This document shows positions 1-55,452 of a stretch of 55,452 bases of DNA, piece by piece. How positions within the stretch are numbered: position 1 is the stretch's first letter; the number at the start of each line of letters is the position of its first letter. A model generated the notes under the pieces. The model was given only the letters and a program-made list of their open reading frames with translations, was not told where the DNA came from and searched no databases. This DNA comes from Pseudolactococcus hodotermopsidis. GTDB taxonomy: Bacteria; Bacillota; Bacilli; Lactobacillales; Streptococcaceae. The position numbers and the translations under genes were made by a program. The stretch is taken from positions 1 to 55,452 of the forward strand of contig NZ_BLLI01000007.1 of NCBI RefSeq assembly GCF_011170085.1, read 5' to 3'.

Positions 1-192
1 CTCTGTATTGAGCGACTCAATCAAAGCGAAAAATGATTGAGCATCCTTGTTCCTGAAATAGCTACTTGCTAGTTGTAAGACTTGCCAGCCTTGATAGAGT
101 ATCGGACTGTAATTAATCAGCTGTTCAGCCAACTTTCGACTAGTTGTCCACTTTCGTAAAGAACGTGAATAAAAAGGTGTAAATTTTGCCAT
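1..192 (-). pseudogene. Partial transposase-like fragment, possibly ISL3 type
   Basis: A 64-codon open frame reads from an ATG at 192 off the left edge of the window. Its residues (start MAKFTPFYSRSLRKW, then a KLAEQLINYSP stretch and a FFALIESLN end) resemble from memory the part of ISL3-family transposases just before the last catalytic acidic residue. If so, the N-terminal half is missing and this is a 5'-truncated remnant downstream of coaA. No good ribosome binding site precedes the ATG. The family is a tentative call, and the rest of the gene is outside the window. Confidence 0.4.
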
Positions 193-218
193 TTTTATTT
201 TGTCACTATCTCATTAAT

Positions 219-1139
219 TCAATATTTTTTCAAATAAATCTTATCAATTTTATGTGATTTGTCCTTGTGCAAAATGACTTCCGCCCGACTGCGAGTTGGT
301 TCGATGAACTCACGTAAATTTACCAAATTTACCTTTTTCCAAGTCTCTTTTGCCATTTTCAGCGTTTCTTCTTGGGATAATGTTGTAAACTGATGATAAT
401 AATTACTGGTATCTTTCTTGGCAAGTTCTAATAAAGTCTTGAATCGTTCTAAGTACCAACGCTCAATATTACTTTCAGTTGCATCAACGTAAATCGAAAA
501 ATCGAAAAAGTCATTGATATATAAGTGCTTGTTATGAGTACTTTGAAAAACATTAATCCCCTCAATAATCAATATATCAGGTGATTTGACTAATTCTTTA
601 TCGGGTAAAATATCGTAAGTTTCATGTGAATAAACAGGAATTTCGACATCCTTACCAGATTTTATTTCGGATAAAAAAGTGATGAGTGTTTCCATATCAT
701 AAGATTCTGGAAAACCTTTGCGGTCGAGGAGTTTTTTGTCAATCAGAGTTTGGTTGGGGTATAAAAAGCCATCTGTCGTTACAAGTTCCACATGTGCCGT
801 CTTAAACGTTCTTGCTAAAAGCAGCTGTAACAAGCGTGCTATGGTTGATTTTCCGACAGCAACAGAGCCTGAAATACCGATAATAAAGGGTTGCGTGTGA
901 GCGATTTTTTGCAGAAAAAGCCCTTTTGAGAAAGTCAGGTCGGTCATCGTTTTTTTGTAGATGCGGATAAGCTGTATCAGTGGTAGATAGACATCGTTGA
1001 CATCTTGCAGACTGATTTCATCATTGATTGACTTGATATTTTCAAGTTCTTTTTCTGTCAATGTTGGCAATGTTTTTTTATAGAGATTTTGCCAAATATG
1101 ACGTGTAATTTTATCATAGTTAATTAGTTCGGTTTCCAT
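219..1139 (-). CDS. coaA: Pantothenate kinase, type I
   Basis: This 306-residue protein phosphorylates pantothenate with ATP, the first committed step of coenzyme A synthesis in the cytoplasm. A P-loop [12 protein letters not shown] lies at residues 88-99, followed by the type I PanK core with TTDGFLYPN and a C-terminal [14 protein letters not shown]. The frame stays open for 85 more codons upstream, but those residues overlap the divergent neighbour and look non-coding. The ATG at 1139 starts [10 protein letters not shown] and gives the usual family length of about 306. It is transcribed away from the SGNH hydrolase gene. An extended -10 box ends 7 bases before this ATG, so the message may be leaderless. 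Confidence 0.95.
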
Positions 1140-1146
1140 AAAAGTT

Positions 1147-1155
1147 ATTTTACCA
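1147..1155 (-). promoter_or_regulatory. Extended -10 promoter of coaA
   Basis: On the minus strand the sequence reads TGGTAAAAT, an extended -10 element. The -10 hexamer ends 7 bases before the coaA ATG, so transcription would begin at or next to the start codon. No convincing -35 box is seen, which is acceptable for an extended -10 promoter. Confidence 0.45.
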
Positions 1156-1224
1156 TAAAAACGTTTTCTTATGTTAAAATAGGGATAAGAAATATTAGAA
1201 CTTTTATGTATGAAAGAGGAAAAT

Positions 1225-1803
1225 ATGAAAATCGCTATATTTGGTGACTCGATTTCAACAAAAGTCGAGATGAAAACGTTGACTGAGAAATTTTTGGAAC
1301 AGATGGGAGTTCCAGGCGAGGTTGTACTTTTTGCGGTTGCTGGCGAAGATACATCTGTCGCTAAAAAGCGTTTGGTACAAGTTGTTCCTGCCAATGCCGA
1401 CTATAATTTTATTTTTTTTGGTGCCAATGATGCGGCAATTCATCATGATGTTTCGCCAGAACAATTTACTGAAAATTTGATAAAATTTGCGACAGCTTTG
1501 GGCGTTGAGAAAACAACATTTTTGACAACACCTTATGTTAATGAAGAGGCGATTGCTGAAACGCAGTTAATGGTTGGGCGCAGTAATGCCAATGTTTCGC
1601 AATATGTTGCTGCAGCAAAAAAAGCTAGTGAGCAAACAGGGGCACAAATCCTTGACCTTAATCATGCTATGACTGTTTATCCAGGTTCTGATGAATTTGT
1701 TGGCGCAGATGGCCTGCATTTCACGCGTGTCGGCTATGAACTGGTAACATCGCTGATTGCTGTCAATGTGAGGACGCGGGAGATGGAAAAATCTCATGAC
1801 TGA
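1225..1803 (+). CDS. SGNH/GDSL-family hydrolase
   Basis: A 192-residue cytoplasmic hydrolase of the SGNH superfamily (esterase/lipase-like). It has the nucleophile block FGDSIS (Ser9), the oxyanion block FFGANDA (Asn68) and the catalytic pair in DGLHFT (Asp162, His165). An ATG lies 15 bases earlier at 1210, but AGAGGA at 1215-1220 is placed correctly for the ATG at 1225. There is no signal peptide, so the substrate is intracellular and unknown. The gene overlaps the following methyltransferase by 8 bases, indicating a translationally coupled pair. Confidence 0.85.
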
Positions 1804-2401
1804 AAAATTTCCAAAGATGTATTATGCTGAAAATCCTGATGCAGCACATGATATTCATGAGTTGGCCGTCGTTTTACTTGGGCAGAAAATGTCGTTTTTG
1901 ACAGATTCGGGTGTTTTCAGTAAGAAAGCGATTGATTTTGGTAGCCAACTTTTGTTAAAATCGGTTGAATTTTCAGAAAATTCGACTTTACTGGATCTTG
2001 GTTGCGGTTATGGCCCAATTGGTCTGACTTTGGCAAAAGTGCAGAAAGTATTGCCAACAATGACAGATGTTAATTTGAGAGCGCTTGCCTTGGCAGAAAA
2101 AAATGCACTCAAAAATGATATATCAGTTGACATATTTCAATCTAATCTCTATGAAAATGTGACGGGAACATTTGACAACATTGTCTCAAATCCGCCAATT
2201 CGTGCGGGGAAAGAGATTGTTCATGGTGTCATTTCTGGTGCTTTTGAGTATCTCAAACCAAATGGAACATTGACCATTGTCATTCAAAAAAAGCAGGGCG
2301 CACCGAGTGCCAAGGCGAAAATGATTGATGTTTTTGGAAATTGTGATGTTATTAAAAAAGATAAAGGATATTTTATTTTACAATCTGCTAGAGAAGATTA
2401 A
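1796..2401 (+). CDS. RsmC-like class I methyltransferase
   Basis: A 201-residue SAM-dependent methyltransferase with the small-domain fold of RsmC/YbxB. The SAM-binding loop is LLDLGCGYGPIG (residues 65-76) and the catalytic motif is NPPIRAGK (132-139), typical of enzymes that methylate the exocyclic amine of guanine in 16S rRNA. E. coli RsmC is about twice as long because of an N-terminal duplicated domain; Gram-positive members are about 200 residues, as here. The coaA-divergent position of this family matches streptococci. The exact target base is not shown by the sequence. Confidence 0.85.
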   Translation: MTEKFPKMYYAENPDAAHDIHELAVVLLGQKMSFLTDSGVFSKKAIDFGSQLLLKSVEFSENSTLLDLGCGYGPIGLTLAKVQKVLPTMTDVNLRALALAEKNALKNDISVDIFQSNLYENVTGTFDNIVSNPPIRAGKEIVHGVISGAFEYLKPNGTLTIVIQKKQGAPSAKAKMIDVFGNCDVIKKDKGYFILQSARED

Positions 2402-2411
2402 GAGTTTATAG

Positions 2412-3146
2412 ATGAAAAAATATATAAAACTTATCTATGCCTTACTTTATTTCTTTGCTTGTGGCATTTTAGGCGCATTTCTTATGGTGTTGATTATCAC
2501 TAAAAAAATCAATCCCTTTATTTTTGTCATCGTTTTAGTGCTTTCCTACGTTCTGCAACTCATCATTCATGAAGCGGGACATGCGTTTTTGGGGCGTATG
2601 TCTGGTTATTGGTTGCTTAGTTTTAGAATTTTTTCATTTATGTGGGTTTGGAATGAAAGGGGAAAGGTTTCTTTAAAGCGAGAAAAAGTTGCTGGAACAT
2701 TGGGGCAGTGTCTGATGATACCACCTGATTATAGCGAGAATAATTTCCCTTGTAAACGTTATCTTTTGGGTGGCGTTCTTGCCAATCTGATTGTTAGTTT
2801 ACTTGGTTTAATTTTGAGCTTTTTAGTCCCTTACATCGCTATTTTTTCTACTGTTGGTTTTTTATGTGCTTTGTTAAATGGTATTCCTTATGGCTTTAAT
2901 GACGGCATGAATGTCAAATTACTCTCGAAATATCCGAAGAATCGCTACTTTCTATTTCTACAATTAGCGATTAATTATCAATTCACTCAAGGGAAAAATT
3001 ATAGTGATTTCCCTGCGAGCTATTTTAAAGTTTTTTCTGATAATGATGGGCTTATTCGTAGTCATTTCACAGATTATCAAATTATTTTAAATGCTGCTAA
3101 GGCTTTAGAAATGCTTGATTTTGAACATGAAACGGTTATTTTATAG
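2412..3146 (+). CDS. M50-like membrane metalloprotease, N-terminal part (gene split by TAG)
   Basis: A 244-residue polytopic membrane protein. A hydrophobic N-terminus is followed by LIIHEAGHAFLG, with the zinc-binding HEAGH at residues 53-57, and two later membrane segments. GFNDGMN (Asp164) may be the third metal ligand, as in site-2 protease-like M50 proteins. The frame ends at a TAG at 3144-3146. The next in-frame codons lead directly into the 3150-3488 frame, which reads as a soluble C-terminal domain. The gene therefore looks like a single protein of about 358 residues interrupted by one nonsense codon. Without the stop it would be an intact bacteriocin- or envelope-type M50 protein; its substrate is unknown. 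Confidence 0.65.
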   Translation: MKKYIKLIYALLYFFACGILGAFLMVLIITKKINPFIFVIVLVLSYVLQLIIHEAGHAFLGRMSGYWLLSFRIFSFMWVWNERGKVSLKREKVAGTLGQCLMIPPDYSENNFPCKRYLLGGVLANLIVSLLGLILSFLVPYIAIFSTVGFLCALLNGIPYGFNDGMNVKLLSKYPKNRYFLFLQLAINYQFTQGKNYSDFPASYFKVFSDNDGLIRSHFTDYQIILNAAKALEMLDFEHETVIL

Positions 3147-3149
3147 AAA

Positions 3150-3488
3150 ATGTGGCGTGAATTGAATGTCTATATCTTGCCTCATCAACTTTGGCTAAAA
3201 ACAGAGTTGCTCTTTAATTTATGTGTGCAAAATCCTGCTGATGTGCGACTTGCAAAGCTTTGGCAAGATAATATTGTCCAGAAAACATTGAAGCAAAAAC
3301 AGATGAATTATCAGCGAGTTATCGCAGCTCATACGTTTTATATCGAGGAAAATGTTGACAAGGCTTTAGAGATTTTAAATCAAAGCAAGATGAGTAAAAA
3401 TATGTCAAACTTAGGCGAACTTAAAATTGAGCTAAAACTTGCTGATTGGTTGCTTGAACAAATTAACAAAACAATAATAAAGGAGTAA
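3150..3488 (+). CDS. C-terminal part of the split M50-like protein
   Basis: A 112-codon frame in exactly the same phase as the upstream M50-like gene, separated only by TAG and AAA. It is helical and soluble in character (WLKTELLFNLCVQNPADVRL, later YIEENVDKALEILNQ), as expected for a cytoplasmic tail carrying TPR-like helices. No ribosome binding site precedes its ATG. It is probably not independently translated unless it re-initiates after the TAG. I treat it as the second half of a broken gene. Confidence 0.5.
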   Translation: MWRELNVYILPHQLWLKTELLFNLCVQNPADVRLAKLWQDNIVQKTLKQKQMNYQRVIAAHTFYIEENVDKALEILNQSKMSKNMSNLGELKIELKLADWLLEQINKTIIKE

Positions 3489-3493
3489 ATAAA

Positions 3494-3877
3494 ATGGTAG
3501 TAAATCATGACAAGGAGAAAATCTTAGAGCTACAAAAAGTTTTAGAGACCTCAGGCTCGAAGCGCTTAACCTTGAACTTGCAGGTGTTGGATGTTAATCA
3601 TAGTTCGGCAAATGGTTTATTTGAGTTGGGCGGTCGAGCTTATGGTAACATTGAGTCAGCAAAATCAAATGACGCGTTGATAATTGATGGCTTGCTTGAT
3701 CAAAAATGGGAGCAGTTCATTGATCAGACACTTGAAAATCTGACGGCGTTAATCGCAAGTTATTGTGCGACAATCAATGAAACGATGCAAGTTGAAAAGT
3801 TGGCAGAACTTAAATCTGAGCGAGCAATGCTCGATCGGCAAATTGCTGAACTTGAAAATCAGCGAATTTGGGAGTAG
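3494..3877 (+). CDS. Hypothetical protein with C-terminal coiled coil
   Basis: A 127-residue soluble protein that I do not recognise. AAAGGAG at about 3479-3485 supports the ATG at 3494. The first 90 residues are mixed, with a hydrophobic DALIIDGLLDQKW patch. Residues 95-125 (LKSERAMLDRQIAELENQRI) form a predicted coiled coil, suggesting oligomerisation. It directly follows the broken M50-like gene and is read in the same direction. No known domain is evident. Confidence 0.6.
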   Translation: MVVNHDKEKILELQKVLETSGSKRLTLNLQVLDVNHSSANGLFELGGRAYGNIESAKSNDALIIDGLLDQKWEQFIDQTLENLTALIASYCATINETMQVEKLAELKSERAMLDRQIAELENQRIWE

Positions 3878-3963
3878 AGATGGCGGAATGACTTGAAAAA
3901 TTTATTAATCGGAAAATAGTATTGTGTGGTGAAGAGAAAATGAGAGAGAGGAGTAATGGAGAC

Positions 3964-3972
3964 TGTTATACT
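3964..3972 (+). promoter_or_regulatory. Extended -10 promoter upstream of flotillin gene
   Basis: TGTTATACT is a TGn-type extended -10 element in the 179-base gap before the flotillin gene. No clear -35 is visible. It would give an untranslated leader of about 80 bases containing GAAAAGG as the ribosome binding site. Confidence 0.4.
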
Positions 3973-4056
3973 ATAATTTAGAAGTAACTTTTAGTCAATT
4001 CTACATTGATTAAGGCTAGAAAATATTAAGAATTTAGAAAGAAAAGGTAAAAAAAT

Positions 4057-5457
4057 ATGGATACAAAAGTTATGACAATCATTGTTGCAGCGCTTGTGCT
4101 GTTCGTTTTTCTCATTGTCCTCATTGCAAGTTACAAAAAAGCAGCGCCTGATGAGGCTTTGATTATCACGGGAGCGGCGCTTTCAGGCAGTTCGGTTGAA
4201 GTTAATCAGGAAACAAATTCACGAGTTAAAATTGTCAAAGGTGGCGGCGTTTTTGTCATCCCAATCTTGCAACAAGCAACTTCCATGAGTTTGACAACGA
4301 TGAAAATTGATGTCACAGTCTCAAATACTCAGAGTAAAACAATGGTTCCAGTAAATGTTAATGCCACCGCTATTTTGCGTGTAGGTTCGCCAAAACCGAT
4401 GATTGCTATCGCGTCTGAAAAGATTTTGGGGTTATCAGGTGAAGAGTTACGTGAGCAATTAGAAGAAATGGTTCGTGGTCAAATCAGAACGATTGTAGCA
4501 GAGATGGAACCAATTGCATTGGTACAAGATAAACAAGGCTTTTCTGAATCTGTTTTGAATAATGTGGTAGATCAAATGGGCAAATTTGGTCTTGAAGTGA
4601 CTGGTTTTACAATTACTAATATTTCTGATGATAATGGCTTTTATAGCTCGACTTATAAGGCAGATATTGCTGATAAACGTCGTGAAGCTGCCAATGCGAT
4701 TGCGATTGCTGACTTTGATATGCGTAAAGTAGCGGCTGAAAATGAAGAAGCAGCGCAAGAAGCAGAGCAGAAAAAAGCGCAACACGTGTCGAATTTTGAA
4801 AAAGAAACAGCAATTATCAAAGCAAAAAATGACAAAGAAGCTGCGGAATCTAAAGCGATAGCAGAACAAGCGCTCGCACTAGAAACAGCAAAAGCGAAAA
4901 AAGAAGTTGCCGTAGCCGAAGGGGATGTGGCGATTATTGAACAAGAAAAAGCCGCAGAAGTTGCGACTAAAAAAGTTCAAGTTGCTGAAAAAGAATTTGA
5001 GGCAACGATTGTTACTAAACAAAATGCTGAAACTAAAGCGATTAAGTCCAAAGCTGAAGCTGATGCCCAACAAATCAAAGCAATCGGTAACGCTGAAGCC
5101 GAAGCGATTCAATCAAAAGGTTTAGCAGAGGCGCGCGTTCAAACAGAATTAGCTAAAGCTATGGAAGCCAACGGTCAAGCCGTTCTTGCCCAACAAATCA
5201 TCGCACTTTTGCCTGAACTTGCCAAAGCCTTGTCTGAACCTTTGTCAAACATTGATAACATGACTGTTTTCAATGGTACTAAAGGGGTAACGGATAATTC
5301 AGTTGCGGGAATTGCGCAAACAATGGCCTTTGTTAAGAGTGCAACGGGTGTTGATTTGAATCAAATTATTGACCAGAGAACTTCTGGTTTAGTAACAGTT
5401 TCTGATAAAAAAGTATCTGCGAGTGTTGAGGCTGAAAATAAAGCAGAGGAAATTTAA
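4057..5457 (+). CDS. floT: Flotillin-like SPFH-domain membrane scaffold protein
   Basis: A 466-residue protein with a single N-terminal membrane segment (residues 8-25), then PDEALIITGA and GGGVFVIPILQQA, signatures of the flotillin SPFH/band-7 domain. A long Ala/Glu/Lys-rich coiled coil covers about residues 205-375. The C-terminal block LSNIDNMTVFNGT matches bacterial FloT (YuaG). Flotillins form membrane microdomains and scaffold signalling and secretion complexes. The usual NfeD-family partner is not adjacent; the upstream gene is an unrelated small coiled-coil protein. A hairpin at 5483-5500 probably ends this transcript. Confidence 0.9.
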   Translation: MDTKVMTIIVAALVLFVFLIVLIASYKKAAPDEALIITGAALSGSSVEVNQETNSRVKIVKGGGVFVIPILQQATSMSLTTMKIDVTVSNTQSKTMVPVNVNATAILRVGSPKPMIAIASEKILGLSGEELREQLEEMVRGQIRTIVAEMEPIALVQDKQGFSESVLNNVVDQMGKFGLEVTGFTITNISDDNGFYSSTYKADIADKRREAANAIAIADFDMRKVAAENEEAAQEAEQKKAQHVSNFEKETAIIKAKNDKEAAESKAIAEQALALETAKAKKEVAVAEGDVAIIEQEKAAEVATKKVQVAEKEFEATIVTKQNAETKAIKSKAEADAQQIKAIGNAEAEAIQSKGLAEARVQTELAKAMEANGQAVLAQQIIALLPELAKALSEPLSNIDNMTVFNGTKGVTDNSVAGIAQTMAFVKSATGVDLNQIIDQRTSGLVTVSDKKVSASVEAENKAEEI

Positions 5458-5482
5458 TTTGACGGTTTAAAATAGCGGGAAT

Positions 5483-5518
5483 GACACATTTATTTGTGTC
5501 TTATCTTGTTATTTTTTA
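5483..5518 (+). terminator. Probable terminator after floT
   Basis: GACACA and TGTGTC pair across a six-base loop at 5483-5500. A T-rich but interrupted tail follows (TTATCTTGTTATTTTTT). It is a short stem, so the call is moderate. Confidence 0.5.
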
Positions 5519-5589
5519 TTGTTCGGTTTTGGCAACATTTTTTGATAAAAATTTATTTTTTTCAACTATTACTGCTTTTCAGTTAAACA

Positions 5590-5604
5590 ATATCATGATA
5601 TAAT
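5590..5604 (+). promoter_or_regulatory. Promoter with overlapping 12-bp palindrome before MFS gene
   Basis: A TATAAT -10 box at 5599-5604 is preceded by TGA, giving an extended -10. It overlaps the perfect palindrome ATATCATGATAT at 5590-5601. The overlap suggests an operator for a repressor, although no -35 box is clear. Confidence 0.45.
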
Positions 5605-5680
5605 TAAGTAAATAATTATGTTGAATTTTCACAACATTCGCAACATAAAAACAATCTATTTTAGGAGAAAACATTTACCT

Positions 5681-6985
5681 ATGACAACAACAACCCGCAA
5701 CGCCACAGTGGTTAAGGAAAAAAACACCTTACACACAGTGCTACTCATTGCCTCGATGTTCTTGGGCTACACGATGATTTATATTGATAAATTATCTATC
5801 GGTATTAGTCTTGTGCCAATGTCGGAAGAACTCGGCATTACACCCTCTCAAAAAGGTATGATTATGAGCGCCTTTTTCCTCGGTTACGCGATTATGCAAG
5901 TGCCTGTTGGCTTTTTAAATGCCAAACTTGGTTCAAAGAAAATTTTGATTTTTAGTGTGTTTGCGCTAGGTTTATTTGCAGCTTTATTTAGTTTTGGCAC
6001 ATCAGTGATTTATTTCATGCTGATTCGTTTTCTGTCTGGTGCGATTGCTCACTCAGGCTATGCTCAAAGTGCTAGTAAAGAAGTTCAATCAAGTGTCCCT
6101 GTTTCACAAAGAACTTTTGCACAAGGGATTTTGATTAGTTCTTCAGGAATTGCAAGTGTTCTTGGACCAAAGTTGGTTTCGCCAGCTGTTCAAAATCTTG
6201 GCTATAAGCAAACTTATCTGATTTTGACAATTATTGCTATCCTCATCAGTTTGATTTTAATTGCTGTTATTCCAAATAATAAAACTGCTGCTGTTGCTAA
6301 TACTGCTAAAAAAGCAGCTGAAAAAGTCTCGCTGGGCAAAATTTTAGCAAATAGAACTGTTTGGTTCTTGTTTATCTGCGATTTACTCGTCAATTCGGTT
6401 ATGTATGGTGTGATTAACTGGACACCATCGTTTCTGACGAGCGATAAAGTCGGTTTTAGCCTGATTCAACAAGGGAATATGACATCATTTATCGGTATTT
6501 TCTTCCTTGTTGGGTCACTTGGTGGTAGCTATATTATCGGGAAATTTTTTGCGGATAAAGAGCGTGATGCGATTACAATTTTTGCGATTATCGGTTCGAT
6601 TGCTTTGTTTCTTGCCTATCAAATTCCACATGGTGGGGCAATTAACATGTGGCCGATTACACTTTGTCTAGCGATTGGCGACTTATGTTATTCTGCGGGC
6701 TTTGTCATTCTTATGAGTTTGCCTTTGAAACGTTTCAAACCAGCTGAATTTGCGCCTAGCTATGCGTGTGTGGCAACTGGTGGTATTTTAGGAGGTTTCA
6801 TTGCACCTTATCTGATTGGTTTCTTGGTTGAAAAAACAGGTAGTTATGCGAGTGTTTTCACATTTTTCTTGGTTACAGGTTTATTGTTTGCCTTAGCTAT
6901 CCGTTTCGTGCCAAAAGATTATACACCTATTGATGAAGAACCAGCAATGACTGAACTCGAAGAATTATCACAGCAAGAATTATAA
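5681..6985 (+). CDS. MFS transporter, anion:cation-symporter type
   Basis: A 434-residue, 12-segment major facilitator permease. The loop GFLNAKLGSKKIL after the second segment fits the MFS motif between segments 2 and 3. The overall pattern (MSEELGITPSQKGMIMSAFFLGYA) is that of the ACS subfamily, which carries organic acids and related anions. The frame is open from 5618, but the ATG at 5681 (MTTTTRNATVV) is preferred; AGGAG lies at 5663-5667, rather far upstream. The gene is followed 20 bases later by two M20 peptidases, so the carrier probably imports an N-acylated amino acid, a peptide-like compound or a related amide. That substrate is inference. Confidence 0.8.
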   Translation: MTTTTRNATVVKEKNTLHTVLLIASMFLGYTMIYIDKLSIGISLVPMSEELGITPSQKGMIMSAFFLGYAIMQVPVGFLNAKLGSKKILIFSVFALGLFAALFSFGTSVIYFMLIRFLSGAIAHSGYAQSASKEVQSSVPVSQRTFAQGILISSSGIASVLGPKLVSPAVQNLGYKQTYLILTIIAILISLILIAVIPNNKTAAVANTAKKAAEKVSLGKILANRTVWFLFICDLLVNSVMYGVINWTPSFLTSDKVGFSLIQQGNMTSFIGIFFLVGSLGGSYIIGKFFADKERDAITIFAIIGSIALFLAYQIPHGGAINMWPITLCLAIGDLCYSAGFVILMSLPLKRFKPAEFAPSYACVATGGILGGFIAPYLIGFLVEKTGSYASVFTFFLVTGLLFALAIRFVPKDYTPIDEEPAMTELEELSQQEL

Positions 6986-7004
6986 GATTTAGGAGAAGTG
7001 AGAT

Positions 7005-8168
7005 ATGGATAATCGAGCCGCTTTGACTTTGCTAAAAGAAGTGATTCAAATCAAGAGCATTTTAGGCGATGAAAAGCTTGTTGCCGATAAGTTGCAGACA
7101 ATTTTTGAGGCGCACGACATACCTTGCCAGCAAATTATTTTTGAAAATAATGGCGCTAACCGCAGTCAGCTGATTGCGACTTTAGAAGGAACACAAGGCG
7201 ACGGAAAAACTTTGGCATTTTCAGGTCACATGGACGTGGTGGCAGCTGGCGACATTCCTTGGGAATTTGCGCCTTTTGCAGCGATTGAAGCCGACGGTAA
7301 ACTCTATGGTCGTGGCACTTGCGACATGAAAGCAGGCTTGATTGCTCAAGTGGTAGCTTTGATTCGTTTGAAACATGCGGGTGCTAACTTTAAAGGCACG
7401 ATAAAATTCATTGCAACAGCAGGTGAGGAAACCGCTGCTATTGGTTCTGGTGCCCTAGTTTCTGACGGCTTGGTTGATGATATTGATGCACTGATTATCG
7501 GTGAGCCGACAGATTTAGGAATTGCTGTTGCGCATAAAGGCGCACTTTGGCCGCGGATAACGACTTATGGCAAAACAGCGCACGGCTCTATGCCAAATAC
7601 GGGTGTTAATGCCATTGAACACATGTTACTTGTCTTAGCAAAATTTAAGGAAAAATTTGATTTTGCAAGCAGTATTGACGATTTAGTTGGTGCTTCGACA
7701 TCAAGTATTGATGTAATGAATGGCGGTTTTGGCACAAATGTTGTCCCAGATAAATGTACAGTTGAGATTGACATTCGCACGATAAAATCGCAAAATCATG
7801 CTGATTTGAAAGCACAATTTGCTGAATTGCTTGCTGACTTGACACAAACCGTACCGAATTTTAAGGCAGAAGTCAACTATATCAATGATTTACCGTCAAT
7901 GAAAACGGCATTGGACGATGAGTTCGCCTTGTTAGCCCAAAAAGTCGTTTCTGAAATCAAAAATGAACCCGTCACTTTATTTGGTATCACAGGTTATACA
8001 GATGGTTCGCAGTTTAGTCGCCTAGAAAAAGACTTGCCGATTTTAATACTCGGACCAGCTGAAACCAAATATGCCCATCAACCCAACGAATTTGTCAAAA
8101 TTGCCGATTTTTATCGGGCGATTGACATTTATGAGACGGTCGCAAAACGTTATTTTCTTGAAAATTAA
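7005..8168 (+). CDS. M20 family peptidase, ArgE/DapE type
   Basis: A 387-residue zinc hydrolase of the ArgE/DapE/ACY1 family. Metal ligands and catalytic residues lie in SGHMDVVAAG, GRGTCDMKAGL and TAGEETAAIGSG. A dimerisation domain fills the middle, and the terminal ligand lies near KYAHQPNEF. Such enzymes remove acyl groups (acetyl, succinyl) from amino acids. An AGGAG box precedes the ATG. It lies between the MFS carrier and a second M20 enzyme and is likely cotranscribed with the carrier. Neighbours do not include lysine or arginine genes, so a catabolic role is more likely than biosynthesis. Confidence 0.85.
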   Translation: MDNRAALTLLKEVIQIKSILGDEKLVADKLQTIFEAHDIPCQQIIFENNGANRSQLIATLEGTQGDGKTLAFSGHMDVVAAGDIPWEFAPFAAIEADGKLYGRGTCDMKAGLIAQVVALIRLKHAGANFKGTIKFIATAGEETAAIGSGALVSDGLVDDIDALIIGEPTDLGIAVAHKGALWPRITTYGKTAHGSMPNTGVNAIEHMLLVLAKFKEKFDFASSIDDLVGASTSSIDVMNGGFGTNVVPDKCTVEIDIRTIKSQNHADLKAQFAELLADLTQTVPNFKAEVNYINDLPSMKTALDDEFALLAQKVVSEIKNEPVTLFGITGYTDGSQFSRLEKDLPILILGPAETKYAHQPNEFVKIADFYRAIDIYETVAKRYFLEN

Positions 8169-8214
8169 GTTAAATCTTGTTAAAATATAGATAATACAAA
8201 TTTAGGAGGCTTTA

Positions 8215-9393
8215 ATGGCTACAAAAGAAGAATTATTGGCACAATTACCTGTTAAAGAGATGATTGCTTGGCGTCGTCATCTGCATGCACATCCAGAATT
8301 GTCATTCCAAGAATTTGAGACGACAAAATACATTATCTCAATCTTGGAAACTTTTCCGAACTTGGAATTGCAACGCCCGACACCGACTGGCGTGATTGCC
8401 ATTTTGAAAGGTGGCAAACCTGGTAAAACAATTGCTTTGCGTGCTGACATTGATGCTTTGCCTATTAGGGAAGAAGCTGATGTCGAGTTTGTTTCTGAAA
8501 ATGAGGCTGTGATGCACGCTTGCGGACACGATACACACACTTCTATGATGTTGGGTGCTGTTAAGGTTATTACGCAAATGCAAGCACAGATTGCTGGGAC
8601 GATTAAATTCCTTTTTCAACCTGCTGAAGAAGTGCCACCTGGTGGCGCAAAAGAGTTTGTCAAGGCGGGTGTTATGGATGATGTGGATCAGGTTTTCGGT
8701 TTGCACATTTTCCCGCTACTTCCAACTGGAGCGATTGGTTACAAATATGGCGCTTTGACGGCATCTTCTGATACACTAAATTTGACGATTCACGGTGTTG
8801 GGGCGCATGCTAGTGTACCCGAAACCTCAGTTGATGTGATTACGATTGGTGCTGAAATTATTTCAAATGTCAATAATATTATTGCACGTCGTATTTCGCC
8901 ATTGGATCCAGCTTTGATTTCTTGGGGAGAATTTAAAGCGGGCGAAACGCACAACGTTATTCCAGATACAGCAATAATTAAAGCAAGTATTCGGACACGC
9001 AATCCTGAAATTCGCACGAAAATGCGTGATATGGTTGAACAAACAGTTAAAGGCATTTGTGATGCTTATGGTGCGACTTATGACTTTGATTTCTTATATG
9101 GTTATAGCTCAGTTCAAAATGCTAAAACAGAAATGGACTTGGTACGCGTGAGTGCCGCCAAAGTTGTTGGCGAAGAAGCTGTCTTTGAGTTGCCAGCACT
9201 CATGGGTGGCGAAGATTTTTCTGCCTATACTGATGTCAAACCTGGCTGTTTCTTTGGACTTGGCGGCGGTCTTGCCAAAGACGGTTACGGTTATTTCAAT
9301 CATCATCCTAAGTTTAAGATTGATGAAAATGCTTTGCCTGTTGGGACCGCTGTGTTTGTTCAGTTGGTTAAAGATTTGATGATTGAGGGATGA
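8215..9393 (+). CDS. M20D amidohydrolase (HipO/IAA-amidohydrolase type)
   Basis: A 392-residue metal-dependent amidohydrolase of the M20D group, which cleaves N-acyl amino acids, hippurate or N-acetyl-diaminopimelate. Signatures are WRRHLHAHPELSFQEFET, RADIDALPI, MHACGHDTHTSMML, FQPAEE and LMGGEDFSAY. AGGAGGC sits just before the ATG. The GDxH-type Cys/His ligands and the Glu pair are intact, so it should be active. It is the last gene of the MFS/M20/M20D group and ends before a strong bidirectional terminator. N-acetyl-diaminopimelate deacetylase is an alternative function, but no other dap gene is present. Confidence 0.85.
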   Translation: MATKEELLAQLPVKEMIAWRRHLHAHPELSFQEFETTKYIISILETFPNLELQRPTPTGVIAILKGGKPGKTIALRADIDALPIREEADVEFVSENEAVMHACGHDTHTSMMLGAVKVITQMQAQIAGTIKFLFQPAEEVPPGGAKEFVKAGVMDDVDQVFGLHIFPLLPTGAIGYKYGALTASSDTLNLTIHGVGAHASVPETSVDVITIGAEIISNVNNIIARRISPLDPALISWGEFKAGETHNVIPDTAIIKASIRTRNPEIRTKMRDMVEQTVKGICDAYGATYDFDFLYGYSSVQNAKTEMDLVRVSAAKVVGEEAVFELPALMGGEDFSAYTDVKPGCFFGLGGGLAKDGYGYFNHHPKFKIDENALPVGTAVFVQLVKDLMIEG

Positions 9394-9422
9394 AGTAAGT
9401 AGTTGATTTGATTCTAATGGAG

Positions 9423-9463
9423 ATAAAAGCGCAATTTCAGCTTGAAATTGCGCTTTTATTTTT
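9423..9463. terminator. Bidirectional terminator
   Basis: A 17-bp perfect stem (9423-9439 with 9443-9459, GC-rich centre GCGCAATTTC) closes a three-base loop and is flanked by A and T runs. It separates the convergent M20D and TetR genes. Confidence 0.9.
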
Positions 9464-9494
9464 TCATGAAAATGATGAATAACAAGAATTGTTT

Positions 9495-10109
9495 TTAATC
9501 CCGATTAATATTAACCCCAAGCACAGTCAAATGCCCATTTGAAATCAATTTAATAACGAGAGCTGCGTAGTCATTGGCGGTTATCTCGTTATTTTTTTGG
9601 TCAATCCACCATTTGAGCGTGCCGATGAAAATGCTAGCAATATACGAAACGACAAAATCAGTGGGAATTTTGAGCGCCTCATTGCGCACATCAAGTGATT
9701 CAAAAATCTCGGAATAATGCTCAGATAAAATAGCAAGGAGACGATTGGATAGCATTTCAGCATTGCTATAAGTGACAGTAATTTGGGCGAGAGTAGGGTT
9801 TTCTTTGATAAATTCAAAAAATTTGGTTAGATTTTCTTCAATTTTTTTAATATTGATAGAATTTTTGTCAATCAGATTTCCCTCGTCTAAAACAGACGTG
9901 AAATCGCCCAAAAATTTGTCAATAATCTGTTCAAATAAGTCCGTTTTGTCCTTAAAATGACTATAAAAAGTGGCGCGGTTAATCATTGCTTCATTAGAAA
10001 TGTCATTAATTGTTATTTTTTCAAAAGTTTTTGTTTGTAATAATTTGATGAAGGCTTGGGTAATAAGTTTATTTGTGCGTTTGACACGCAAATCAATTTT
10101 TTTAGGCAT
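9495..10109 (-). CDS. TetR family transcriptional regulator
   Basis: A 204-residue regulator. The N-terminal helix-turn-helix is INDISNEAMINRATFYSHFKD (about residues 34-54), typical of TetR. The C-terminal ligand-binding half contains SYIASIFIGTLKWWI. It is divergent from the 1427-residue activase/dehydratase-like gene, and the 172-base gap holds two strong inverted repeats. It most likely represses that gene and itself. The inducer is unknown. Confidence 0.85.
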   Translation of the reverse strand: MPKKIDLRVKRTNKLITQAFIKLLQTKTFEKITINDISNEAMINRATFYSHFKDKTDLFEQIIDKFLGDFTSVLDEGNLIDKNSINIKKIEENLTKFFEFIKENPTLAQITVTYSNAEMLSNRLLAILSEHYSEIFESLDVRNEALKIPTDFVVSYIASIFIGTLKWWIDQKNNEITANDYAALVIKLISNGHLTVLGVNINRD

Positions 10110-10186
10110 GTTTTATTTTTCTTTCAATATTTTGTAAAATTATCCAACACTTTGTTATATCATGTTGCTTTACCAACAGTTTATCA

Positions 10187-10216
10187 TATTTTGACGGTTG
10201 CGCGCAAGTCAAAATA
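10187..10216. promoter_or_regulatory. Nested inverted repeat, probable operator
   Basis: TATTTTGAC (10187-10195) and its exact complement (10208-10216) flank an inner perfect palindrome TTGCGCGCAA (10198-10207). A plausible promoter overlaps it: TTGCGC at 10198-10203 and TAAAAT at 10221-10226 with a 17-base spacer. A repressor bound here would block the -35 region. Confidence 0.55.
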
Positions 10217-10243
10217 CTTGTAAAATAGAAAGAAATAAGATAT

Positions 10244-10258
10244 ACAACATCATGTTGT
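10244..10258. promoter_or_regulatory. 15-bp palindrome, candidate TetR operator
   Basis: ACAACA and TGTTGT are separated by TCA, just downstream of the predicted transcription start of the 1427-residue gene. A related half site with TCATGTTG lies at 10160-10167 nearer the tetR gene. The size and symmetry fit a TetR-type site. Confidence 0.5.
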
Positions 10259-10281
10259 GTTTTTAAAGATAAGGAAGTCTT

Positions 10282-13200
10282 ATGTATAAATCTGGTATTG
10301 ACGTTGGGTCAACGACTGTAAAAATGGTTGTTTTCGACGAAAATTATGACATGAAATTCTCGCGTTATGAGCGCCATTTTTCTGATGTCAAAACGGCAAC
10401 GATAAAAGTCTTAAATGAGATGATTGCAGAACTTGGGGATATTGAGTTTACGTTTTCAATCACAGGTTCGGGCGGCATGGGGCTGTCTGATGTGATTGGC
10501 GCGACTTTTATCCAAGAAGTGATTGCCTCAACTTTGACCATTGAAAAATTCATTCCACAAACTGATGTGATGATTGAACTTGGTGGCGAAGATGCCAAGA
10601 TGACTTTCTTTGACGGTGCTATGGAGCAGCGGATGAATGGGTCATGTGCTGGTGGAACGGGTGCATTTATTGACCAAATGGCAGAATTACTCAAAGTTGA
10701 CGCGGCGGGTGTCAATGATTTGGCGAAAAATTATGAGAATCTCTATCCAATCGCCAGTCGATGTGGTGTTTTTGCCAAGACCGATGTGCAACCTCTGTTA
10801 AATGAGGGGGTGCGCAAGGAAGATATTGCAGCCAGTATTTTTCAAGCTGTGGTCAATCAAACGGTGGCAGGACTTGCAGCTGGGCGTAAAATAAAAGGCA
10901 ATATTGCGTTCTTGGGTGGTCCGCTGTATTTCATGAGCGAACTGCGCAAACGTTTTATCGAAACACTTGATATTAAACCAGAAAATGTTGTTTTCCCAGA
11001 AAATCCACAACTGTTTGTCGCAATGGGGGCAGCGCTTGATGAGGAAAATGCGACAGAATTTTCAGCCTCTGAAATCATTGCCAAACTTGAACATGATAAT
11101 TCTGATAATCTGATTCCGCAAGATACACTGGAAGTTTTGTTTGCTGATGAAACTGATTTGACTGAGTTCCGAGCGCGGCATGCTAAAGCGTCAGCAGCTC
11201 ATAAAAATTTGGCTGACCACCATGGCGCAGCCTATCTAGGCATTGATGCGGGGTCAACGACGACGAAAGTTGTACTGATTGACGATGAGGGGAATATTTT
11301 ATTTGAGCATTATGGGTCAAATAATGGCGATCCGCTTGATTCGGTGCTAAATGTTATGACCTTTCTCTACAAGGAAATGCCAAGTAATGTTTATATTGCC
11401 AAGTCAGCTGTAACAGGTTATGGCGAGCAGTTGATTAAGGCGGCGCTCAAGGTTGATATTGGCGAAGTTGAGACGATGGCGCATTATAAAGCAGCCGATT
11501 TTTTCCAGCCTGGTGTTGATTTCATCATTGACATTGGCGGACAAGATATGAAAGCGATGAAGATTCATGACGGCGCGCTGTCGAGCATTCAGCTCAATGA
11601 AGCGTGTAGCTCGGGTTGTGGCTCGTTTATCGAAACATTTGCTAAATCGCTGAAGTATGACGTGCGTGATTTTGCCCAAGCGGCACTCTTGACCGAACAT
11701 CCAGTTGACTTGGGCTCAAAATGTACTGTTTTCATGAACTCAAAAGTTAAGCAAGTTCAAAAAGAGGGCGCAACAGTAGGTGATATTTCTGCTGGTTTGT
11801 CTTATTCGGTCATCAAAAACGCCTTGTATAAGGTTATCAAAGTCAAACGTCCCGAAGATTTGGGGACGAAAATCGTTGTGCAAGGCGGGACTTTCTACAA
11901 CGAGGCGGTTTTGCGTGCTTTCGAGAAAATTTCGGGTCGCGAGGTTGTTCGTCCCTCGATTGCTGGTCTTATGGGCGCCTATGGTTGTGCGCTGATTGCG
12001 ATGGAAAATGCGTCAGATGATGCAACGCCGTCTACAATTTTAGCTTTGTCAGACTTGGAACAATTCAAAACGACAAAAGAATTTACAACTTGTGGTTTAT
12101 GTGAGAACATGTGCAAGATGACCTTGACAGTTTTCAATGACGGTTCAAAATTCGTTTCAGGCAATCGCTGTGAACGTGGTGCTGAAAAAGCCATGCAAAT
12201 CAAATTTGACAAACGCGAGAAAAAAGTCAATTTGGTTGATTATAAATATAAAAAACTTTTCAAATTCAAATCACTTTCTAAGAAAAAAGCCATCAATGGC
12301 GAAATCGGTATTCCGCGTGTACTAAACATGTACGAAAATTATCCACTTTGGCATACCATGCTAACTGACCTTGGTTTTCGTGTTGTTTTATCGCCAAAAT
12401 CAGACAAGGAACTTTACGAAAAAGGAATTGAGACCATTCCGTCTGATACGGTATGTTATCCCGCTAAAATTAGTCATGGTCATATCATGGCGCTGATTGA
12501 AAAAGATGTTCCAACGATTTTCTATCCCTCTGTTTTGTACGAACGTCAAGAAGATATGAGTGCGCAAAATCATTATAATTGTCCGATTGTCCAGTCTTAT
12601 CCCGAAGTGATTAAAAATAACATTGATGAGATTCGCAATGGCGATGTGGGCTATATTCATCCTTTCATTAACTTGGCAGATTCGGCTAATATGGCTGATA
12701 ATTTGCACAAGGCGCTGTCGGCTTTCGGTGTGACGTTAGCAGATGTTCAAAAAGCAATCAAACATGGTTTTGAGGAAATGGATGCTTTTAAGCAAGATTT
12801 GCGTGATCAAGCTGAAGATTTGATGATGAAAATCAATCTCAATAATGAAAAGGCGATTGTTTTATCGGGTCGTCCCTATCATCTTGACCCAGAAATCAAT
12901 CATGGGATTGCGGATATTATCACGCAAGAGGGGTTTCACGTGATGACTGAGGATTCGATTGCGCATTTGGCGGAAGTTGGTGGTTTACGCGTTGTCAACC
13001 AATGGGTTTATCACTCAAGGTTGTATGGTGCTGCGCGCGTTGTGGCGAAGAATAAAAATCTTGAACTTGTTCAACTTAACAGTTTTGGTTGCGGGCTTGA
13101 TGCTGTGACAACTGACCAAGTTGAAGAAATCATGCAGGGGCGCAATAAGCTCTATACTGTTTTGAAGATTGACGAGGGCTCAAATATGGGCGCTGTTCGG

Positions 13201-14565
13201 ATTCGTTTGCGGTCGTTGAAAGCTGCGGTCAATGAGCGTGATAAACGCGGTGTGTTACCAAGTGTAGACGAGTCAGACTTTAAGGAAATTATTGCAAGTC
13301 ATCCAGCATTTACCAAGGAGATGAAAAAAACGCACACTTTACTCATGCCGATGCTGTCGCCGATTCATATGGAAGGTTTGATTGACGAGGCCTTCAGACA
13401 ATCTGGCTATAATGTCGTGCTTTTGCCAGAGGATAAGGCGTCGATTAATACAGGGCTGAAATTTGTTAATAATGACTCGTGTTATCCTGCCTTGATTAGT
13501 ATTGGACAGTTGATTCATGCACTTGAGTCAGGCGAATTTGATGTTGATAATACGTCTGTTATGATGACTCAGACTGGTGGTGGTTGTCGAGCGACCAACT
13601 ATATTCCCTTGCTCCGTAAGGCTTTGAAAGATGCTGGTTTTCCGCAAGTCCCTGTCGTATCGCTGTCAATGGGCAACAAGGGGACAGAAAAAGTTGCTGG
13701 CTTTAAGCTGACGGTACCAATGATGACGCGTGTGATTATTGGTGTGCTCTATGGTGATTTATTCGAGCGTGTTGTCTACCGAACACGTCCTTACGAGGTA
13801 ACTGAGGGGCAAATTGATAGTTTACATGCTAAATGGTTAGAAAAAGCAAAACATAATATTAAATCGGGGTCGATTTTTGAGTTTAATCGTAACATGAAAC
13901 AAATTGTTCGAGAATTTGACGAAACACCATTACTTGATTGTCGTAAACCGCGGGTTGGTGTTGTCGGTGAAATTCTTGTCAAATACTCGAAAACGGCGAA
14001 TAATGATATTGTTAGCATTATCGAATCTGAGGGTGCTGAGGCTGTCGTACCTGATCTTATCGGATTTATGAACTACTCGCTCTACAATCAGATTTGGAAA
14101 TCGGAACATCTCGGTATGGGTAAGAAAGGCAAGTATTTTGCGCGTGCTTTCATTAACATTATCCAAATGATTGAAAAACCAATGAATAAGACATTGAAAC
14201 TGTCGAAACGATTTGATGGCATTCACTCGATTGATGCCTTGGCTGCTGACACGCAAAAGGTTATCTCCATTGGTAATCACACGGGCGAGGGGTGGTTCTT
14301 GACAGGTGAAATGATTGAGCTGTTACAGGATAGAGTAGATAATATTGTCTGTCTGCAACCTTTTGGGTGTTTGCCTAACCATATTGTTGGAAAAGGCATG
14401 ATTAAGGAATTGCGTCGTCAATATCCTCGGGCAAATATTGCGCCAATTGACTATGACCCGTCTGTTTCAGTGGTCAATCAGCTCAATCGGATTCGCTTGA
14501 TGATGGCAACTGCTAAAAAACAGATGAAAAAAGATATGGCAATTGAAGAAGTAGTTATGAAATAA
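10282..14565 (+). CDS. Double activase / 2-hydroxyacyl-CoA-dehydratase-like Fe-S protein
   Basis: A 1427-residue fusion of the BadF/HgdC activase family with dehydratase-like (DUF2229) regions. The first ASKHA ATPase domain starts GIDVGSTTVK and has SCAGGTGAF near residue 120. The second starts GIDAGSTTTK near 319 and has ACSSGCGSF near 440. These Cys residues bind the bridging 4Fe-4S cluster in activases. A CGLCENMC...GNRC cluster lies near 602-628, and further conserved Cys motifs (SDTVCYP, SFGCGLD, NDSCYP, GGGCRATN, PFGCLPN) follow to the end. The family couples ATP hydrolysis to low-potential electron transfer. Its substrate in lactic acid bacteria is not known to me. AAGGAAG supports the start. 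Confidence 0.85.
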   Translation: MYKSGIDVGSTTVKMVVFDENYDMKFSRYERHFSDVKTATIKVLNEMIAELGDIEFTFSITGSGGMGLSDVIGATFIQEVIASTLTIEKFIPQTDVMIELGGEDAKMTFFDGAMEQRMNGSCAGGTGAFIDQMAELLKVDAAGVNDLAKNYENLYPIASRCGVFAKTDVQPLLNEGVRKEDIAASIFQAVVNQTVAGLAAGRKIKGNIAFLGGPLYFMSELRKRFIETLDIKPENVVFPENPQLFVAMGAALDEENATEFSASEIIAKLEHDNSDNLIPQDTLEVLFADETDLTEFRARHAKASAAHKNLADHHGAAYLGIDAGSTTTKVVLIDDEGNILFEHYGSNNGDPLDSVLNVMTFLYKEMPSNVYIAKSAVTGYGEQLIKAALKVDIGEVETMAHYKAADFFQPGVDFIIDIGGQDMKAMKIHDGALSSIQLNEACSSGCGSFIETFAKSLKYDVRDFAQAALLTEHPVDLGSKCTVFMNSKVKQVQKEGATVGDISAGLSYSVIKNALYKVIKVKRPEDLGTKIVVQGGTFYNEAVLRAFEKISGREVVRPSIAGLMGAYGCALIAMENASDDATPSTILALSDLEQFKTTKEFTTCGLCENMCKMTLTVFNDGSKFVSGNRCERGAEKAMQIKFDKREKKVNLVDYKYKKLFKFKSLSKKKAINGEIGIPRVLNMYENYPLWHTMLTDLGFRVVLSPKSDKELYEKGIETIPSDTVCYPAKISHGHIMALIEKDVPTIFYPSVLYERQEDMSAQNHYNCPIVQSYPEVIKNNIDEIRNGDVGYIHPFINLADSANMADNLHKALSAFGVTLADVQKAIKHGFEEMDAFKQDLRDQAEDLMMKINLNNEKAIVLSGRPYHLDPEINHGIADIITQEGFHVMTEDSIAHLAEVGGLRVVNQWVYHSRLYGAARVVAKNKNLELVQLNSFGCGLDAVTTDQVEEIMQGRNKLYTVLKIDEGSNMGAVRIRLRSLKAAVNERDKRGVLPSVDESDFKEIIASHPAFTKEMKKTHTLLMPMLSPIHMEGLIDEAFRQSGYNVVLLPEDKASINTGLKFVNNDSCYPALISIGQLIHALESGEFDVDNTSVMMTQTGGGCRATNYIPLLRKALKDAGFPQVPVVSLSMGNKGTEKVAGFKLTVPMMTRVIIGVLYGDLFERVVYRTRPYEVTEGQIDSLHAKWLEKAKHNIKSGSIFEFNRNMKQIVREFDETPLLDCRKPRVGVVGEILVKYSKTANNDIVSIIESEGAEAVVPDLIGFMNYSLYNQIWKSEHLGMGKKGKYFARAFINIIQMIEKPMNKTLKLSKRFDGIHSIDALAADTQKVISIGNHTGEGWFLTGEMIELLQDRVDNIVCLQPFGCLPNHIVGKGMIKELRRQYPRANIAPIDYDPSVSVVNQLNRIRLMMATAKKQMKKDMAIEEVVMK

Positions 14566-14569
14566 TGAT

Positions 14570-14596
14570 AAAAAACTGTCTGAACGGCAGTTTTTT
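14570..14596 (+). terminator. Rho-independent terminator
   Basis: AAAAAACTG pairs with CAGTTTTTT (plus a G-U and a G-C pair) around a five-base loop, with the T run in the 3' arm. It lies 4 bases after the stop of the 1427-residue gene. Confidence 0.85.
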
Positions 14597-14790
14597 GCTA
14601 GTTTTATAAAAATATTATTTCATATAAATAGCGATATAGAAAAAGTTATAAAAATTTAAAGTTACTGTAAAGCTACTGTGAAATTTCTGGTAATTTAACT
14701 CATTCGATTTATTTAACCAATTAATCATAAATAAATAGTGCAGTTATCATTTTTTTAGTGTAGAATATTTATAAAGGAGAGTATTTTCTA

Positions 14791-15732
14791 GTGCTTAGTG
14801 CGTATTTAAATATATTAATATTTTTTGTGTTGATTTTTATCGGCTATATTTTGACTGCTAAAAAATGGTTCAACAGTGTGGTGGCAGATAGTTTTTCAAA
14901 GTTAATTTTGACTATTACTTTGCCGATTGGCATGTTTGTGACAATTACCTCATCATTTAGTAAAGCTGAATTTTTATCGTTATTTTCGGGAATTTTACTA
15001 CCATTTTGCTCGATTTTACTGGCATTTATCGTTGGAATAATTGTCGCAAAAATTTTTAACGTTGCCCCACAACGTCGAGGCGCTTTTAGTGCCATGTACG
15101 GTGCTTCCAATACCATTTTCATGGGTTTACCGATTAGTATGGCGATATTTGGTCCAAAAGCTGTTCCTTATGTGTTACTTTACTATATCTGTAACACCTT
15201 GTTTTTTTGGACAATTGGCATTTATATGTTGGCTAAGGACGGCCAAATCAAGGAGGGGATAACGCATAAGGTTGACTTTAAAAAGACGATTAAACAACTT
15301 TTTTCGCCTGCCTTAATTGGTTTTCTGATAGGACTTATTTGTGTGTTAATTGATTTTCCGAAAATTGTTTTTATCGAAAAATTAGGTAAACAGTTAAGTA
15401 ATTTGACGACACCTTTATCCATGTTTTTCATCGGTATTATCATTTATCAAACAGGTATTAGCAATCTGAAAATGAACAAGGATACTTTTCTAGTTTTAAT
15501 TGGGAGATTTGTGATTTCGCCACTTTTAGTCGTTAGCTTATCAAAATTCATGCCCATTTCGGGTTTAATGCTAAAAGTTTTTATCGTCCAATCGGCAATG
15601 CCAGTGCAAAATTCTATGGCGATTTTAGCGCACGGCTATGGTGCAGACGAAAAATTTGCAGCAACTAGCTTGACTTATTCGGTCTTGGCTTATTTATTTG
15701 TGATTCCTATTTTGTTATATTATATATTATGA
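14791..15732 (+). CDS. AEC family (auxin efflux carrier/malate permease-like) transporter
   Basis: A 313-residue protein with about ten membrane segments in two five-segment halves, characteristic of the AEC family. Residues SAMYGASNTIFMGLPIS in segment 4 and VIQSAMPVQNSMAIL-like sequence near residue 275 correspond to the two conserved discontinuous helices. The start is GTG (MLSAYLNILIFF), supported by AAAGGAGA at 14773-14780. The family moves malate, other organic anions or amino acids. It is monocistronic: a terminator precedes it and about 210 non-coding bases follow. The substrate cannot be read from the sequence. Confidence 0.8.
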   Translation: MLSAYLNILIFFVLIFIGYILTAKKWFNSVVADSFSKLILTITLPIGMFVTITSSFSKAEFLSLFSGILLPFCSILLAFIVGIIVAKIFNVAPQRRGAFSAMYGASNTIFMGLPISMAIFGPKAVPYVLLYYICNTLFFWTIGIYMLAKDGQIKEGITHKVDFKKTIKQLFSPALIGFLIGLICVLIDFPKIVFIEKLGKQLSNLTTPLSMFFIGIIIYQTGISNLKMNKDTFLVLIGRFVISPLLVVSLSKFMPISGLMLKVFIVQSAMPVQNSMAILAHGYGADEKFAATSLTYSVLAYLFVIPILLYYIL

Positions 15733-15849
15733 CTTTCCTTTAACTAAAGCAATTTAGCTTATATTTGCAATTTGAATAAAAATATGTTTTAATAGATATA
15801 AATGAGTTCTTAGCTTACTAATTTTATGCAAACATTAGTAAAAATGGTT

Positions 15850-15905
15850 GATTTTCAATTATTTCTCTTATGAAAATCTAAAAATTGTCAAAATTTTGTT
15901 TGACA
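15850..15905 (+). promoter_or_regulatory. Leader of the eps locus with two inverted repeats
   Basis: GATTTTCA at 15850-15857 pairs with 15871-15878, and TGTCAAA at 15886-15892 pairs with 15899-15905. Both lie in the 214-base gap before the first eps-locus gene. They may be RNA hairpins or operators. A promoter is likely around 15770-15800 (AT-rich, TTGAAT and TATAAA elements), but its spacing is poor. Confidence 0.35.
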
Positions 15906-15946
15906 GTTGCCTAAATGACTCAAAAAAAAATTGGAGATTACTCAAA

Positions 15947-16561
15947 ATGAAGCTCAAAAAACTTTTACTGGCAGCCGTGTTAGCGTTGGCTGTGTTTATC
16001 GGTCTCGCAGTACCGACTTATGCGGATGGTGCGATTACAGAAACTGAACATCAAATCATTGAAAAACTATCAGCTGGTATCACAGTTGGAGGCAAGACTT
16101 TCCACGTGCCTGGTCAACATATTGCACGAGCAGAAAATCATCTGAAAGGTAATGAATTGACAGACTATCAAATCAATAGTGTTTTGCCGTCTCTTGATGC
16201 GATTACTACTTTGCTTGAGGCGCAAACGATTGATGTTTCTGGTATTGATACCTTGGAAGATTTGATTAGAGCGATGCCTGCTGATGTTCAAGCACAGCTT
16301 AAAAATGATCATTTATCTTTTATCGCTAGTATCTTGGGTTTGACGATTACTTATGGACCAGAGGGAATTTCTATTATTGACAATACGGCTACTGGGAAAA
16401 CAACAATTCCAACACCAGTTGCCTCAAATAACGAGAATGTGGTGAAAAATACAGGTTCTAATTACGTGCCAAGTATCTTAATTTCTCTGCTTACGTTATT
16501 TTCTGTCATCGTGGTTTATACTTTAGGAAAACGAAAAAACTATGTTTCAGCAGCGAAATAA
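15947..16561 (+). CDS. Secreted, cell-wall-anchored protein (sortase substrate) of the eps locus
   Basis: A 204-residue precursor. It has a signal peptide (basic MKLKK, hydrophobic core, likely cleavage near PTYA-DG at residue 26), a helical acidic body, and a C-terminal sorting-signal layout: VKNTGS at residues 166-171, a hydrophobic stretch (about 174-193) and GKRK. The pentapeptide departs from LPxTG but keeps NTG. An adjacent dedicated sortase overlaps its 3' end by 20 bases. The frame is open from 15848, but ATG 15947 follows TTGGAGA and begins the signal peptide. The function is unknown; it may be a wall-linked factor for polymer display. Confidence 0.75.
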   Translation: MKLKKLLLAAVLALAVFIGLAVPTYADGAITETEHQIIEKLSAGITVGGKTFHVPGQHIARAENHLKGNELTDYQINSVLPSLDAITTLLEAQTIDVSGIDTLEDLIRAMPADVQAQLKNDHLSFIASILGLTITYGPEGISIIDNTATGKTTIPTPVASNNENVVKNTGSNYVPSILISLLTLFSVIVVYTLGKRKNYVSAAK

Positions 16562-17228
16562 AGCTCTTTTAAAGAGAGTTGGCATATTTTTTCTCATGCC
16601 AACTCTCTTTTTAATTATTGGTTACTCTCTTATCTTACTTATTATGTCGCCAGTGACTAATATGATAAAGACTTCTGTGGGACTTTTCGTTATGGCAGAA
16701 GAACCCCAATTTGATTTTGATGATATTAAACTCGAAGATGTTAAATTTACCAAAGCAACAGATAAGACAGAGTTAAAGTCAAGTGAGATTAAGTATCCAC
16801 ATCCTGGGGAACTGTATGGTAAGATAGCTGTGCCAGACGTTGGCGTTGATGTCCCCCTATTTTTTGGCGATACTTTAGAAATATTGCGCTATGGTGCAGG
16901 TCAATACATGAGTTCTAAGTTTCCAGGAGAGATTGGTACAACGATTGTTGGCGATCATAATGGTAATCAATTTGGAAAGTTAAATAATGCTGAGATTGGT
17001 ATGCTTGTTAATCTTTCAACAACTTATGGTGAGTACCAGTTTAGGATTATTTCAAAAGATATTAAAAATAAGGATGATGCCATGGTTACTTCCTTGTTGT
17101 TTCAAAAGAAAGAACCTTTACTGTTGCTCTATACTTGTTATCCAATAGACAGTATTGGTCGAACAGATGATCGGATTTTTGTTCAGTGTGAGTATGTGTC
17201 AGGACCGCTTATCAATGAGAACGAATAG
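16542..17228 (+). CDS. Sortase family transpeptidase
   Basis: A 228-residue membrane-anchored sortase. A basic N-terminus (QQRNKALLKR) and a membrane segment (residues 14-36) precede an extracellular catalytic domain. The catalytic triad is visible as His139 (VGDHNGN), Cys199 (LLYTCYPI) and Arg211 (TDDRIFVQ). There is no C-terminal membrane segment, so it is not a classical pilin (class C) enzyme with two anchors; the class is uncertain. It starts inside the 3' end of the surface-protein gene, which is its probable substrate. A strong hairpin lies within its first codons. Confidence 0.85.
   Translation: MFQQRNKALLKRVGIFFLMPTLFLIIGYSLILLIMSPVTNMIKTSVGLFVMAEEPQFDFDDIKLEDVKFTKATDKTELKSSEIKYPHPGELYGKIAVPDVGVDVPLFFGDTLEILRYGAGQYMSSKFPGEIGTTIVGDHNGNQFGKLNNAEIGMLVNLSTTYGEYQFRIISKDIKNKDDAMVTSLLFQKKEPLLLLYTCYPIDSIGRTDDRIFVQCEYVSGPLINENE
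16571..16612 (+). terminator. Hairpin with T run inside the sortase 5' coding region
   Basis: A perfect 15-bp stem (AAAGAGAGTTGGCAT at 16571-16585 with 16596-16610) surrounds a ten-base loop and is followed by Ts. It lies ten bases after the stop of the surface-protein gene but inside codons 11-24 of the sortase. It could terminate most transcripts, making sortase expression depend on readthrough, or it could stabilise the upstream mRNA. Confidence 0.55.
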
Positions 17229-17280
17229 TTAAAATGTGTGAATTTGTTGACACATTATAAATTAGAATTAGGAGAAAAGT

Positions 17281-18129
17281 TTGAGAAATACTAAAATTTT
17301 TCGTGATTTACCACAAATTTTCTTATCTTTTATTTGTTCACTTGTTTTGTTTTTCTTTCTAGTTATTGTTTCATTAAAAATGACACTAGCAAATGAAAAA
17401 TTCATGATTGCGGAATCACAAAAGGTTTCTTATGCCAAAGGTTTACAAACAGAAATCAATCAGCAGATTCAAGATATTGGTCGCGGTAGTAATATTCCGC
17501 CTGAAAAATTAAAAGCTGTTATCCCTTTAAAATTTGTTCAAAAAAATGTTGAATTTTATATGACAAGTATTTATGAGGAAGTGCCGTTTAAATTGATAGA
17601 GACGAGTTTCATTACACAAACGCTACATTTGACCTTGGAAAAATATGCTCAGGAAAGCGGCTTGCCAATTGCTAATGAGGCTTCTGAAAAAGCTTTTGAA
17701 GTAGCAGTTTTAGATGTTGTGCAACAATATGTTGCGCCACCATATTTGCTGACTTATGCACAAAAAGTTATGCGTTATCAATCAACTTTAACGCTCATTA
17801 CAATAATTGTCGGGGTATTTTTGCTTTTGGTAACTATTATGTTAATGACTTTGCGAGTTGTAGCGCGGCATATCCGCTTCCGAATCTTTGCTTATGTTTT
17901 TTCTGGTTCAGGGTTAATGTTGCTTGTTTTTCCAGCTTATCTGTACTTTTCTGGAAAAGTTCAGCGAATTGGGCTAAGTTCAAAAATAATGTATCAATTT
18001 TTTAAACAATATATTTCAGATTTTCTTTTAAATTTCATTTATATTGGTGGTCTTTGTTTACTTGTTTCAGTTTTTTTATGGCTAGTTAGTGAAAATTTGA
18101 GAAGAAGAGTTGTTCGTACACGAGGGTAA
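17281..18129 (+). CDS. Membrane protein of the eps locus, unknown function
   Basis: A 282-residue protein starting at TTG with AGGAGAAAAG correctly placed upstream. One membrane segment lies at residues 13-34, a soluble outside loop at about 40-160, and three more segments at about 167-190, 200-220 and 245-268, followed by a basic tail LRRRVVRTRG. The layout suggests an extracytoplasmic domain held by flanking helices. Its position just before epsA recalls epsX of lactococcal eps loci, but I cannot show homology. No catalytic motif is seen. Confidence 0.65.
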   Translation: MRNTKIFRDLPQIFLSFICSLVLFFFLVIVSLKMTLANEKFMIAESQKVSYAKGLQTEINQQIQDIGRGSNIPPEKLKAVIPLKFVQKNVEFYMTSIYEEVPFKLIETSFITQTLHLTLEKYAQESGLPIANEASEKAFEVAVLDVVQQYVAPPYLLTYAQKVMRYQSTLTLITIIVGVFLLLVTIMLMTLRVVARHIRFRIFAYVFSGSGLMLLVFPAYLYFSGKVQRIGLSSKIMYQFFKQYISDFLLNFIYIGGLCLLVSVFLWLVSENLRRRVVRTRG

Positions 18130-18164
18130 TGTGCGATTGATAAATAAGAAGAAAGAAATGAAAA

Positions 18165-19043
18165 ATGGAAGAAACCATTAGTTTAGAAAATATTTTTAAT
18201 ATCATTAAAAAAAGAGTTTTGTTATTGATAAGTTGTTTGATTATTGGGCTTAGTATTGCGGCTGCGCTAACTTTTTTAGTTATCACACCCAAATATAGTT
18301 CACAAGCACAGATTATCGTACAATCAAAAGATACGACAAATTCCAATCTCCAATCGGACATTAGCGGTAATGTCTTGCTTATCAATACTTACAAAGACAT
18401 GATTAAGGGAAACTTTGTCATGGAGTCAGTACAAAAACAGTTGGTTGATAATACACCTTATCGTTTAAGTGTTAGTGAATTAAAATCGAGTATTTCGATT
18501 GCGCAAGCTCAAAACTCACAAATGTTTCAAATTGCTGTCCTATCAAAAGATCCTAAAGAAGCGGAAGTTATTGTCAATACAGTTGCCGAAGTTTTTAAAA
18601 CTCGTGCAGGAGAAGTTTTAGATGTCACGAAAGTTACGATTATCTCAAAAGGGCATGTGCCTACAACGCCAGTATCGCCTAACAATAAGCTGAATTTAAT
18701 GATTGGTGCTGTTCTTGGTCTTTTAATTGGTACTTTGCTTGTCTTTTTAGTTGAATTTTTAGATAAAACAGTTAAGGATGATAAGTTTGTGACTGAGCAA
18801 TTAGAATTACCGATTTTAGGTGCTATTGGGCAATTTGATATTAAAAATATCCACCACGAACCGGTCAAAGTTATTGAGGAAGTGAAAGTGTCAAAAATGG
18901 AAGAAGTTGTTGAGGATGTCGAACTCGTCAAAGTTGAAGAAATTCAGATGTTGCCAGAGGTTACGGTCATTTCTGATTCCGAAGAAGAATTTGAATTTGT
19001 CAGAAGTAAACGCCGACGTCAACGCACACGCGAAAAAATTTAA
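18165..19043 (+). CDS. epsA: Chain-length determinant / BY-kinase modulator (Wzz type)
   Basis: A 292-residue protein with the Wzz fold. Membrane segments lie near residues 18-40 and 178-200, with an extracytoplasmic loop between them (KYSSQAQIIV) and the proline-rich TPVSPNNK before the second segment. Such proteins activate the partner tyrosine kinase and set polymer length. After the second segment (LDKTVKDDKFVTEQLELPILGAIG) there is an unusual tail of about 65 residues. It is first Glu/Val-rich, then very basic (RSKRRRQRTREKI). The tail is longer than in most CpsC/EpsA proteins. The gene lies 13 bases before the kinase gene. Confidence 0.88.
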   Translation: MEETISLENIFNIIKKRVLLLISCLIIGLSIAAALTFLVITPKYSSQAQIIVQSKDTTNSNLQSDISGNVLLINTYKDMIKGNFVMESVQKQLVDNTPYRLSVSELKSSISIAQAQNSQMFQIAVLSKDPKEAEVIVNTVAEVFKTRAGEVLDVTKVTIISKGHVPTTPVSPNNKLNLMIGAVLGLLIGTLLVFLVEFLDKTVKDDKFVTEQLELPILGAIGQFDIKNIHHEPVKVIEEVKVSKMEEVVEDVELVKVEEIQMLPEVTVISDSEEEFEFVRSKRRRQRTREKI

Positions 19044-19056
19044 GGTGGTATAAATA

Positions 19057-19746
19057 GTGAAACATGCTAAAAATTTTCAACAAAGTTCTCGAAATCATCT
19101 AGTTGCTTTATCAGAACACGATTCGATTGCTGCAGAGCAATATCGGACAATTCGTTCAAATATTCGTTTTTCTTTTGTTGATTCTCCTTTACAATCTCTT
19201 GTTGTAACGTCAGCTGGGCCGTCTGAAGGTAAATCAACAACTGCTGCTAATTTGGCTATTGTTTTTGCCAATGCTGGTAAGCGTGTTTTATTGGTTGATG
19301 GTGATTTGAGACGACCAACAGTTGCTATGACTTTTGATCTGCCAAACGTGATTGGTTTAAGTTCTTTATTGATTGATCAGTCGAGAAGCTATGATGATTT
19401 GATTTATAAAATGTCAATTGATAATTTATGGATCTTACCGAGTGGGCCAAAACCACCGAATCCTTCTGAACTACTGGCATCAAATCGAATGGAGACGATT
19501 ATCAATGAGTTGAGTGATGTGTTTGATTTGGTCATTTTTGATATGCCACCAGTTGTTAATGTGAGTGATGCGCAAATTGTTGCGGCGCGTGTGGATGGGA
19601 CAATCTTTGTTGTACGTGAACGAAAAACACCTAAAAAACAGGCATTAAAAGCGCAAGAACTTTTGAAGTTAGCTAAAGCTAATATTGTCGGTGTTGTTTA
19701 TAACGGTGTTTCTAAGAATGACAAGTTTGATTATTACTATTATTGA
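19057..19746 (+). CDS. epsB: Bacterial tyrosine kinase of the eps locus
   Basis: A 229-residue CpsD/CapB-type BY-kinase. Walker A is SAGPSEGKSTTAANLA (about residues 50-65), Walker A' is VLLVDGDLRRPT and Walker B is LVIFDMPPV. The C-terminus carries the Tyr cluster KFDYYYY, which is autophosphorylated in this family. The start is GTG with AAGGTGG upstream. It acts with EpsA at the membrane, and its phosphorylation is reversed by the next gene product. Confidence 0.93.
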   Translation: MKHAKNFQQSSRNHLVALSEHDSIAAEQYRTIRSNIRFSFVDSPLQSLVVTSAGPSEGKSTTAANLAIVFANAGKRVLLVDGDLRRPTVAMTFDLPNVIGLSSLLIDQSRSYDDLIYKMSIDNLWILPSGPKPPNPSELLASNRMETIINELSDVFDLVIFDMPPVVNVSDAQIVAARVDGTIFVVRERKTPKKQALKAQELLKLAKANIVGVVYNGVSKNDKFDYYYY

Positions 19747-19755
19747 GGGCTAGAG

Positions 19756-20487
19756 ATGATTGATTTACATTGCCATATTTTACCAAATATTGATGATGGT
19801 CCAGATTCAGTTGCTGCTGCGGTTGCTATGGCTAAAAAAGCCGTTAATCAAGGTATTCAGCATGTTCTATGTACCCCTCATTATAATGATAAATATCACA
19901 ATAAAAAAAATGAGATTATTTCTGCTGTTGATGAGTTGCAATTTATTTTGGATGATAAAAAGATTCCTTTAAAACTTTACGAGGGGCAAGAAGTTAGAAT
20001 TTTTCGAGAATTGGAAGAGGCGATTGCACGTGATGAGATACTTTTTGCGGATGTGACAGATCGTTATCTGCTTGTTGAATTTCCAAGTGATGAGATTCCA
20101 ATCTATGCCGAGAGGCTGATGTATGATTTACGAGTTAAAGAAATAGTTCCGATTATCGTTCATCCTGAGCGAAATCGTGGTTTTCAAAAAGATACTGAAG
20201 CGATTTATTCGTTTTTGAGCATGGGATGTTTGGCTCAACTGACAGCACCAAGTTTGATAGGCAGATTTGGTAAGGAGGTTCAAAAGTTGAGTCATCATTT
20301 TGTTGCCAATCATATCGTGCAAATGATTGCCTCGGATGCTCACGGTATTAACAAGCGAAATTTTTATTTAAAGGAAGCCTATCAATATGTTGCCAGACAC
20401 TTTGGGCATGATCTGGTGCATGATATGAAAGAAGTATCAAGAAGTATTATTAATGGCGATGAAGTATCATTTACTCCCTATAAATGA
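19756..20487 (+). CDS. epsC: Tyrosine-protein phosphatase, PHP type (CpsB/CapC-like)
   Basis: A 243-residue manganese-dependent phosphotyrosine phosphatase of the PHP superfamily. Metal-binding signatures are MIDLHCHILPNIDDGP at the N-terminus, CTPHYND, IVHPERNR and SDAHGI. It dephosphorylates the C-terminal Tyr cluster of the preceding kinase and so controls polymer synthesis. It lies 9 bases after epsB. Length and motifs are standard. Confidence 0.93.
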   Translation: MIDLHCHILPNIDDGPDSVAAAVAMAKKAVNQGIQHVLCTPHYNDKYHNKKNEIISAVDELQFILDDKKIPLKLYEGQEVRIFRELEEAIARDEILFADVTDRYLLVEFPSDEIPIYAERLMYDLRVKEIVPIIVHPERNRGFQKDTEAIYSFLSMGCLAQLTAPSLIGRFGKEVQKLSHHFVANHIVQMIASDAHGINKRNFYLKEAYQYVARHFGHDLVHDMKEVSRSIINGDEVSFTPYK

Positions 20488-20516
20488 TAGCCATAGAAAT
20501 AGAAAGATGAATTATA

Positions 20517-21137
20517 ATGGTCAGTTTTTATACAGTTGTTAAACGTTGTTTGGATTTTCTGTTTAGCTTTTTAGGTTTGGTTTTGTTGTCTCCTTTTCTT
20601 TTGATTCTTTATATTTTTGTAAAGTGTTCAGACGTACATTCGCCCGTGTTTTTTTCACATGTTCGCAATGGCGAAAATGGAAAGAAATTTAAGATGTTTA
20701 AATTTCGGACAATGCGTACAGATGCTGAGGCTGTTTTAATGAATGATTTAGCTTTATATGAAGAATTTGTAGCAAATGGCTATAAACTTGAAACAGATAA
20801 AGACCCTCGAATTACTCCGATAGGTCGGATTTTGAGAAAAACAAGTATTGATGAATTACCTCAACTTATTAACGTTCTTTTAGGTCATATGTCTTTAGTT
20901 GGTCCACGACCGCTACCTGATCGTGAAATTCATGAATACGGTGAAGATAAAGATTTGTTTCTAAGTGTTCGTCCTGGTATAACAGGTTGGTGGCAAGTAT
21001 CTGGTAGAAGTAATGTTGGCTATCCTGAACGTTGTGAGCTTGAGCTTTATTATATTGAAAAAGCTAGTATTTCGTTTGATATTTATATTTTATTTAAGAC
21101 GGCTTTGGCTGTATTTAACAGAGTCGGTGCGCATTAA
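20517..21137 (+). CDS. epsD: Priming sugar-phosphate transferase
   Basis: A 206-residue initiating glycosyltransferase that moves a sugar-1-phosphate from a UDP-sugar onto undecaprenyl phosphate. One hydrophobic segment lies at residues 15-37. It is followed by KMFKFRTM, DPRITPIGRILRKTSIDELPQ and GHMSLVGPRPLP, all hallmarks of the WcaJ/PglC catalytic domain. The long multi-spanning N-terminal domain of CpsE-type enzymes is absent, as in lactococcal EpsD. The exact sugar is not predictable. The stop overlaps the next ATG. Confidence 0.9.
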   Translation: MVSFYTVVKRCLDFLFSFLGLVLLSPFLLILYIFVKCSDVHSPVFFSHVRNGENGKKFKMFKFRTMRTDAEAVLMNDLALYEEFVANGYKLETDKDPRITPIGRILRKTSIDELPQLINVLLGHMSLVGPRPLPDREIHEYGEDKDLFLSVRPGITGWWQVSGRSNVGYPERCELELYYIEKASISFDIYILFKTALAVFNRVGAH

Positions 21138-22300
21138 TGATGGAAAAACGAAAAAAAATTTTATTAGTTATTGAAGCGATGAGTGGTGGTGCTGGTCGTC
21201 ATGTTCGAGACTTAGTTTTAAATTTAGAACAGGAAAAATTTGACTTGTTTCTTATTTATTCCACTCAGAGAATTAATTATAACTTTATAGAGAATTTAGC
21301 TGATTTTAATAATTGTGTCACTCTTTTGCCATGTGATTTTCTACTAAGAGAGGTAAATCTAAAAGGTGATATGAATGCTTATCGCTTTGTTTCTAAAAAG
21401 ATAAAAGAAATTAAACCTGATGTTGTACATTGTCATAGTTCTAAAGCGGGAGTTATTGGCAGAATGGCTGCTAAAAGACATCGTGTAAAACGAGTTTTTT
21501 ATACACCGCATGCTTATTCTTTTTTAGCACCAGAATTTGGTATTAAGAAAAAGAAATTATTTATTGCAATTGAAAAATTTTTAAGTCACCACGCAACGAC
21601 AAAAACGTTTTGTGTTTCTAAAGGAGAAAAGCAAGCAGCACTTGATGTTGGCATTGATAAAGCAGAGAAATTTGAAATAATTTATAATGGGCTTCCTGAT
21701 TTACCGCTAGTAGACAAGTCATCTGTTAAAGCACAACTTGGTTTAGATGAAACAGCTATTGTTATTGGTAATAATGCCAGATTATCTGAACAAAAAAATC
21801 CTTTGTTTTTTATGATGATTGCTCAGAAAATGATTGAACAAGATCCTAATTTTCATTTTGTTTGGGCAGGAGAGGGGCAATTATTTCAAAATTGTCAAAC
21901 ATTTATTGAAGAAAAAAAACTAGATGAGAATATTCATTTGCTAGGAAATCGAAATGATAGTGAGTTTATTGTCACAGGTTATGATGTTTTCCTCACAACA
22001 TCACAATATGAGGGCTTACCTTATGCGCCAATTGAAGCTATGCGTGCTAGTGTTCCAATTATTGCGACAGATGTTGTAGGCAATCGTGAAATTGTTAAAA
22101 ATGGTGTAAATGGTTACTTGATTGAATCGGAGTGGTCTGATAATATTATTGAAAAATTAAATCAGGCTTTGACATTGAATCCTCTAGCGGTTAATAAGAA
22201 TTTTAAGGATAGATTTTCTATTGAAACAATGTTAGAGCAAATAGAAACATTTTATTTAGCAGAGCAAATAAAGAGTAGGAGAACATTCGATGAGTATTAG
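21137..22300 (+). CDS. Glycosyltransferase family 4
   Basis: A 387-residue cytoplasmic GT-B transferase. The N-terminal domain has GGAGRHVRDL (donor/acceptor loop). The C-terminal domain contains VWAGEG, LLGNRND and EGLPYAPIEAMRASVPIIATDVVGNREIV, the E-x7-E region of GT4 enzymes. It overlaps epsD by one base and the next gene by 11 bases. It probably adds the second sugar of the repeat unit. A second in-frame ATG at 21140 is an alternative start. Confidence 0.88.
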   Translation: MMEKRKKILLVIEAMSGGAGRHVRDLVLNLEQEKFDLFLIYSTQRINYNFIENLADFNNCVTLLPCDFLLREVNLKGDMNAYRFVSKKIKEIKPDVVHCHSSKAGVIGRMAAKRHRVKRVFYTPHAYSFLAPEFGIKKKKLFIAIEKFLSHHATTKTFCVSKGEKQAALDVGIDKAEKFEIIYNGLPDLPLVDKSSVKAQLGLDETAIVIGNNARLSEQKNPLFFMMIAQKMIEQDPNFHFVWAGEGQLFQNCQTFIEEKKLDENIHLLGNRNDSEFIVTGYDVFLTTSQYEGLPYAPIEAMRASVPIIATDVVGNREIVKNGVNGYLIESEWSDNIIEKLNQALTLNPLAVNKNFKDRFSIETMLEQIETFYLAEQIKSRRTFDEY

Positions 22301-23135
22301 TGATGTGATTAGAAAAATAAGATATGAGTATATTTTAAAAAATAAATTTTTAACTCCCCTTTATACTTTTGCTATTAAGAAATATTGTAATGTACAAGAA
22401 AATAGAATAAACAAGAAAGCTGAACAACGTCAAAATGGTAATATAGTGGGATATGAAGAATTGAAAAATTTGAAAAATAAATTTGAAGGTGAAAGATGCT
22501 TTATTATTGCTACTGGTCCAAGCTTGACGTATGATGATTTGAAAAAAATAGAAAATGAGTATACTTTTGGTATGAACTCACTTGTTTTAGGATACGATGA
22601 CAATGAGTTTCGTCCGACATTTTATGGTATTCAAGATAGGTTTGTTTTTGAAAAAGTGAAAGAAAAACTTATTGAGTATTATGCTAATTCAAAGAATGTT
22701 TTTTTACCAGATACTTTTGATGACAACGATTTTATTTCTAAAAATTGGATAAAATTTCCATATGATACTTACTATCATATGGCTGATTTTCATAAAAAAA
22801 ACTATCATGCTAAATTTAGTGATAATGCACTTTATAAAGTTTACGATGGTTATACAATTACATATTCTTTAGTTGAATTAGCTGTTTATATGGGGTTTAA
22901 AGAAATCATCTTTTTGGGATTTGATTTTGGATATGCCAAAAATAAGAAAAGTCATTTTATTGAGCATGGTGTGGTAGATTCAACAGCCGATGAATTAGGA
23001 AAAAGAATGACAGTTTCATTTGAGGTTGCTAAAAAATATGCGGAACAAAATGGCATCAAAATTTTAAATGCTACTAGAGGTGGGTATTTGGAATTATTTG
23101 AGAGAATTGATTTGGATAGTATGATATTAAAATAA
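22290..23135 (+). CDS. GT42/DUF115-like (sialyltransferase-fold) protein
   Basis: A 281-residue protein. FIIATGPSLTYDDL (about residues 71-84) and TFGMNSLVLGY are followed by YSLVELAVYMGFKEIIFLGFDFGY near the middle. This order (GxGPSL, then a helix leading to a GxDF strand end) matches the fold of CstII-type GT42 sialyltransferases and DUF115/MptE-like proteins. It may therefore be a CMP-sugar-dependent transferase. That would fit the NeuA-like gene downstream, but similarity is from motif memory only. Base composition is AT-rich compared with housekeeping neighbours, as in the rest of the variable eps block. Confidence 0.6.
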   Translation: MSISDVIRKIRYEYILKNKFLTPLYTFAIKKYCNVQENRINKKAEQRQNGNIVGYEELKNLKNKFEGERCFIIATGPSLTYDDLKKIENEYTFGMNSLVLGYDDNEFRPTFYGIQDRFVFEKVKEKLIEYYANSKNVFLPDTFDDNDFISKNWIKFPYDTYYHMADFHKKNYHAKFSDNALYKVYDGYTITYSLVELAVYMGFKEIIFLGFDFGYAKNKKSHFIEHGVVDSTADELGKRMTVSFEVAKKYAEQNGIKILNATRGGYLELFERIDLDSMILK

Positions 23136-23171
23136 TGTATATTTTAACTATAAGGAGTTAGTAATCTAGCA

Positions 23172-24272
23172 ATGAATAACAATTTTAAGTTTAGCAGAAA
23201 TATCATTATGTTTTTATTTGTACCTTTGAGTATTGTTGGAATGATAATTAATAATGTTATGATTGCTCCTGTGCTTCCCATAGAGCGGACAACAGGGTGG
23301 ACTATTTTGCAACTAATGAATGGTTCGTTACCTCCTTGGGCTGTTGATAAAAATTTTAATGGTGCTTCTCAAATAATAAAATTTTTTAATATTTTTCGAT
23401 TAGATAATTATTTTCATTTAAACTTGTATTATAGACTATTTTGTAATGTATTAGCTTTTATTGTCATCTTTAATTTAAAAAAAAAATTAGCCTTTATTGA
23501 GTTTTTTATGATACTCATAACAATACTTTTTTTAAATATTTTTGATTTTTACTTACTAAAAGAACCAGCGGAATTTGTTTTTGTTATGTTAGTTTATCTT
23601 GTTTTAAAAAGTAAATTGAAATTTAAAGAGATTGTTGTTCTATCTTCTGTTATTTTTTTAGGTAATGCTATTCAATTAAGAGCATACTACGGAATATTAG
23701 TTGTTTTTCCATTTATTTATTTTGTGGTTTTAAAATCAAAATACCTAGTAAAATCATCAATAATTAAGAAAATTCTATTTATTTTGTCAATAATGGTAAC
23801 TAGCTATTTAGTAATGTTTCCCTTACTTTCAAGAATCTCTCCTGAATTTTTTGATGTTTTACTTAATAGAACTGGTGAACTTCAATTAGATGCCAATACT
23901 TCAATTCGACCAATTTTTCTATCAACTAACTTTGTATCTATTGGATTGAATTATTTTTTAAAAATTTTAAGGATTTGTTTTCCGATAGAAATAGTGCTTA
24001 AAGGCATAAATCAAATTATTTTCTTTGTTGTTCAATGTACTATTACTTTTTTTACGATAAGAACTTTGAAAAATTTTAAAAATAATAATAAAATTCAAAA
24101 TTATTCTTTGTGTATTGTTTTATCTTTCATCTTTTTATCAGCAATGTTTGAACCAGACTTTGGTTCATGGGTAAGACATGAAATGGTTATGTTTCCAATT
24201 CAATTTTTAGCTTTTGGGTTTGATAAACAAATATATTTAAAATATAATGAAGATGGGAAAATGGAATGTTAA
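23172..24272 (+). CDS. Polysaccharide polymerase-like membrane protein (Wzy/EpsG type)
   Basis: A 366-residue protein that is almost wholly hydrophobic, with about nine to ten membrane segments and a larger loop at residues 36-75 (GWTILQLMNGSLPPWAVDKNF). AAGGAG precedes the ATG. Its composition and its place between transferases and the flippase fit the repeat-unit polymerase. Wzy proteins share little sequence, so the call rests on topology and context. It is very AT-rich. It overlaps the flippase gene by 7 bases. Confidence 0.65.
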   Translation: MNNNFKFSRNIIMFLFVPLSIVGMIINNVMIAPVLPIERTTGWTILQLMNGSLPPWAVDKNFNGASQIIKFFNIFRLDNYFHLNLYYRLFCNVLAFIVIFNLKKKLAFIEFFMILITILFLNIFDFYLLKEPAEFVFVMLVYLVLKSKLKFKEIVVLSSVIFLGNAIQLRAYYGILVVFPFIYFVVLKSKYLVKSSIIKKILFILSIMVTSYLVMFPLLSRISPEFFDVLLNRTGELQLDANTSIRPIFLSTNFVSIGLNYFLKILRICFPIEIVLKGINQIIFFVVQCTITFFTIRTLKNFKNNNKIQNYSLCIVLSFIFLSAMFEPDFGSWVRHEMVMFPIQFLAFGFDKQIYLKYNEDGKMEC

Positions 24273-25519
24273 AATATAAAAACATATTATTAGATATGTT
24301 CTCAAATCTAGTTGCTAATGGTATTTCAGTGGCAGTAATTCAAGTGCTGATCTTTCCGTTTATTGCCTCTAAAGTTGATTCATCTGTATTTGGGATGATA
24401 GTTGCAGTTTATGGCATAAATACCACTTTAACTTTAGTTGCTGGCAATTCAATTGGGATGATGAGGGTTAAACATCAGAGTATCAATGGTGAAAATTTTA
24501 ATCTTATTGCATTTACTGCATCAATAAGTATTGTTATAGTAGCTATGCCATTGTTTTTTATGTATGGAGAAAAGTTGAAGTTAATAGATATTTTAGTTTA
24601 TTTATTGACAACGGGTTTACAATCAATGAGACTCTATTTGAATAATATATTTAGGGTTAAATTTGATTTAAAAAAATATAATATTGTCACTATGCTCAAT
24701 TCTTTTGGTCAATTATTTGGTTTTTTATTGTTTTTATTTTCAAAAAAATGGTCGTATATTTTTCTATTTGGAGAAATATTTAGCTTATGTTATATTTTTT
24801 TAAATTATAATAAAAAGGGAGAAAACTATTCTATCAATGAGAAATTTAAAGAAGTTTTTTCTGAAGTTTTTAATTTCTCCCTTTCGACTCTCTTTATTCA
24901 ATTTGTTGCTAACATGGATAAGTTTATAATTATCCCTATCTTAGGCGCTAAAATATTAGGTCAATATTTTGGCTTAAGTACTGTTGGAAAAATTATACTG
25001 TTCGTTACAGTGCCAGTTAGTAATGTTTTATTTTCCTATATTGCTAAAAGCTCTAAAGAATTTAATAAAAAAAGTGCTGCTATCATGAATGGCGCTGCTA
25101 TCATTGGAAGCTTAATTTTGACATTTCCTTTTTCAATAGTAAGTAAATTTATCTGTTCTTTTTTGTATCCAGAATATGTAAGTTCAAGTAACTCTTTTGT
25201 GTTGATAAATATAATAACTTTTGGAACATTGCTAAGTGTGACATGGAATTTGGTTAATTTGTATTACATTAAGCATTTGTCAATGAAATATCAACGAAAT
25301 AGTCAATTTCTTTTCTGTTCTTTATCTATATTGCTAGCTATAATTTTTTCTAACAAATATGGGGTGATTGGCTATGCTTTATCCCAAGTTATTGTTGGAT
25401 TTTGTAAGTTTTTTATTCAAATCTTGATTTTGTTTTTCTTAAAAAAGCATCTTAAAAATATTAATGGAGGAATAAGTATAAATGAAAGTAGTAGCATTCG
25501 TACCAATAAAAATGAATAA
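24266..25519 (+). CDS. wzx: Polysaccharide repeat-unit flippase (Wzx type)
   Basis: A 417-residue membrane protein with about twelve segments of the MOP/polysaccharide_synt family. The N-terminal NILLDMFSNLVANGISVAVIQVLIFPFI region and later LFIQFVANMDKFIIIPILGA and LGQYFGLSTVGKI fit O-antigen-type flippases. It would move undecaprenyl-linked repeat units outward. Its 3' end overlaps the cytidylyltransferase gene by 38 bases, an unusually long overlap that implies tight coupling. Very AT-rich, typical of transferred polysaccharide genes. Confidence 0.85.
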   Translation: MLKYKNILLDMFSNLVANGISVAVIQVLIFPFIASKVDSSVFGMIVAVYGINTTLTLVAGNSIGMMRVKHQSINGENFNLIAFTASISIVIVAMPLFFMYGEKLKLIDILVYLLTTGLQSMRLYLNNIFRVKFDLKKYNIVTMLNSFGQLFGFLLFLFSKKWSYIFLFGEIFSLCYIFLNYNKKGENYSINEKFKEVFSEVFNFSLSTLFIQFVANMDKFIIIPILGAKILGQYFGLSTVGKIILFVTVPVSNVLFSYIAKSSKEFNKKSAAIMNGAAIIGSLILTFPFSIVSKFICSFLYPEYVSSSNSFVLINIITFGTLLSVTWNLVNLYYIKHLSMKYQRNSQFLFCSLSILLAIIFSNKYGVIGYALSQVIVGFCKFFIQILILFFLKKHLKNINGGISINESSSIRTNKNE

Positions 25520-26144
25520 TGAAAGAGTTCCAGGAAAGAATACGCGTTCTTTTGAAAATGGCGAACCATTGGTAACGCGTATTTTGAATACATTAAGTAA
25601 AGTTACAAATATTGATGAAACTTATGTATATTGTAGTAATTCTGAAATTGAAAATTTTATGCCCTCAACTGCAAAATTTTTAAAGCGTTCTGAAGATTTG
25701 GATCAATCAACAACAAAGATTAACGAGGTAATTTCTTCATTTATCTCAGATGTTGAGGCAGATATTTATGTTTTAGCTCATGCAACTGCTCCTTTTATTA
25801 CAGCTAGTAGCATTGAAAAAGGGGTTAGAGCGGTAAAAAGTGAAAAATATGATTCTTCCTTATCAGTTTTAAAATTGCAAGAATTTTTATGGAAAAATGA
25901 AAAGCCGTTTAATTATTCTTTAGATAGCATTCCACGTACTCAAGATTTAGAACCATTGTATGAAGAAACATCAGGTTTTTATGTTTTTGAAAAACATTTA
26001 GCAAAAAATGAAAATCGTAGGATTGGAAATAAGCCATATCTAGTTGAGGTTTCAAAAATTGAAGCGAGTGATATTGATAATCCGATAGATTTTGATATTG
26101 CTAATGCAATTTATAATCATATTATTTTACCTGAAGAAAAGTAA
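25482..26144 (+). CDS. CMP-sugar (acylneuraminate-type) cytidylyltransferase
   Basis: A 220-residue nucleotidyltransferase of the NeuA/KdsB-like group. The N-terminal nucleotide loop VAFVPIKMNNERVPGKN corresponds to the PARxGSKGxxxKN-type signature, and DIYVLAHATAPF corresponds to the LQPTSPL segment. The C-terminus holds an acidic metal-binding end (ASDIDNPIDFDIA). GGAGG at about 25467-25471 supports the start inside the wzx 3' end. It should form a CMP-activated acidic sugar from CTP. No NeuB or NeuC gene is in the window, so the sugar is unknown. Confidence 0.8.
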   Translation: MKVVAFVPIKMNNERVPGKNTRSFENGEPLVTRILNTLSKVTNIDETYVYCSNSEIENFMPSTAKFLKRSEDLDQSTTKINEVISSFISDVEADIYVLAHATAPFITASSIEKGVRAVKSEKYDSSLSVLKLQEFLWKNEKPFNYSLDSIPRTQDLEPLYEETSGFYVFEKHLAKNENRRIGNKPYLVEVSKIEASDIDNPIDFDIANAIYNHIILPEEK

Positions 26145-26192
26145 TATGATTTAAGTGTAAATACATTGTTTAAAAGATTAGGAGAATCGCGC

Positions 26193-27788
26193 ATGAATAA
26201 TATTTCTATTTTAGATTGTACATTGAGAGACGGTGGTTATGTCAATGGCTGGAATTTTGGCTTTGATAATACTCGGAAAGTAATTAGAGGATTAGTTGCA
26301 TCAGATCTTGATATTATTGAAATTGGCTATTTATCACAGAAAAAGGAACGTAAAATTGGGAAGACAATCTATAATACCTTTCCTGAGATGAATGAAGTGT
26401 TACCAAATGATAGAGGAAATAAAATGTTTGTTGTCATGATAAATTATGGCGAATACAACATAGAAGATATTCCGGAATATGATGGCAGTTCAATTAATGG
26501 AATTCGTATAGTTTTTCACAAAAAAGATATTGAAGGTGCTGCTGAATACTGCAAAATTTTATCAGAAAAAGGTTATAGGGTTTTCTTTCAGCCAATGGTG
26601 GCAATGAGTTTTACAGATGATGAGTTTTTGGAAACGCTGAAGAAAGCAAATGAAATTAAGCCATATGCTTTTTACATTGTAGATAGTTTTGGAGTAATGA
26701 ATCAGCAAGATTTGATGCGTTTTTATTATCTGTCTCATAATAATTTGAAAAAAGAGATTGCTTTAGGCTATCATTCACATAATAATTTGCAACTTGCATA
26801 TTCTAATGCACAATCTTTTGCCACATTAGTAACAGATAGAAATTTGATTTTAGATTCTAGCATCTATGGTATGGGGCGTGGTGCTGGAAATTTAAATACC
26901 GAATTATTTGCACAATTTTTAAATAAAGCCAAAGGTAAAAATTATATTATTGAACCAATTTTAAAGGTTATTGACGAAGTCATTGCTAAAGAACATGAAA
27001 AGAATTTTTGGGGATATTCTTTACCATTTTATATTTCTGCAAAGCATAATGTCCATCCAAACTATGCCTCATATTTAGATGATAAGAATACCTTAACTTT
27101 TGAAGGATTGGATACAATTATTAGTCGTATTGAAGGGGAAAAGAAGAATGGCTTCTATCCAGATTATATAGAGAATCTTTATCTAGCCTATATGAGTGAA
27201 GGAGAAGAAAATGAATATAGAATTAATGAATTAACTGAAAAGTTATCGAATAAATCTGTCTTACTCGTTGGTCCAGGAAAAAGTGCTAAAGAAGAACTTG
27301 ATAAAGTAGAAAAATTTATTTCTGAAAAAGATATAATAATTATTTCAATTAATCATGAATATTCATTGGTGTCAGACTATATATTTTTGAGTAATATTAG
27401 AAGGCTATCTTCTTTATCGAAAAAAGTAGCTGATCGATTGATTGTAACTTCTAATGTACCAGTAAAAGATTTCTTTTTAAAAGTAGATTATGTAAAATTA
27501 TTAAATGAAGTTTCTACTGTTGAAGATAATGCAGGCTTAATGGCTATTCGTTTACTTGAGCGTTTGGGTGTTAAAAGTATTTATCTTGCAGGAATTGATG
27601 GTTATTCAGTGGATGCTAGATTGAATTACGCAGATGAAAATTATATGTTTGAAATGAAACAGAAAGTTCGTCATTTGATGAATGCTGGAATGCAAGCAGT
27701 TATTGATGAATATTCTGAAAAGATTTATTTGGAATTTGTTACTTCATCAAATTTTAAAATTAAGAAAAAAGGTAAAGAAAATGTATAA
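26193..27788 (+). CDS. DRE-TIM aldolase fused to GT42/DUF115-like domain
   Basis: A 531-residue two-domain protein. Residues 4-290 are an HMGL-like (DRE-TIM) aldolase: ILDCTLRDGGYVNGW (7-20), the metal ligands YHSHNN (193-198) and YGMGRGAGNLNTE (225-237). Members make or break carbon-carbon bonds next to a 2-keto acid. Residues 352-531 begin VLLVGPGKSAKEEL and contain LLERLGVKSIYLAGIDGYS, resembling the sialyltransferase/DUF115 fold. The ATG at 26193 has TTAGGAGA upstream; an earlier TTG at 26166 is less likely. It overlaps the HAD gene by 8 bases. I infer a role in making or transferring an unusual keto-sugar. Confidence 0.7.
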   Translation: MNNISILDCTLRDGGYVNGWNFGFDNTRKVIRGLVASDLDIIEIGYLSQKKERKIGKTIYNTFPEMNEVLPNDRGNKMFVVMINYGEYNIEDIPEYDGSSINGIRIVFHKKDIEGAAEYCKILSEKGYRVFFQPMVAMSFTDDEFLETLKKANEIKPYAFYIVDSFGVMNQQDLMRFYYLSHNNLKKEIALGYHSHNNLQLAYSNAQSFATLVTDRNLILDSSIYGMGRGAGNLNTELFAQFLNKAKGKNYIIEPILKVIDEVIAKEHEKNFWGYSLPFYISAKHNVHPNYASYLDDKNTLTFEGLDTIISRIEGEKKNGFYPDYIENLYLAYMSEGEENEYRINELTEKLSNKSVLLVGPGKSAKEELDKVEKFISEKDIIIISINHEYSLVSDYIFLSNIRRLSSLSKKVADRLIVTSNVPVKDFFLKVDYVKLLNEVSTVEDNAGLMAIRLLERLGVKSIYLAGIDGYSVDARLNYADENYMFEMKQKVRHLMNAGMQAVIDEYSEKIYLEFVTSSNFKIKKKGKENV

Positions 27789-28434
27789 GGCAATAATTTG
27801 GGACTTAGATGGCACATTAATTGATACTTCCCTAGGTATTTTTAATTCTGTTCGATATACAGAGCAAAAAATGAATCTAATACCTTTATCTGATGAAAAA
27901 TTAGTTGAATATATTGGACCTAAATTATTGGATTCTTATGTTAAACAATTTTCTTTAAATAAAATTACTGCAGAAAAAGCAGTTGTTTTTCATCGAGAAT
28001 ATGGAAACAAGAAAGGAATCTATGAATCAAAAGTATATCCAGGAATTGCTGAAATTTTAAAGGTTTTACATAAAAAAGGGGTTAAAATGGCAGTAGCAAC
28101 TATGAAGCCAGAAGAAATGGCACTGAAAATTTTAACACATTTTGATTTAGCCCAATATTTTGATGAGATCATTGGTATGGATTCTGAAAATACACGTAAT
28201 AAAAAGATTAATATTGAAATTGCTTTAAATAGAATGGAAGTTATATCAAATGAAACATTAATGATTGGGGACAGTGAACATGATGCAAAAGGAGCAAGTG
28301 ATACAGATGTTGATTTTGTAGCAGTTACTTATGGATTTGGAATGAAGAGTGAAAGAGAAATTTTAGATAGCAAGGCTAAATTTATTATTGAGGGGGCTGA
28401 TGACTTAAATCAACTTCTTACTCTTACATGTTAA
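27781..28434 (+). CDS. HAD superfamily phosphatase (phosphoglycolate-phosphatase-like)
   Basis: A 217-residue HAD hydrolase. Motif I is IIWDLDGTLIDTS (residues 5-17), motif II is AVATMKP and motif IV is MIGDSEHDAKGA. A four-helix cap lies between I and II. The start at 27781 overlaps the preceding stop; upstream in-frame codons belong to the aldolase gene in another frame. In the cassette it could remove a phosphate from a keto-sugar phosphate, as KdsC-like and NanP-like HAD enzymes do in ulosonic acid pathways. That is inference. It is the last gene of the eps block. Confidence 0.82.
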   Translation: MYKAIIWDLDGTLIDTSLGIFNSVRYTEQKMNLIPLSDEKLVEYIGPKLLDSYVKQFSLNKITAEKAVVFHREYGNKKGIYESKVYPGIAEILKVLHKKGVKMAVATMKPEEMALKILTHFDLAQYFDEIIGMDSENTRNKKINIEIALNRMEVISNETLMIGDSEHDAKGASDTDVDFVAVTYGFGMKSEREILDSKAKFIIEGADDLNQLLTLTC

Positions 28435-28458
28435 GTGAACTTGCTCCTCATAATTAAT

Positions 28459-29040
28459 TCAAGAAGTTCCCGTGCCCCTCTCCACTCTCCAACAAACCCA
28501 ATACCCCATCAAGCAACCAAGAAAATTTAAAATAACATCACTAACAGCAAAAGTACCGAGATAAAAAACAAATTGAATGCTTTCTATGAGTAGAAGTGTC
28601 GTGAGGCTAATGGCGATGAATTGCTTACGATTGGTATTAATGCCGTAAAGTCCACCTAAAGGAATAAAATAAATAACATTTAATAGTGCTTCCTTTAAAG
28701 TTTTGGGATTATTTTTTATAAAATCAAAAGGGTTTAAAGATAAGGCATGATAATTTGTTGCCTTGGTAAAAAGAACTGTAAAAAGTAAAATTAAATAACA
28801 AGTATAAACAATATAAAGATAGTAAACAGAAAATTGTTTAAGTCGATATTGAATTAGAAAGAGCCACAAAGTAATTGTCAACATAATAACTAAAATTATT
28901 GGTGTATAAGAAAATCGGTTGACGAGTTGCCAAAGGCGCTCATAGTGGGAGATGACTGGCATAATTAACCAAGTAATCATGAAGTAGCTGAAATAAAATA
29001 TCACAATGAGACTGCCAAGATAAAATAATAATTTTCGCAA
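28459..29040 (-). CDS. VanZ-family membrane protein
   Basis: A 193-residue protein with about six membrane segments. The VanZ core is recognisable: LLNVIYFIPLGGLYGI, IESIQFVFYLGTFAVSDVILNFLGCLMGYW. Members occur with glycopeptide resistance and with surface polysaccharide loci, but the biochemical role is uncertain. It is convergent with the eps HAD gene, only 24 bases apart, with no obvious terminator between them. It closes the eps block. Confidence 0.8.
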   Translation of the reverse strand: MRKLLFYLGSLIVIFYFSYFMITWLIMPVISHYERLWQLVNRFSYTPIILVIMLTITLWLFLIQYRLKQFSVYYLYIVYTCYLILLFTVLFTKATNYHALSLNPFDFIKNNPKTLKEALLNVIYFIPLGGLYGINTNRKQFIAISLTTLLLIESIQFVFYLGTFAVSDVILNFLGCLMGYWVCWRVERGTGTS

Positions 29041-29143
29041 AACTTCTGAACTCCTTTTTAATTTGGATGATTAGTCAATATTAATAGTATAGCAAATATT
29101 GTTGCATTTTTGTTGTTTAGTGTCAAAATATGAAGTTTAAAGT

Positions 29144-29184
29144 AAAATAGCCACTTAGGTAAAAATATCTAAGTGGCTATTTTT
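29144..29184. terminator. Strong hairpin with T run upstream of aroE
   Basis: A perfect 15-bp stem (29144-29158 with 29169-29183, centre ATAGCCACTTAG) has a ten-base loop and A and T runs on both sides. It lies between the divergent vanZ-like and aroE genes, upstream of the aroE promoter. It probably insulates aroE from transcripts entering from the left. Confidence 0.8.
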
Positions 29185-29214
29185 GTGAAAAGTGTTATTC
29201 TAAACAATAAATTA

Positions 29215-29243
29215 TTGAAAAATTGCGAAAATTAGGGTAAAAT
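29215..29243 (+). promoter_or_regulatory. aroE promoter
   Basis: TTGAAA at 29215-29220 and TAAAAT at 29238-29243 are separated by exactly 17 bases. The -10 box ends 5 bases before the aroE ATG, so transcription should start within the start codon or next to it. No Shine-Dalgarno box could then be present. Confidence 0.7.
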
Positions 29244-29248
29244 AAAGT

Positions 29249-30067
29249 ATGGAAATTAACGGATATACACGGATTGCTGCAGTGGTAGCAAAACCCATCA
29301 AACATTCACTGTCGCCTTTTATACATAATTTGGCTTTTGAAAATCTGGATGAAAACGGCGTTTATCTTGCTTTCGAGGTTTTAGAATCTGACTTACAGGC
29401 AGTCATTTCAAATATCAAAATACTTGATATGTATGGTATCAATCTCTCAATGCCTTACAAAGAGGCTGCCATTTCTTACGTTGATGAACTTTCAGAAGTT
29501 GCTAAGTTGACTGCTGCCATTAACACGATTGTCAACCGCGATGGCAAACTTTTTGGCACATCAACTGACGGTGCGGGTTTTTTCAAGTCACTGACTGATT
29601 TTTCGGTAAAAGATAGCGACATCACGATTATTGGTGCGGGTGGTGCAGCTCGGGCGATAATTGCTGAGGCGGCGCTGCGAGGTGCGCACAAAATTACCGT
29701 TTACAACCGGACTTACAAGCCCGACTTGTTTAAAAATTATCCTGGTAACATTGTTTTTAAGCCTTTGTCGGCGCTAAGCGAGCTTGCAGGTGATTTGTTG
29801 GTCAATACGACCAGCGTTGGTATGGACGGTGTTAGCATGCCAATATCGCAAGACTTGCAGCTCCCAGTCAATATGCTAGTGGCAGACGTGATTTACAAGC
29901 CGATTGAAACGCCATTACTGAAATTCGCCAAAACAAAAGGGAACCGCACGATCAACGGTTTAGGCATGTTGCTCTATCAAGCCGCCGAAAGTTTTGAACT
30001 TTGGACTGGGAAACACATGCCGACTGAGTTAATTTTGCAGAAATTGGAAGAGAAAATCTACGAGTAA
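29249..30067 (+). CDS. aroE: Shikimate dehydrogenase
   Basis: A 272-residue NADPH-dependent enzyme that converts 3-dehydroshikimate to shikimate. Substrate-binding KPIKHSLSPFIHN, NLSMPYKE (catalytic Lys) and STDGAG are intact. The nucleotide loop is IIGAGGAARAI and the C-terminal signature is INGLGMLLYQAAESFELWTG. It is followed, unusually, by a helicase-like gene before aroB. The predicted message is leaderless. Confidence 0.95.
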   Translation: MEINGYTRIAAVVAKPIKHSLSPFIHNLAFENLDENGVYLAFEVLESDLQAVISNIKILDMYGINLSMPYKEAAISYVDELSEVAKLTAAINTIVNRDGKLFGTSTDGAGFFKSLTDFSVKDSDITIIGAGGAARAIIAEAALRGAHKITVYNRTYKPDLFKNYPGNIVFKPLSALSELAGDLLVNTTSVGMDGVSMPISQDLQLPVNMLVADVIYKPIETPLLKFAKTKGNRTINGLGMLLYQAAESFELWTGKHMPTELILQKLEEKIYE

Positions 30068-30118
30068 TGTAGATCTTTTATACCTCAAAATTGAACTTGA
30101 AAGGGAATATTATTTATT

Positions 30119-31633
30119 TTGAAAGCAAACAATTTAAGAGTATTTGATAATGAACTTGACGAAGATGTACTTTTAAAATACTTAAAAGTACATGGAATTA
30201 AACTTAAATCAAGTAAAGAAAAAAATAGATTAAAAGAAGAAAAGAACCTTAAAGATGAAATAGCATGCTTAAAATCTTTAGTTTCAAGTATGCCAATTCA
30301 AAATAGTGGAGTAGAATTATCTAATTTTTTTATCGGATTTAATATTCCCCAGATTAATAATGAATTTGATTTATTAAGATTTGGTTCAAATTTTGATATT
30401 AATATTGAATTAAAAGGAAAAAATACAGGAGAAAAGATAGTTACTCAGTTAAAAAAACAAAGACATTATCTTAGCATAAGAGAAAGAGAATTATGGCAAT
30501 TTACTTATGTAAAAGAAGAAAATCAACTTTATGAAACTGATGGCGAAAATTTAATTAAAAGCGATTTTAAAAAATTAATTGAATTATTGGGCAACCAAGA
30601 AATAGAAGAAGAAGTTATCCTAGAGGAAATATTTGAACCTAGCCAATTTCTTATTAGTCCATTTAATACGGCAGATAAATTTTTGAGAGGTACTTATTTT
30701 CTAAATTCGTTACAAGATGAAATTAAAAAGAAAATAATGCAATCACAAGAGAAATATCATGTTGTGACAGGGATTGCTGGTAGTGGAAAAACTTTGCTAG
30801 TTTATGATATAGCCAAAAAATATATGGAAGAAAAGAAAAAAGTTGTCATTATACATGCTGGGAACTTGAATCAAGGACAAAACTTTTTGAACAGCAATGG
30901 GTGGGATATAAAAGCAGCAAAAGAATCTATTTCAGAACAAGATGAGATTGATGTTTTGATTATTGATGAGTCACAAAGACAGTGGGAAGATCAATTTAAT
31001 AAAATAATGGAATTTGAATCTGAAATAATTAAGGATAAAATCATATTATGTGGAGATGATAATCAAATTCTTGCTATGGATGAAGAAAAATTCAATATTT
31101 CTGAGAAAATAAAAAATAAACCAAAGTTTAATCAGCATAAATTAACCAAAAAAGTCAGAACTAATGAAAAAGTTGCTGATTTTATCAAAGGCTTATTTGA
31201 TTTAAAGGATATGAAATCTCTTGATGAGAATAGTATTAATATTGATTATTTTGAAACTAAAGAAGAGGCTAAAAATTATGTTCAATATTTACAAACAGAT
31301 AGTACTTTTTTAGATTATACTCTTCCTCCTCCTGGTGGAAAATATGATTACCCACTATATCGAGATTATCAGCTTATAAGTGCGATACATTTAGGAATTG
31401 TTGCCGAAACTTCTCACGAAGTTATTGGTCAAGAATTTGACAGTGTAACTGTTTGTCTTGGCCCTCATTTTGAGTATAGGAAACATCAGCTGATATTTCC
31501 TGATGATAGAACAAATTATTATTCAGCCTCTAAAATGCTTTTTCAAAATATTACCCGAGCAAGGAAAAAGATAAATCTTATCATTTTTGAAAATGAAAAA
31601 CTGTTAGTAGATATATTAGGAGCAATAAAATGA
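30119..31633 (+). CDS. PD-(D/E)XK-like nuclease fused to DUF2075 helicase domain
   Basis: A 504-residue protein starting at TTG with AAAGGGAA upstream. A charged helical N-terminus (residues 1-60) is followed by NEFDLLRFG and INIELKG (about residues 81-100), which fit the D...ExK active site of PD-(D/E)XK nucleases. The ATPase part has Walker A GIAGSGKT (218-225), Walker B VLIIDES (279-285) and a C-terminal [14 protein letters not shown] helicase end. It is much more AT-rich than aroE and aroB on either side. Its stop overlaps the aroB ATG, so it is cotranscribed with aro genes. A defence or DNA-processing role is likely but unproven. Confidence 0.7.
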
Positions 31634-32700
31634 AAAAATTACACGTAAACTTACCCGAAAATGCCTATGACATCCTCATTGAACGAGGGTGTTTAGCACA
31701 GTCTGGTCAATGGGCGGCAGAACTTTGGCGACCGCAAAAAATCGTTATCATCACTGATAATCATGTTGGCGAACTCTATGCTGAAACGGTTAAATTATCA
31801 CTTGAGTCTGCTGGCTTTGCTGAAGTCAAAGTTTTCGCTTTTCTTGAGGGCGAAGCCTCAAAAAATTTGACGACAGTTGAGACGGCGTATAAGTTTTTGG
31901 CTGATTTTGGTATGACACGTTCTGACGGTATTGTGGCGCTTGGTGGCGGTGTCGTTGGCGATTTGGCTGGCTTTGTGGCGTCGACTTATATGCGAGGCAT
32001 TCATTTCCTACAAATTGCAACTAGCTTGACTGCGCAAGTTGATTCATCTGTTGGCGGGAAAACGGGCGTTAATACGGCTTATGCTAAAAATATGGTCGGA
32101 ACTTTCACGCAACCAGACGGTGTTTTGATTGACCCTGAATGTCTGAAAACATTGGGCGAGCGCGAACTTTACGAGGGTATGGGCGAGGTTATCAAGTGCG
32201 GTTTAATTGCGGATACCAGACTTTGGGCGCTTTTACAAGAGATGTCTGGCGATGTGGCGAGTGTGCTTGACAATGCTGAGGCGTTGATTTATCATTCTTG
32301 TGATGTCAAACGCAAAGTTGTGGTTGAAGATGAGCTTGACAATGGCACGCGCTTATATCTGAATTTTGGGCACACGATTGGTCATGCAGTTGAAGCTACG
32401 GCGGGCTATGGCAAGGTTATGCACGGCGAGGGTGTGGCAATTGGCATGATTCAGATTACTAAAATTGCTGAAGAAAAAGGTTTGGTTGCGCTTGGTTTGA
32501 CCGATAAAATTCGGGCAATGGTTGAAAAATTTCATTTGCCAACAACTTATGAGCCTTGGCATATTGATGTCCTTGCTAAGACTATGACACTTGATAAAAA
32601 AGCGCGTGGTACAAAAATCAAGACGGTACTCGTTCCGAAAATTGGTCAAGCAGTTATCAATGAGATTAACATGAGCGATGTCCCAGAGTGGTTGGGATAA
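31630..32700 (+). CDS. aroB: 3-dehydroquinate synthase
   Basis: A 356-residue NAD- and zinc-dependent enzyme that makes 3-dehydroquinate from DAHP, the second step of the shikimate pathway. Signatures are [44 protein letters not shown] and [12 protein letters not shown] (metal ligands). TAGGAG precedes the ATG, which overlaps the upstream stop in ATGA. It is followed by a bidirectional terminator shared with the convergent ion-channel gene. Confidence 0.95.
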
Positions 32701-32711
32701 TAAAACATATG

Positions 32712-32743
32712 AAAAACGTAACCAGACAGGCGGTTACGTTTTT
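32712..32743. terminator. Bidirectional terminator between aroB and the channel gene
   Basis: AAAAACGTAACC pairs with GGTTACGTTTTT around an eight-base loop. The right arm runs into the stop codon of the minus-strand channel gene. Confidence 0.85.
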
Positions 32744-33359
32744 ACTTGATTTTCAATTTTTTATTGAAAACTGAAACAAAGGCGATGCCAATTAGTCCGA
32801 TGATTGAAATTCCCAAAACAATTAAAGCAACAGATGTTACTTTACCGATAGCGGTAACTGGGCTAACATTGCCAGAAGCAACATGAATAAAGGGCATTTT
32901 TTCAAAAATCGAATAGATGATTGAGACGATAAAAAGGAGTGTAAAGCTAGCATAAAGTAGGTAGAGAAAACGGTTGGTATTGAAAAAGCGTTTTAAATGA
33001 AAATTTAGTTTGCCTGAAACACCGAAAATGCGGATAAGTCGCGTGAATCGAAAAAGTCTTGTCACTCTTGTTACTCTAGTGAGTTTAAAAATACGGAAAA
33101 ATTTGAAAATCGCTAACATGGAGTCCAGAGGAATGATGGCGAGTAAATCAAAGATATTTTGACGGAAAAACTTGGCTTTGTCCTTAGCTTTGGCAAAGCG
33201 TGTAAAGTAGGCGCAAGCAAATATTGCCAAAATTGTCCAATCTAGTTGTAAATAGGGCGATTCGCTTAATGAGATACTACCAGAAAAGTCGAGAATCGTT
33301 AAGACGATAGAAGTAATCGCTAAAACGATGATAAATAAATCATATTTTTTCAAAATCAA
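32742..33359 (-). CDS. Voltage-gated-type ion channel lacking pore helix and filter
   Basis: A 205-residue protein of the voltage-gated ion channel superfamily. The S1-S3-like segments are followed by an S4 voltage sensor with a regular Arg pattern (RIFKLTRVTRVTRLFRFTRL, residues 89-108) and S5 (130-152). S6 (172-196, VALIVLGISIIGLIGIAFVSVF) is present. Between S5 and S6 the usual pore helix and TVGYGD filter are missing: residues 153-170 read FEKMPFIHVASGN then VSPVTAIGK. That is roughly 15-20 residues shorter than expected. It is probably non-conducting or a regulatory subunit, and may be decaying. Convergent with aroB. Confidence 0.75.
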   Translation of the reverse strand: MILKKYDLFIIVLAITSIVLTILDFSGSISLSESPYLQLDWTILAIFACAYFTRFAKAKDKAKFFRQNIFDLLAIIPLDSMLAIFKFFRIFKLTRVTRVTRLFRFTRLIRIFGVSGKLNFHLKRFFNTNRFLYLLYASFTLLFIVSIIYSIFEKMPFIHVASGNVSPVTAIGKVTSVALIVLGISIIGLIGIAFVSVFNKKLKIK

Positions 33360-33498
33360 TCTCCCATTTCTTTTTAGCTTGAATTATATACTCTTATAAT
33401 AACATTATTTTGAAAAAAATGAAAGAAAAATGGCATGAAAAAAGGTGAAGGATAACTTTTACACTTGATTAAATACAATGGCGTAAATCAATCTTTTT

Positions 33499-33507
33499 TG
33501 GTATAAT
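33499..33507 (+). promoter_or_regulatory. Extended -10 promoter of aroC
   Basis: TGGTATAAT is a perfect TGn extended -10 element. No -35 box is clear. It gives a leader of about 30 bases containing TTGGAGA before the aroC start. Confidence 0.6.
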
Positions 33508-33543
33508 TAAGTATAAAATTCTGAAAATTGGAGACACTATAAA

Positions 33544-34710
33544 ATGAGATATTTCACTGCTGGCGAAAGTCACGGACCGCGTTTGACGGCGATTATTGAG
33601 GGTGTGCCTGCTGGTCTCGCTTTGAGTTCTTGTGACATTAACCGTGAGCTAAAACGCCGCCAAGGTGGCTATGGTCGTGGTGGTCGCATGTTGATTGAGA
33701 GCGATACGGTTGAGATTACCTCTGGTGTGCGCCATGGTGTGACGATGGGGAGTCCGATTACGCTCAATGTTGAGAATAAAGATTTCAAAAATTGGACAAC
33801 AATCATGGCTGCCGATGATGTTGCTGCCGAGCTCAAAACGCAGCGCAAGCTCACAAAACCTCGTCCTGGTCATGCCGATTTGATCGGTGGCATGAAGTAC
33901 CGTTTTAGCGATTTGCGAAATGCCTTAGAGCGCTCAAGTGCGCGTGAAACAACGATGCGTGTAGCAGTCGGCGCTGTGGCAAAACGTCTTTTGGCAGAAC
34001 TTGGTATTGATGTGGCAAGTCATGTGACAGTTTTTGGTGGTATCAAAATTGATGTACCAGAAAACTTGACTGTTGCTCAAATTTGCCAACTTGCCAGTCA
34101 GTCAGAAGTATCAATCGTCAATTCAGAATATGAGCAAGACATCAAAGATTTGATTGACCAAACTAAAAAAGACGGTGATACCATTGGTGGCGTGGTTGAA
34201 GTCGTTGCGGGAGGCGTGCCTGTCGGTCTTGGTTCATACGTTCAATGGGATACAAAATTGGATGCGAAAATTGCCCAAGCAGTTGTCTCAATTAATGCTT
34301 TCAAAGGCGTCGAATTTGGTGTCGGTTTTGATTCTGCCTATCAATTGGGCAGTCAGATTATGGATGAAATTGTCTGGTCAGAACAGGACGGCTACACACG
34401 CAATTCCAATAATCTTGGTGGTTTCGAGGGTGGCATGACCAATGGCGAGCTGATTGTTGTGCGTGGGGTAATGAAACCAATTCCGACACTATACAAGCCT
34501 TTGATGTCTGTTGATACAGAAAATCATGCGCCTTATAAAGCGCAAGTTGAGCGTTCTGATCCAACCGCTGTGCCAGCTGCTGCAGTTGTTGCAGAACATG
34601 TTGTCGCAACAGTCTTGGCAACGGAAATTTTGGCAAAATTCGCATCTGACAATCTGGCGGAATTGAAAGAAAACATTGCCCGTCATAATGACTATATCAA
34701 AGGCTTCTGA
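33544..34710 (+). CDS. aroC: Chorismate synthase
   Basis: A 388-residue FMN-dependent enzyme that turns EPSP into chorismate. The family signatures [65 protein letters not shown] and [13 protein letters not shown] are all present. Length is standard. It begins the second aro group; tyrA follows after 158 bases. Confidence 0.96.
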
Positions 34711-34868
34711 TTGAATTTTAAAGAAATAATAAAATGCTAACTTCTATCATTACTAATGTTTCTTTTAAATGTTTTGACTGGTGTTGTTGAAATGATGTGA
34801 AAAGTTTAACAATTTTCGAGCATTCAAACAAGAATTTTTCCTAAAGTTGTTCAAAGTGGAGGTAGGTG

Positions 34869-35955
34869 ATGCCTAAAAAAAATATCTTAATCGCGGGTCT
34901 AGGTCTTATCGGTGGGTCACTAGCGCGCGCAATCAAATCTGGTCATCCTGATTATCATGTTTCAGCTTATAATCGCAGTCAAGCACCGCGAGATTTTGCC
35001 ATTCAAGAGCGGCTTGTTGATGAAGTTTCAGATAATTTTGCCGATTTGGCAGTTAAAGCTGATGTGATTATTCTGAATTTCCCTGTTCAACTTTCTATTA
35101 AATTTCTTGATTTTTTATCAGAATTGTCACTGAAAAAAAATGTGCTGATTTCGGATTCTGGTTCGACAAAGTTTGAAATTGTCACAGCAGCAGAGGAGAT
35201 TTTTAAAGGTAAAGCGGTCAGATTCATCGGCGGTCATCCCATGGCTGGCTCACATAAGACTGGTGTGATTGCCTCAAGCGAGTTGCTGTTTGAAAATGCT
35301 TATTATATTCTGACACCATCACGTTTATCTAAAGCAGCAGATTTCGACGAACTCAAAAACCTTTTAGCTCGAACACGTGCGAAATTTGTTGAATTATCCG
35401 CAGAAGAACACGATGCCATGACGGCAGTGACCAGTCATTTTCCGCATGTTGTTGCAGCAAGTTTAGTTGACAATACGCATGATTTTGCAGCCATTATGCC
35501 TTTTACTGAAAATTTGGCAGCGGGTGGTTTCCGTGATATGACACGGATTGCTGAGAGTTCGCCAGATATGTGGTCAGAAATTCTCATGTCAAATTCTGAG
35601 CATATTGTTCATCAAATTGATCGATTTAATGAGAAATTAAATGCGGTTAAACGGCTGATTTCCCAAAAGCAGAGCGCTGAAATTTGGGCATTTTTTGACA
35701 AAGCACGACAATTGAGAAGTCAGATGCCCATTCACAAAGGTGCAATGGAGAATTTCTATGATTTGTTCATCAGCGTACCCGATAAATCGGGCGTGATTTA
35801 TGAAGTTTTGGGGTATTTTGCAGGGCATGATCTCAGTATTATCAACATTAAAATCAATGAGACGCGTGTTGAGCTTAACGGCGTTTTACAACTTACTTTT
35901 AAGACAGAAAATGATCAAGCGACAGCGGAACGCTTGATTCAGGAGCATTCAAACT

Positions 35956-35972
<17 letters not shown>
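34869..35972 (+). CDS. tyrA: Prephenate dehydrogenase with ACT domain
   Basis: A 367-residue enzyme that makes 4-hydroxyphenylpyruvate for tyrosine. The NAD-binding loop is IAGLGLIGGSLARAI and the catalytic region FIGGHPMAGSHKTGV. The C-terminal ACT domain (DKSGVIYEVLGYF, about residues 298-365) suggests allosteric control by tyrosine. GGAGG at 34858-34862 favours ATG 34869 over the in-frame GTG at 34866. The 3' end overlaps a small downstream gene by 17 bases. Confidence 0.93.
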
Positions 35973-37424
<1,452 letters not shown>

Positions 37425-37534
37425 ATTTAAGTAAACCAAGCAAGATAAATATCATTAATAATAACGAAATACGAAAGGAAACGATTGCTTTGAGAAAAAT
37501 TTCTCATGAAATTAAATAATTTGTCAAAAACACC

Positions 37535-37563
37535 TTGACAGACCGCTTAATAATTGATAGTAT
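37535..37563 (+). promoter_or_regulatory. Strong sigma-A promoter of a short RNA
   Basis: TTGACA at 37535-37540 and TAGTAT at 37558-37563 are separated by exactly 17 bases. Transcription should start near 37570. No protein start follows before the terminator at about 37670. Confidence 0.7.
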
Positions 37564-37569
37564 TAGATA

Positions 37570-37670
37570 TATAGAAATTTGTTTTAATCAAACCTGTTAT
37601 GATTAAAGCAAATCTCATTTGCCGACTAGGGTAACTCGCCGAAATTGACTCCGAGTACTCTAGTTTTTTT
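37570..37670 (+). ncRNA. Candidate small RNA or riboswitch-like leader
   Basis: About 100 nt between a strong promoter and a terminator in the 312-base gap after aroA. Stem 1 pairs 37577-37590 with 37600-37613 (14 bp including one G-U). The terminator stem pairs 37625-37638 with 37652-37664 (13 pairs, one bulged A, one G-U) and ends in seven Ts. The right arm of stem 1 (GCAAAT, 37608-37613) can instead pair with ATTTGC at 37617-37622, giving a possible structural switch. No open reading frame with a ribosome site is seen inside. It matches no riboswitch class I know. Confidence 0.5.
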
Positions 37671-37719
37671 GTTTCAATTGACTTATTTGACTATGATTCA
37701 AGAAAAATACGCTAAAATT

Positions 37720-37728
37720 TGGTATAAT
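37720..37728 (+). promoter_or_regulatory. Extended -10 promoter of trmL
   Basis: TGGTATAAT ends 9 bases before the trmL ATG. Transcription would begin about 2-3 bases before the start codon, giving a nearly leaderless message. Confidence 0.6.
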
Positions 37729-37737
37729 TTAACTACT

Positions 37738-38259
37738 ATGACAAATCACATTGCACTTTTTGAGCCAAGAATCCATTTTAATACTGGCAATATTGCCCGA
37801 ACTTGTGCGGCAACAAATACACATCTCCATCTCATTCGCCCTTTTGGTTTTGAGATTACTGACAAGCATCTCAAGCGCGCTGGGCTTGATTACTGGGACA
37901 AGGTTGACATCAGCTACCATGATGATTTGGCGACCTTTTTAGCCCTTGTTAATGCCAATCAGAACGCTAAATTGCACCTGATTACCAAATTCGCAGAACA
38001 TGATTACTCAGAAAATGGACTTTACACAGCTGATAAAGTTGACCATTATTTTTTATTTGGTAGAGAAGATACAGGCTTACCTGAGAGATTTATGCGAGAA
38101 AATCCCGAGAAAGCGCTGAGACTCCCCATGAATGATGCACATGTCAGAAGTCTGAATTTATCAAATGCAGCTGCCATTGTCATCTACGAATGCCTAAGAC
38201 AACAGCATTATCAAGGATTAGAGTTAGTCCATACTTATGAGAAAGATAAATTAAAATGA
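37738..38259 (+). CDS. trmL: tRNA (cytidine/uridine-34-2'-O)-methyltransferase
   Basis: A 173-residue SPOUT-class enzyme that methylates the wobble base of leucine tRNAs. It shows [23 protein letters not shown] at the start, [11 protein letters not shown] in the knot and [19 protein letters not shown] at the SAM site. The frame is open from 37645, but ATG 37738 matches the family N-terminus and lies just after the -10 box. It overlaps the phosphatase gene in ATGA. Confidence 0.92.
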
Positions 38260-38870
38260 AATTATATTTTGTGCGCCATGGTAAAACTGAATGGAATCAA
38301 GAGCGCCGTTTACAAGGTATGACAGGCGACTCACCCTTGTTAGCAGAAGCTTTGATTGAAGTTGCTAAACTTGGCGACTATTTGGCAGATACGCCCTTTG
38401 ATGCCATTTTTTCAAGTCCGTCAAAGCGTGCAGTTGACACGGCAATGATTTTATCCAGACACAATCATCAACCACGGGAAATCATTAAGAAAACGGAGTT
38501 ATTTGAATGGAATCTCGGTACTTTTGAAGGCATGCTGATTGATGAAGCGCACCAGTTAGCACCTACAAATATGACTGCTTTTCGACATCATCCTGAGCAA
38601 TTTTGGGGCAATCCATTTGGTGCTGAAAATTTGACAGAAGTTTATCAACGCTTTAGTCATTTTATGACTTGGTTATCAACACAAGACTATGAAAACGTCT
38701 TGATTATTAGCCATGGTGCTTTTTTGTCTAGTTCGCTTAAACTTTTAACAGGTACACCGATTGGCGACTTGCGCCCTTTTGGTGTTGGCTTGGACAATAA
38801 TAGCTTGTCAATTGTTGATTATGACGGCGAAAATTACGTCTTAACAAATTGGAATGAAAAACATGGCTGA
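38256..38870 (+). CDS. Histidine phosphatase family protein (GpmB-like)
   Basis: A 204-residue member of the phosphoglycerate-mutase-like superfamily. [19 protein letters not shown] has the catalytic His and Arg, WNLGTFEGM the conserved Glu region and [10 protein letters not shown] the second His. Cofactor-independent phosphatase activity is more likely than mutase. It overlaps trmL by 4 bases and recD2 by 8 bases, forming one operon. Confidence 0.88.
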
Positions 38871-41241
38871 ACAACTTTATTTTACAGGAACAATCCAAGC
38901 AATTTTTTTCAGCAATCCTAGCAATTTTTATAAGGTTATTCTGCTTGAGATTACAGATACTAATGCTGATTTTTCTGATGATGAAATCGTGGTTAATGGT
39001 ATTATTGGAGATGTTGTTGAAGGCGATTCTTACAAATTTTATGGCGAGTTGACCACTCATCCTAAATATGGCGAGCAGTTAAAAATTTCAACTTATGAGA
39101 AAAATGTGCCAACGTCTGGTGCGGGTTTGGTCAAATATTTATCTAGTGACCATTTTCCAGGTATTGGTAAAAAGACGGCTGAGAAAATTGTTGCTATTTT
39201 TCCAATTGAGACGATTGATCACATTTTAGATGAGCCTGAAAAGTTGGCTGGCGTTTTGTCTGCTGTAAAATTAAAGGCTTTTGTCACGTGTCTAGCTGAA
39301 AATCACGGTATGGAAAAAATTTTGTCGCGTCTTGCTAAGTATGAACTTGCAAGCAAGATAAATTTTCAGATTTATGACTTGTATAAGGAAAAAACACTTG
39401 ATATTATCAAGGAAAATCCTTATCAGCTTGTTTTTGACATCAAGGGTATTGGCTTTAAAAAAGCAGATAAAATTGCTGAGGAAGAGGGAATTTCAGCGAC
39501 CAGTGATGCACGTATTCGAGCTGGCGTGATTCATACCGTACTAACCAACTCGCTTGAAACTGGCGATACCTATATTGAAGCACGTGATTTGCTTGAAAAG
39601 ACGATTTTTCTCTTAGAATCATCGCGAAATGTTGAAATTTTAGCTGATCAAGTTGTTGAAAATATCAATTTTCTTTTGTCAGATGCCAAAATTCAGCAAG
39701 ATGAGACAAAAATATTTGAAAATTCACTCTATTTTGCAGAAGAGGGCATTTATAAAAGTCTTAATAAACTGACAACTCGTGTTGCTGATAAGGTTGACCA
39801 AGCAAAATTTGATAAAATCATCTCAGAAGTTGAAACAGAACTTGCCATTTCTTATGACGCTTTACAAAAAGATGCCATCCAAAAAGCATTAACCAATCAA
39901 TTTTTTATCCTAACTGGTGGTCCAGGGACTGGTAAAACAACTGTTATCACGGGTATTATCAGAGCTTATGCGATTTTGAATAAACTTGATTTAAATCCTG
40001 ACAATTATACAGATGATGTTTTTCCAATCGTTCAAGTTGCGCCAACTGGACGTGCAGCAAGACGAATGAATGAATTGACTGGCTTACCTGCAGCAACGAT
40101 ACATCGCCAACTTGGCTTGACTAATTCTGATAACCTTGATGATGATTGGGGGAATGAGTTTGCGGGTTCACTCTTGATTGTGGACGAGTTTTCGATGGTT
40201 GATACTTGGTTGGCTAATAAATTATTTGCCGCAATTCCGCCATCAATGAAAGTGATTTTAGTCGGGGATAGTGACCAGTTACCCTCTGTTGGTCCTGGTC
40301 AAGTTTTTGCGGACTTGTTGAAAATTTCAGATTTTGCAACAGTCAAATTAGATAAAATTTTTCGTCAAGGGGAAGATTCCACGATTACCAATCTGGCACA
40401 TGCTATCAAAAATGGGCAATTGCCAGCAGATTTTACGGCTAAAAAGCCTGATCGTTCTTACTTTGAAAGCAATGCGGCAGCTATTCCAGCCTACATTGAG
40501 CAGATTGCAAGTGCTTGGTTGAAACGTGGCAACAATCCTTTTGATTTGCAAGTTCTGATTCCCATGTACAAAGGGTTTGCGGGCATTAATAATGTTAATA
40601 AAATTTTGCAAAATCTTTTTAATCCTTTAAATGATAGATTAGAATTTCGCTTTCAGGAAACGATTTTCCGAAAAGGCGACAAGGTGCTACACTTGGTCAA
40701 TGAAGCAGCACTAGACGTTTTTAATGGCGATATTGGCGAGATTATGGATCTTATCCCCGCCAAATATAGCGACTCCAAGCAAGATGAGATGATTATGAGT
40801 TTTGATGGTAATGAGGTCAACTATCCGCGTGGCGAGTGGTATAAAATCACCCTTGCCTATGCCATGTCGATTCATAAATCACAAGGAAGCGAATTTCCGA
40901 GCGTTATCGTACCTATGGTTTCTAGCTATACGCGCATGCTAGAGCGCAATCTCCTCTACACGGCCATTACGCGCGCCAAGCAATCACTGATTTTGCTTGG
41001 CGAAATGCACAGTTTTCAGACTGCTGTTGCACGGCAAGGTGCTAACCGCAAGACTTTTTTGATTGAGCGCTTTGGTCTTGTTGAAAATGATGTTCAGAAA
41101 ACTGAAAATCTTACGATTGCAGAAGTCGATTCACTTGAAACATCTGATAATTATATCTTAACAGCAGATAATTATCAAGCAATTAACCCGATGATTGGTC
41201 TCACGGAAAAAGATTTTATCATATTTAATAGAAAAAGATAA
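38863..41241 (+). CDS. recD2: RecD2-family ATP-dependent 5'-3' DNA helicase
   Basis: A 792-residue SF1B helicase working without RecBC. The N-terminal OB-like region (YFTGTIQAIFFSNPSNFYKV) is followed by helix-hairpin-helix repeats (FPGIGKKTAEKI, FDIKGIGFKKADKI), then motif I GGPGTGKTT, motif II LLIVDEFSM, motif III GDSDQLPSVGPG and the C-terminal TAITRAKQSLILLG. ATG 38863 (MAEQLYF) is preferred over 38854 because GGA at 38851 then has better spacing. It acts in DNA repair and replication-fork maintenance. Confidence 0.92.
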   Translation: MAEQLYFTGTIQAIFFSNPSNFYKVILLEITDTNADFSDDEIVVNGIIGDVVEGDSYKFYGELTTHPKYGEQLKISTYEKNVPTSGAGLVKYLSSDHFPGIGKKTAEKIVAIFPIETIDHILDEPEKLAGVLSAVKLKAFVTCLAENHGMEKILSRLAKYELASKINFQIYDLYKEKTLDIIKENPYQLVFDIKGIGFKKADKIAEEEGISATSDARIRAGVIHTVLTNSLETGDTYIEARDLLEKTIFLLESSRNVEILADQVVENINFLLSDAKIQQDETKIFENSLYFAEEGIYKSLNKLTTRVADKVDQAKFDKIISEVETELAISYDALQKDAIQKALTNQFFILTGGPGTGKTTVITGIIRAYAILNKLDLNPDNYTDDVFPIVQVAPTGRAARRMNELTGLPAATIHRQLGLTNSDNLDDDWGNEFAGSLLIVDEFSMVDTWLANKLFAAIPPSMKVILVGDSDQLPSVGPGQVFADLLKISDFATVKLDKIFRQGEDSTITNLAHAIKNGQLPADFTAKKPDRSYFESNAAAIPAYIEQIASAWLKRGNNPFDLQVLIPMYKGFAGINNVNKILQNLFNPLNDRLEFRFQETIFRKGDKVLHLVNEAALDVFNGDIGEIMDLIPAKYSDSKQDEMIMSFDGNEVNYPRGEWYKITLAYAMSIHKSQGSEFPSVIVPMVSSYTRMLERNLLYTAITRAKQSLILLGEMHSFQTAVARQGANRKTFLIERFGLVENDVQKTENLTIAEVDSLETSDNYILTADNYQAINPMIGLTEKDFIIFNRKR

Positions 41242-41248
41242 GCCATTT

Positions 41249-41860
41249 ATGTCAAAAGATTATGAAAAATTATCTGAAAATTATTATAATACCCATGCTA
41301 AGAAATTTGAGGATTCCTTTGATGGCTTCTTATCAGGCTTTTTTAAGCGTTATATCGTCAAACAGCTTGATATTCCTGATGGTTCACGAGTTTTAGATGT
41401 TGGATCAGCAACTGGTAAACTTTTGACGCTATTATCTGAAAAGTCTGATTTCGATGGTTTTGGACTTGATATTTCTTCTGAAATGACAAAATTAGCACAG
41501 GCAACTTATCCCAAATTTGAGTTTGTAACAGGTTCAGCTATGCAGTTGCCATTTGAAAATCAGAGCTTTGATGTGATTGTTTGTTCAGCTTCATTTCATC
41601 ATTTTCCAAATCCTGAGACATTTCTTGCAGAAGTGATGAGAACATTAAGCGTTGGCGGAAAATTAGTCATAGCTGAAATTAGATTGCCAATTTTTCGACA
41701 ATTTTATAATTGGTATCTTGCCCAATTTTCAAAGGAGGGCGATGTCAAAGTTTACGATTTTGACGAACTAGCCACTTTACTTGAAAAAGCAGGTTTTGTT
41801 TTGATAAAAGGACAAAAACATTGGCAAATTCAATATTTTCAAGCACATAAAAAAGCCTGA
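41249..41860 (+). CDS. SAM-dependent methyltransferase (Methyltransf_11)
   Basis: A 203-residue class I methyltransferase. RVLDVGSATGKLLTLL is the SAM loop, GFGLDISSEM the acidic strand end and FDVIVCSASFHHFPNPETFLAEV the catalytic region. It resembles UbiE-type small-molecule methylases; the substrate is unknown. The ATG at 41249 follows the recD2 stop by 7 bases with a weak ribosome site. Its stop codon lies in the left arm of a terminator. Confidence 0.8.
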   Translation: MSKDYEKLSENYYNTHAKKFEDSFDGFLSGFFKRYIVKQLDIPDGSRVLDVGSATGKLLTLLSEKSDFDGFGLDISSEMTKLAQATYPKFEFVTGSAMQLPFENQSFDVIVCSASFHHFPNPETFLAEVMRTLSVGGKLVIAEIRLPIFRQFYNWYLAQFSKEGDVKVYDFDELATLLEKAGFVLIKGQKHWQIQYFQAHKKA

Positions 41861-41880
41861 CGAATTTAATCAGGCTTTTA
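41851..41880. terminator. Bidirectional terminator shared with pgl
   Basis: AAAAGCCTGA pairs with TCAGGCTTTT around a nine-base loop. It ends the methyltransferase transcript and, on the other strand, the pgl transcript. Confidence 0.85.
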
Positions 41881-41882
41881 AG

Positions 41883-42893
41883 TTATTTCACGTAAACACA
41901 AACTGCCTCAGGAACAACGAAATCATGTTGAATTTCACTCAAAAGCCCTGTGTTTGAGTCGCGGAAGAAAGTTGTCACATTATCAGAATCTTGGTGTGGT
42001 GCAATCAAAACGTTTTCGTCAGAAGATAGGATGAAGTCACGTGGCATTTTACCATTTGTTGGCGCAAGTTGACTCAATTCTAACATGCCATCAGCACCGA
42101 TTTTGTAAACGACGATTGAATCGTGTCCACGATTTGAACCATAAACGAATTTACCGTCAGATGAGACACGAATCGCTGCCGTTCCGTTAAATGCTGTCCA
42201 ATCTTTTGGTAATGTCGAGATTGTTTGAAAGAGAGAAAAACGCCCAACACCTTCGTAAAGTAACACTTCAATCGTGCTATTTAATTCATTCATCAGATAA
42301 GCAAATTTTTCTGTTGGATGAAAAGCAATATGACGCGGACCAGCACCAAGAGCAGTAGTGTAAGTCGCAAGTTTCGTGAGTTTGCCGTCAGCTGTCACAT
42401 CATAAGTAATCACTTCATCAGTACCAAGATCACAAGTTACCAAGTATTTATCAGGTGTTAAGTCAGTGAAATGAACATGCGGTGTTGCTTGATTTTCATG
42501 TGGTCCACTACCTGTGTGAACATCTTTGTCAGCAAGGGTCAGCGAACCGTCAGTCGCGCGTTTATAGACCAAAACCTCCCCTTTATGGTAATTTGCACCA
42601 TAAACGAGGTCGCGCGCCTCGTCAACCGCCACATAGCACAGCGGTGCGCCAGCTTCGACAACGTGGTTAAGGAGTTTGCTATCAGTATCAAAAGCTGCAA
42701 TACCACCCTCACCATTTTCAGCGCCAACAGTATAGAGATGCCCCGCTTTGTCGAAAGTCAAGTAAGTTGGATTTGACTCTTTGGCAACCAATTCAAGGTT
42801 GCTTAGAAGTCCTGTTTTCATGTCTAAATTAGCACGATAAACGCCTTCAGAAGTTTTTTTAGTGTAAGTCCCAAAATAAAGTGTGTCTGTCAA
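41883..42893 (-). CDS. pgl: 6-phosphogluconolactonase, beta-propeller (YkgB/YbhE) type
   Basis: A 336-residue seven-bladed propeller lactonase acting in the oxidative pentose phosphate pathway. FGTYTKKTSEGVY, HVHFTDLTPDKYLVTCDLG, GPRHIAFHPTEKFAYLMNELNSTI and YGSNRGHDSIVVY are family signatures. The start is TTG at 42893 (giving TDTLYFGTYTKK), with AAAGGAT eight bases upstream. The frame opens 13 codons earlier at another TTG without a ribosome site. It is convergent with the methyltransferase gene. Confidence 0.88.
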   Translation of the reverse strand: MTDTLYFGTYTKKTSEGVYRANLDMKTGLLSNLELVAKESNPTYLTFDKAGHLYTVGAENGEGGIAAFDTDSKLLNHVVEAGAPLCYVAVDEARDLVYGANYHKGEVLVYKRATDGSLTLADKDVHTGSGPHENQATPHVHFTDLTPDKYLVTCDLGTDEVITYDVTADGKLTKLATYTTALGAGPRHIAFHPTEKFAYLMNELNSTIEVLLYEGVGRFSLFQTISTLPKDWTAFNGTAAIRVSSDGKFVYGSNRGHDSIVVYKIGADGMLELSQLAPTNGKMPRDFILSSDENVLIAPHQDSDNVTTFFRDSNTGLLSEIQHDFVVPEAVCVYVK

Positions 42894-42923
42894 AATAGAA
42901 TCATCCTTTTCAAATAGTATCGT

Positions 42924-42979
42924 CTCGAACAAATCGAGATATTTTTTGTGCTTGTTTCGAGCATACTACCATTTTACCA
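42924..42979 (-). promoter_or_regulatory. pgl promoter and leader with CTCGA repeats
   Basis: On the minus strand TGGTAAAAT (42971-42979) is an extended -10 element. The leader of about 70 bases contains CTCGA twice and its complement TCGAG, including the close inverted pair at 42924-42938. These could form a leader hairpin. Confidence 0.4.
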
Positions 42980-43127
42980 TAAAATTAGCTGTTATTGTAA
43001 AATAGGTATCATTTAAAAGATAAGTTAAACTACAATTTTTATTTACCAATTTAAACAGTCATTTGTGATATAATGAACTTATAGTCATCTTTTTTGACGT
43101 AAAAGTAGTGAGGTTAGTAAATAAAGT

Positions 43128-44276
43128 ATGAATATGAACGAAAAAAATAATTTTAAAAATTCTTGGTTTTTCAGATGGGTTATTGACAATAAAATCGCAA
43201 CAGGTTTTGCGGTTATTTTGTTGTTTTTGCTGAATTTGCTTTTGCTGACAAAGCTGAGTTTTATGTTTCAGCCAATTGCCGATTTTTTGGGTGTGATTAT
43301 GTTGCCAATTGTACTTGCAGCGATTTTTTATTACATACTCAATCCAATTGTTGACTTTTTTGAGACACATAAAATCAAACGTGTCATTACGATTACGCTC
43401 TTGTTTGCCATTATCTTGGCATTGATTATCTGGGGTGTTGCGGTTGCGATTCCAAATGTTGCCACACAAATTGAGAAATTTGCAGCGAATTTTCCAGAAT
43501 ATGTTGAAACGGGTGAAAAACATATCACGAAACTTTTGCAGGACGAGCGTTTTAGACAGTTTAGACCGCAAATTGAAACGACAGTAACCAATTTGTCAGA
43601 TAGTTTGATTGATCTTTTCAAAAATTTCTCAACAAATCTAGTCAATGGAACGAGTTCTTTTGTTTCAACAGCAACAAGTGTGATTATTTCAGTTCTGATT
43701 TTCCCATTTATCTTATTTTATCTCTTGCGTGATGGTAAAAATCTCAATACATATATTACAAATGCTTTGCCAAACGCTTGGCGCAATGATACGTCAACTG
43801 TTCTGACACAGGTCAATTCGCAGCTATCTAGCTATGTTCGTGGTCAGATTATTGTGGCAATTACCGTTGCCTTTATGTTCTCAATCATGTTTTCGATTAT
43901 TGGGCTGAAATATGCGATTGTTATCGGCGTTTCGGCTGGCTTTCTAAACCTGATTCCCTATCTTGGCTCATTTTTAGCCATGATTCCCGCGATTATCATT
44001 GGCTTGGTTGCAGGACCAATCATGCTCCTTAAAGTTATCATTGTCTTTATCATTGAGCAAACGATTGAAGGGCGTTTCGTTAGCCCGCTCGTCCTTGGTA
44101 GCAAGCTCAACATTCATCCGATTACAATTTTGCTCGTTTTATTAACATCAGGTAAGATTTTCGGCGTTTGGGGTGTTCTCGTCGGCATTCCCGTCTATGC
44201 GTCAGCTAAAGTAATTATCGTTTATTTTTATAAATGGTATCGAAAAATTTCTCGGCTTTATGAAGATGAGGAATGA
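43128..44276 (+). CDS. AI-2E family membrane transporter
   Basis: A 382-residue protein with about eight membrane segments and a large central outside loop, as in the AI-2E/PerM family. Conserved features are FPFILFYLLRDGKN near residue 195 and NLIPYLGSFLAMIPAIIIGLVAGP near 275, followed by the EQTIEGRFVSPLVLGSKLNIHP signature. Family members export signals or act as ion antiporters; no substrate is implied here. An extended -10 box (TGATATAAT) lies at 43066-43074, about 55 bases upstream. Confidence 0.85.
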   Translation: MNMNEKNNFKNSWFFRWVIDNKIATGFAVILLFLLNLLLLTKLSFMFQPIADFLGVIMLPIVLAAIFYYILNPIVDFFETHKIKRVITITLLFAIILALIIWGVAVAIPNVATQIEKFAANFPEYVETGEKHITKLLQDERFRQFRPQIETTVTNLSDSLIDLFKNFSTNLVNGTSSFVSTATSVIISVLIFPFILFYLLRDGKNLNTYITNALPNAWRNDTSTVLTQVNSQLSSYVRGQIIVAITVAFMFSIMFSIIGLKYAIVIGVSAGFLNLIPYLGSFLAMIPAIIIGLVAGPIMLLKVIIVFIIEQTIEGRFVSPLVLGSKLNIHPITILLVLLTSGKIFGVWGVLVGIPVYASAKVIIVYFYKWYRKISRLYEDEE

Positions 44277-44425
44277 CAAAAGAAATTTTTGAAATTTTAA
44301 CATCGCAAAAATTTCAAATTGATAATAATGATATTGCAATTAATAAATGGCATCAAGCTATATTCCAACATCATTTGATGCGAAGTACAATAAATAGAAT
44401 TAACGTGTTCGGAAAAATGCTTTGA
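44273..44425 (+). CDS. Small open frame after the AI-2E gene
   Basis: A 50-residue frame (MTKEIFEILTSQKFQIDNND...) whose ATG overlaps the AI-2E stop in ATGA, with GAGGA at the correct distance. It ends 2 bases before the 3' end of xerS on the other strand. It may be a short coupled gene or the truncated start of a lost gene. No domain is recognised. Confidence 0.35.
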   Translation: MTKEIFEILTSQKFQIDNNDIAINKWHQAIFQHHLMRSTINRINVFGKML

Positions 44426-44426
44426 A

Positions 44427-45497
44427 CTATAGTTTGTCCAAAGCATCCTTTTGCTCTTCATTAACAATGTGTGTGTAAAGGTCAGTTACCTGAGTAGAGG
44501 CGTGACCGAGTTGATGACTGACCAAAACTTGCGAATTTGTTTCAGCGTATAGTCTTGTCGCCAATGTATGGCGTAATTTATGCGGTGTGACACGAATTTT
44601 AAAGACTTTTGAATATTTAGCAACCATTTTTTCAATACTAGAATTATCTATCCGATTTGCTTTACCTTTGTAAAGTGTCAGAAACAGCGCAGTTTCATGC
44701 TTTTCAGCATAATAACGTTTATCACGAATTGCTAAATAATTAACCAGATAAGATTTTGCAAATGATGCAATATTGACCGAATCACGCTTGCCACCTTTTC
44801 GTGTTACCTCAACAATCATTGTTCGTAAATTCAAATCTTTCAAGTCAATATTGACCGTTTCAGACAAACGAATACCAGAAGCTAAAATCAAGGCAATAAT
44901 CGCCAAATCTCGCTCTTTATTTCGTATAAAAGATGACATAGCACGATTGGACAACTTAATTTCATAGTCATTGTCGATAAAATCTAAAAATTCTTGTGTT
45001 TCATTGCCTAAAAATAGTTTATTTTTAATATTTTCCGCGCGCGCAGCAAGTGTTTCAGGTTTTGAGCGTGTTGCAACTTTCTTCATCACATTCCGATAGA
45101 AGTAGGGCTCACCATTTTCATTTTCAACTTCTTCGGTTAAATACTTGTAAAGACTTGAAAGCGCTGATAATGTTCGGTTTATCGTTGTTTGTGAGACGCC
45201 CTCTCGGTTAGAATGTGTGTTCATTCTCGGGCGCTCATGTAGGTATAAAATATAAGTTTCAAGGTCAGATTTTTTTAAGTTTTCTAATGTTTTTAAGGAA
45301 ATTTCAGACATTTTTTCAGCATTTGTGACATCAGCCTCTATCAGCCAGCTGAAAAATCGCTGATATTCTTTGAGATACTCATACAAAGTATTGAGGGAAT
45401 ATGGGACAGTTGACTTGGAGCGGTAATATTCGAGTACAAAGTTAGGCATAATAGCCTTCAAAGTCTCGATATTCTCAATTAAACGTTCTCTTTTCAT
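44427..45497 (-). CDS. xerS: Tyrosine recombinase XerS
   Basis: A 356-residue site-specific recombinase that resolves chromosome dimers at dif in streptococci and lactococci, replacing the XerC/XerD pair. The N-terminal SAM-like domain covers residues 1-150. The catalytic domain has [13 protein letters not shown] (Arg I), [11 protein letters not shown] (His-Arg) and [14 protein letters not shown] (His and the Tyr nucleophile). ATG 45497 gives the known [11 protein letters not shown] start; eight further codons upstream overlap the promoter. The dif site lies 30 bases upstream. Confidence 0.95.
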
Positions 45498-45503
45498 AGT
45501 AAT

Positions 45504-45532
45504 AGTATAAGGCATTTCCAAACATTTGTCAA
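45504..45532 (-). promoter_or_regulatory. xerS promoter overlapping dif
   Basis: On the minus strand TTGACA (45527-45532) and TATACT (45504-45509) are spaced by exactly 17 bases. The -35 hexamer is the end of the dif site, and the -10 ends six bases before the xerS ATG. XerS binding at dif should therefore affect its own transcription. Confidence 0.7.
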
Positions 45533-45557
45533 GAAAATTATAGTTTTTCGGAAAGAT
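45527..45557 (-). other. difSL chromosome dimer resolution site
   Basis: The 31-bp site reads on the minus strand ATCTTTCCGAAAAACTATAA, then TTTTCTTGACA. From memory it agrees with the difSL site of Lactococcus/Streptococcus, recognised by XerS. It is next to xerS, as in those genera, and marks the replication terminus. Confidence 0.88.
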
Positions 45558-45624
45558 GTTTGGGGATGGTTCCTATTTTAGGGAATTGAGTTTATAAGTT
45601 GACTAATAATTAGTTTGCCAATGT

Positions 45625-45650
45625 TTTTACATAACTAATATTATGTAAAA
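45625..45650. repeat. 26-bp palindrome, copy 1
   Basis: Perfect 10-bp arms TTTTACATAA and TTATGTAAAA around a six-base spacer. It lies in the 324-base gap between xerS and rplL, about 70 bases from dif. It is the first of four copies of the same palindrome in 6 kb. Confidence 0.7.
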
Positions 45651-45768
45651 TGAAATTTCTCAGACCACCCACGACAAACGCATGAAATGTAAAGTTTGTC
45701 TCAAAAAGACTTCTAGCTTGATTTCATAATTTTAAACGTATTTCCCCAACCCAATATAAGATAAAATC

Positions 45769-45803
45769 AAAAAACGCCCATTTTCAGCAAATGAACGTTT
45801 TTT
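45769..45803 (-). terminator. Terminator after rplL
   Basis: AAAAAACG (45769-45776) pairs with CGTTTTTT (45796-45803), with an inner CATTT/AAATG stem, and has a T run on the minus strand. It ends the rplJ-rplL transcript. Confidence 0.7.
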
Positions 45804-45821
45804 GTCATATAATCACAAAGA

Positions 45822-46184
45822 TTATTTAAGACCTGCTGAACCACCAGCAGCGCCGATAGCTTCAACGAGTGCTTCTGCATCAGCTTTTGAAATACCTTCT
45901 TTGATGATAACTGGTGCGCTATCAACAAGATCTTTAGCTTCTTTAAGGCCAAGACCAGTTGCCTCACGGACAGCTTTGATAGTTGCAACTTTTTTGTCGC
46001 CTGCTGATGTCAACTCAACGTCGAATTCAGTTTTTTCTTCAGCTGCAGCTGCAGGACCTGCTGCTGCTACTGGAGCTGCTGCAGATACGTCAAATTTTTC
46101 TTCAATTGCTTTTACAAGCTCAGAAAGTTCAAGAATAGTTGCTGTTTCAAGTTCAGCAACGATGTTTTCAATGTTCAATGCCAT
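45822..46184 (-). CDS. rplL: 50S ribosomal protein L7/L12
   Basis: A 120-residue stalk protein with the N-terminal dimerisation helix ([27 protein letters not shown]), the Ala/Gly-rich hinge (residues 33-50) and the conserved C-terminal domain [44 protein letters not shown] lies just upstream. It recruits translation factors. It follows rplJ by 83 bases. Confidence 0.97.
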
Positions 46185-46267
46185 TGTTGGAATCTCCTTA
46201 GATTTTTTAGTTTAATGTGCAAGAATTAAGCGACTTGCGCGCATTTTTTAGATGAAGAGATAGCAAT

Positions 46268-46771
46268 TTAAGCAGCATCTTCTTCTGCTTTGTCGGCAAC
46301 AGCTTTGACAGCGTAGGCAACATTGCGAACTGGCGCTTGAAGTACTGAAAGGAGCATAGAAAGCAATCCTTCACGTGATGGTAATGATGCGATGGCAGCA
46401 ATTTCTTCTTTAGAAGCAACTTTGCCTTCGATAACACCAGCCTTAACTTCGAGTGCGTCAGCTGTTTTAGCGAAATCTGCTAAGATTTTCGCTGGTGCAA
46501 TCGCATCTTCATTTGAAAAGGCAATAGCAGATGGCCCTACGAATTGTTCCGTAAGTTCTGCGTAACCAGCTTTCTCAGCAGCACGACGCAAGATTGAGTT
46601 TTTGATAACTTTGAACTCAACGCCAGCCTCACGTAATTGTTTACGCAATTCAGTGTCTTGTCCAACTGTCAACCCACGAGAATCGGCGATAACGATACTA
46701 GATGCGTCCGCAAATTTTTGGGCAACAACGTCAACTAACTCAGCTTTTTTAGCGATAATAGCTTCACTCAT
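46268..46771 (-). CDS. rplJ: 50S ribosomal protein L10
   Basis: A 167-residue protein that anchors L7/L12 dimers to the ribosome. It starts [20 protein letters not shown] and has the family [30 protein letters not shown] region. ATG 46771 follows GAGGAGGAAAAT; the frame upstream is leader RNA. Expression should be controlled by L10-L12 binding to the leader. Confidence 0.96.
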
Positions 46772-46932
46772 TGTTTGATTTTCCTCCTCTATTATTTGAT
46801 GGCGTAAAAAAACTCCACGCCAACCATAGACATAGAGAGTACAAAAATTCATTATAATCTAATAAATAGTTGTCCTCGGTTGGATTTACGACTTTCGTCA
46901 CCAACTGTCTTCGGTCAAGTTACTTTCGCAAC
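46772..46932 (-). promoter_or_regulatory. Ribosomal protein L10 leader
   Basis: The 160-base leader contains AACTTGACCGAAGACAG, a hairpin (TTGG...CCAA) and AATCCAACCGAGGACAAC, the kink-turn-flanked element of Firmicutes L10 leaders. It then has a GGCGTGGAGTTTTTTT element resembling an attenuator. L10(L12)4 binding would repress rplJL. Confidence 0.8.
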
Positions 46933-46938
46933 TACTTA

Positions 46939-46967
46939 AGTATAGCAGAGTTTTCCGTATTTTTCAA
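46939..46967 (-). promoter_or_regulatory. rplJL promoter
   Basis: TTGAAA (46962-46967) and TATACT (46939-46944) on the minus strand with a 17-base spacer. It starts just after the ribU stop codon. Confidence 0.7.
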
Positions 46968-46976
46968 GCATTTTTC

Positions 46977-47567
46977 TTATTTTTTTAAAGTTTTTTTGGC
47001 AATGTTATCTAAAATTGTTTTTAAGGCAATAAAAACAATGGCAAATGAGACTGAAAAAATGGCACCTTCAGCCAGATTAAAGGGGACAACCATTGTCATC
47101 AAATATTTACTAATACCAATAAATTGCCCAATATCAAAATTGGCAAATTTTGCGTACAAAGGAATCGCATAAATAAAATTCATCACAACCATTGCTACCG
47201 TCATTGCGATTGTAGCTAAAATGCTCCCAATTACATAAGATTTTGTCTCTGTTTCCTTTTTAAAGAAAATGGCGAAAATCACAAGAAATGAACCAATTGC
47301 TACAATATTGAGTGGCAAACCAATCCAAGTGTTGACACCCTCATTATTGAGCAAAAGTTTGAGTAACGAACGCAAAACCAGAATTGTAAAGGCAGCGGGC
47401 AAGTTAAAGAGATAAAGCCCTACCAAAATCGGAATAATTGAAAAATCGATTTTGAGGAAATCAGCCCCTGGAATCAGCGGAAACTGCGGGAAAATCATCA
47501 AAATAAATGAGATAGCGGCAAGCATGGCAACAAGTACCAGTTTGCGTGTGTGAGTTGTATTTGTCAT
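46977..47567 (-). CDS. ribU: Riboflavin ECF transporter substrate-binding subunit
   Basis: A 196-residue S-component with six membrane segments. The N-terminal AMLAAISFILM carries the AxxxA-type contact motif for the EcfT subunit, and FPQFPLIPGADFLKIDFSIIPILVG is the RibU signature region. It takes up riboflavin together with a shared EcfAA'T module encoded elsewhere. TTAGGAGGT precedes the ATG. An FMN riboswitch upstream confirms the substrate class. Confidence 0.93.
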   Translation of the reverse strand: MTNTTHTRKLVLVAMLAAISFILMIFPQFPLIPGADFLKIDFSIIPILVGLYLFNLPAAFTILVLRSLLKLLLNNEGVNTWIGLPLNIVAIGSFLVIFAIFFKKETETKSYVIGSILATIAMTVAMVVMNFIYAIPLYAKFANFDIGQFIGISKYLMTMVVPFNLAEGAIFSVSFAIVFIALKTILDNIAKKTLKK

Positions 47568-47635
47568 TGGGGCACCTCCTAAATTTTATTTAGAAGACTT
47601 GAAAATATCATATTGGGTATTCAATTTTCTTGCCT

Positions 47636-47756
47636 CCTCTTTATCCTGACTTTAACAGTTGGTACTTGATTTTCACAAGTTCGGGCCTACCAAGAATTCG
47701 ATAAGCTTCATGGACTTTAACCACCAGTGGGGAAACGACCCCCGCCCTGAAGACCA
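47636..47756 (-). promoter_or_regulatory. FMN (RFN) riboswitch
   Basis: The minus-strand leader starts TCTTCAGGGCGGGGGTCG and contains CCCCACTGGTGGTTAAAGTCC, ATGAAGC, GTGAAAATC, AGTACCAACTGTTAAAGTC and AGGAT in the RFN order. The GAGGAGG after AGGATAAA may be part of the expression platform. It controls ribU in response to FMN. Confidence 0.9.
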
Positions 47757-47760
47757 TTTA

Positions 47761-47789
47761 AGTATAACAAAAGACTTACAAAATTGCAA
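47761..47789 (-). promoter_or_regulatory. ribU promoter
   Basis: TTGCAA (47784-47789) and TATACT (47761-47766) on the minus strand, spacer 17 bases, immediately before the riboswitch. Its -35 touches the target duplication of the adjacent IS, so the insertion may change upstream contacts but keeps the core promoter. Confidence 0.65.
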
Positions 47790-47816
47790 GTCTTTGAATT
47801 AGCATGACAAACACCT
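47789..47816. repeat. Target-site duplication, left copy
   Basis: A 28-bp direct repeat (starting AGTCTTTGAATTAGCATGAC) flanks the IS. The other copy is at 49391-49418 and differs by a single base. Confidence 0.8.
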
Positions 47817-49390
47817 ATCATTCGAAAGTGATAATGTCCTAAGTAGGTCGAAACATAAAATGTCCCAAATGTTAAACTAATACTTATGAAAAGGATATTA
47901 CTCACTGTGAATGAATTGAAAAAGTATCGTGTTATCAAGTTAGTACACGATGGTAAGAAAAAGAAACAACGTGCTAGTGTCGAGCTTGGTTTGTCTCTTA
48001 GACAAGTCAATCGCCTCCTAAAAGCTTATCAAGAAAAAGGGAAACAAGCCTTTGTACACGGTAATAGAGGCGTGAGACCTGCCCACGCCATCTCCTTTGA
48101 AATCAAGGAAAAAATTATCAAACATTATAAAGCCTATCAAGACCTAACACCAAACATCAAACATTTCACTGAAATACTAGCAGAAATGGAGGACATTCAT
48201 TACTCTGACACAACCATACGGGCAATCATATATAGCGATGGCTTACTCTCTCCAAAGTCTCAAAGGAAAACGAGAAGAAGAATCAAGACGCTAAGCAAGA
48301 AAAAAGAAAGTCAGACACAAGAAACTGCACTACTTCACAAAGCAGAAGAAAGATTAGAAGTAGTCGAAAAAGCACATCCAAGCAGGCCGAGAAAGAAATA
48401 CAGTGGGGAATTAATACAAATGGACGCTAGCTCTTATCAATGGTTTGGTGGACAAATCACACATCTACATGTCGCAATTGATGATGCCTCTGGAAACATC
48501 GTAGGCGCTTATTTCGATACACAAGAGACACTCAAAGGATATTATCATGTCTTACATCAAATCTTAACTAAACATGGCATCCCTGTCGCTTTCTTGACAG
48601 ATAAGCGAACGGTTTTCGAGTATCATAAAAAAGCGAGGAAAAAAATGGAAGACGATACTTTAACACAGTTTGGCTTTGCTTGTCATCAGTTAGGGATTGA
48701 TGTCAAAACTTCGTCCATACCTCAAGCTAAAGGACGAGTAGAACGTTTAAATGGGACTTTACAGTCAAGATTACCGATTGACCTACAAAGAGCTGGAATT
48801 ACAACAATTGAAGACGCTAATGACTTTCTAAACAAATGGGTCAGACAGTTCAACCAAAAGTTTGGCAATAAAACAAAAGAGACCGTTTTTGAACAGGCCC
48901 CTTCAGCTTCTAAGATTAATTTACTGCTAGCTCGCGTGGCGAAACGTGTCGTTGACAGTGGCCACCACATCCGTTATAACAATCACTTCTACTTACCAAT
49001 TAAAGGAGACAAGGAAATGTACTTTACTAAAAAATCTAAGGCACTTGTTATGGAAGCCTTTGACGGTAATATTTATATCAATATCGAGGACAAAATTTAT
49101 AGCTCAAGAAAGTTACTAACACATGAAATTTACTCAAAAGAATTTGATCAACCCAAAGAAGGCAAAAAAGAAAAACGCAAGTATATTCCCCAACAGTCTC
49201 ATCCGTGGAAACTTGCATCTTTCGAAAAGTATCTCAGAAGAATCGGTAAGACGCTTCTGGAATATCAAGCTGAAAATTCAGCCTAAATCATAACTCAATC
49301 ATATCAAAAATGGAATCTAAAAGCAAATTTTGCTTTATAAATGTAACTCATGTTTAGACTTTTTTTGGGACATTTTCAATTTCGCTTGAC
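47817..49390 (+). mobile_element. IS1202-like insertion sequence, complete
   Basis: A 1574-bp element bounded by imperfect terminal inverted repeats of about 40 bp (both containing CGAAA, AATGTCC and, further in, AAACAT) and by a 28-bp target duplication. Such long duplications are known for the IS1202 group. It carries one transposase gene. A second copy in the same orientation begins at 55303. It sits between the ribU promoter and the 3' end of rluB. Confidence 0.85.
47886..49286 (+). CDS. DDE transposase, IS1202 group
   Basis: A 466-residue transposase. Residues 1-60 contain a helix-turn-helix (RASVELGLSLRQVNRLLKAY). An integrase-core domain follows with acidic residues in IQMDASSYQWFG (about 179), FLTDKRT (about 238) and QAKGRVERLNG (Glu near 281). 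The frame is intact, so the element is probably active. AAGG just after the start and no strong ribosome site upstream suggest low expression. Confidence 0.9.
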   Translation: MKRILLTVNELKKYRVIKLVHDGKKKKQRASVELGLSLRQVNRLLKAYQEKGKQAFVHGNRGVRPAHAISFEIKEKIIKHYKAYQDLTPNIKHFTEILAEMEDIHYSDTTIRAIIYSDGLLSPKSQRKTRRRIKTLSKKKESQTQETALLHKAEERLEVVEKAHPSRPRKKYSGELIQMDASSYQWFGGQITHLHVAIDDASGNIVGAYFDTQETLKGYYHVLHQILTKHGIPVAFLTDKRTVFEYHKKARKKMEDDTLTQFGFACHQLGIDVKTSSIPQAKGRVERLNGTLQSRLPIDLQRAGITTIEDANDFLNKWVRQFNQKFGNKTKETVFEQAPSASKINLLLARVAKRVVDSGHHIRYNNHFYLPIKGDKEMYFTKKSKALVMEAFDGNIYINIEDKIYSSRKLLTHEIYSKEFDQPKEGKKEKRKYIPQQSHPWKLASFEKYLRRIGKTLLEYQAENSA

Positions 49391-49418
49391 AGTCTTTGAA
49401 TTAGCATGACCAACACCT
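49391..49418. repeat. Target-site duplication, right copy
   Basis: 28 bp matching 47789-47816 except for C instead of A at position 21 of the repeat, directly after the right terminal repeat. Confidence 0.8.
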
Positions 49419-49421
49419 TTG

Positions 49422-49447
49422 TTTTACATAATACAAATTATGTAAAA
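49422..49447. repeat. 26-bp palindrome, copy 2
   Basis: Perfect arms TTTTACATAA and TTATGTAAAA with a six-base spacer. It directly abuts the rluB stop codon, 4 bases from the IS target duplication. It lacks a typical T tail. Confidence 0.7.
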
Positions 49448-50164
49448 TCATTCTTTGGCAAGATTGATAAGCTGACTAATCTCTTTTTTAGATAATCTCC
49501 GAAACTCACCAACTTGTAGACCTGTCAAAATAAGTGTCCCATATTGTACACGAGAAAGTTTCTGGACAGGTAAGCCAATCGCCTCAAACATTTTTTTAAC
49601 TTGATGATTGCGTCCTTCGTGAATTGTCAATTGTACAACCGATTTTTTAGTTGAAATATCTTGTTTAATGATTTGATAAACAGCAGGCTTAGTCTTTTGT
49701 CCATCAATCTTAATGCCTTGTGTCAAAGGACGAAGATTTTCTTTATTGGCTTGTCCTTCGACTTTGGCAATATAAACTTTTTCAATTTCATGTCGTGGGT
49801 GGGTCATTAAATTTGCAAATTCACCGTCATTTGTCAGAAGAATCAAGCCACTTGTATCCCAATCAAGTCGACCAACAGGATAAATGCGCTCAGGAATATG
49901 GTGGAAAAAGTCCAAAACAGTCTTTCGACCTTTTTCATCCGAAACAGATGAAATCACACCACGTGGCTTATTGAGGGCATAATAAACGGGTTCTTCCTTA
50001 TAAATCTGTGTTTCCTTAACCTCGACATTATCGCCAGACTTGACTTGATAAGCCAAATCAGTCATGACATTGCCATTGACCGTCACATCGCCAGCTTTAA
50101 TCAGTTCTTCAGCCTTACGACGACTTGCGACACCCGCATGGGCTAGATATTTATTGATTCTCAT
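49448..50164 (-). CDS. rluB: 23S rRNA pseudouridine synthase RluB
   Basis: A 238-residue enzyme. An S4 RNA-binding domain ([24 protein letters not shown]) precedes the RsuA/RluB catalytic domain with the Asp in [20 protein letters not shown] and later [16 protein letters not shown]. It modifies helix 80-90 region bases of 23S rRNA, by family knowledge. It overlaps scpB by 14 bases at the end of the scpAB operon. Confidence 0.93.
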
Positions 50165-50723
50165 GATTTAATTCCTTTTCATTGAAAATATCGACTTCAT
50201 CAATATTCATAAGTGCTTCTTCATTTATTTCAGGCAACTCAATTAAGTTGTTAATGCCGATATAATCCAAGAAATGGGCAGTTGTTGCATAAAGATTGGG
50301 AGCGCCGATAACCTCTTTTTTTCCAACGACTTCAATCAGCTCAAAAGCTTGCAATGTTGTCATCGTCCCAGATGAATTAACACCACGAATTTTATCAACC
50401 TCAAGGCGTGTTAAAGGTTGTTTATAGGCAATAATTGCTAAAACTTCAAGCGCTGCTTTTGACAAAGATTGATTCATTGGTGTTTTGGCATAATGTTGCA
50501 ACAAATCGTTGAACGTTGCTTTTGTCGCCAAGCGATATTTACCAGCTGTTTCGATAATTGTCAATGCTGAGTCTTTATTATTGCGATAGTTATCAGATAG
50601 TTTCTCAATTTGTTGACTCACAGCACTCGGTGTGATAGTTAGCAGTCCCGACAATTCCCTAAGGGTCAGCCCCTCTTCTCCAGTTACGAAAAAGAGTGCC
50701 TCTAGTTCAGCAGTTTTAGTCAT
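50151..50723 (-). CDS. scpB: Segregation and condensation protein B
   Basis: A 190-residue SMC partner with two winged-helix domains. [28 protein letters not shown]-like [44 protein letters not shown] are the family hallmarks. It binds ScpA and regulates the SMC complex in chromosome segregation. It overlaps scpA by 8 bases. Confidence 0.95.
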
Positions 50724-51465
50724 TTTCTACTTCTACAACCTCCGTTTTCGCTAGGATAATCTCACCAAATGCCTTATCTTGTTGAAAATCAAGAAAATGA
50801 TTTTTGATTAACTCCAACATGGCTAAAAAGACGGTAACAACCTCATCTAGGGAATTTGTTTGATGAAATAAATTTGAGAATTTTACATATTTATTTTTAT
50901 GTAAAACAGCGGTGATGTCTTGAATTTTATCTGCCACAGAAAATTCATCTGAGTTAATCGTATTATGATGATCGCGAAACTCAGTCTGCTTTTTTTGAAT
51001 CAGCGCTGAGAATGCGAAATATAAATCTAAAGCATTTTTATCATAAGTCAAATTAACCTCATCAGAGATAATTTCAGTCTTACTTTTTGAATAAAATAAG
51101 CTACGTTCTAAATGTTTGTCTGCTAATTCTAAACTCAAAGCTTTGTATTTGCGATATTCATCAATCTGACTCAAAATTTCTTGCTCTAAATCAAGCGTTT
51201 CTTCATCAAATTCTTCTGAAGTCGTTGGTAATAAACGTCGTGATTTAATTAAAACAAGCTGACTAGCAATTACTAAATACTCAGAAGCAATATCAAGCGC
51301 CATTTCTTTCATTTCATTCAGATAAGCTAAATACTGCGTAATCACTTCAACCAAAGGTACTTCATAAATATCAACCTTATATTGATTGACCAAATGTAAT
51401 AATAAGTCAAGCGGTCCTTCAAAATCTTGAAATTTAACGGTAATTTCTTCTTTTACATAATTCAT
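50716..51465 (-). CDS. scpA: Segregation and condensation protein A
   Basis: A 249-residue kleisin. The N-terminus [27 protein letters not shown] binds the SMC neck, and the C-terminal winged helix binds the SMC head. GGGAG lies before the ATG. The start region lies within copy 4 of the 26-bp palindrome, and copy 3 lies inside its coding sequence near codons 187-195. Confidence 0.95.
50881..50906. repeat. 26-bp palindrome, copy 3 (inside scpA)
   Basis: TTTTACATAT and TTATGTAAAA with a six-base spacer: nine of ten arm positions match, although the segment is coding (scpA reads LHKNKYVKF here). Confidence 0.6.
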
Positions 51466-51476
51466 TTTATGTAAAC
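51451..51476. repeat. 26-bp palindrome, copy 4 (scpA start)
   Basis: TTTTACATAA and TTATGTAAAC with a six-base spacer that contains the scpA start codon. Nine of ten arm pairs match. In RNA it would hide the start codon. Confidence 0.65.
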
Positions 51477-51479
51477 TCC

Positions 51480-52211
51480 CTATCTATAATATTTTTCAAG
51501 GGACTGATTAGACTTTAAACCTAAATAACCAGCAAGTTCTGAAATGGGTAGTTTTTCTGAAACACGTTGTAAGATATATTGTTCACGCAATGATTTTGCC
51601 GTTAATTGACTTGATTTTTTCAATTCATAATGCAAAAATTGACGAGATTTTGAAAATAATTCGTCTCCATTTTTGATAGGGCGTGCTAGTCTAGCAAATT
51701 TATCACGAATGGGTAAAATTCGTTTAATACCACCATTATCAACCGTCAAAATTTTATAATCCCAGTTAAAATCAGCCCAATGTAACTGTTGAATTTCTGA
51801 AGGTTTCAAACCAAATTCCAAAATTAAAAGCGCAATCAAATCACCTGGGCGTGAAATAGCGTGATAGTAAGCAGCTAACTCTAGGGAGTGGGCAAGCGGT
51901 TTAACAATTACTTCATTTTTCTGATATTGATAATTAACCGATTGTAACTCAAAAAAGTGTGCCAACTCACCATTTTGATAAAGATATTTCAAAAAAGTGT
52001 TAATATTCGTAATTTTACGATGTTGTGATGATTTAGCAAGCATTTGAAGTTGCGCCTGATAAAGATTTAGTTGAGTTTGTGTTAATGGCGCATCATTTAA
52101 AAAAGTTAAAAAAGCACGTAAATCATAGAAATAAGCTAATTTCGTATTTTGGGAGGCTTTTTGACGCGTGGCAATGAAAGCCTTAATCTTTTTTTCGTTC
52201 AATAATCTCAT
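51480..52211 (-). CDS. Tyrosine recombinase XerD-like protein
   Basis: A 243-residue member of the streptococcal/lactococcal XerD-like group, encoded with scpAB. The N-terminal SAM-like domain (TKLAYFYDLRAFLTFLND) and a short catalytic domain are recognisable. Key residues are altered: FGLKPSEIQQLHW has Lys where the first catalytic Arg should be, the HxLR box reads KSLREQ, and LGLKSNQSLEKYYR lacks the His but keeps a Tyr. It is probably inactive as a recombinase, with a structural or regulatory role. ATG 52211 is chosen; it overlaps cbpB by 29 bases. A TTG at 52202 is an alternative. Confidence 0.82.
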   Translation of the reverse strand: MRLLNEKKIKAFIATRQKASQNTKLAYFYDLRAFLTFLNDAPLTQTQLNLYQAQLQMLAKSSQHRKITNINTFLKYLYQNGELAHFFELQSVNYQYQKNEVIVKPLAHSLELAAYYHAISRPGDLIALLILEFGLKPSEIQQLHWADFNWDYKILTVDNGGIKRILPIRDKFARLARPIKNGDELFSKSRQFLHYELKKSSQLTAKSLREQYILQRVSEKLPISELAGYLGLKSNQSLEKYYR

Positions 52212-52650
52212 ACTCTTTCGTAAAATTGTGGGCAAAAGCATTGAATGCCTTGAGAATTTCTTGCCGCGGAATGATACCGTAAAATTCACGACCTTTCAAA
52301 ACTGGCAAAAATGGCTCCTTAACCATCAAATGCAAGATTTCTTTTAGCTCATAATCTTTTTGAATCGTCGGCACAGCAGTATTGACAATCTCCGAAATTG
52401 GCGTTTTGTCTGACTTATCATAGAAAAAATCATGTTTCATTTCAAAATTGATGATGTCTGTCCAACCCAAAATACCAACAAATTCGTGAGCTTGATTGAT
52501 TACAGGCACCTTAGAATATTGGTACTGGCTCAAAAGGAGCTTAGCATGCGACACATTATGCTCATTGAGCAAAACAGCAACTTCGCTAGCAGGTTTCAAA
52601 AAAGTATCGCTTTGTTTCATCAAAAAATATTCGATATGCTTGTTAATCAT
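52183..52650 (-). CDS. cbpB: CBS-domain cyclic-di-AMP-binding protein (CbpB/DarB type)
   Basis: A 155-residue protein consisting of two CBS domains (YSKVPVINQAHEFVGILGWTDI and FLPVLKGREFYGIIPRQEIL). In Firmicutes this family (YkuL/DarB/CbpB) binds c-di-AMP and in its free form stimulates (p)ppGpp synthesis or pyruvate carboxylase. The place between the phosphoesterase and xerD-like genes is the same in streptococci, from memory. It overlaps the xerD-like gene. Confidence 0.82.
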   Translation of the reverse strand: MINKHIEYFLMKQSDTFLKPASEVAVLLNEHNVSHAKLLLSQYQYSKVPVINQAHEFVGILGWTDIINFEMKHDFFYDKSDKTPISEIVNTAVPTIQKDYELKEILHLMVKEPFLPVLKGREFYGIIPRQEILKAFNAFAHNFTKEYEIIERKKD

Positions 52651-52662
52651 TGCGCGTTCCTT

Positions 52663-53175
52663 TTATTTCCTTGGTAAATTAAACTGAAGTTCAGGAATTT
52701 CTTGGTGATTTAAATCCATGTAGCTGATTTTATAACTATCTGTCGTTGGCTCAATTTTAGCATACATTTTGATATTATGCTTACCACGTGGTTGTGAAAC
52801 GCTACCAGGATTGAGACATAAAACCCCATCTTCCACAGTCGCAATAGGACGATGAAGATGACCAAAAAGGGCAATGTTACAGTCATACTTTTTAGCATCT
52901 GCAACTAAACGCTCCAATCCCCAAGCAACACCATGTAGATGACCATGTGTTGTGAAAACATGGTCATTACCAATTAACATCTCAGAAATGGTCGGAAAAG
53001 AATCATAATCACAATTTCCTTTAACAACCATTGACATCCTATCCCAAGTTTCGTCCATCAATTGTTGCTCGGAATCACCGCAATGAAAAATGCCATCCAC
53101 TTTTCCTAGATACTTCTCTTTGATGTCCTCAACAACTTTTCGATTGCCGTGTGAATCACTCATTACAATAATCAT
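52663..53175 (-). CDS. YfcE/MJ0936-family metallophosphoesterase
   Basis: A 170-residue calcineurin-like phosphoesterase. Metal-binding blocks are IVMSDSHGN, IFHCGDSE, VKGNCD, FTTHGHLHG and ALFGHLHRP, all intact. It hydrolyses phosphodiesters in the cytoplasm; the natural substrate is unknown. It lies 8 bases after rdgB in the operon. Confidence 0.88.
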   Translation of the reverse strand: MIIVMSDSHGNRKVVEDIKEKYLGKVDGIFHCGDSEQQLMDETWDRMSMVVKGNCDYDSFPTISEMLIGNDHVFTTHGHLHGVAWGLERLVADAKKYDCNIALFGHLHRPIATVEDGVLCLNPGSVSQPRGKHNIKMYAKIEPTTDSYKISYMDLNHQEIPELQFNLPRK

Positions 53176-53182
53176 AAATAGT

Positions 53183-54115
53183 TTACCTCGTTATTTCATT
53201 TAGCCATTCAGGCCATTTCTCTAATAATTTTTTTAGCGCACGAGCACGATGTGAGACTTTATTTTTTTGTGCCAAAGTCATTTGTGCCGCCGTTTTCCCC
53301 GTTTCATCGTCAATGAATAACGGATCATAACCAAAACCGTCATCACCTTTTGGAATCGTCGCAATTGCCCCTAACCATTCGCCCTCAACGACCAAAGAGT
53401 TACGTTCAGGTGTTGCAACAACAAGTGTTGTGTGAAATCTTGCCGTCCGTCTTTCAGGTGTTACCGCCGTGCTTGCAAGTTCGTGCAAAAGTTTTGCATT
53501 ATTTGCTGCATCTGTTGCATTGTCACCAGCAAATCTTGCTGACCATACACCAGGTAAACCGCCCAAGACATCAACCATAAGCCCACTATCATCAGCCAGT
53601 ACCATTTGCCCCGTCAATTCAGCAATTGTTTCAGCTTTGAGTCGTGCATTCTCCTCAAAAGTCATTCCTGTCTCAGCCACTTCTGGTAAGTCAGGAAAAT
53701 CATTGAGGTTATTTATAGTATAACCTAGCTGACTAAACATTTCCTTAAATTCGCGCGTTTTTCCCTCATTTCTCGTTGCAATCAAGATTGTTTTATCTGT
53801 TTTCGTTATAATATCAACTGTTTCCGAATGGGTTTGCTTATCGTCAAGGCTAACAATTAATTTATCAGCTAGACTATGTTGATAAGCTTTACCAGTCACA
53901 TCACGTAAAATTTGGAAAAACAAGTCAATAATATCAGTAGCATTTTCATCAACAGCAACGATTTTCAAGCCCGATTTTCTTGGAAAATATCTAAAAAAGA
54001 CATCATATAGAGGAATTTCTAAATTATCATCAAAAATATTTTGAATGATGAGCTTGCGTTCTGCTAACTCATAAGCAAAAATAGCTGATTTTTTGTGTTT
54101 ATAAAGTTTTTTCAT
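53183..54115 (-). CDS. rdgB: XTP/dITP diphosphatase with N-terminal extension
   Basis: A 310-residue HAM1/RdgB protein that removes non-canonical purine nucleoside triphosphates. The catalytic domain begins at [19 protein letters not shown] (about residue 109) and includes [24 protein letters not shown] and [11 protein letters not shown]. The first 105 residues form an extra domain also present in streptococcal members, of unknown role. It overlaps murI by 4 bases. Confidence 0.92.
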
Positions 54116-54906
54116 AGTTTAATTGTCCTTGATTTGACAGGAATTTGTAGCCAATTTTCAGCAATTTGATCAAAGGCTTGACTACTCGCCGTTGTGAAAA
54201 ATTGATGTCTTAATTTTAAGTCAATTCGTTCACGATTTATTTCAAAATAATTGAGCAAAACAGAAATATCGCGCACACATTCAGCACCGCTGTCAATGAG
54301 TTTAACTTCATTTCCCATGACGTTTTGAATAATTGGTCGAAGCAAAGGATAATGTGTACACCCCAAAATCAACGTATCAACTTGACCGACAAGCGGTTTC
54401 AGTGTTTGATAAACGACTTTTTTTGCCACACTTGATTTAGTTTCGTTCGACTCAACAATTGGAACAAATTTAGGGCAAGCTAAAGATTTGACTGCTAGAC
54501 TTGGCGATAAAAGTTGCACTTTTTCGCGATAAATGTCAGATTTTATTGTCATCACTGTCCCAATAATAGCAATTTTTCCAATTTGCGTCGCTTTGATAGC
54601 AGCACTTGCACCTGGTAAAATAACACCTAAGACTGGAATATCTAGCTTACTTTTCACTTCTTCCCAAGCCACTGCGGTCGCTGTATTACAAGCAAAAACA
54701 ATCATTTTGACATTCTTTGACAAAAGAAAATTGACCATTTCCCAAGTGAATTTCCGAATCTGTTCAACTGGTCTTGAGCCATATGGCGCACGACTTGAAT
54801 CACCGATGTAAACAACTTCTTCATCAGGCAGTTGGCGCATGAGTTCTTTGACCACTGTCAGCCCACCGACCCCAGAATCCAAAAAACCAATCGGTCGATT
54901 ATCCAT
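54112..54906 (-). CDS. murI: Glutamate racemase
   Basis: A 264-residue cofactor-independent racemase supplying D-glutamate for peptidoglycan. The two catalytic Cys lie in VFACNTATA (about residue 72) and LGCTHYPLL (about 184). [19 protein letters not shown] starts the protein. GAGGGAG precedes the ATG. It is the first gene of the operon ending with rluB. Confidence 0.95.
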
Positions 54907-54939
54907 GTTGACTCCCTCACAATAGCATGATAAAATAAC

Positions 54940-54964
54940 AAAAGCCGAGAAGTTCTCAGCTTTT
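54940..54964 (-). terminator. Terminator after the yneF-like gene
   Basis: AAAAGC and GCTTTT with inner GAG/CTC pairs and one C-A mismatch form a stem between the yneF-like and murI genes, with T bases following on the minus strand. Confidence 0.6.
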
Positions 54965-54975
54965 ATCCATAACCT

Positions 54976-55212
54976 TTATTTTTTCTTGTCGGCTTGTTTA
55001 GCTGCTGAGCGAATTTGACGCAAAACTTGTTGAACTTGTGTTTCGCTCGGTTTGCGCCCCATTGACCCCATCATGATACGCACGGCATCTTCATTCAATG
55101 GTGGATTATCAAGCATCATTTGTTTCACTTGACGGCGCGCAAGCAACATGCCACCAGCAAGTCCGCCTAAAGCAGCAACGATAATCAGTAAAATAGCGAG
55201 TACGATTGGCAT
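54976..55212 (-). CDS. YneF family (UPF0154) small membrane protein
   Basis: A 78-residue protein. One N-terminal membrane segment (IVLAILLIIVAALGGLAGGMLL) precedes a cytoplasmic part with NPPLNEDAVRIMMGSMGRKPSETQVQQVLRQI, the conserved UPF0154 signature. ATG 55212 with AAGAGATT upstream gives the family length; ten codons upstream in frame are unlikely. The function is unknown. Confidence 0.88.
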   Translation of the reverse strand: MPIVLAILLIIVAALGGLAGGMLLARRQVKQMMLDNPPLNEDAVRIMMGSMGRKPSETQVQQVLRQIRSAAKQADKKK

Positions 55213-55245
55213 TTTAATCTCTTTTCTTTTTTTCTTAGTCACTCT

Positions 55246-55274
55246 ATTATATCAGATTTTACATAATCTGTCCA
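55246..55274 (-). promoter_or_regulatory. Promoter of the yneF-like gene with palindromic spacer
   Basis: TGGACA (55269-55274) and TATAAT (55246-55251) on the minus strand with a 17-base spacer. The palindrome CAGATT-N6-AATCTG at 55253-55270 fills the spacer and includes TTTTACATAA, one arm of the 26-bp palindrome family. Confidence 0.6.
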
Positions 55275-55302
55275 TTTCAAAAATCAAATCCATACAAAGT
55301 TT

Positions 55303-55452
55303 ATCATTCGAAAGTGATAATGTCCTAAGTAGGTCGAAACATAAAATGTCCCAAATGTTAAACTAATACTTATGAAAAGGATATTACTCACTGTGAATGA
55401 ATTGAAAAAGTATCGTGTTATCAAGTTAGTACACGATGGTAAGAAAAAGAAA
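55303..55452 (+). mobile_element. Second copy of the IS1202-like element, left end only
   Basis: The last 150 bases repeat the left end of the IS at 47817 (terminal repeat, upstream region and transposase start). I see no difference. The element continues beyond the window and has the same orientation as the first copy, 7486 bp away. Confidence 0.9.
55372..55452 (+). CDS. Transposase of second IS copy, partial
   Basis: The first 27 codons (MKRILLTVNELKKYRVIKLV, then HDGKKKK) are the same as those of the transposase at 47886. The gene is cut by the window edge. Confidence 0.88.
   Translation, partial: MKRILLTVNELKKYRVIKLVHDGKKKK

Follow-up and report, generated by a model that had tools for sequence, protein, structure and literature searches.

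The window analyzed here, 55,452 nucleotides of Pseudolactococcus hodotermopsidis DNA (contig NZ_BLLI01000007.1), carries an eps locus whose relevant features are listed in Table 1. The sequence-only reading had picked out a NeuA/KdsB-like cytidylyltransferase, an aldolase fused to a GT42/DUF115-like domain, a HAD phosphatase, and a separate GT42/DUF115-like protein encoded from position 22290 (hereafter the 22290 protein). All four genes were found where it had placed them, the first three overlapping or close together, and the Pfam families agree, the GT42 label for residues 352–531 being the one weak assignment. The HAD start and the fusion stop overlap by eight bases. The fusion ATG, preceded by AGGAG, lies 48 bases after the cytidylyltransferase stop; the ORF caller had set the start at a TTG (position 26166). 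The products of the probable polymerase and flippase genes matched no Pfam family at E 0.1. Scans gave counts near chance for promoter-like sites (74 vs 65.4, SD 6.7) and for terminator-like sites (5 vs 4.6, SD 2.5).

Table 1. Features of the eps locus considered in this work, with the basis of each assignment
Feature	Position	Strand	Basis
Initiating sugar-phosphate transferase	20517..21137	+	Bac_transf, 216 bits
GT4-type glycosyltransferase	21137..22300	+	Glycos_transf_1, 103 bits
MptE/DUF115-GT42-fold protein, 281 aa, candidate CMP-sugar transferase	22290..23135	+	PF01973
Probable polymerase	23172..24272	+	Hydrophobic sequence and location in the locus
Probable flippase	24266..25519	+	Hydrophobic sequence and location in the locus
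NeuA/PseF-like CMP-sugar cytidylyltransferase, 220 aa	25482..26144	+	PF02348
Aldolase fusion, 531 aa: DRE-TIM class II aldolase (aa 1 to ~340) and MptE/DUF115-superfamily C-terminal domain (aa ~346–531)	26193..27788	+	
C-terminal domain of the fusion	27228..27785	+	hhalign, Pfam MptE-like, conserved residues
HAD phosphatase, 217 aa, phosphoglycolate-phosphatase-like	27781..28434	+	HAD_2

To place these genes among their relatives, we scanned genome contigs, which confirmed at least 548 relatives. Statistics were computed on the best 80 of these, which together with the window and loci L002, L003, and L004 make up the 84 sampled loci. Two alignments contain 70 sequences each, one from the window and the others from 69 of these best 80; they omit L002–L004, the stand-alone aldolases L040, L061, L068, and L088, the contig-cut L049, L050, and L065, and the triple-fused L052, L056, L064, and L099. 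Cytidylyltransferase, HAD, and other locus labels rest on HMMs that were built up starting from sequences of the window or of L003 and would not detect enzymes of other types.

Residues 4–247 of the fusion match the HMGL-like family (PF00682, 67 bits). The AlphaFold2 model of the fusion has a pLDDT of 92.9, and in structure searches with this predicted model the aldolase part matched 3dxi (Z 30.9, 2.2 Å over 290 residues) and DmpG, 1nvm (Z 28.6, 3.5 Å over 323). The former entry, which comprises only the N-terminal domain of BVU_2661 and is annotated as a putative aldolase, is the closest solved relative, with 27% identity and a common LRDGGY motif. Both marks of the DRE-TIM class II aldolase superfamily, an HMGL-like TIM barrel and an Arg-Asp/HxH metal site, were found. 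These features are shared with the DmpG/BphI aldolases, which are treated in PMC3962088, and the metal-site motifs of the fusion align with TLRDG and HAHHN of 1nvm. The sequence-only reading had named loss of the metal ligands as a point that would tell against it; R12, D13, H194, and H196 are kept in all 70 aligned sequences. In contrast to DmpG/BphI, the fusion has a C-terminal domain of another kind, and no acetaldehyde dehydrogenase was seen among the scanned eps genes. The 4-hydroxy-2-oxovalerate aldolase model TIGR03217 gave 70.4 bits for the aldolase part, far below its equivalog cut-off of 286. A further difference lies just after LRDG, where Y16 is invariant (70/70) and its DmpG counterpart, three residues past the metal Asp, is His. 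We take this His to be the base in DmpG/BphI; its replacement by Tyr suggests that the chemistry or the substrate may differ from that of 4-hydroxy-2-oxovalerate aldolases.

The C-terminal part of the fusion gave an MptE-like match below threshold (17–18 bits, Pfam cut-off 34.6); when E values up to 1 were allowed, 14 of the 70 C-terminal domains matched MptE-like, with a best E of 4.5e-4. By hhalign, the domain is related to the family of the 22290 protein (95%) and scores 6.6% against true GT42 (PF06002), the GT42 side consisting of two sequences only. It thus appears to be a remote member of the MptE/DUF115 superfamily. R404, N421, and D469 are kept in 70/70 sequences, and no column has His in 30% or more of them, so a conserved catalytic His was not found. 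The domain was not found in the G040, G057, L040, and L068 genomes, which keep the aldolase; in three of these four a cytidylyltransferase still lies beside the aldolase. In structure searches with the whole fusion, the top 50 matches of each listing were all chains from the TIM-barrel superfamily of the aldolase part, and the absence of GT42 from these matches is therefore uninformative. With the hhalign score and the His counts as they are, the GT42 reading of residues 352–531 is unsupported, and the earlier proposal that the fused domain may transfer the sugar found no support. More likely than in transfer, the domain has a part in synthesis, where it would bind or retain a substrate, an intermediate, or the CMP-product; its ligand would be a nucleotide-sugar or a sugar acid.

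A better candidate for a GT42-like transferase, judging from sequence profiles and the model, is the 22290 protein. Over cut-off, it matches only MptE-like (PF01973, 59 bits); PF06002 gave no match at E 0.1. Its model resembles Maf (5mu5; Z 15.3, 3.2 Å over 195) and CstII (1ro8; Z 11.1, 3.9 Å over 171), and the family matches Maf and Cst-I/II at the sequence-profile level (E 9.4e-5 and 1.4e-4, respectively), whereas the C-terminal domain of the fusion is much more remote from these proteins. The fold is also shared with HPPK, TPK, and SteA; a match to HPPK (8sd5; Z 11.4, 2.9 Å over 161) beside those to Maf and CstII means that the fold does not decide function. In GT42 enzymes the catalytic His precedes the last helix. 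The alignment of the 22290 family has 18 members, the 22290 protein itself and 17 relatives out of 20 found, the longer and more distant L046, L073, and L090 being omitted; H222 is present in 11 of them. The HH of Maf aligns there, but the hhalign alignment with GT42 does not pair H222 with the GT42 His. A cluster of relatives of the 22290 protein is represented in 21 of the 84 sampled loci, the window counted.

Three proteins of the genome match PF02348, and the cytidylyltransferase scores highest (63.6 bits, cut-off 22.6; the other two score 27.9 and 24.1 bits). It matches the NeuA structures 9t4z and 1qwj in the PDB and is closest to NeuA/PseF, although the PseF equivalog TIGR03584 gave 58.1 bits, below its cut-off of 205.7. 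The HAD protein matches HAD_2 with 117.7 bits and has the same place in L002–L004. Across the sampled loci, a HAD gene lies within 900 bp of the aldolase in only 38/84, and the phosphate step may therefore not be general.

Related cassettes occur in several bacterial phyla. The order cytidylyltransferase-fusion-HAD recurs in G010 (locus L002, fusion identity 76%) as well as in Gottfriedia, Lederbergia, Robertmurraya, and Niameybacter, which argues that the arrangement is not due to chance. Among 147 genomes of the window's own family, only the genome analyzed here (G000) and G010 have the fusion, G040 and G057 have a stand-alone relative, and the other 23 matches are weak, none scoring above 26 bits. 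The aldolase is fused to the C-terminal domain in 76 of the 84 sampled loci. A cytidylyltransferase adjoins or is fused to it in 70/84 (66 within 150 bp, 4 fused), compared with 85 of 930 other ORFs from the same loci, a contrast that is generous since the loci are the best family matches and the background contains unverified ORFs from both strands. Two of the 14 loci with no adjacent cytidylyltransferase are cut by a contig end; a PF02348 match was found somewhere in all 11 such genomes that were searched, scoring only 28.7 bits in L037.

In four Campylobacterota loci (L052, L056, L064, and L099), aldolase, C-terminal domain, and a KdsB form a single chain, with the C-terminal domain in the middle. 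Three of these chains have 763–768 residues, and a HAD gene follows each of them; L056 is cut by a contig end. The NeuA-type and KdsB-type partners form two separate clades, divided by one change with a support of 100 (FastTree; L077 was flagged as a long branch in this tree). On the aldolase tree, partner type switched at least 14 times, and 9 of these switches are forced by branches with support of at least 95; this tree comes from a short search, and 28 of its 81 inner branches have support below 80. NeuA-type and KdsB-type enzymes have in common that they activate 2-keto sugar acids.

As a further point against it, the sequence-only reading had named a neuB or pseI homologue elsewhere that serves the locus. 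Neither these nor kdsA had a match in the genome, which is 97% complete: NeuB (PF03102) and KdsA (TIGR01362) each gave 0 matches, and hence the PEP-dependent synthase of the known CMP-ulosonate pathways was not found. Among related genomes, NeuB scored at least 155 bits in 8/22 and 4/23 (two non-overlapping chosen sets), and KdsA exceeded its cut-off (314 bits) in none of 25 hand-chosen genomes, whose loci all have an adjacent cytidylyltransferase; 19 of these 25 lack both by these thresholds. At more permissive settings the counts rise, to 20/22 and 16/23 for NeuB at Pfam's own cut-off of 22.1 and to 22/25 for the KdsA profile at E 0.001. The weak NeuB matches score about 24–44 bits and cover part of the profile, the KdsA-profile matches score 21–144 bits, and several genomes have a gene that was matched by NeuB and KdsA profiles alike. 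We did not count such matches as true NeuB or KdsA, and they probably represent DAHP synthases. Six loci carry a NeuB.

CMP-sialic and CMP-pseudaminic acids are made by the NeuB-NeuA and PseI-PseF pathways and CMP-Kdo by KdsA-KdsC-KdsB. The cassette resembles these pathways in its cytidylyltransferase family, its phosphatase, and its surface-polysaccharide use, and presumably in its sugar-acid logic; it differs in that a DRE-TIM pyruvate-type aldolase, to which a further domain is attached, takes the place of the synthase, and in that the HAD protein is of the phosphoglycolate-phosphatase-like kind. We think it probable that the three genes form a dedicated route to a CMP-ulosonic acid, the putative product, in a Wzy-type eps locus. 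The aldolase domain, with pyruvate bound on its divalent metal, would condense it with an aldose phosphate that central metabolism supplies, yielding a 2-keto-3-deoxy-ulosonate phosphate without PEP; the HAD protein would remove the phosphate, the NeuA-like enzyme would form the CMP-sugar, and the 22290 protein, GT42/Maf-like, would move the activated sugar into the repeat unit. That the aldolase replaces the PEP-dependent synthase, as first suggested by the sequence-only reading, gains comparative support from the conserved linkage, the triple fusion, the repeated exchange of partners, the lack of a NeuB or KdsA match, and the intact metal site; the aldolase may thus stand in for NeuB/KdsA in a CMP-ulosonate-type pathway.

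Other readings of the locus have to be weighed against this route. The aldolase might extend or branch another sugar, free or nucleotide-bound, so that its product is not a 2-keto-3-deoxy acid and the cytidylyltransferase has a different substrate. The replacement of the DmpG His by Y16 would agree with this, as would a distant relative that lies beside rfbH and transketolase halves and the many aldolases with no HAD nearby. We nevertheless regard it as rather unlikely, since the adjacent cytidylyltransferases found all belong to one of the two clades, NeuA or KdsB (only these two seeds were used in the search), one of these types is fused to the aldolase in the four Campylobacterota loci, and the metal site matches that of pyruvate aldolases. 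It is quite improbable that the C-terminal domain functions as a GT42-type transferase in its own right, with one chain both making and transferring the sugar. Its remote homology to the 22290 family, whose fold resembles Maf/Cst, and its three strongly conserved residues speak for such a role; against it stand the poor hhalign score with the two PF06002 proteins, the lack of a conserved His, the lack of a match to it in four genomes that keep the aldolase, its position between aldolase and cytidylyltransferase in the triple fusion, and the fact that HPPK, TPK, and SteA have the 22290 fold as well.

The 14 sampled aldolases with no adjacent cytidylyltransferase could mean that the two enzymes catalyze unrelated steps and merely share one eps locus. 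The linkage well above background, the presence of both activities in one chain, and the repeated replacement of one cytidylyltransferase type by the other beside the aldolase make this very unlikely indeed. Phosphonate pathways are known to involve HMGL-like enzymes as well as CMP-phosphonates, and the cytidylyltransferase might accordingly activate a phosphonate while the HMGL-like enzyme handles a phosphono-acid. We rejected this reading, to which we give almost no credit: PEP mutase (PF13714) had no match in the genome, while the control matched in 11 of 14 genomes, and the cytidylyltransferase is nearest to NeuA/PseF.

The sequence-only reading had suggested that a fusion of synthesis and transfer domains in one chain would be novel. 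We found no description of an aldolase-MptE/DUF115 fusion among the matches listed in a search of open-access papers (preprints not included), judged by title and the start of the abstract; the fusion is, however, not unique to this genome, as its frequency in the sampled loci demonstrates. All known CMP-activated 2-keto-3-deoxy sugars require a synthase that consumes PEP, NeuB or KdsA, and it is the genes of these enzymes that genome surveys seek. If the aldolase cassette has an equivalent function, surveys of this kind miss such sugars in many genomes of Gram-positive bacteria, Campylobacterota, and Melainabacteria; the ulosonic acid formed may then be shorter than usual or unfamiliar, and the three-gene unit, or the triple fusion with a phosphatase, would offer a simple, testable route to CMP-sugars. 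More tentatively, and with somewhat less than even confidence, we suggest that the aldolase with its built-in MptE/DUF115-like domain, joined in some Campylobacterota by KdsB, represents a third type of ulosonate synthase that works independently of PEP. In about seven phyla, it would turn central aldose phosphates into CMP-activated 3-deoxy-ulosonic acids, and sialic/Kdo-type acidic sugars could then occur in many bacteria free of NeuB and KdsA, including Gram-positive ones.

Five more distant relatives on plasmids (24–37% identity) delimit the arrangement. Those of Desulfobaculum, Priestia, Paraburkholderia, and Legionella have no listed cytidylyltransferase, suggesting that the wider aldolase family has other uses; only the alphaproteobacterial Leisingera plasmid has all three genes together, in the order aldolase-cytidylyltransferase-HAD. 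Finally, in favor of the proposed route, relatives (above 200 bits) of a polysialyltransferase-like protein, assigned to PF07388 from a Pfam run on the L075 member only, occur in 16 of the 84 sampled loci.

Gene finding and Pfam searches confirmed the gene coordinates and the basic observation of the sequence-only reading. The genome (2.3 Mb) has a completeness of 97%. Genes from 22290 to 28434 have a GC content of 24–29%, compared with 36.3% for the whole window, and among 147 genomes of the family the aldolase fusion was found only in G000 and G010, with a stand-alone aldolase in G040 and G057. Given this low GC and rarity, the block was probably acquired by the window's genome. The two hydrophobic proteins of the locus, which gave no match in a Pfam search, would be the polymerase and the flippase.

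Features of the eps locus and its surroundings
Feature	Position	Remarks
BadF/BadG + DUF2229 protein	10282–14565	1427 aa; CoA-enzyme activase type
Protein flanking sortase	15848	no Pfam match at E 0.001
Sortase	16542–17228	short distance upstream of eps genes
Protein flanking sortase	17281	no Pfam match at E 0.001
Wzz, BY-kinase-like, CpsB-like, initiating-transferase genes, GT4		eps locus, upstream part
MptE-like protein (22290 protein)	22290–23135	eps locus, downstream part
Two hydrophobic proteins		eps locus, downstream part
Cytidylyltransferase	25482–26144	eps locus, downstream part
Aldolase fusion	26193–27788	531 aa; eps locus, downstream part
HAD phosphatase	27781–28434	eps locus, downstream part
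aroE	29249	shikimate gene
SLFN-g3/SF1 helicase-like protein	30119–31633	504 aa; 27% GC
3-dehydroquinate synthase	31630	shikimate gene

In the predicted structure of the fusion (overall pLDDT 92.9), residues 1–340 fold as a DRE-TIM barrel, with Z scores of 30.9 to 3dxi and 28.6 to DmpG. R12, D13, H194, and H196 are identical in 70/70 aldolase sequences and align with the TLRDG and HAHHN motifs of DmpG. In DmpG a histidine acts as base; at its position the aldolase family instead has a tyrosine, likewise invariant in 70/70. A 4-hydroxy-2-oxovalerate aldolase was ruled out (70.4 bits against a cut-off of 286). By family membership the enzyme is predicted to be metal-dependent, and kinship points to pyruvate as the donor.

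We analyzed 84 loci: the window, three further loci of its family, and the best 80 of at least 548 relatives confirmed in a genome-contig scan. In 70 of the 84 a cytidylyltransferase is fused to the aldolase (4 loci) or lies within 150 bp of it (34 KdsB-type, 32 NeuA-type), versus 85 of 930 other open reading frames of the same loci (both strands, unverified) with one equally near. In L052, L064, and L099 a single protein of 763–768 aa combines aldolase, C-terminal domain, and KdsB, and a HAD gene follows; L056 carries the same fusion, cut by the contig end. These four loci are from Campylobacterota, and L036, the sister of L056, has a separate NeuA-type gene in place of the fused KdsB. NeuA-type and KdsB-type partners form separate clades in the cytidylyltransferase tree. 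On the aldolase tree, which comes from a short search and has low support at 28 inner branches, at least 14 changes of partner type are needed (9 counting only branches with support ≥95); shuffling gave a mean of 23.5, and none of 500 shuffles was as low as observed, so partners are also inherited. The best explanation for the repeated exchange would be that the aldolase makes a sugar acid suited to activation by enzymes of either family.

Fourteen loci have no adjacent cytidylyltransferase; PF02348 matches were present elsewhere in 11 of 11 of their genomes searched, in one of them only at 28.7 bits. L061, L088, L033, L037, L066, and L080 form an aldolase clade of this kind. The L061 and L088 genomes carry the C-terminal domain in additional open frames of 546 and 521 aa that lie close to a PF02348 gene, so the clade may have a different role. 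Acyltransferase genes occur near the L033 and L037 aldolases. A HAD gene lies within 900 bp of the aldolase in only 38/84 loci. Among the 77 loci away from contig ends, it accompanies 22/32 KdsB-type, 11/30 NeuA-type, 3/3 fused, and 1/12 partnerless aldolases. The generality of the phosphate step is limited; the CMP-sugar model survives this counter-evidence.

The sequence-only reading had the aldolase replacing the PEP-dependent NeuB/KdsA synthase. Profile searches of the window's own genome gave no NeuB or KdsA match. The NeuB-independent route is a good hypothesis, on firmer ground than before. In related genomes NeuB was counted only at ≥155 bits, which gave 8/22 and 4/23 genomes in two sets; adding weaker matches (~24–44 bits, above the Pfam cut-off) raises this to 20/22 and 16/23. 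Several weak matches are the same genes as sub-cut-off KdsA-profile matches, and we infer that they are DAHP synthases. The KdsA model matched in 22/25 genomes at E 0.001 and in 0/25 above its cut-off. With strong NeuB in 6/25, both synthases are absent from 19/25 by these score limits, which is not proof because completeness is uneven (78% for G010). NeuB lies inside 6/84 aldolase loci; a contig end truncates two of these (L052, L065), and the remaining four have a second cytidylyltransferase, which fits the synthesis of two separate sugars.

It had also been proposed that a GT42-like domain fused to the aldolase transfers the product. This is unlikely: hhalign gave 6.6% against GT42 (represented by two proteins), and no column in 70 sequences has His in 30% of rows. 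R404, N421, and D469 are invariant, and N387, N401, N446, Y479, and T517 occur in 66–68/70, probably forming a functional pocket that binds a pathway ligand. The domain is remotely related to the 22290 family (hhalign 95%, P 4.5e-8); Pfam MptE-like matches are weak (14/70 members), as are PDB matches by hmmsearch (SteA, E 0.081; HPPK, E 0.42). It is carried by 76/84 loci. Six of the remaining eight have a stand-alone aldolase (L003, L004, L040, L061, L068, L088), and two are truncated at a contig end (L049, L065). No match to it was found in G040, G057, or the L040 and L068 genomes. The poor GT42 score, lack of a conserved His, conserved residues, and lack of a match in four genomes suggest, with moderate to low confidence, that the domain serves the synthesis end rather than acting as a transferase.

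The 22290 protein (AlphaFold2 pLDDT 80) is a credible candidate CMP-sugar transferase, of a fold also found in kinases. Its model gave Z scores of 15.3 to a Maf transferase, 11.4 to HPPK, and 11.1 to CstII; its profile matches 5mu5 and CstII (E ~1e-4), and its family scores 95.6% against GT42 by hhalign. H222, present in 11/18 sequences, sits in a stretch aligned to the Maf HH; it may be the counterpart of the GT42 catalytic His, but the hhalign alignment with GT42 does not pair the two. Similar proteins occur in 21/84 loci and relatives (>200 bits) of a PF07388 polysialyltransferase-like protein in 16/84, and both are candidate users of the CMP-sugar.

Tree labels comprise Bacillota, Melainabacteria, Bacteroidota, and Campylobacterota, plus one MAG each, possibly contaminated, of Spirochaetota, Elusimicrobiota, and Pseudomonadota. 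The Pseudomonadota occurrence is firm, as an alphaproteobacterial plasmid carries consecutive genes for an aldolase of 536 aa, a "Kdo cytidylyltransferase," and a HAD protein. If the model holds, the cassette represents a widely distributed form of CMP-ulosonate biosynthesis; no description of it was found in the literature searched. Among five more distant plasmid relatives (24–37% identity), one has the three genes together and four have no cytidylyltransferase among the genes listed nearby, so the wider family has other functions as well. A stand-alone aldolase on a Desulfobaculum plasmid (L101, 6001–7014; 37% identity) adjoins RfbH and split transketolase genes and possibly acts in branched-sugar synthesis. 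In the window, the SLFN-g3/SF1 helicase-like gene between the two shikimate genes looks like an insertion and is perhaps defence-related.
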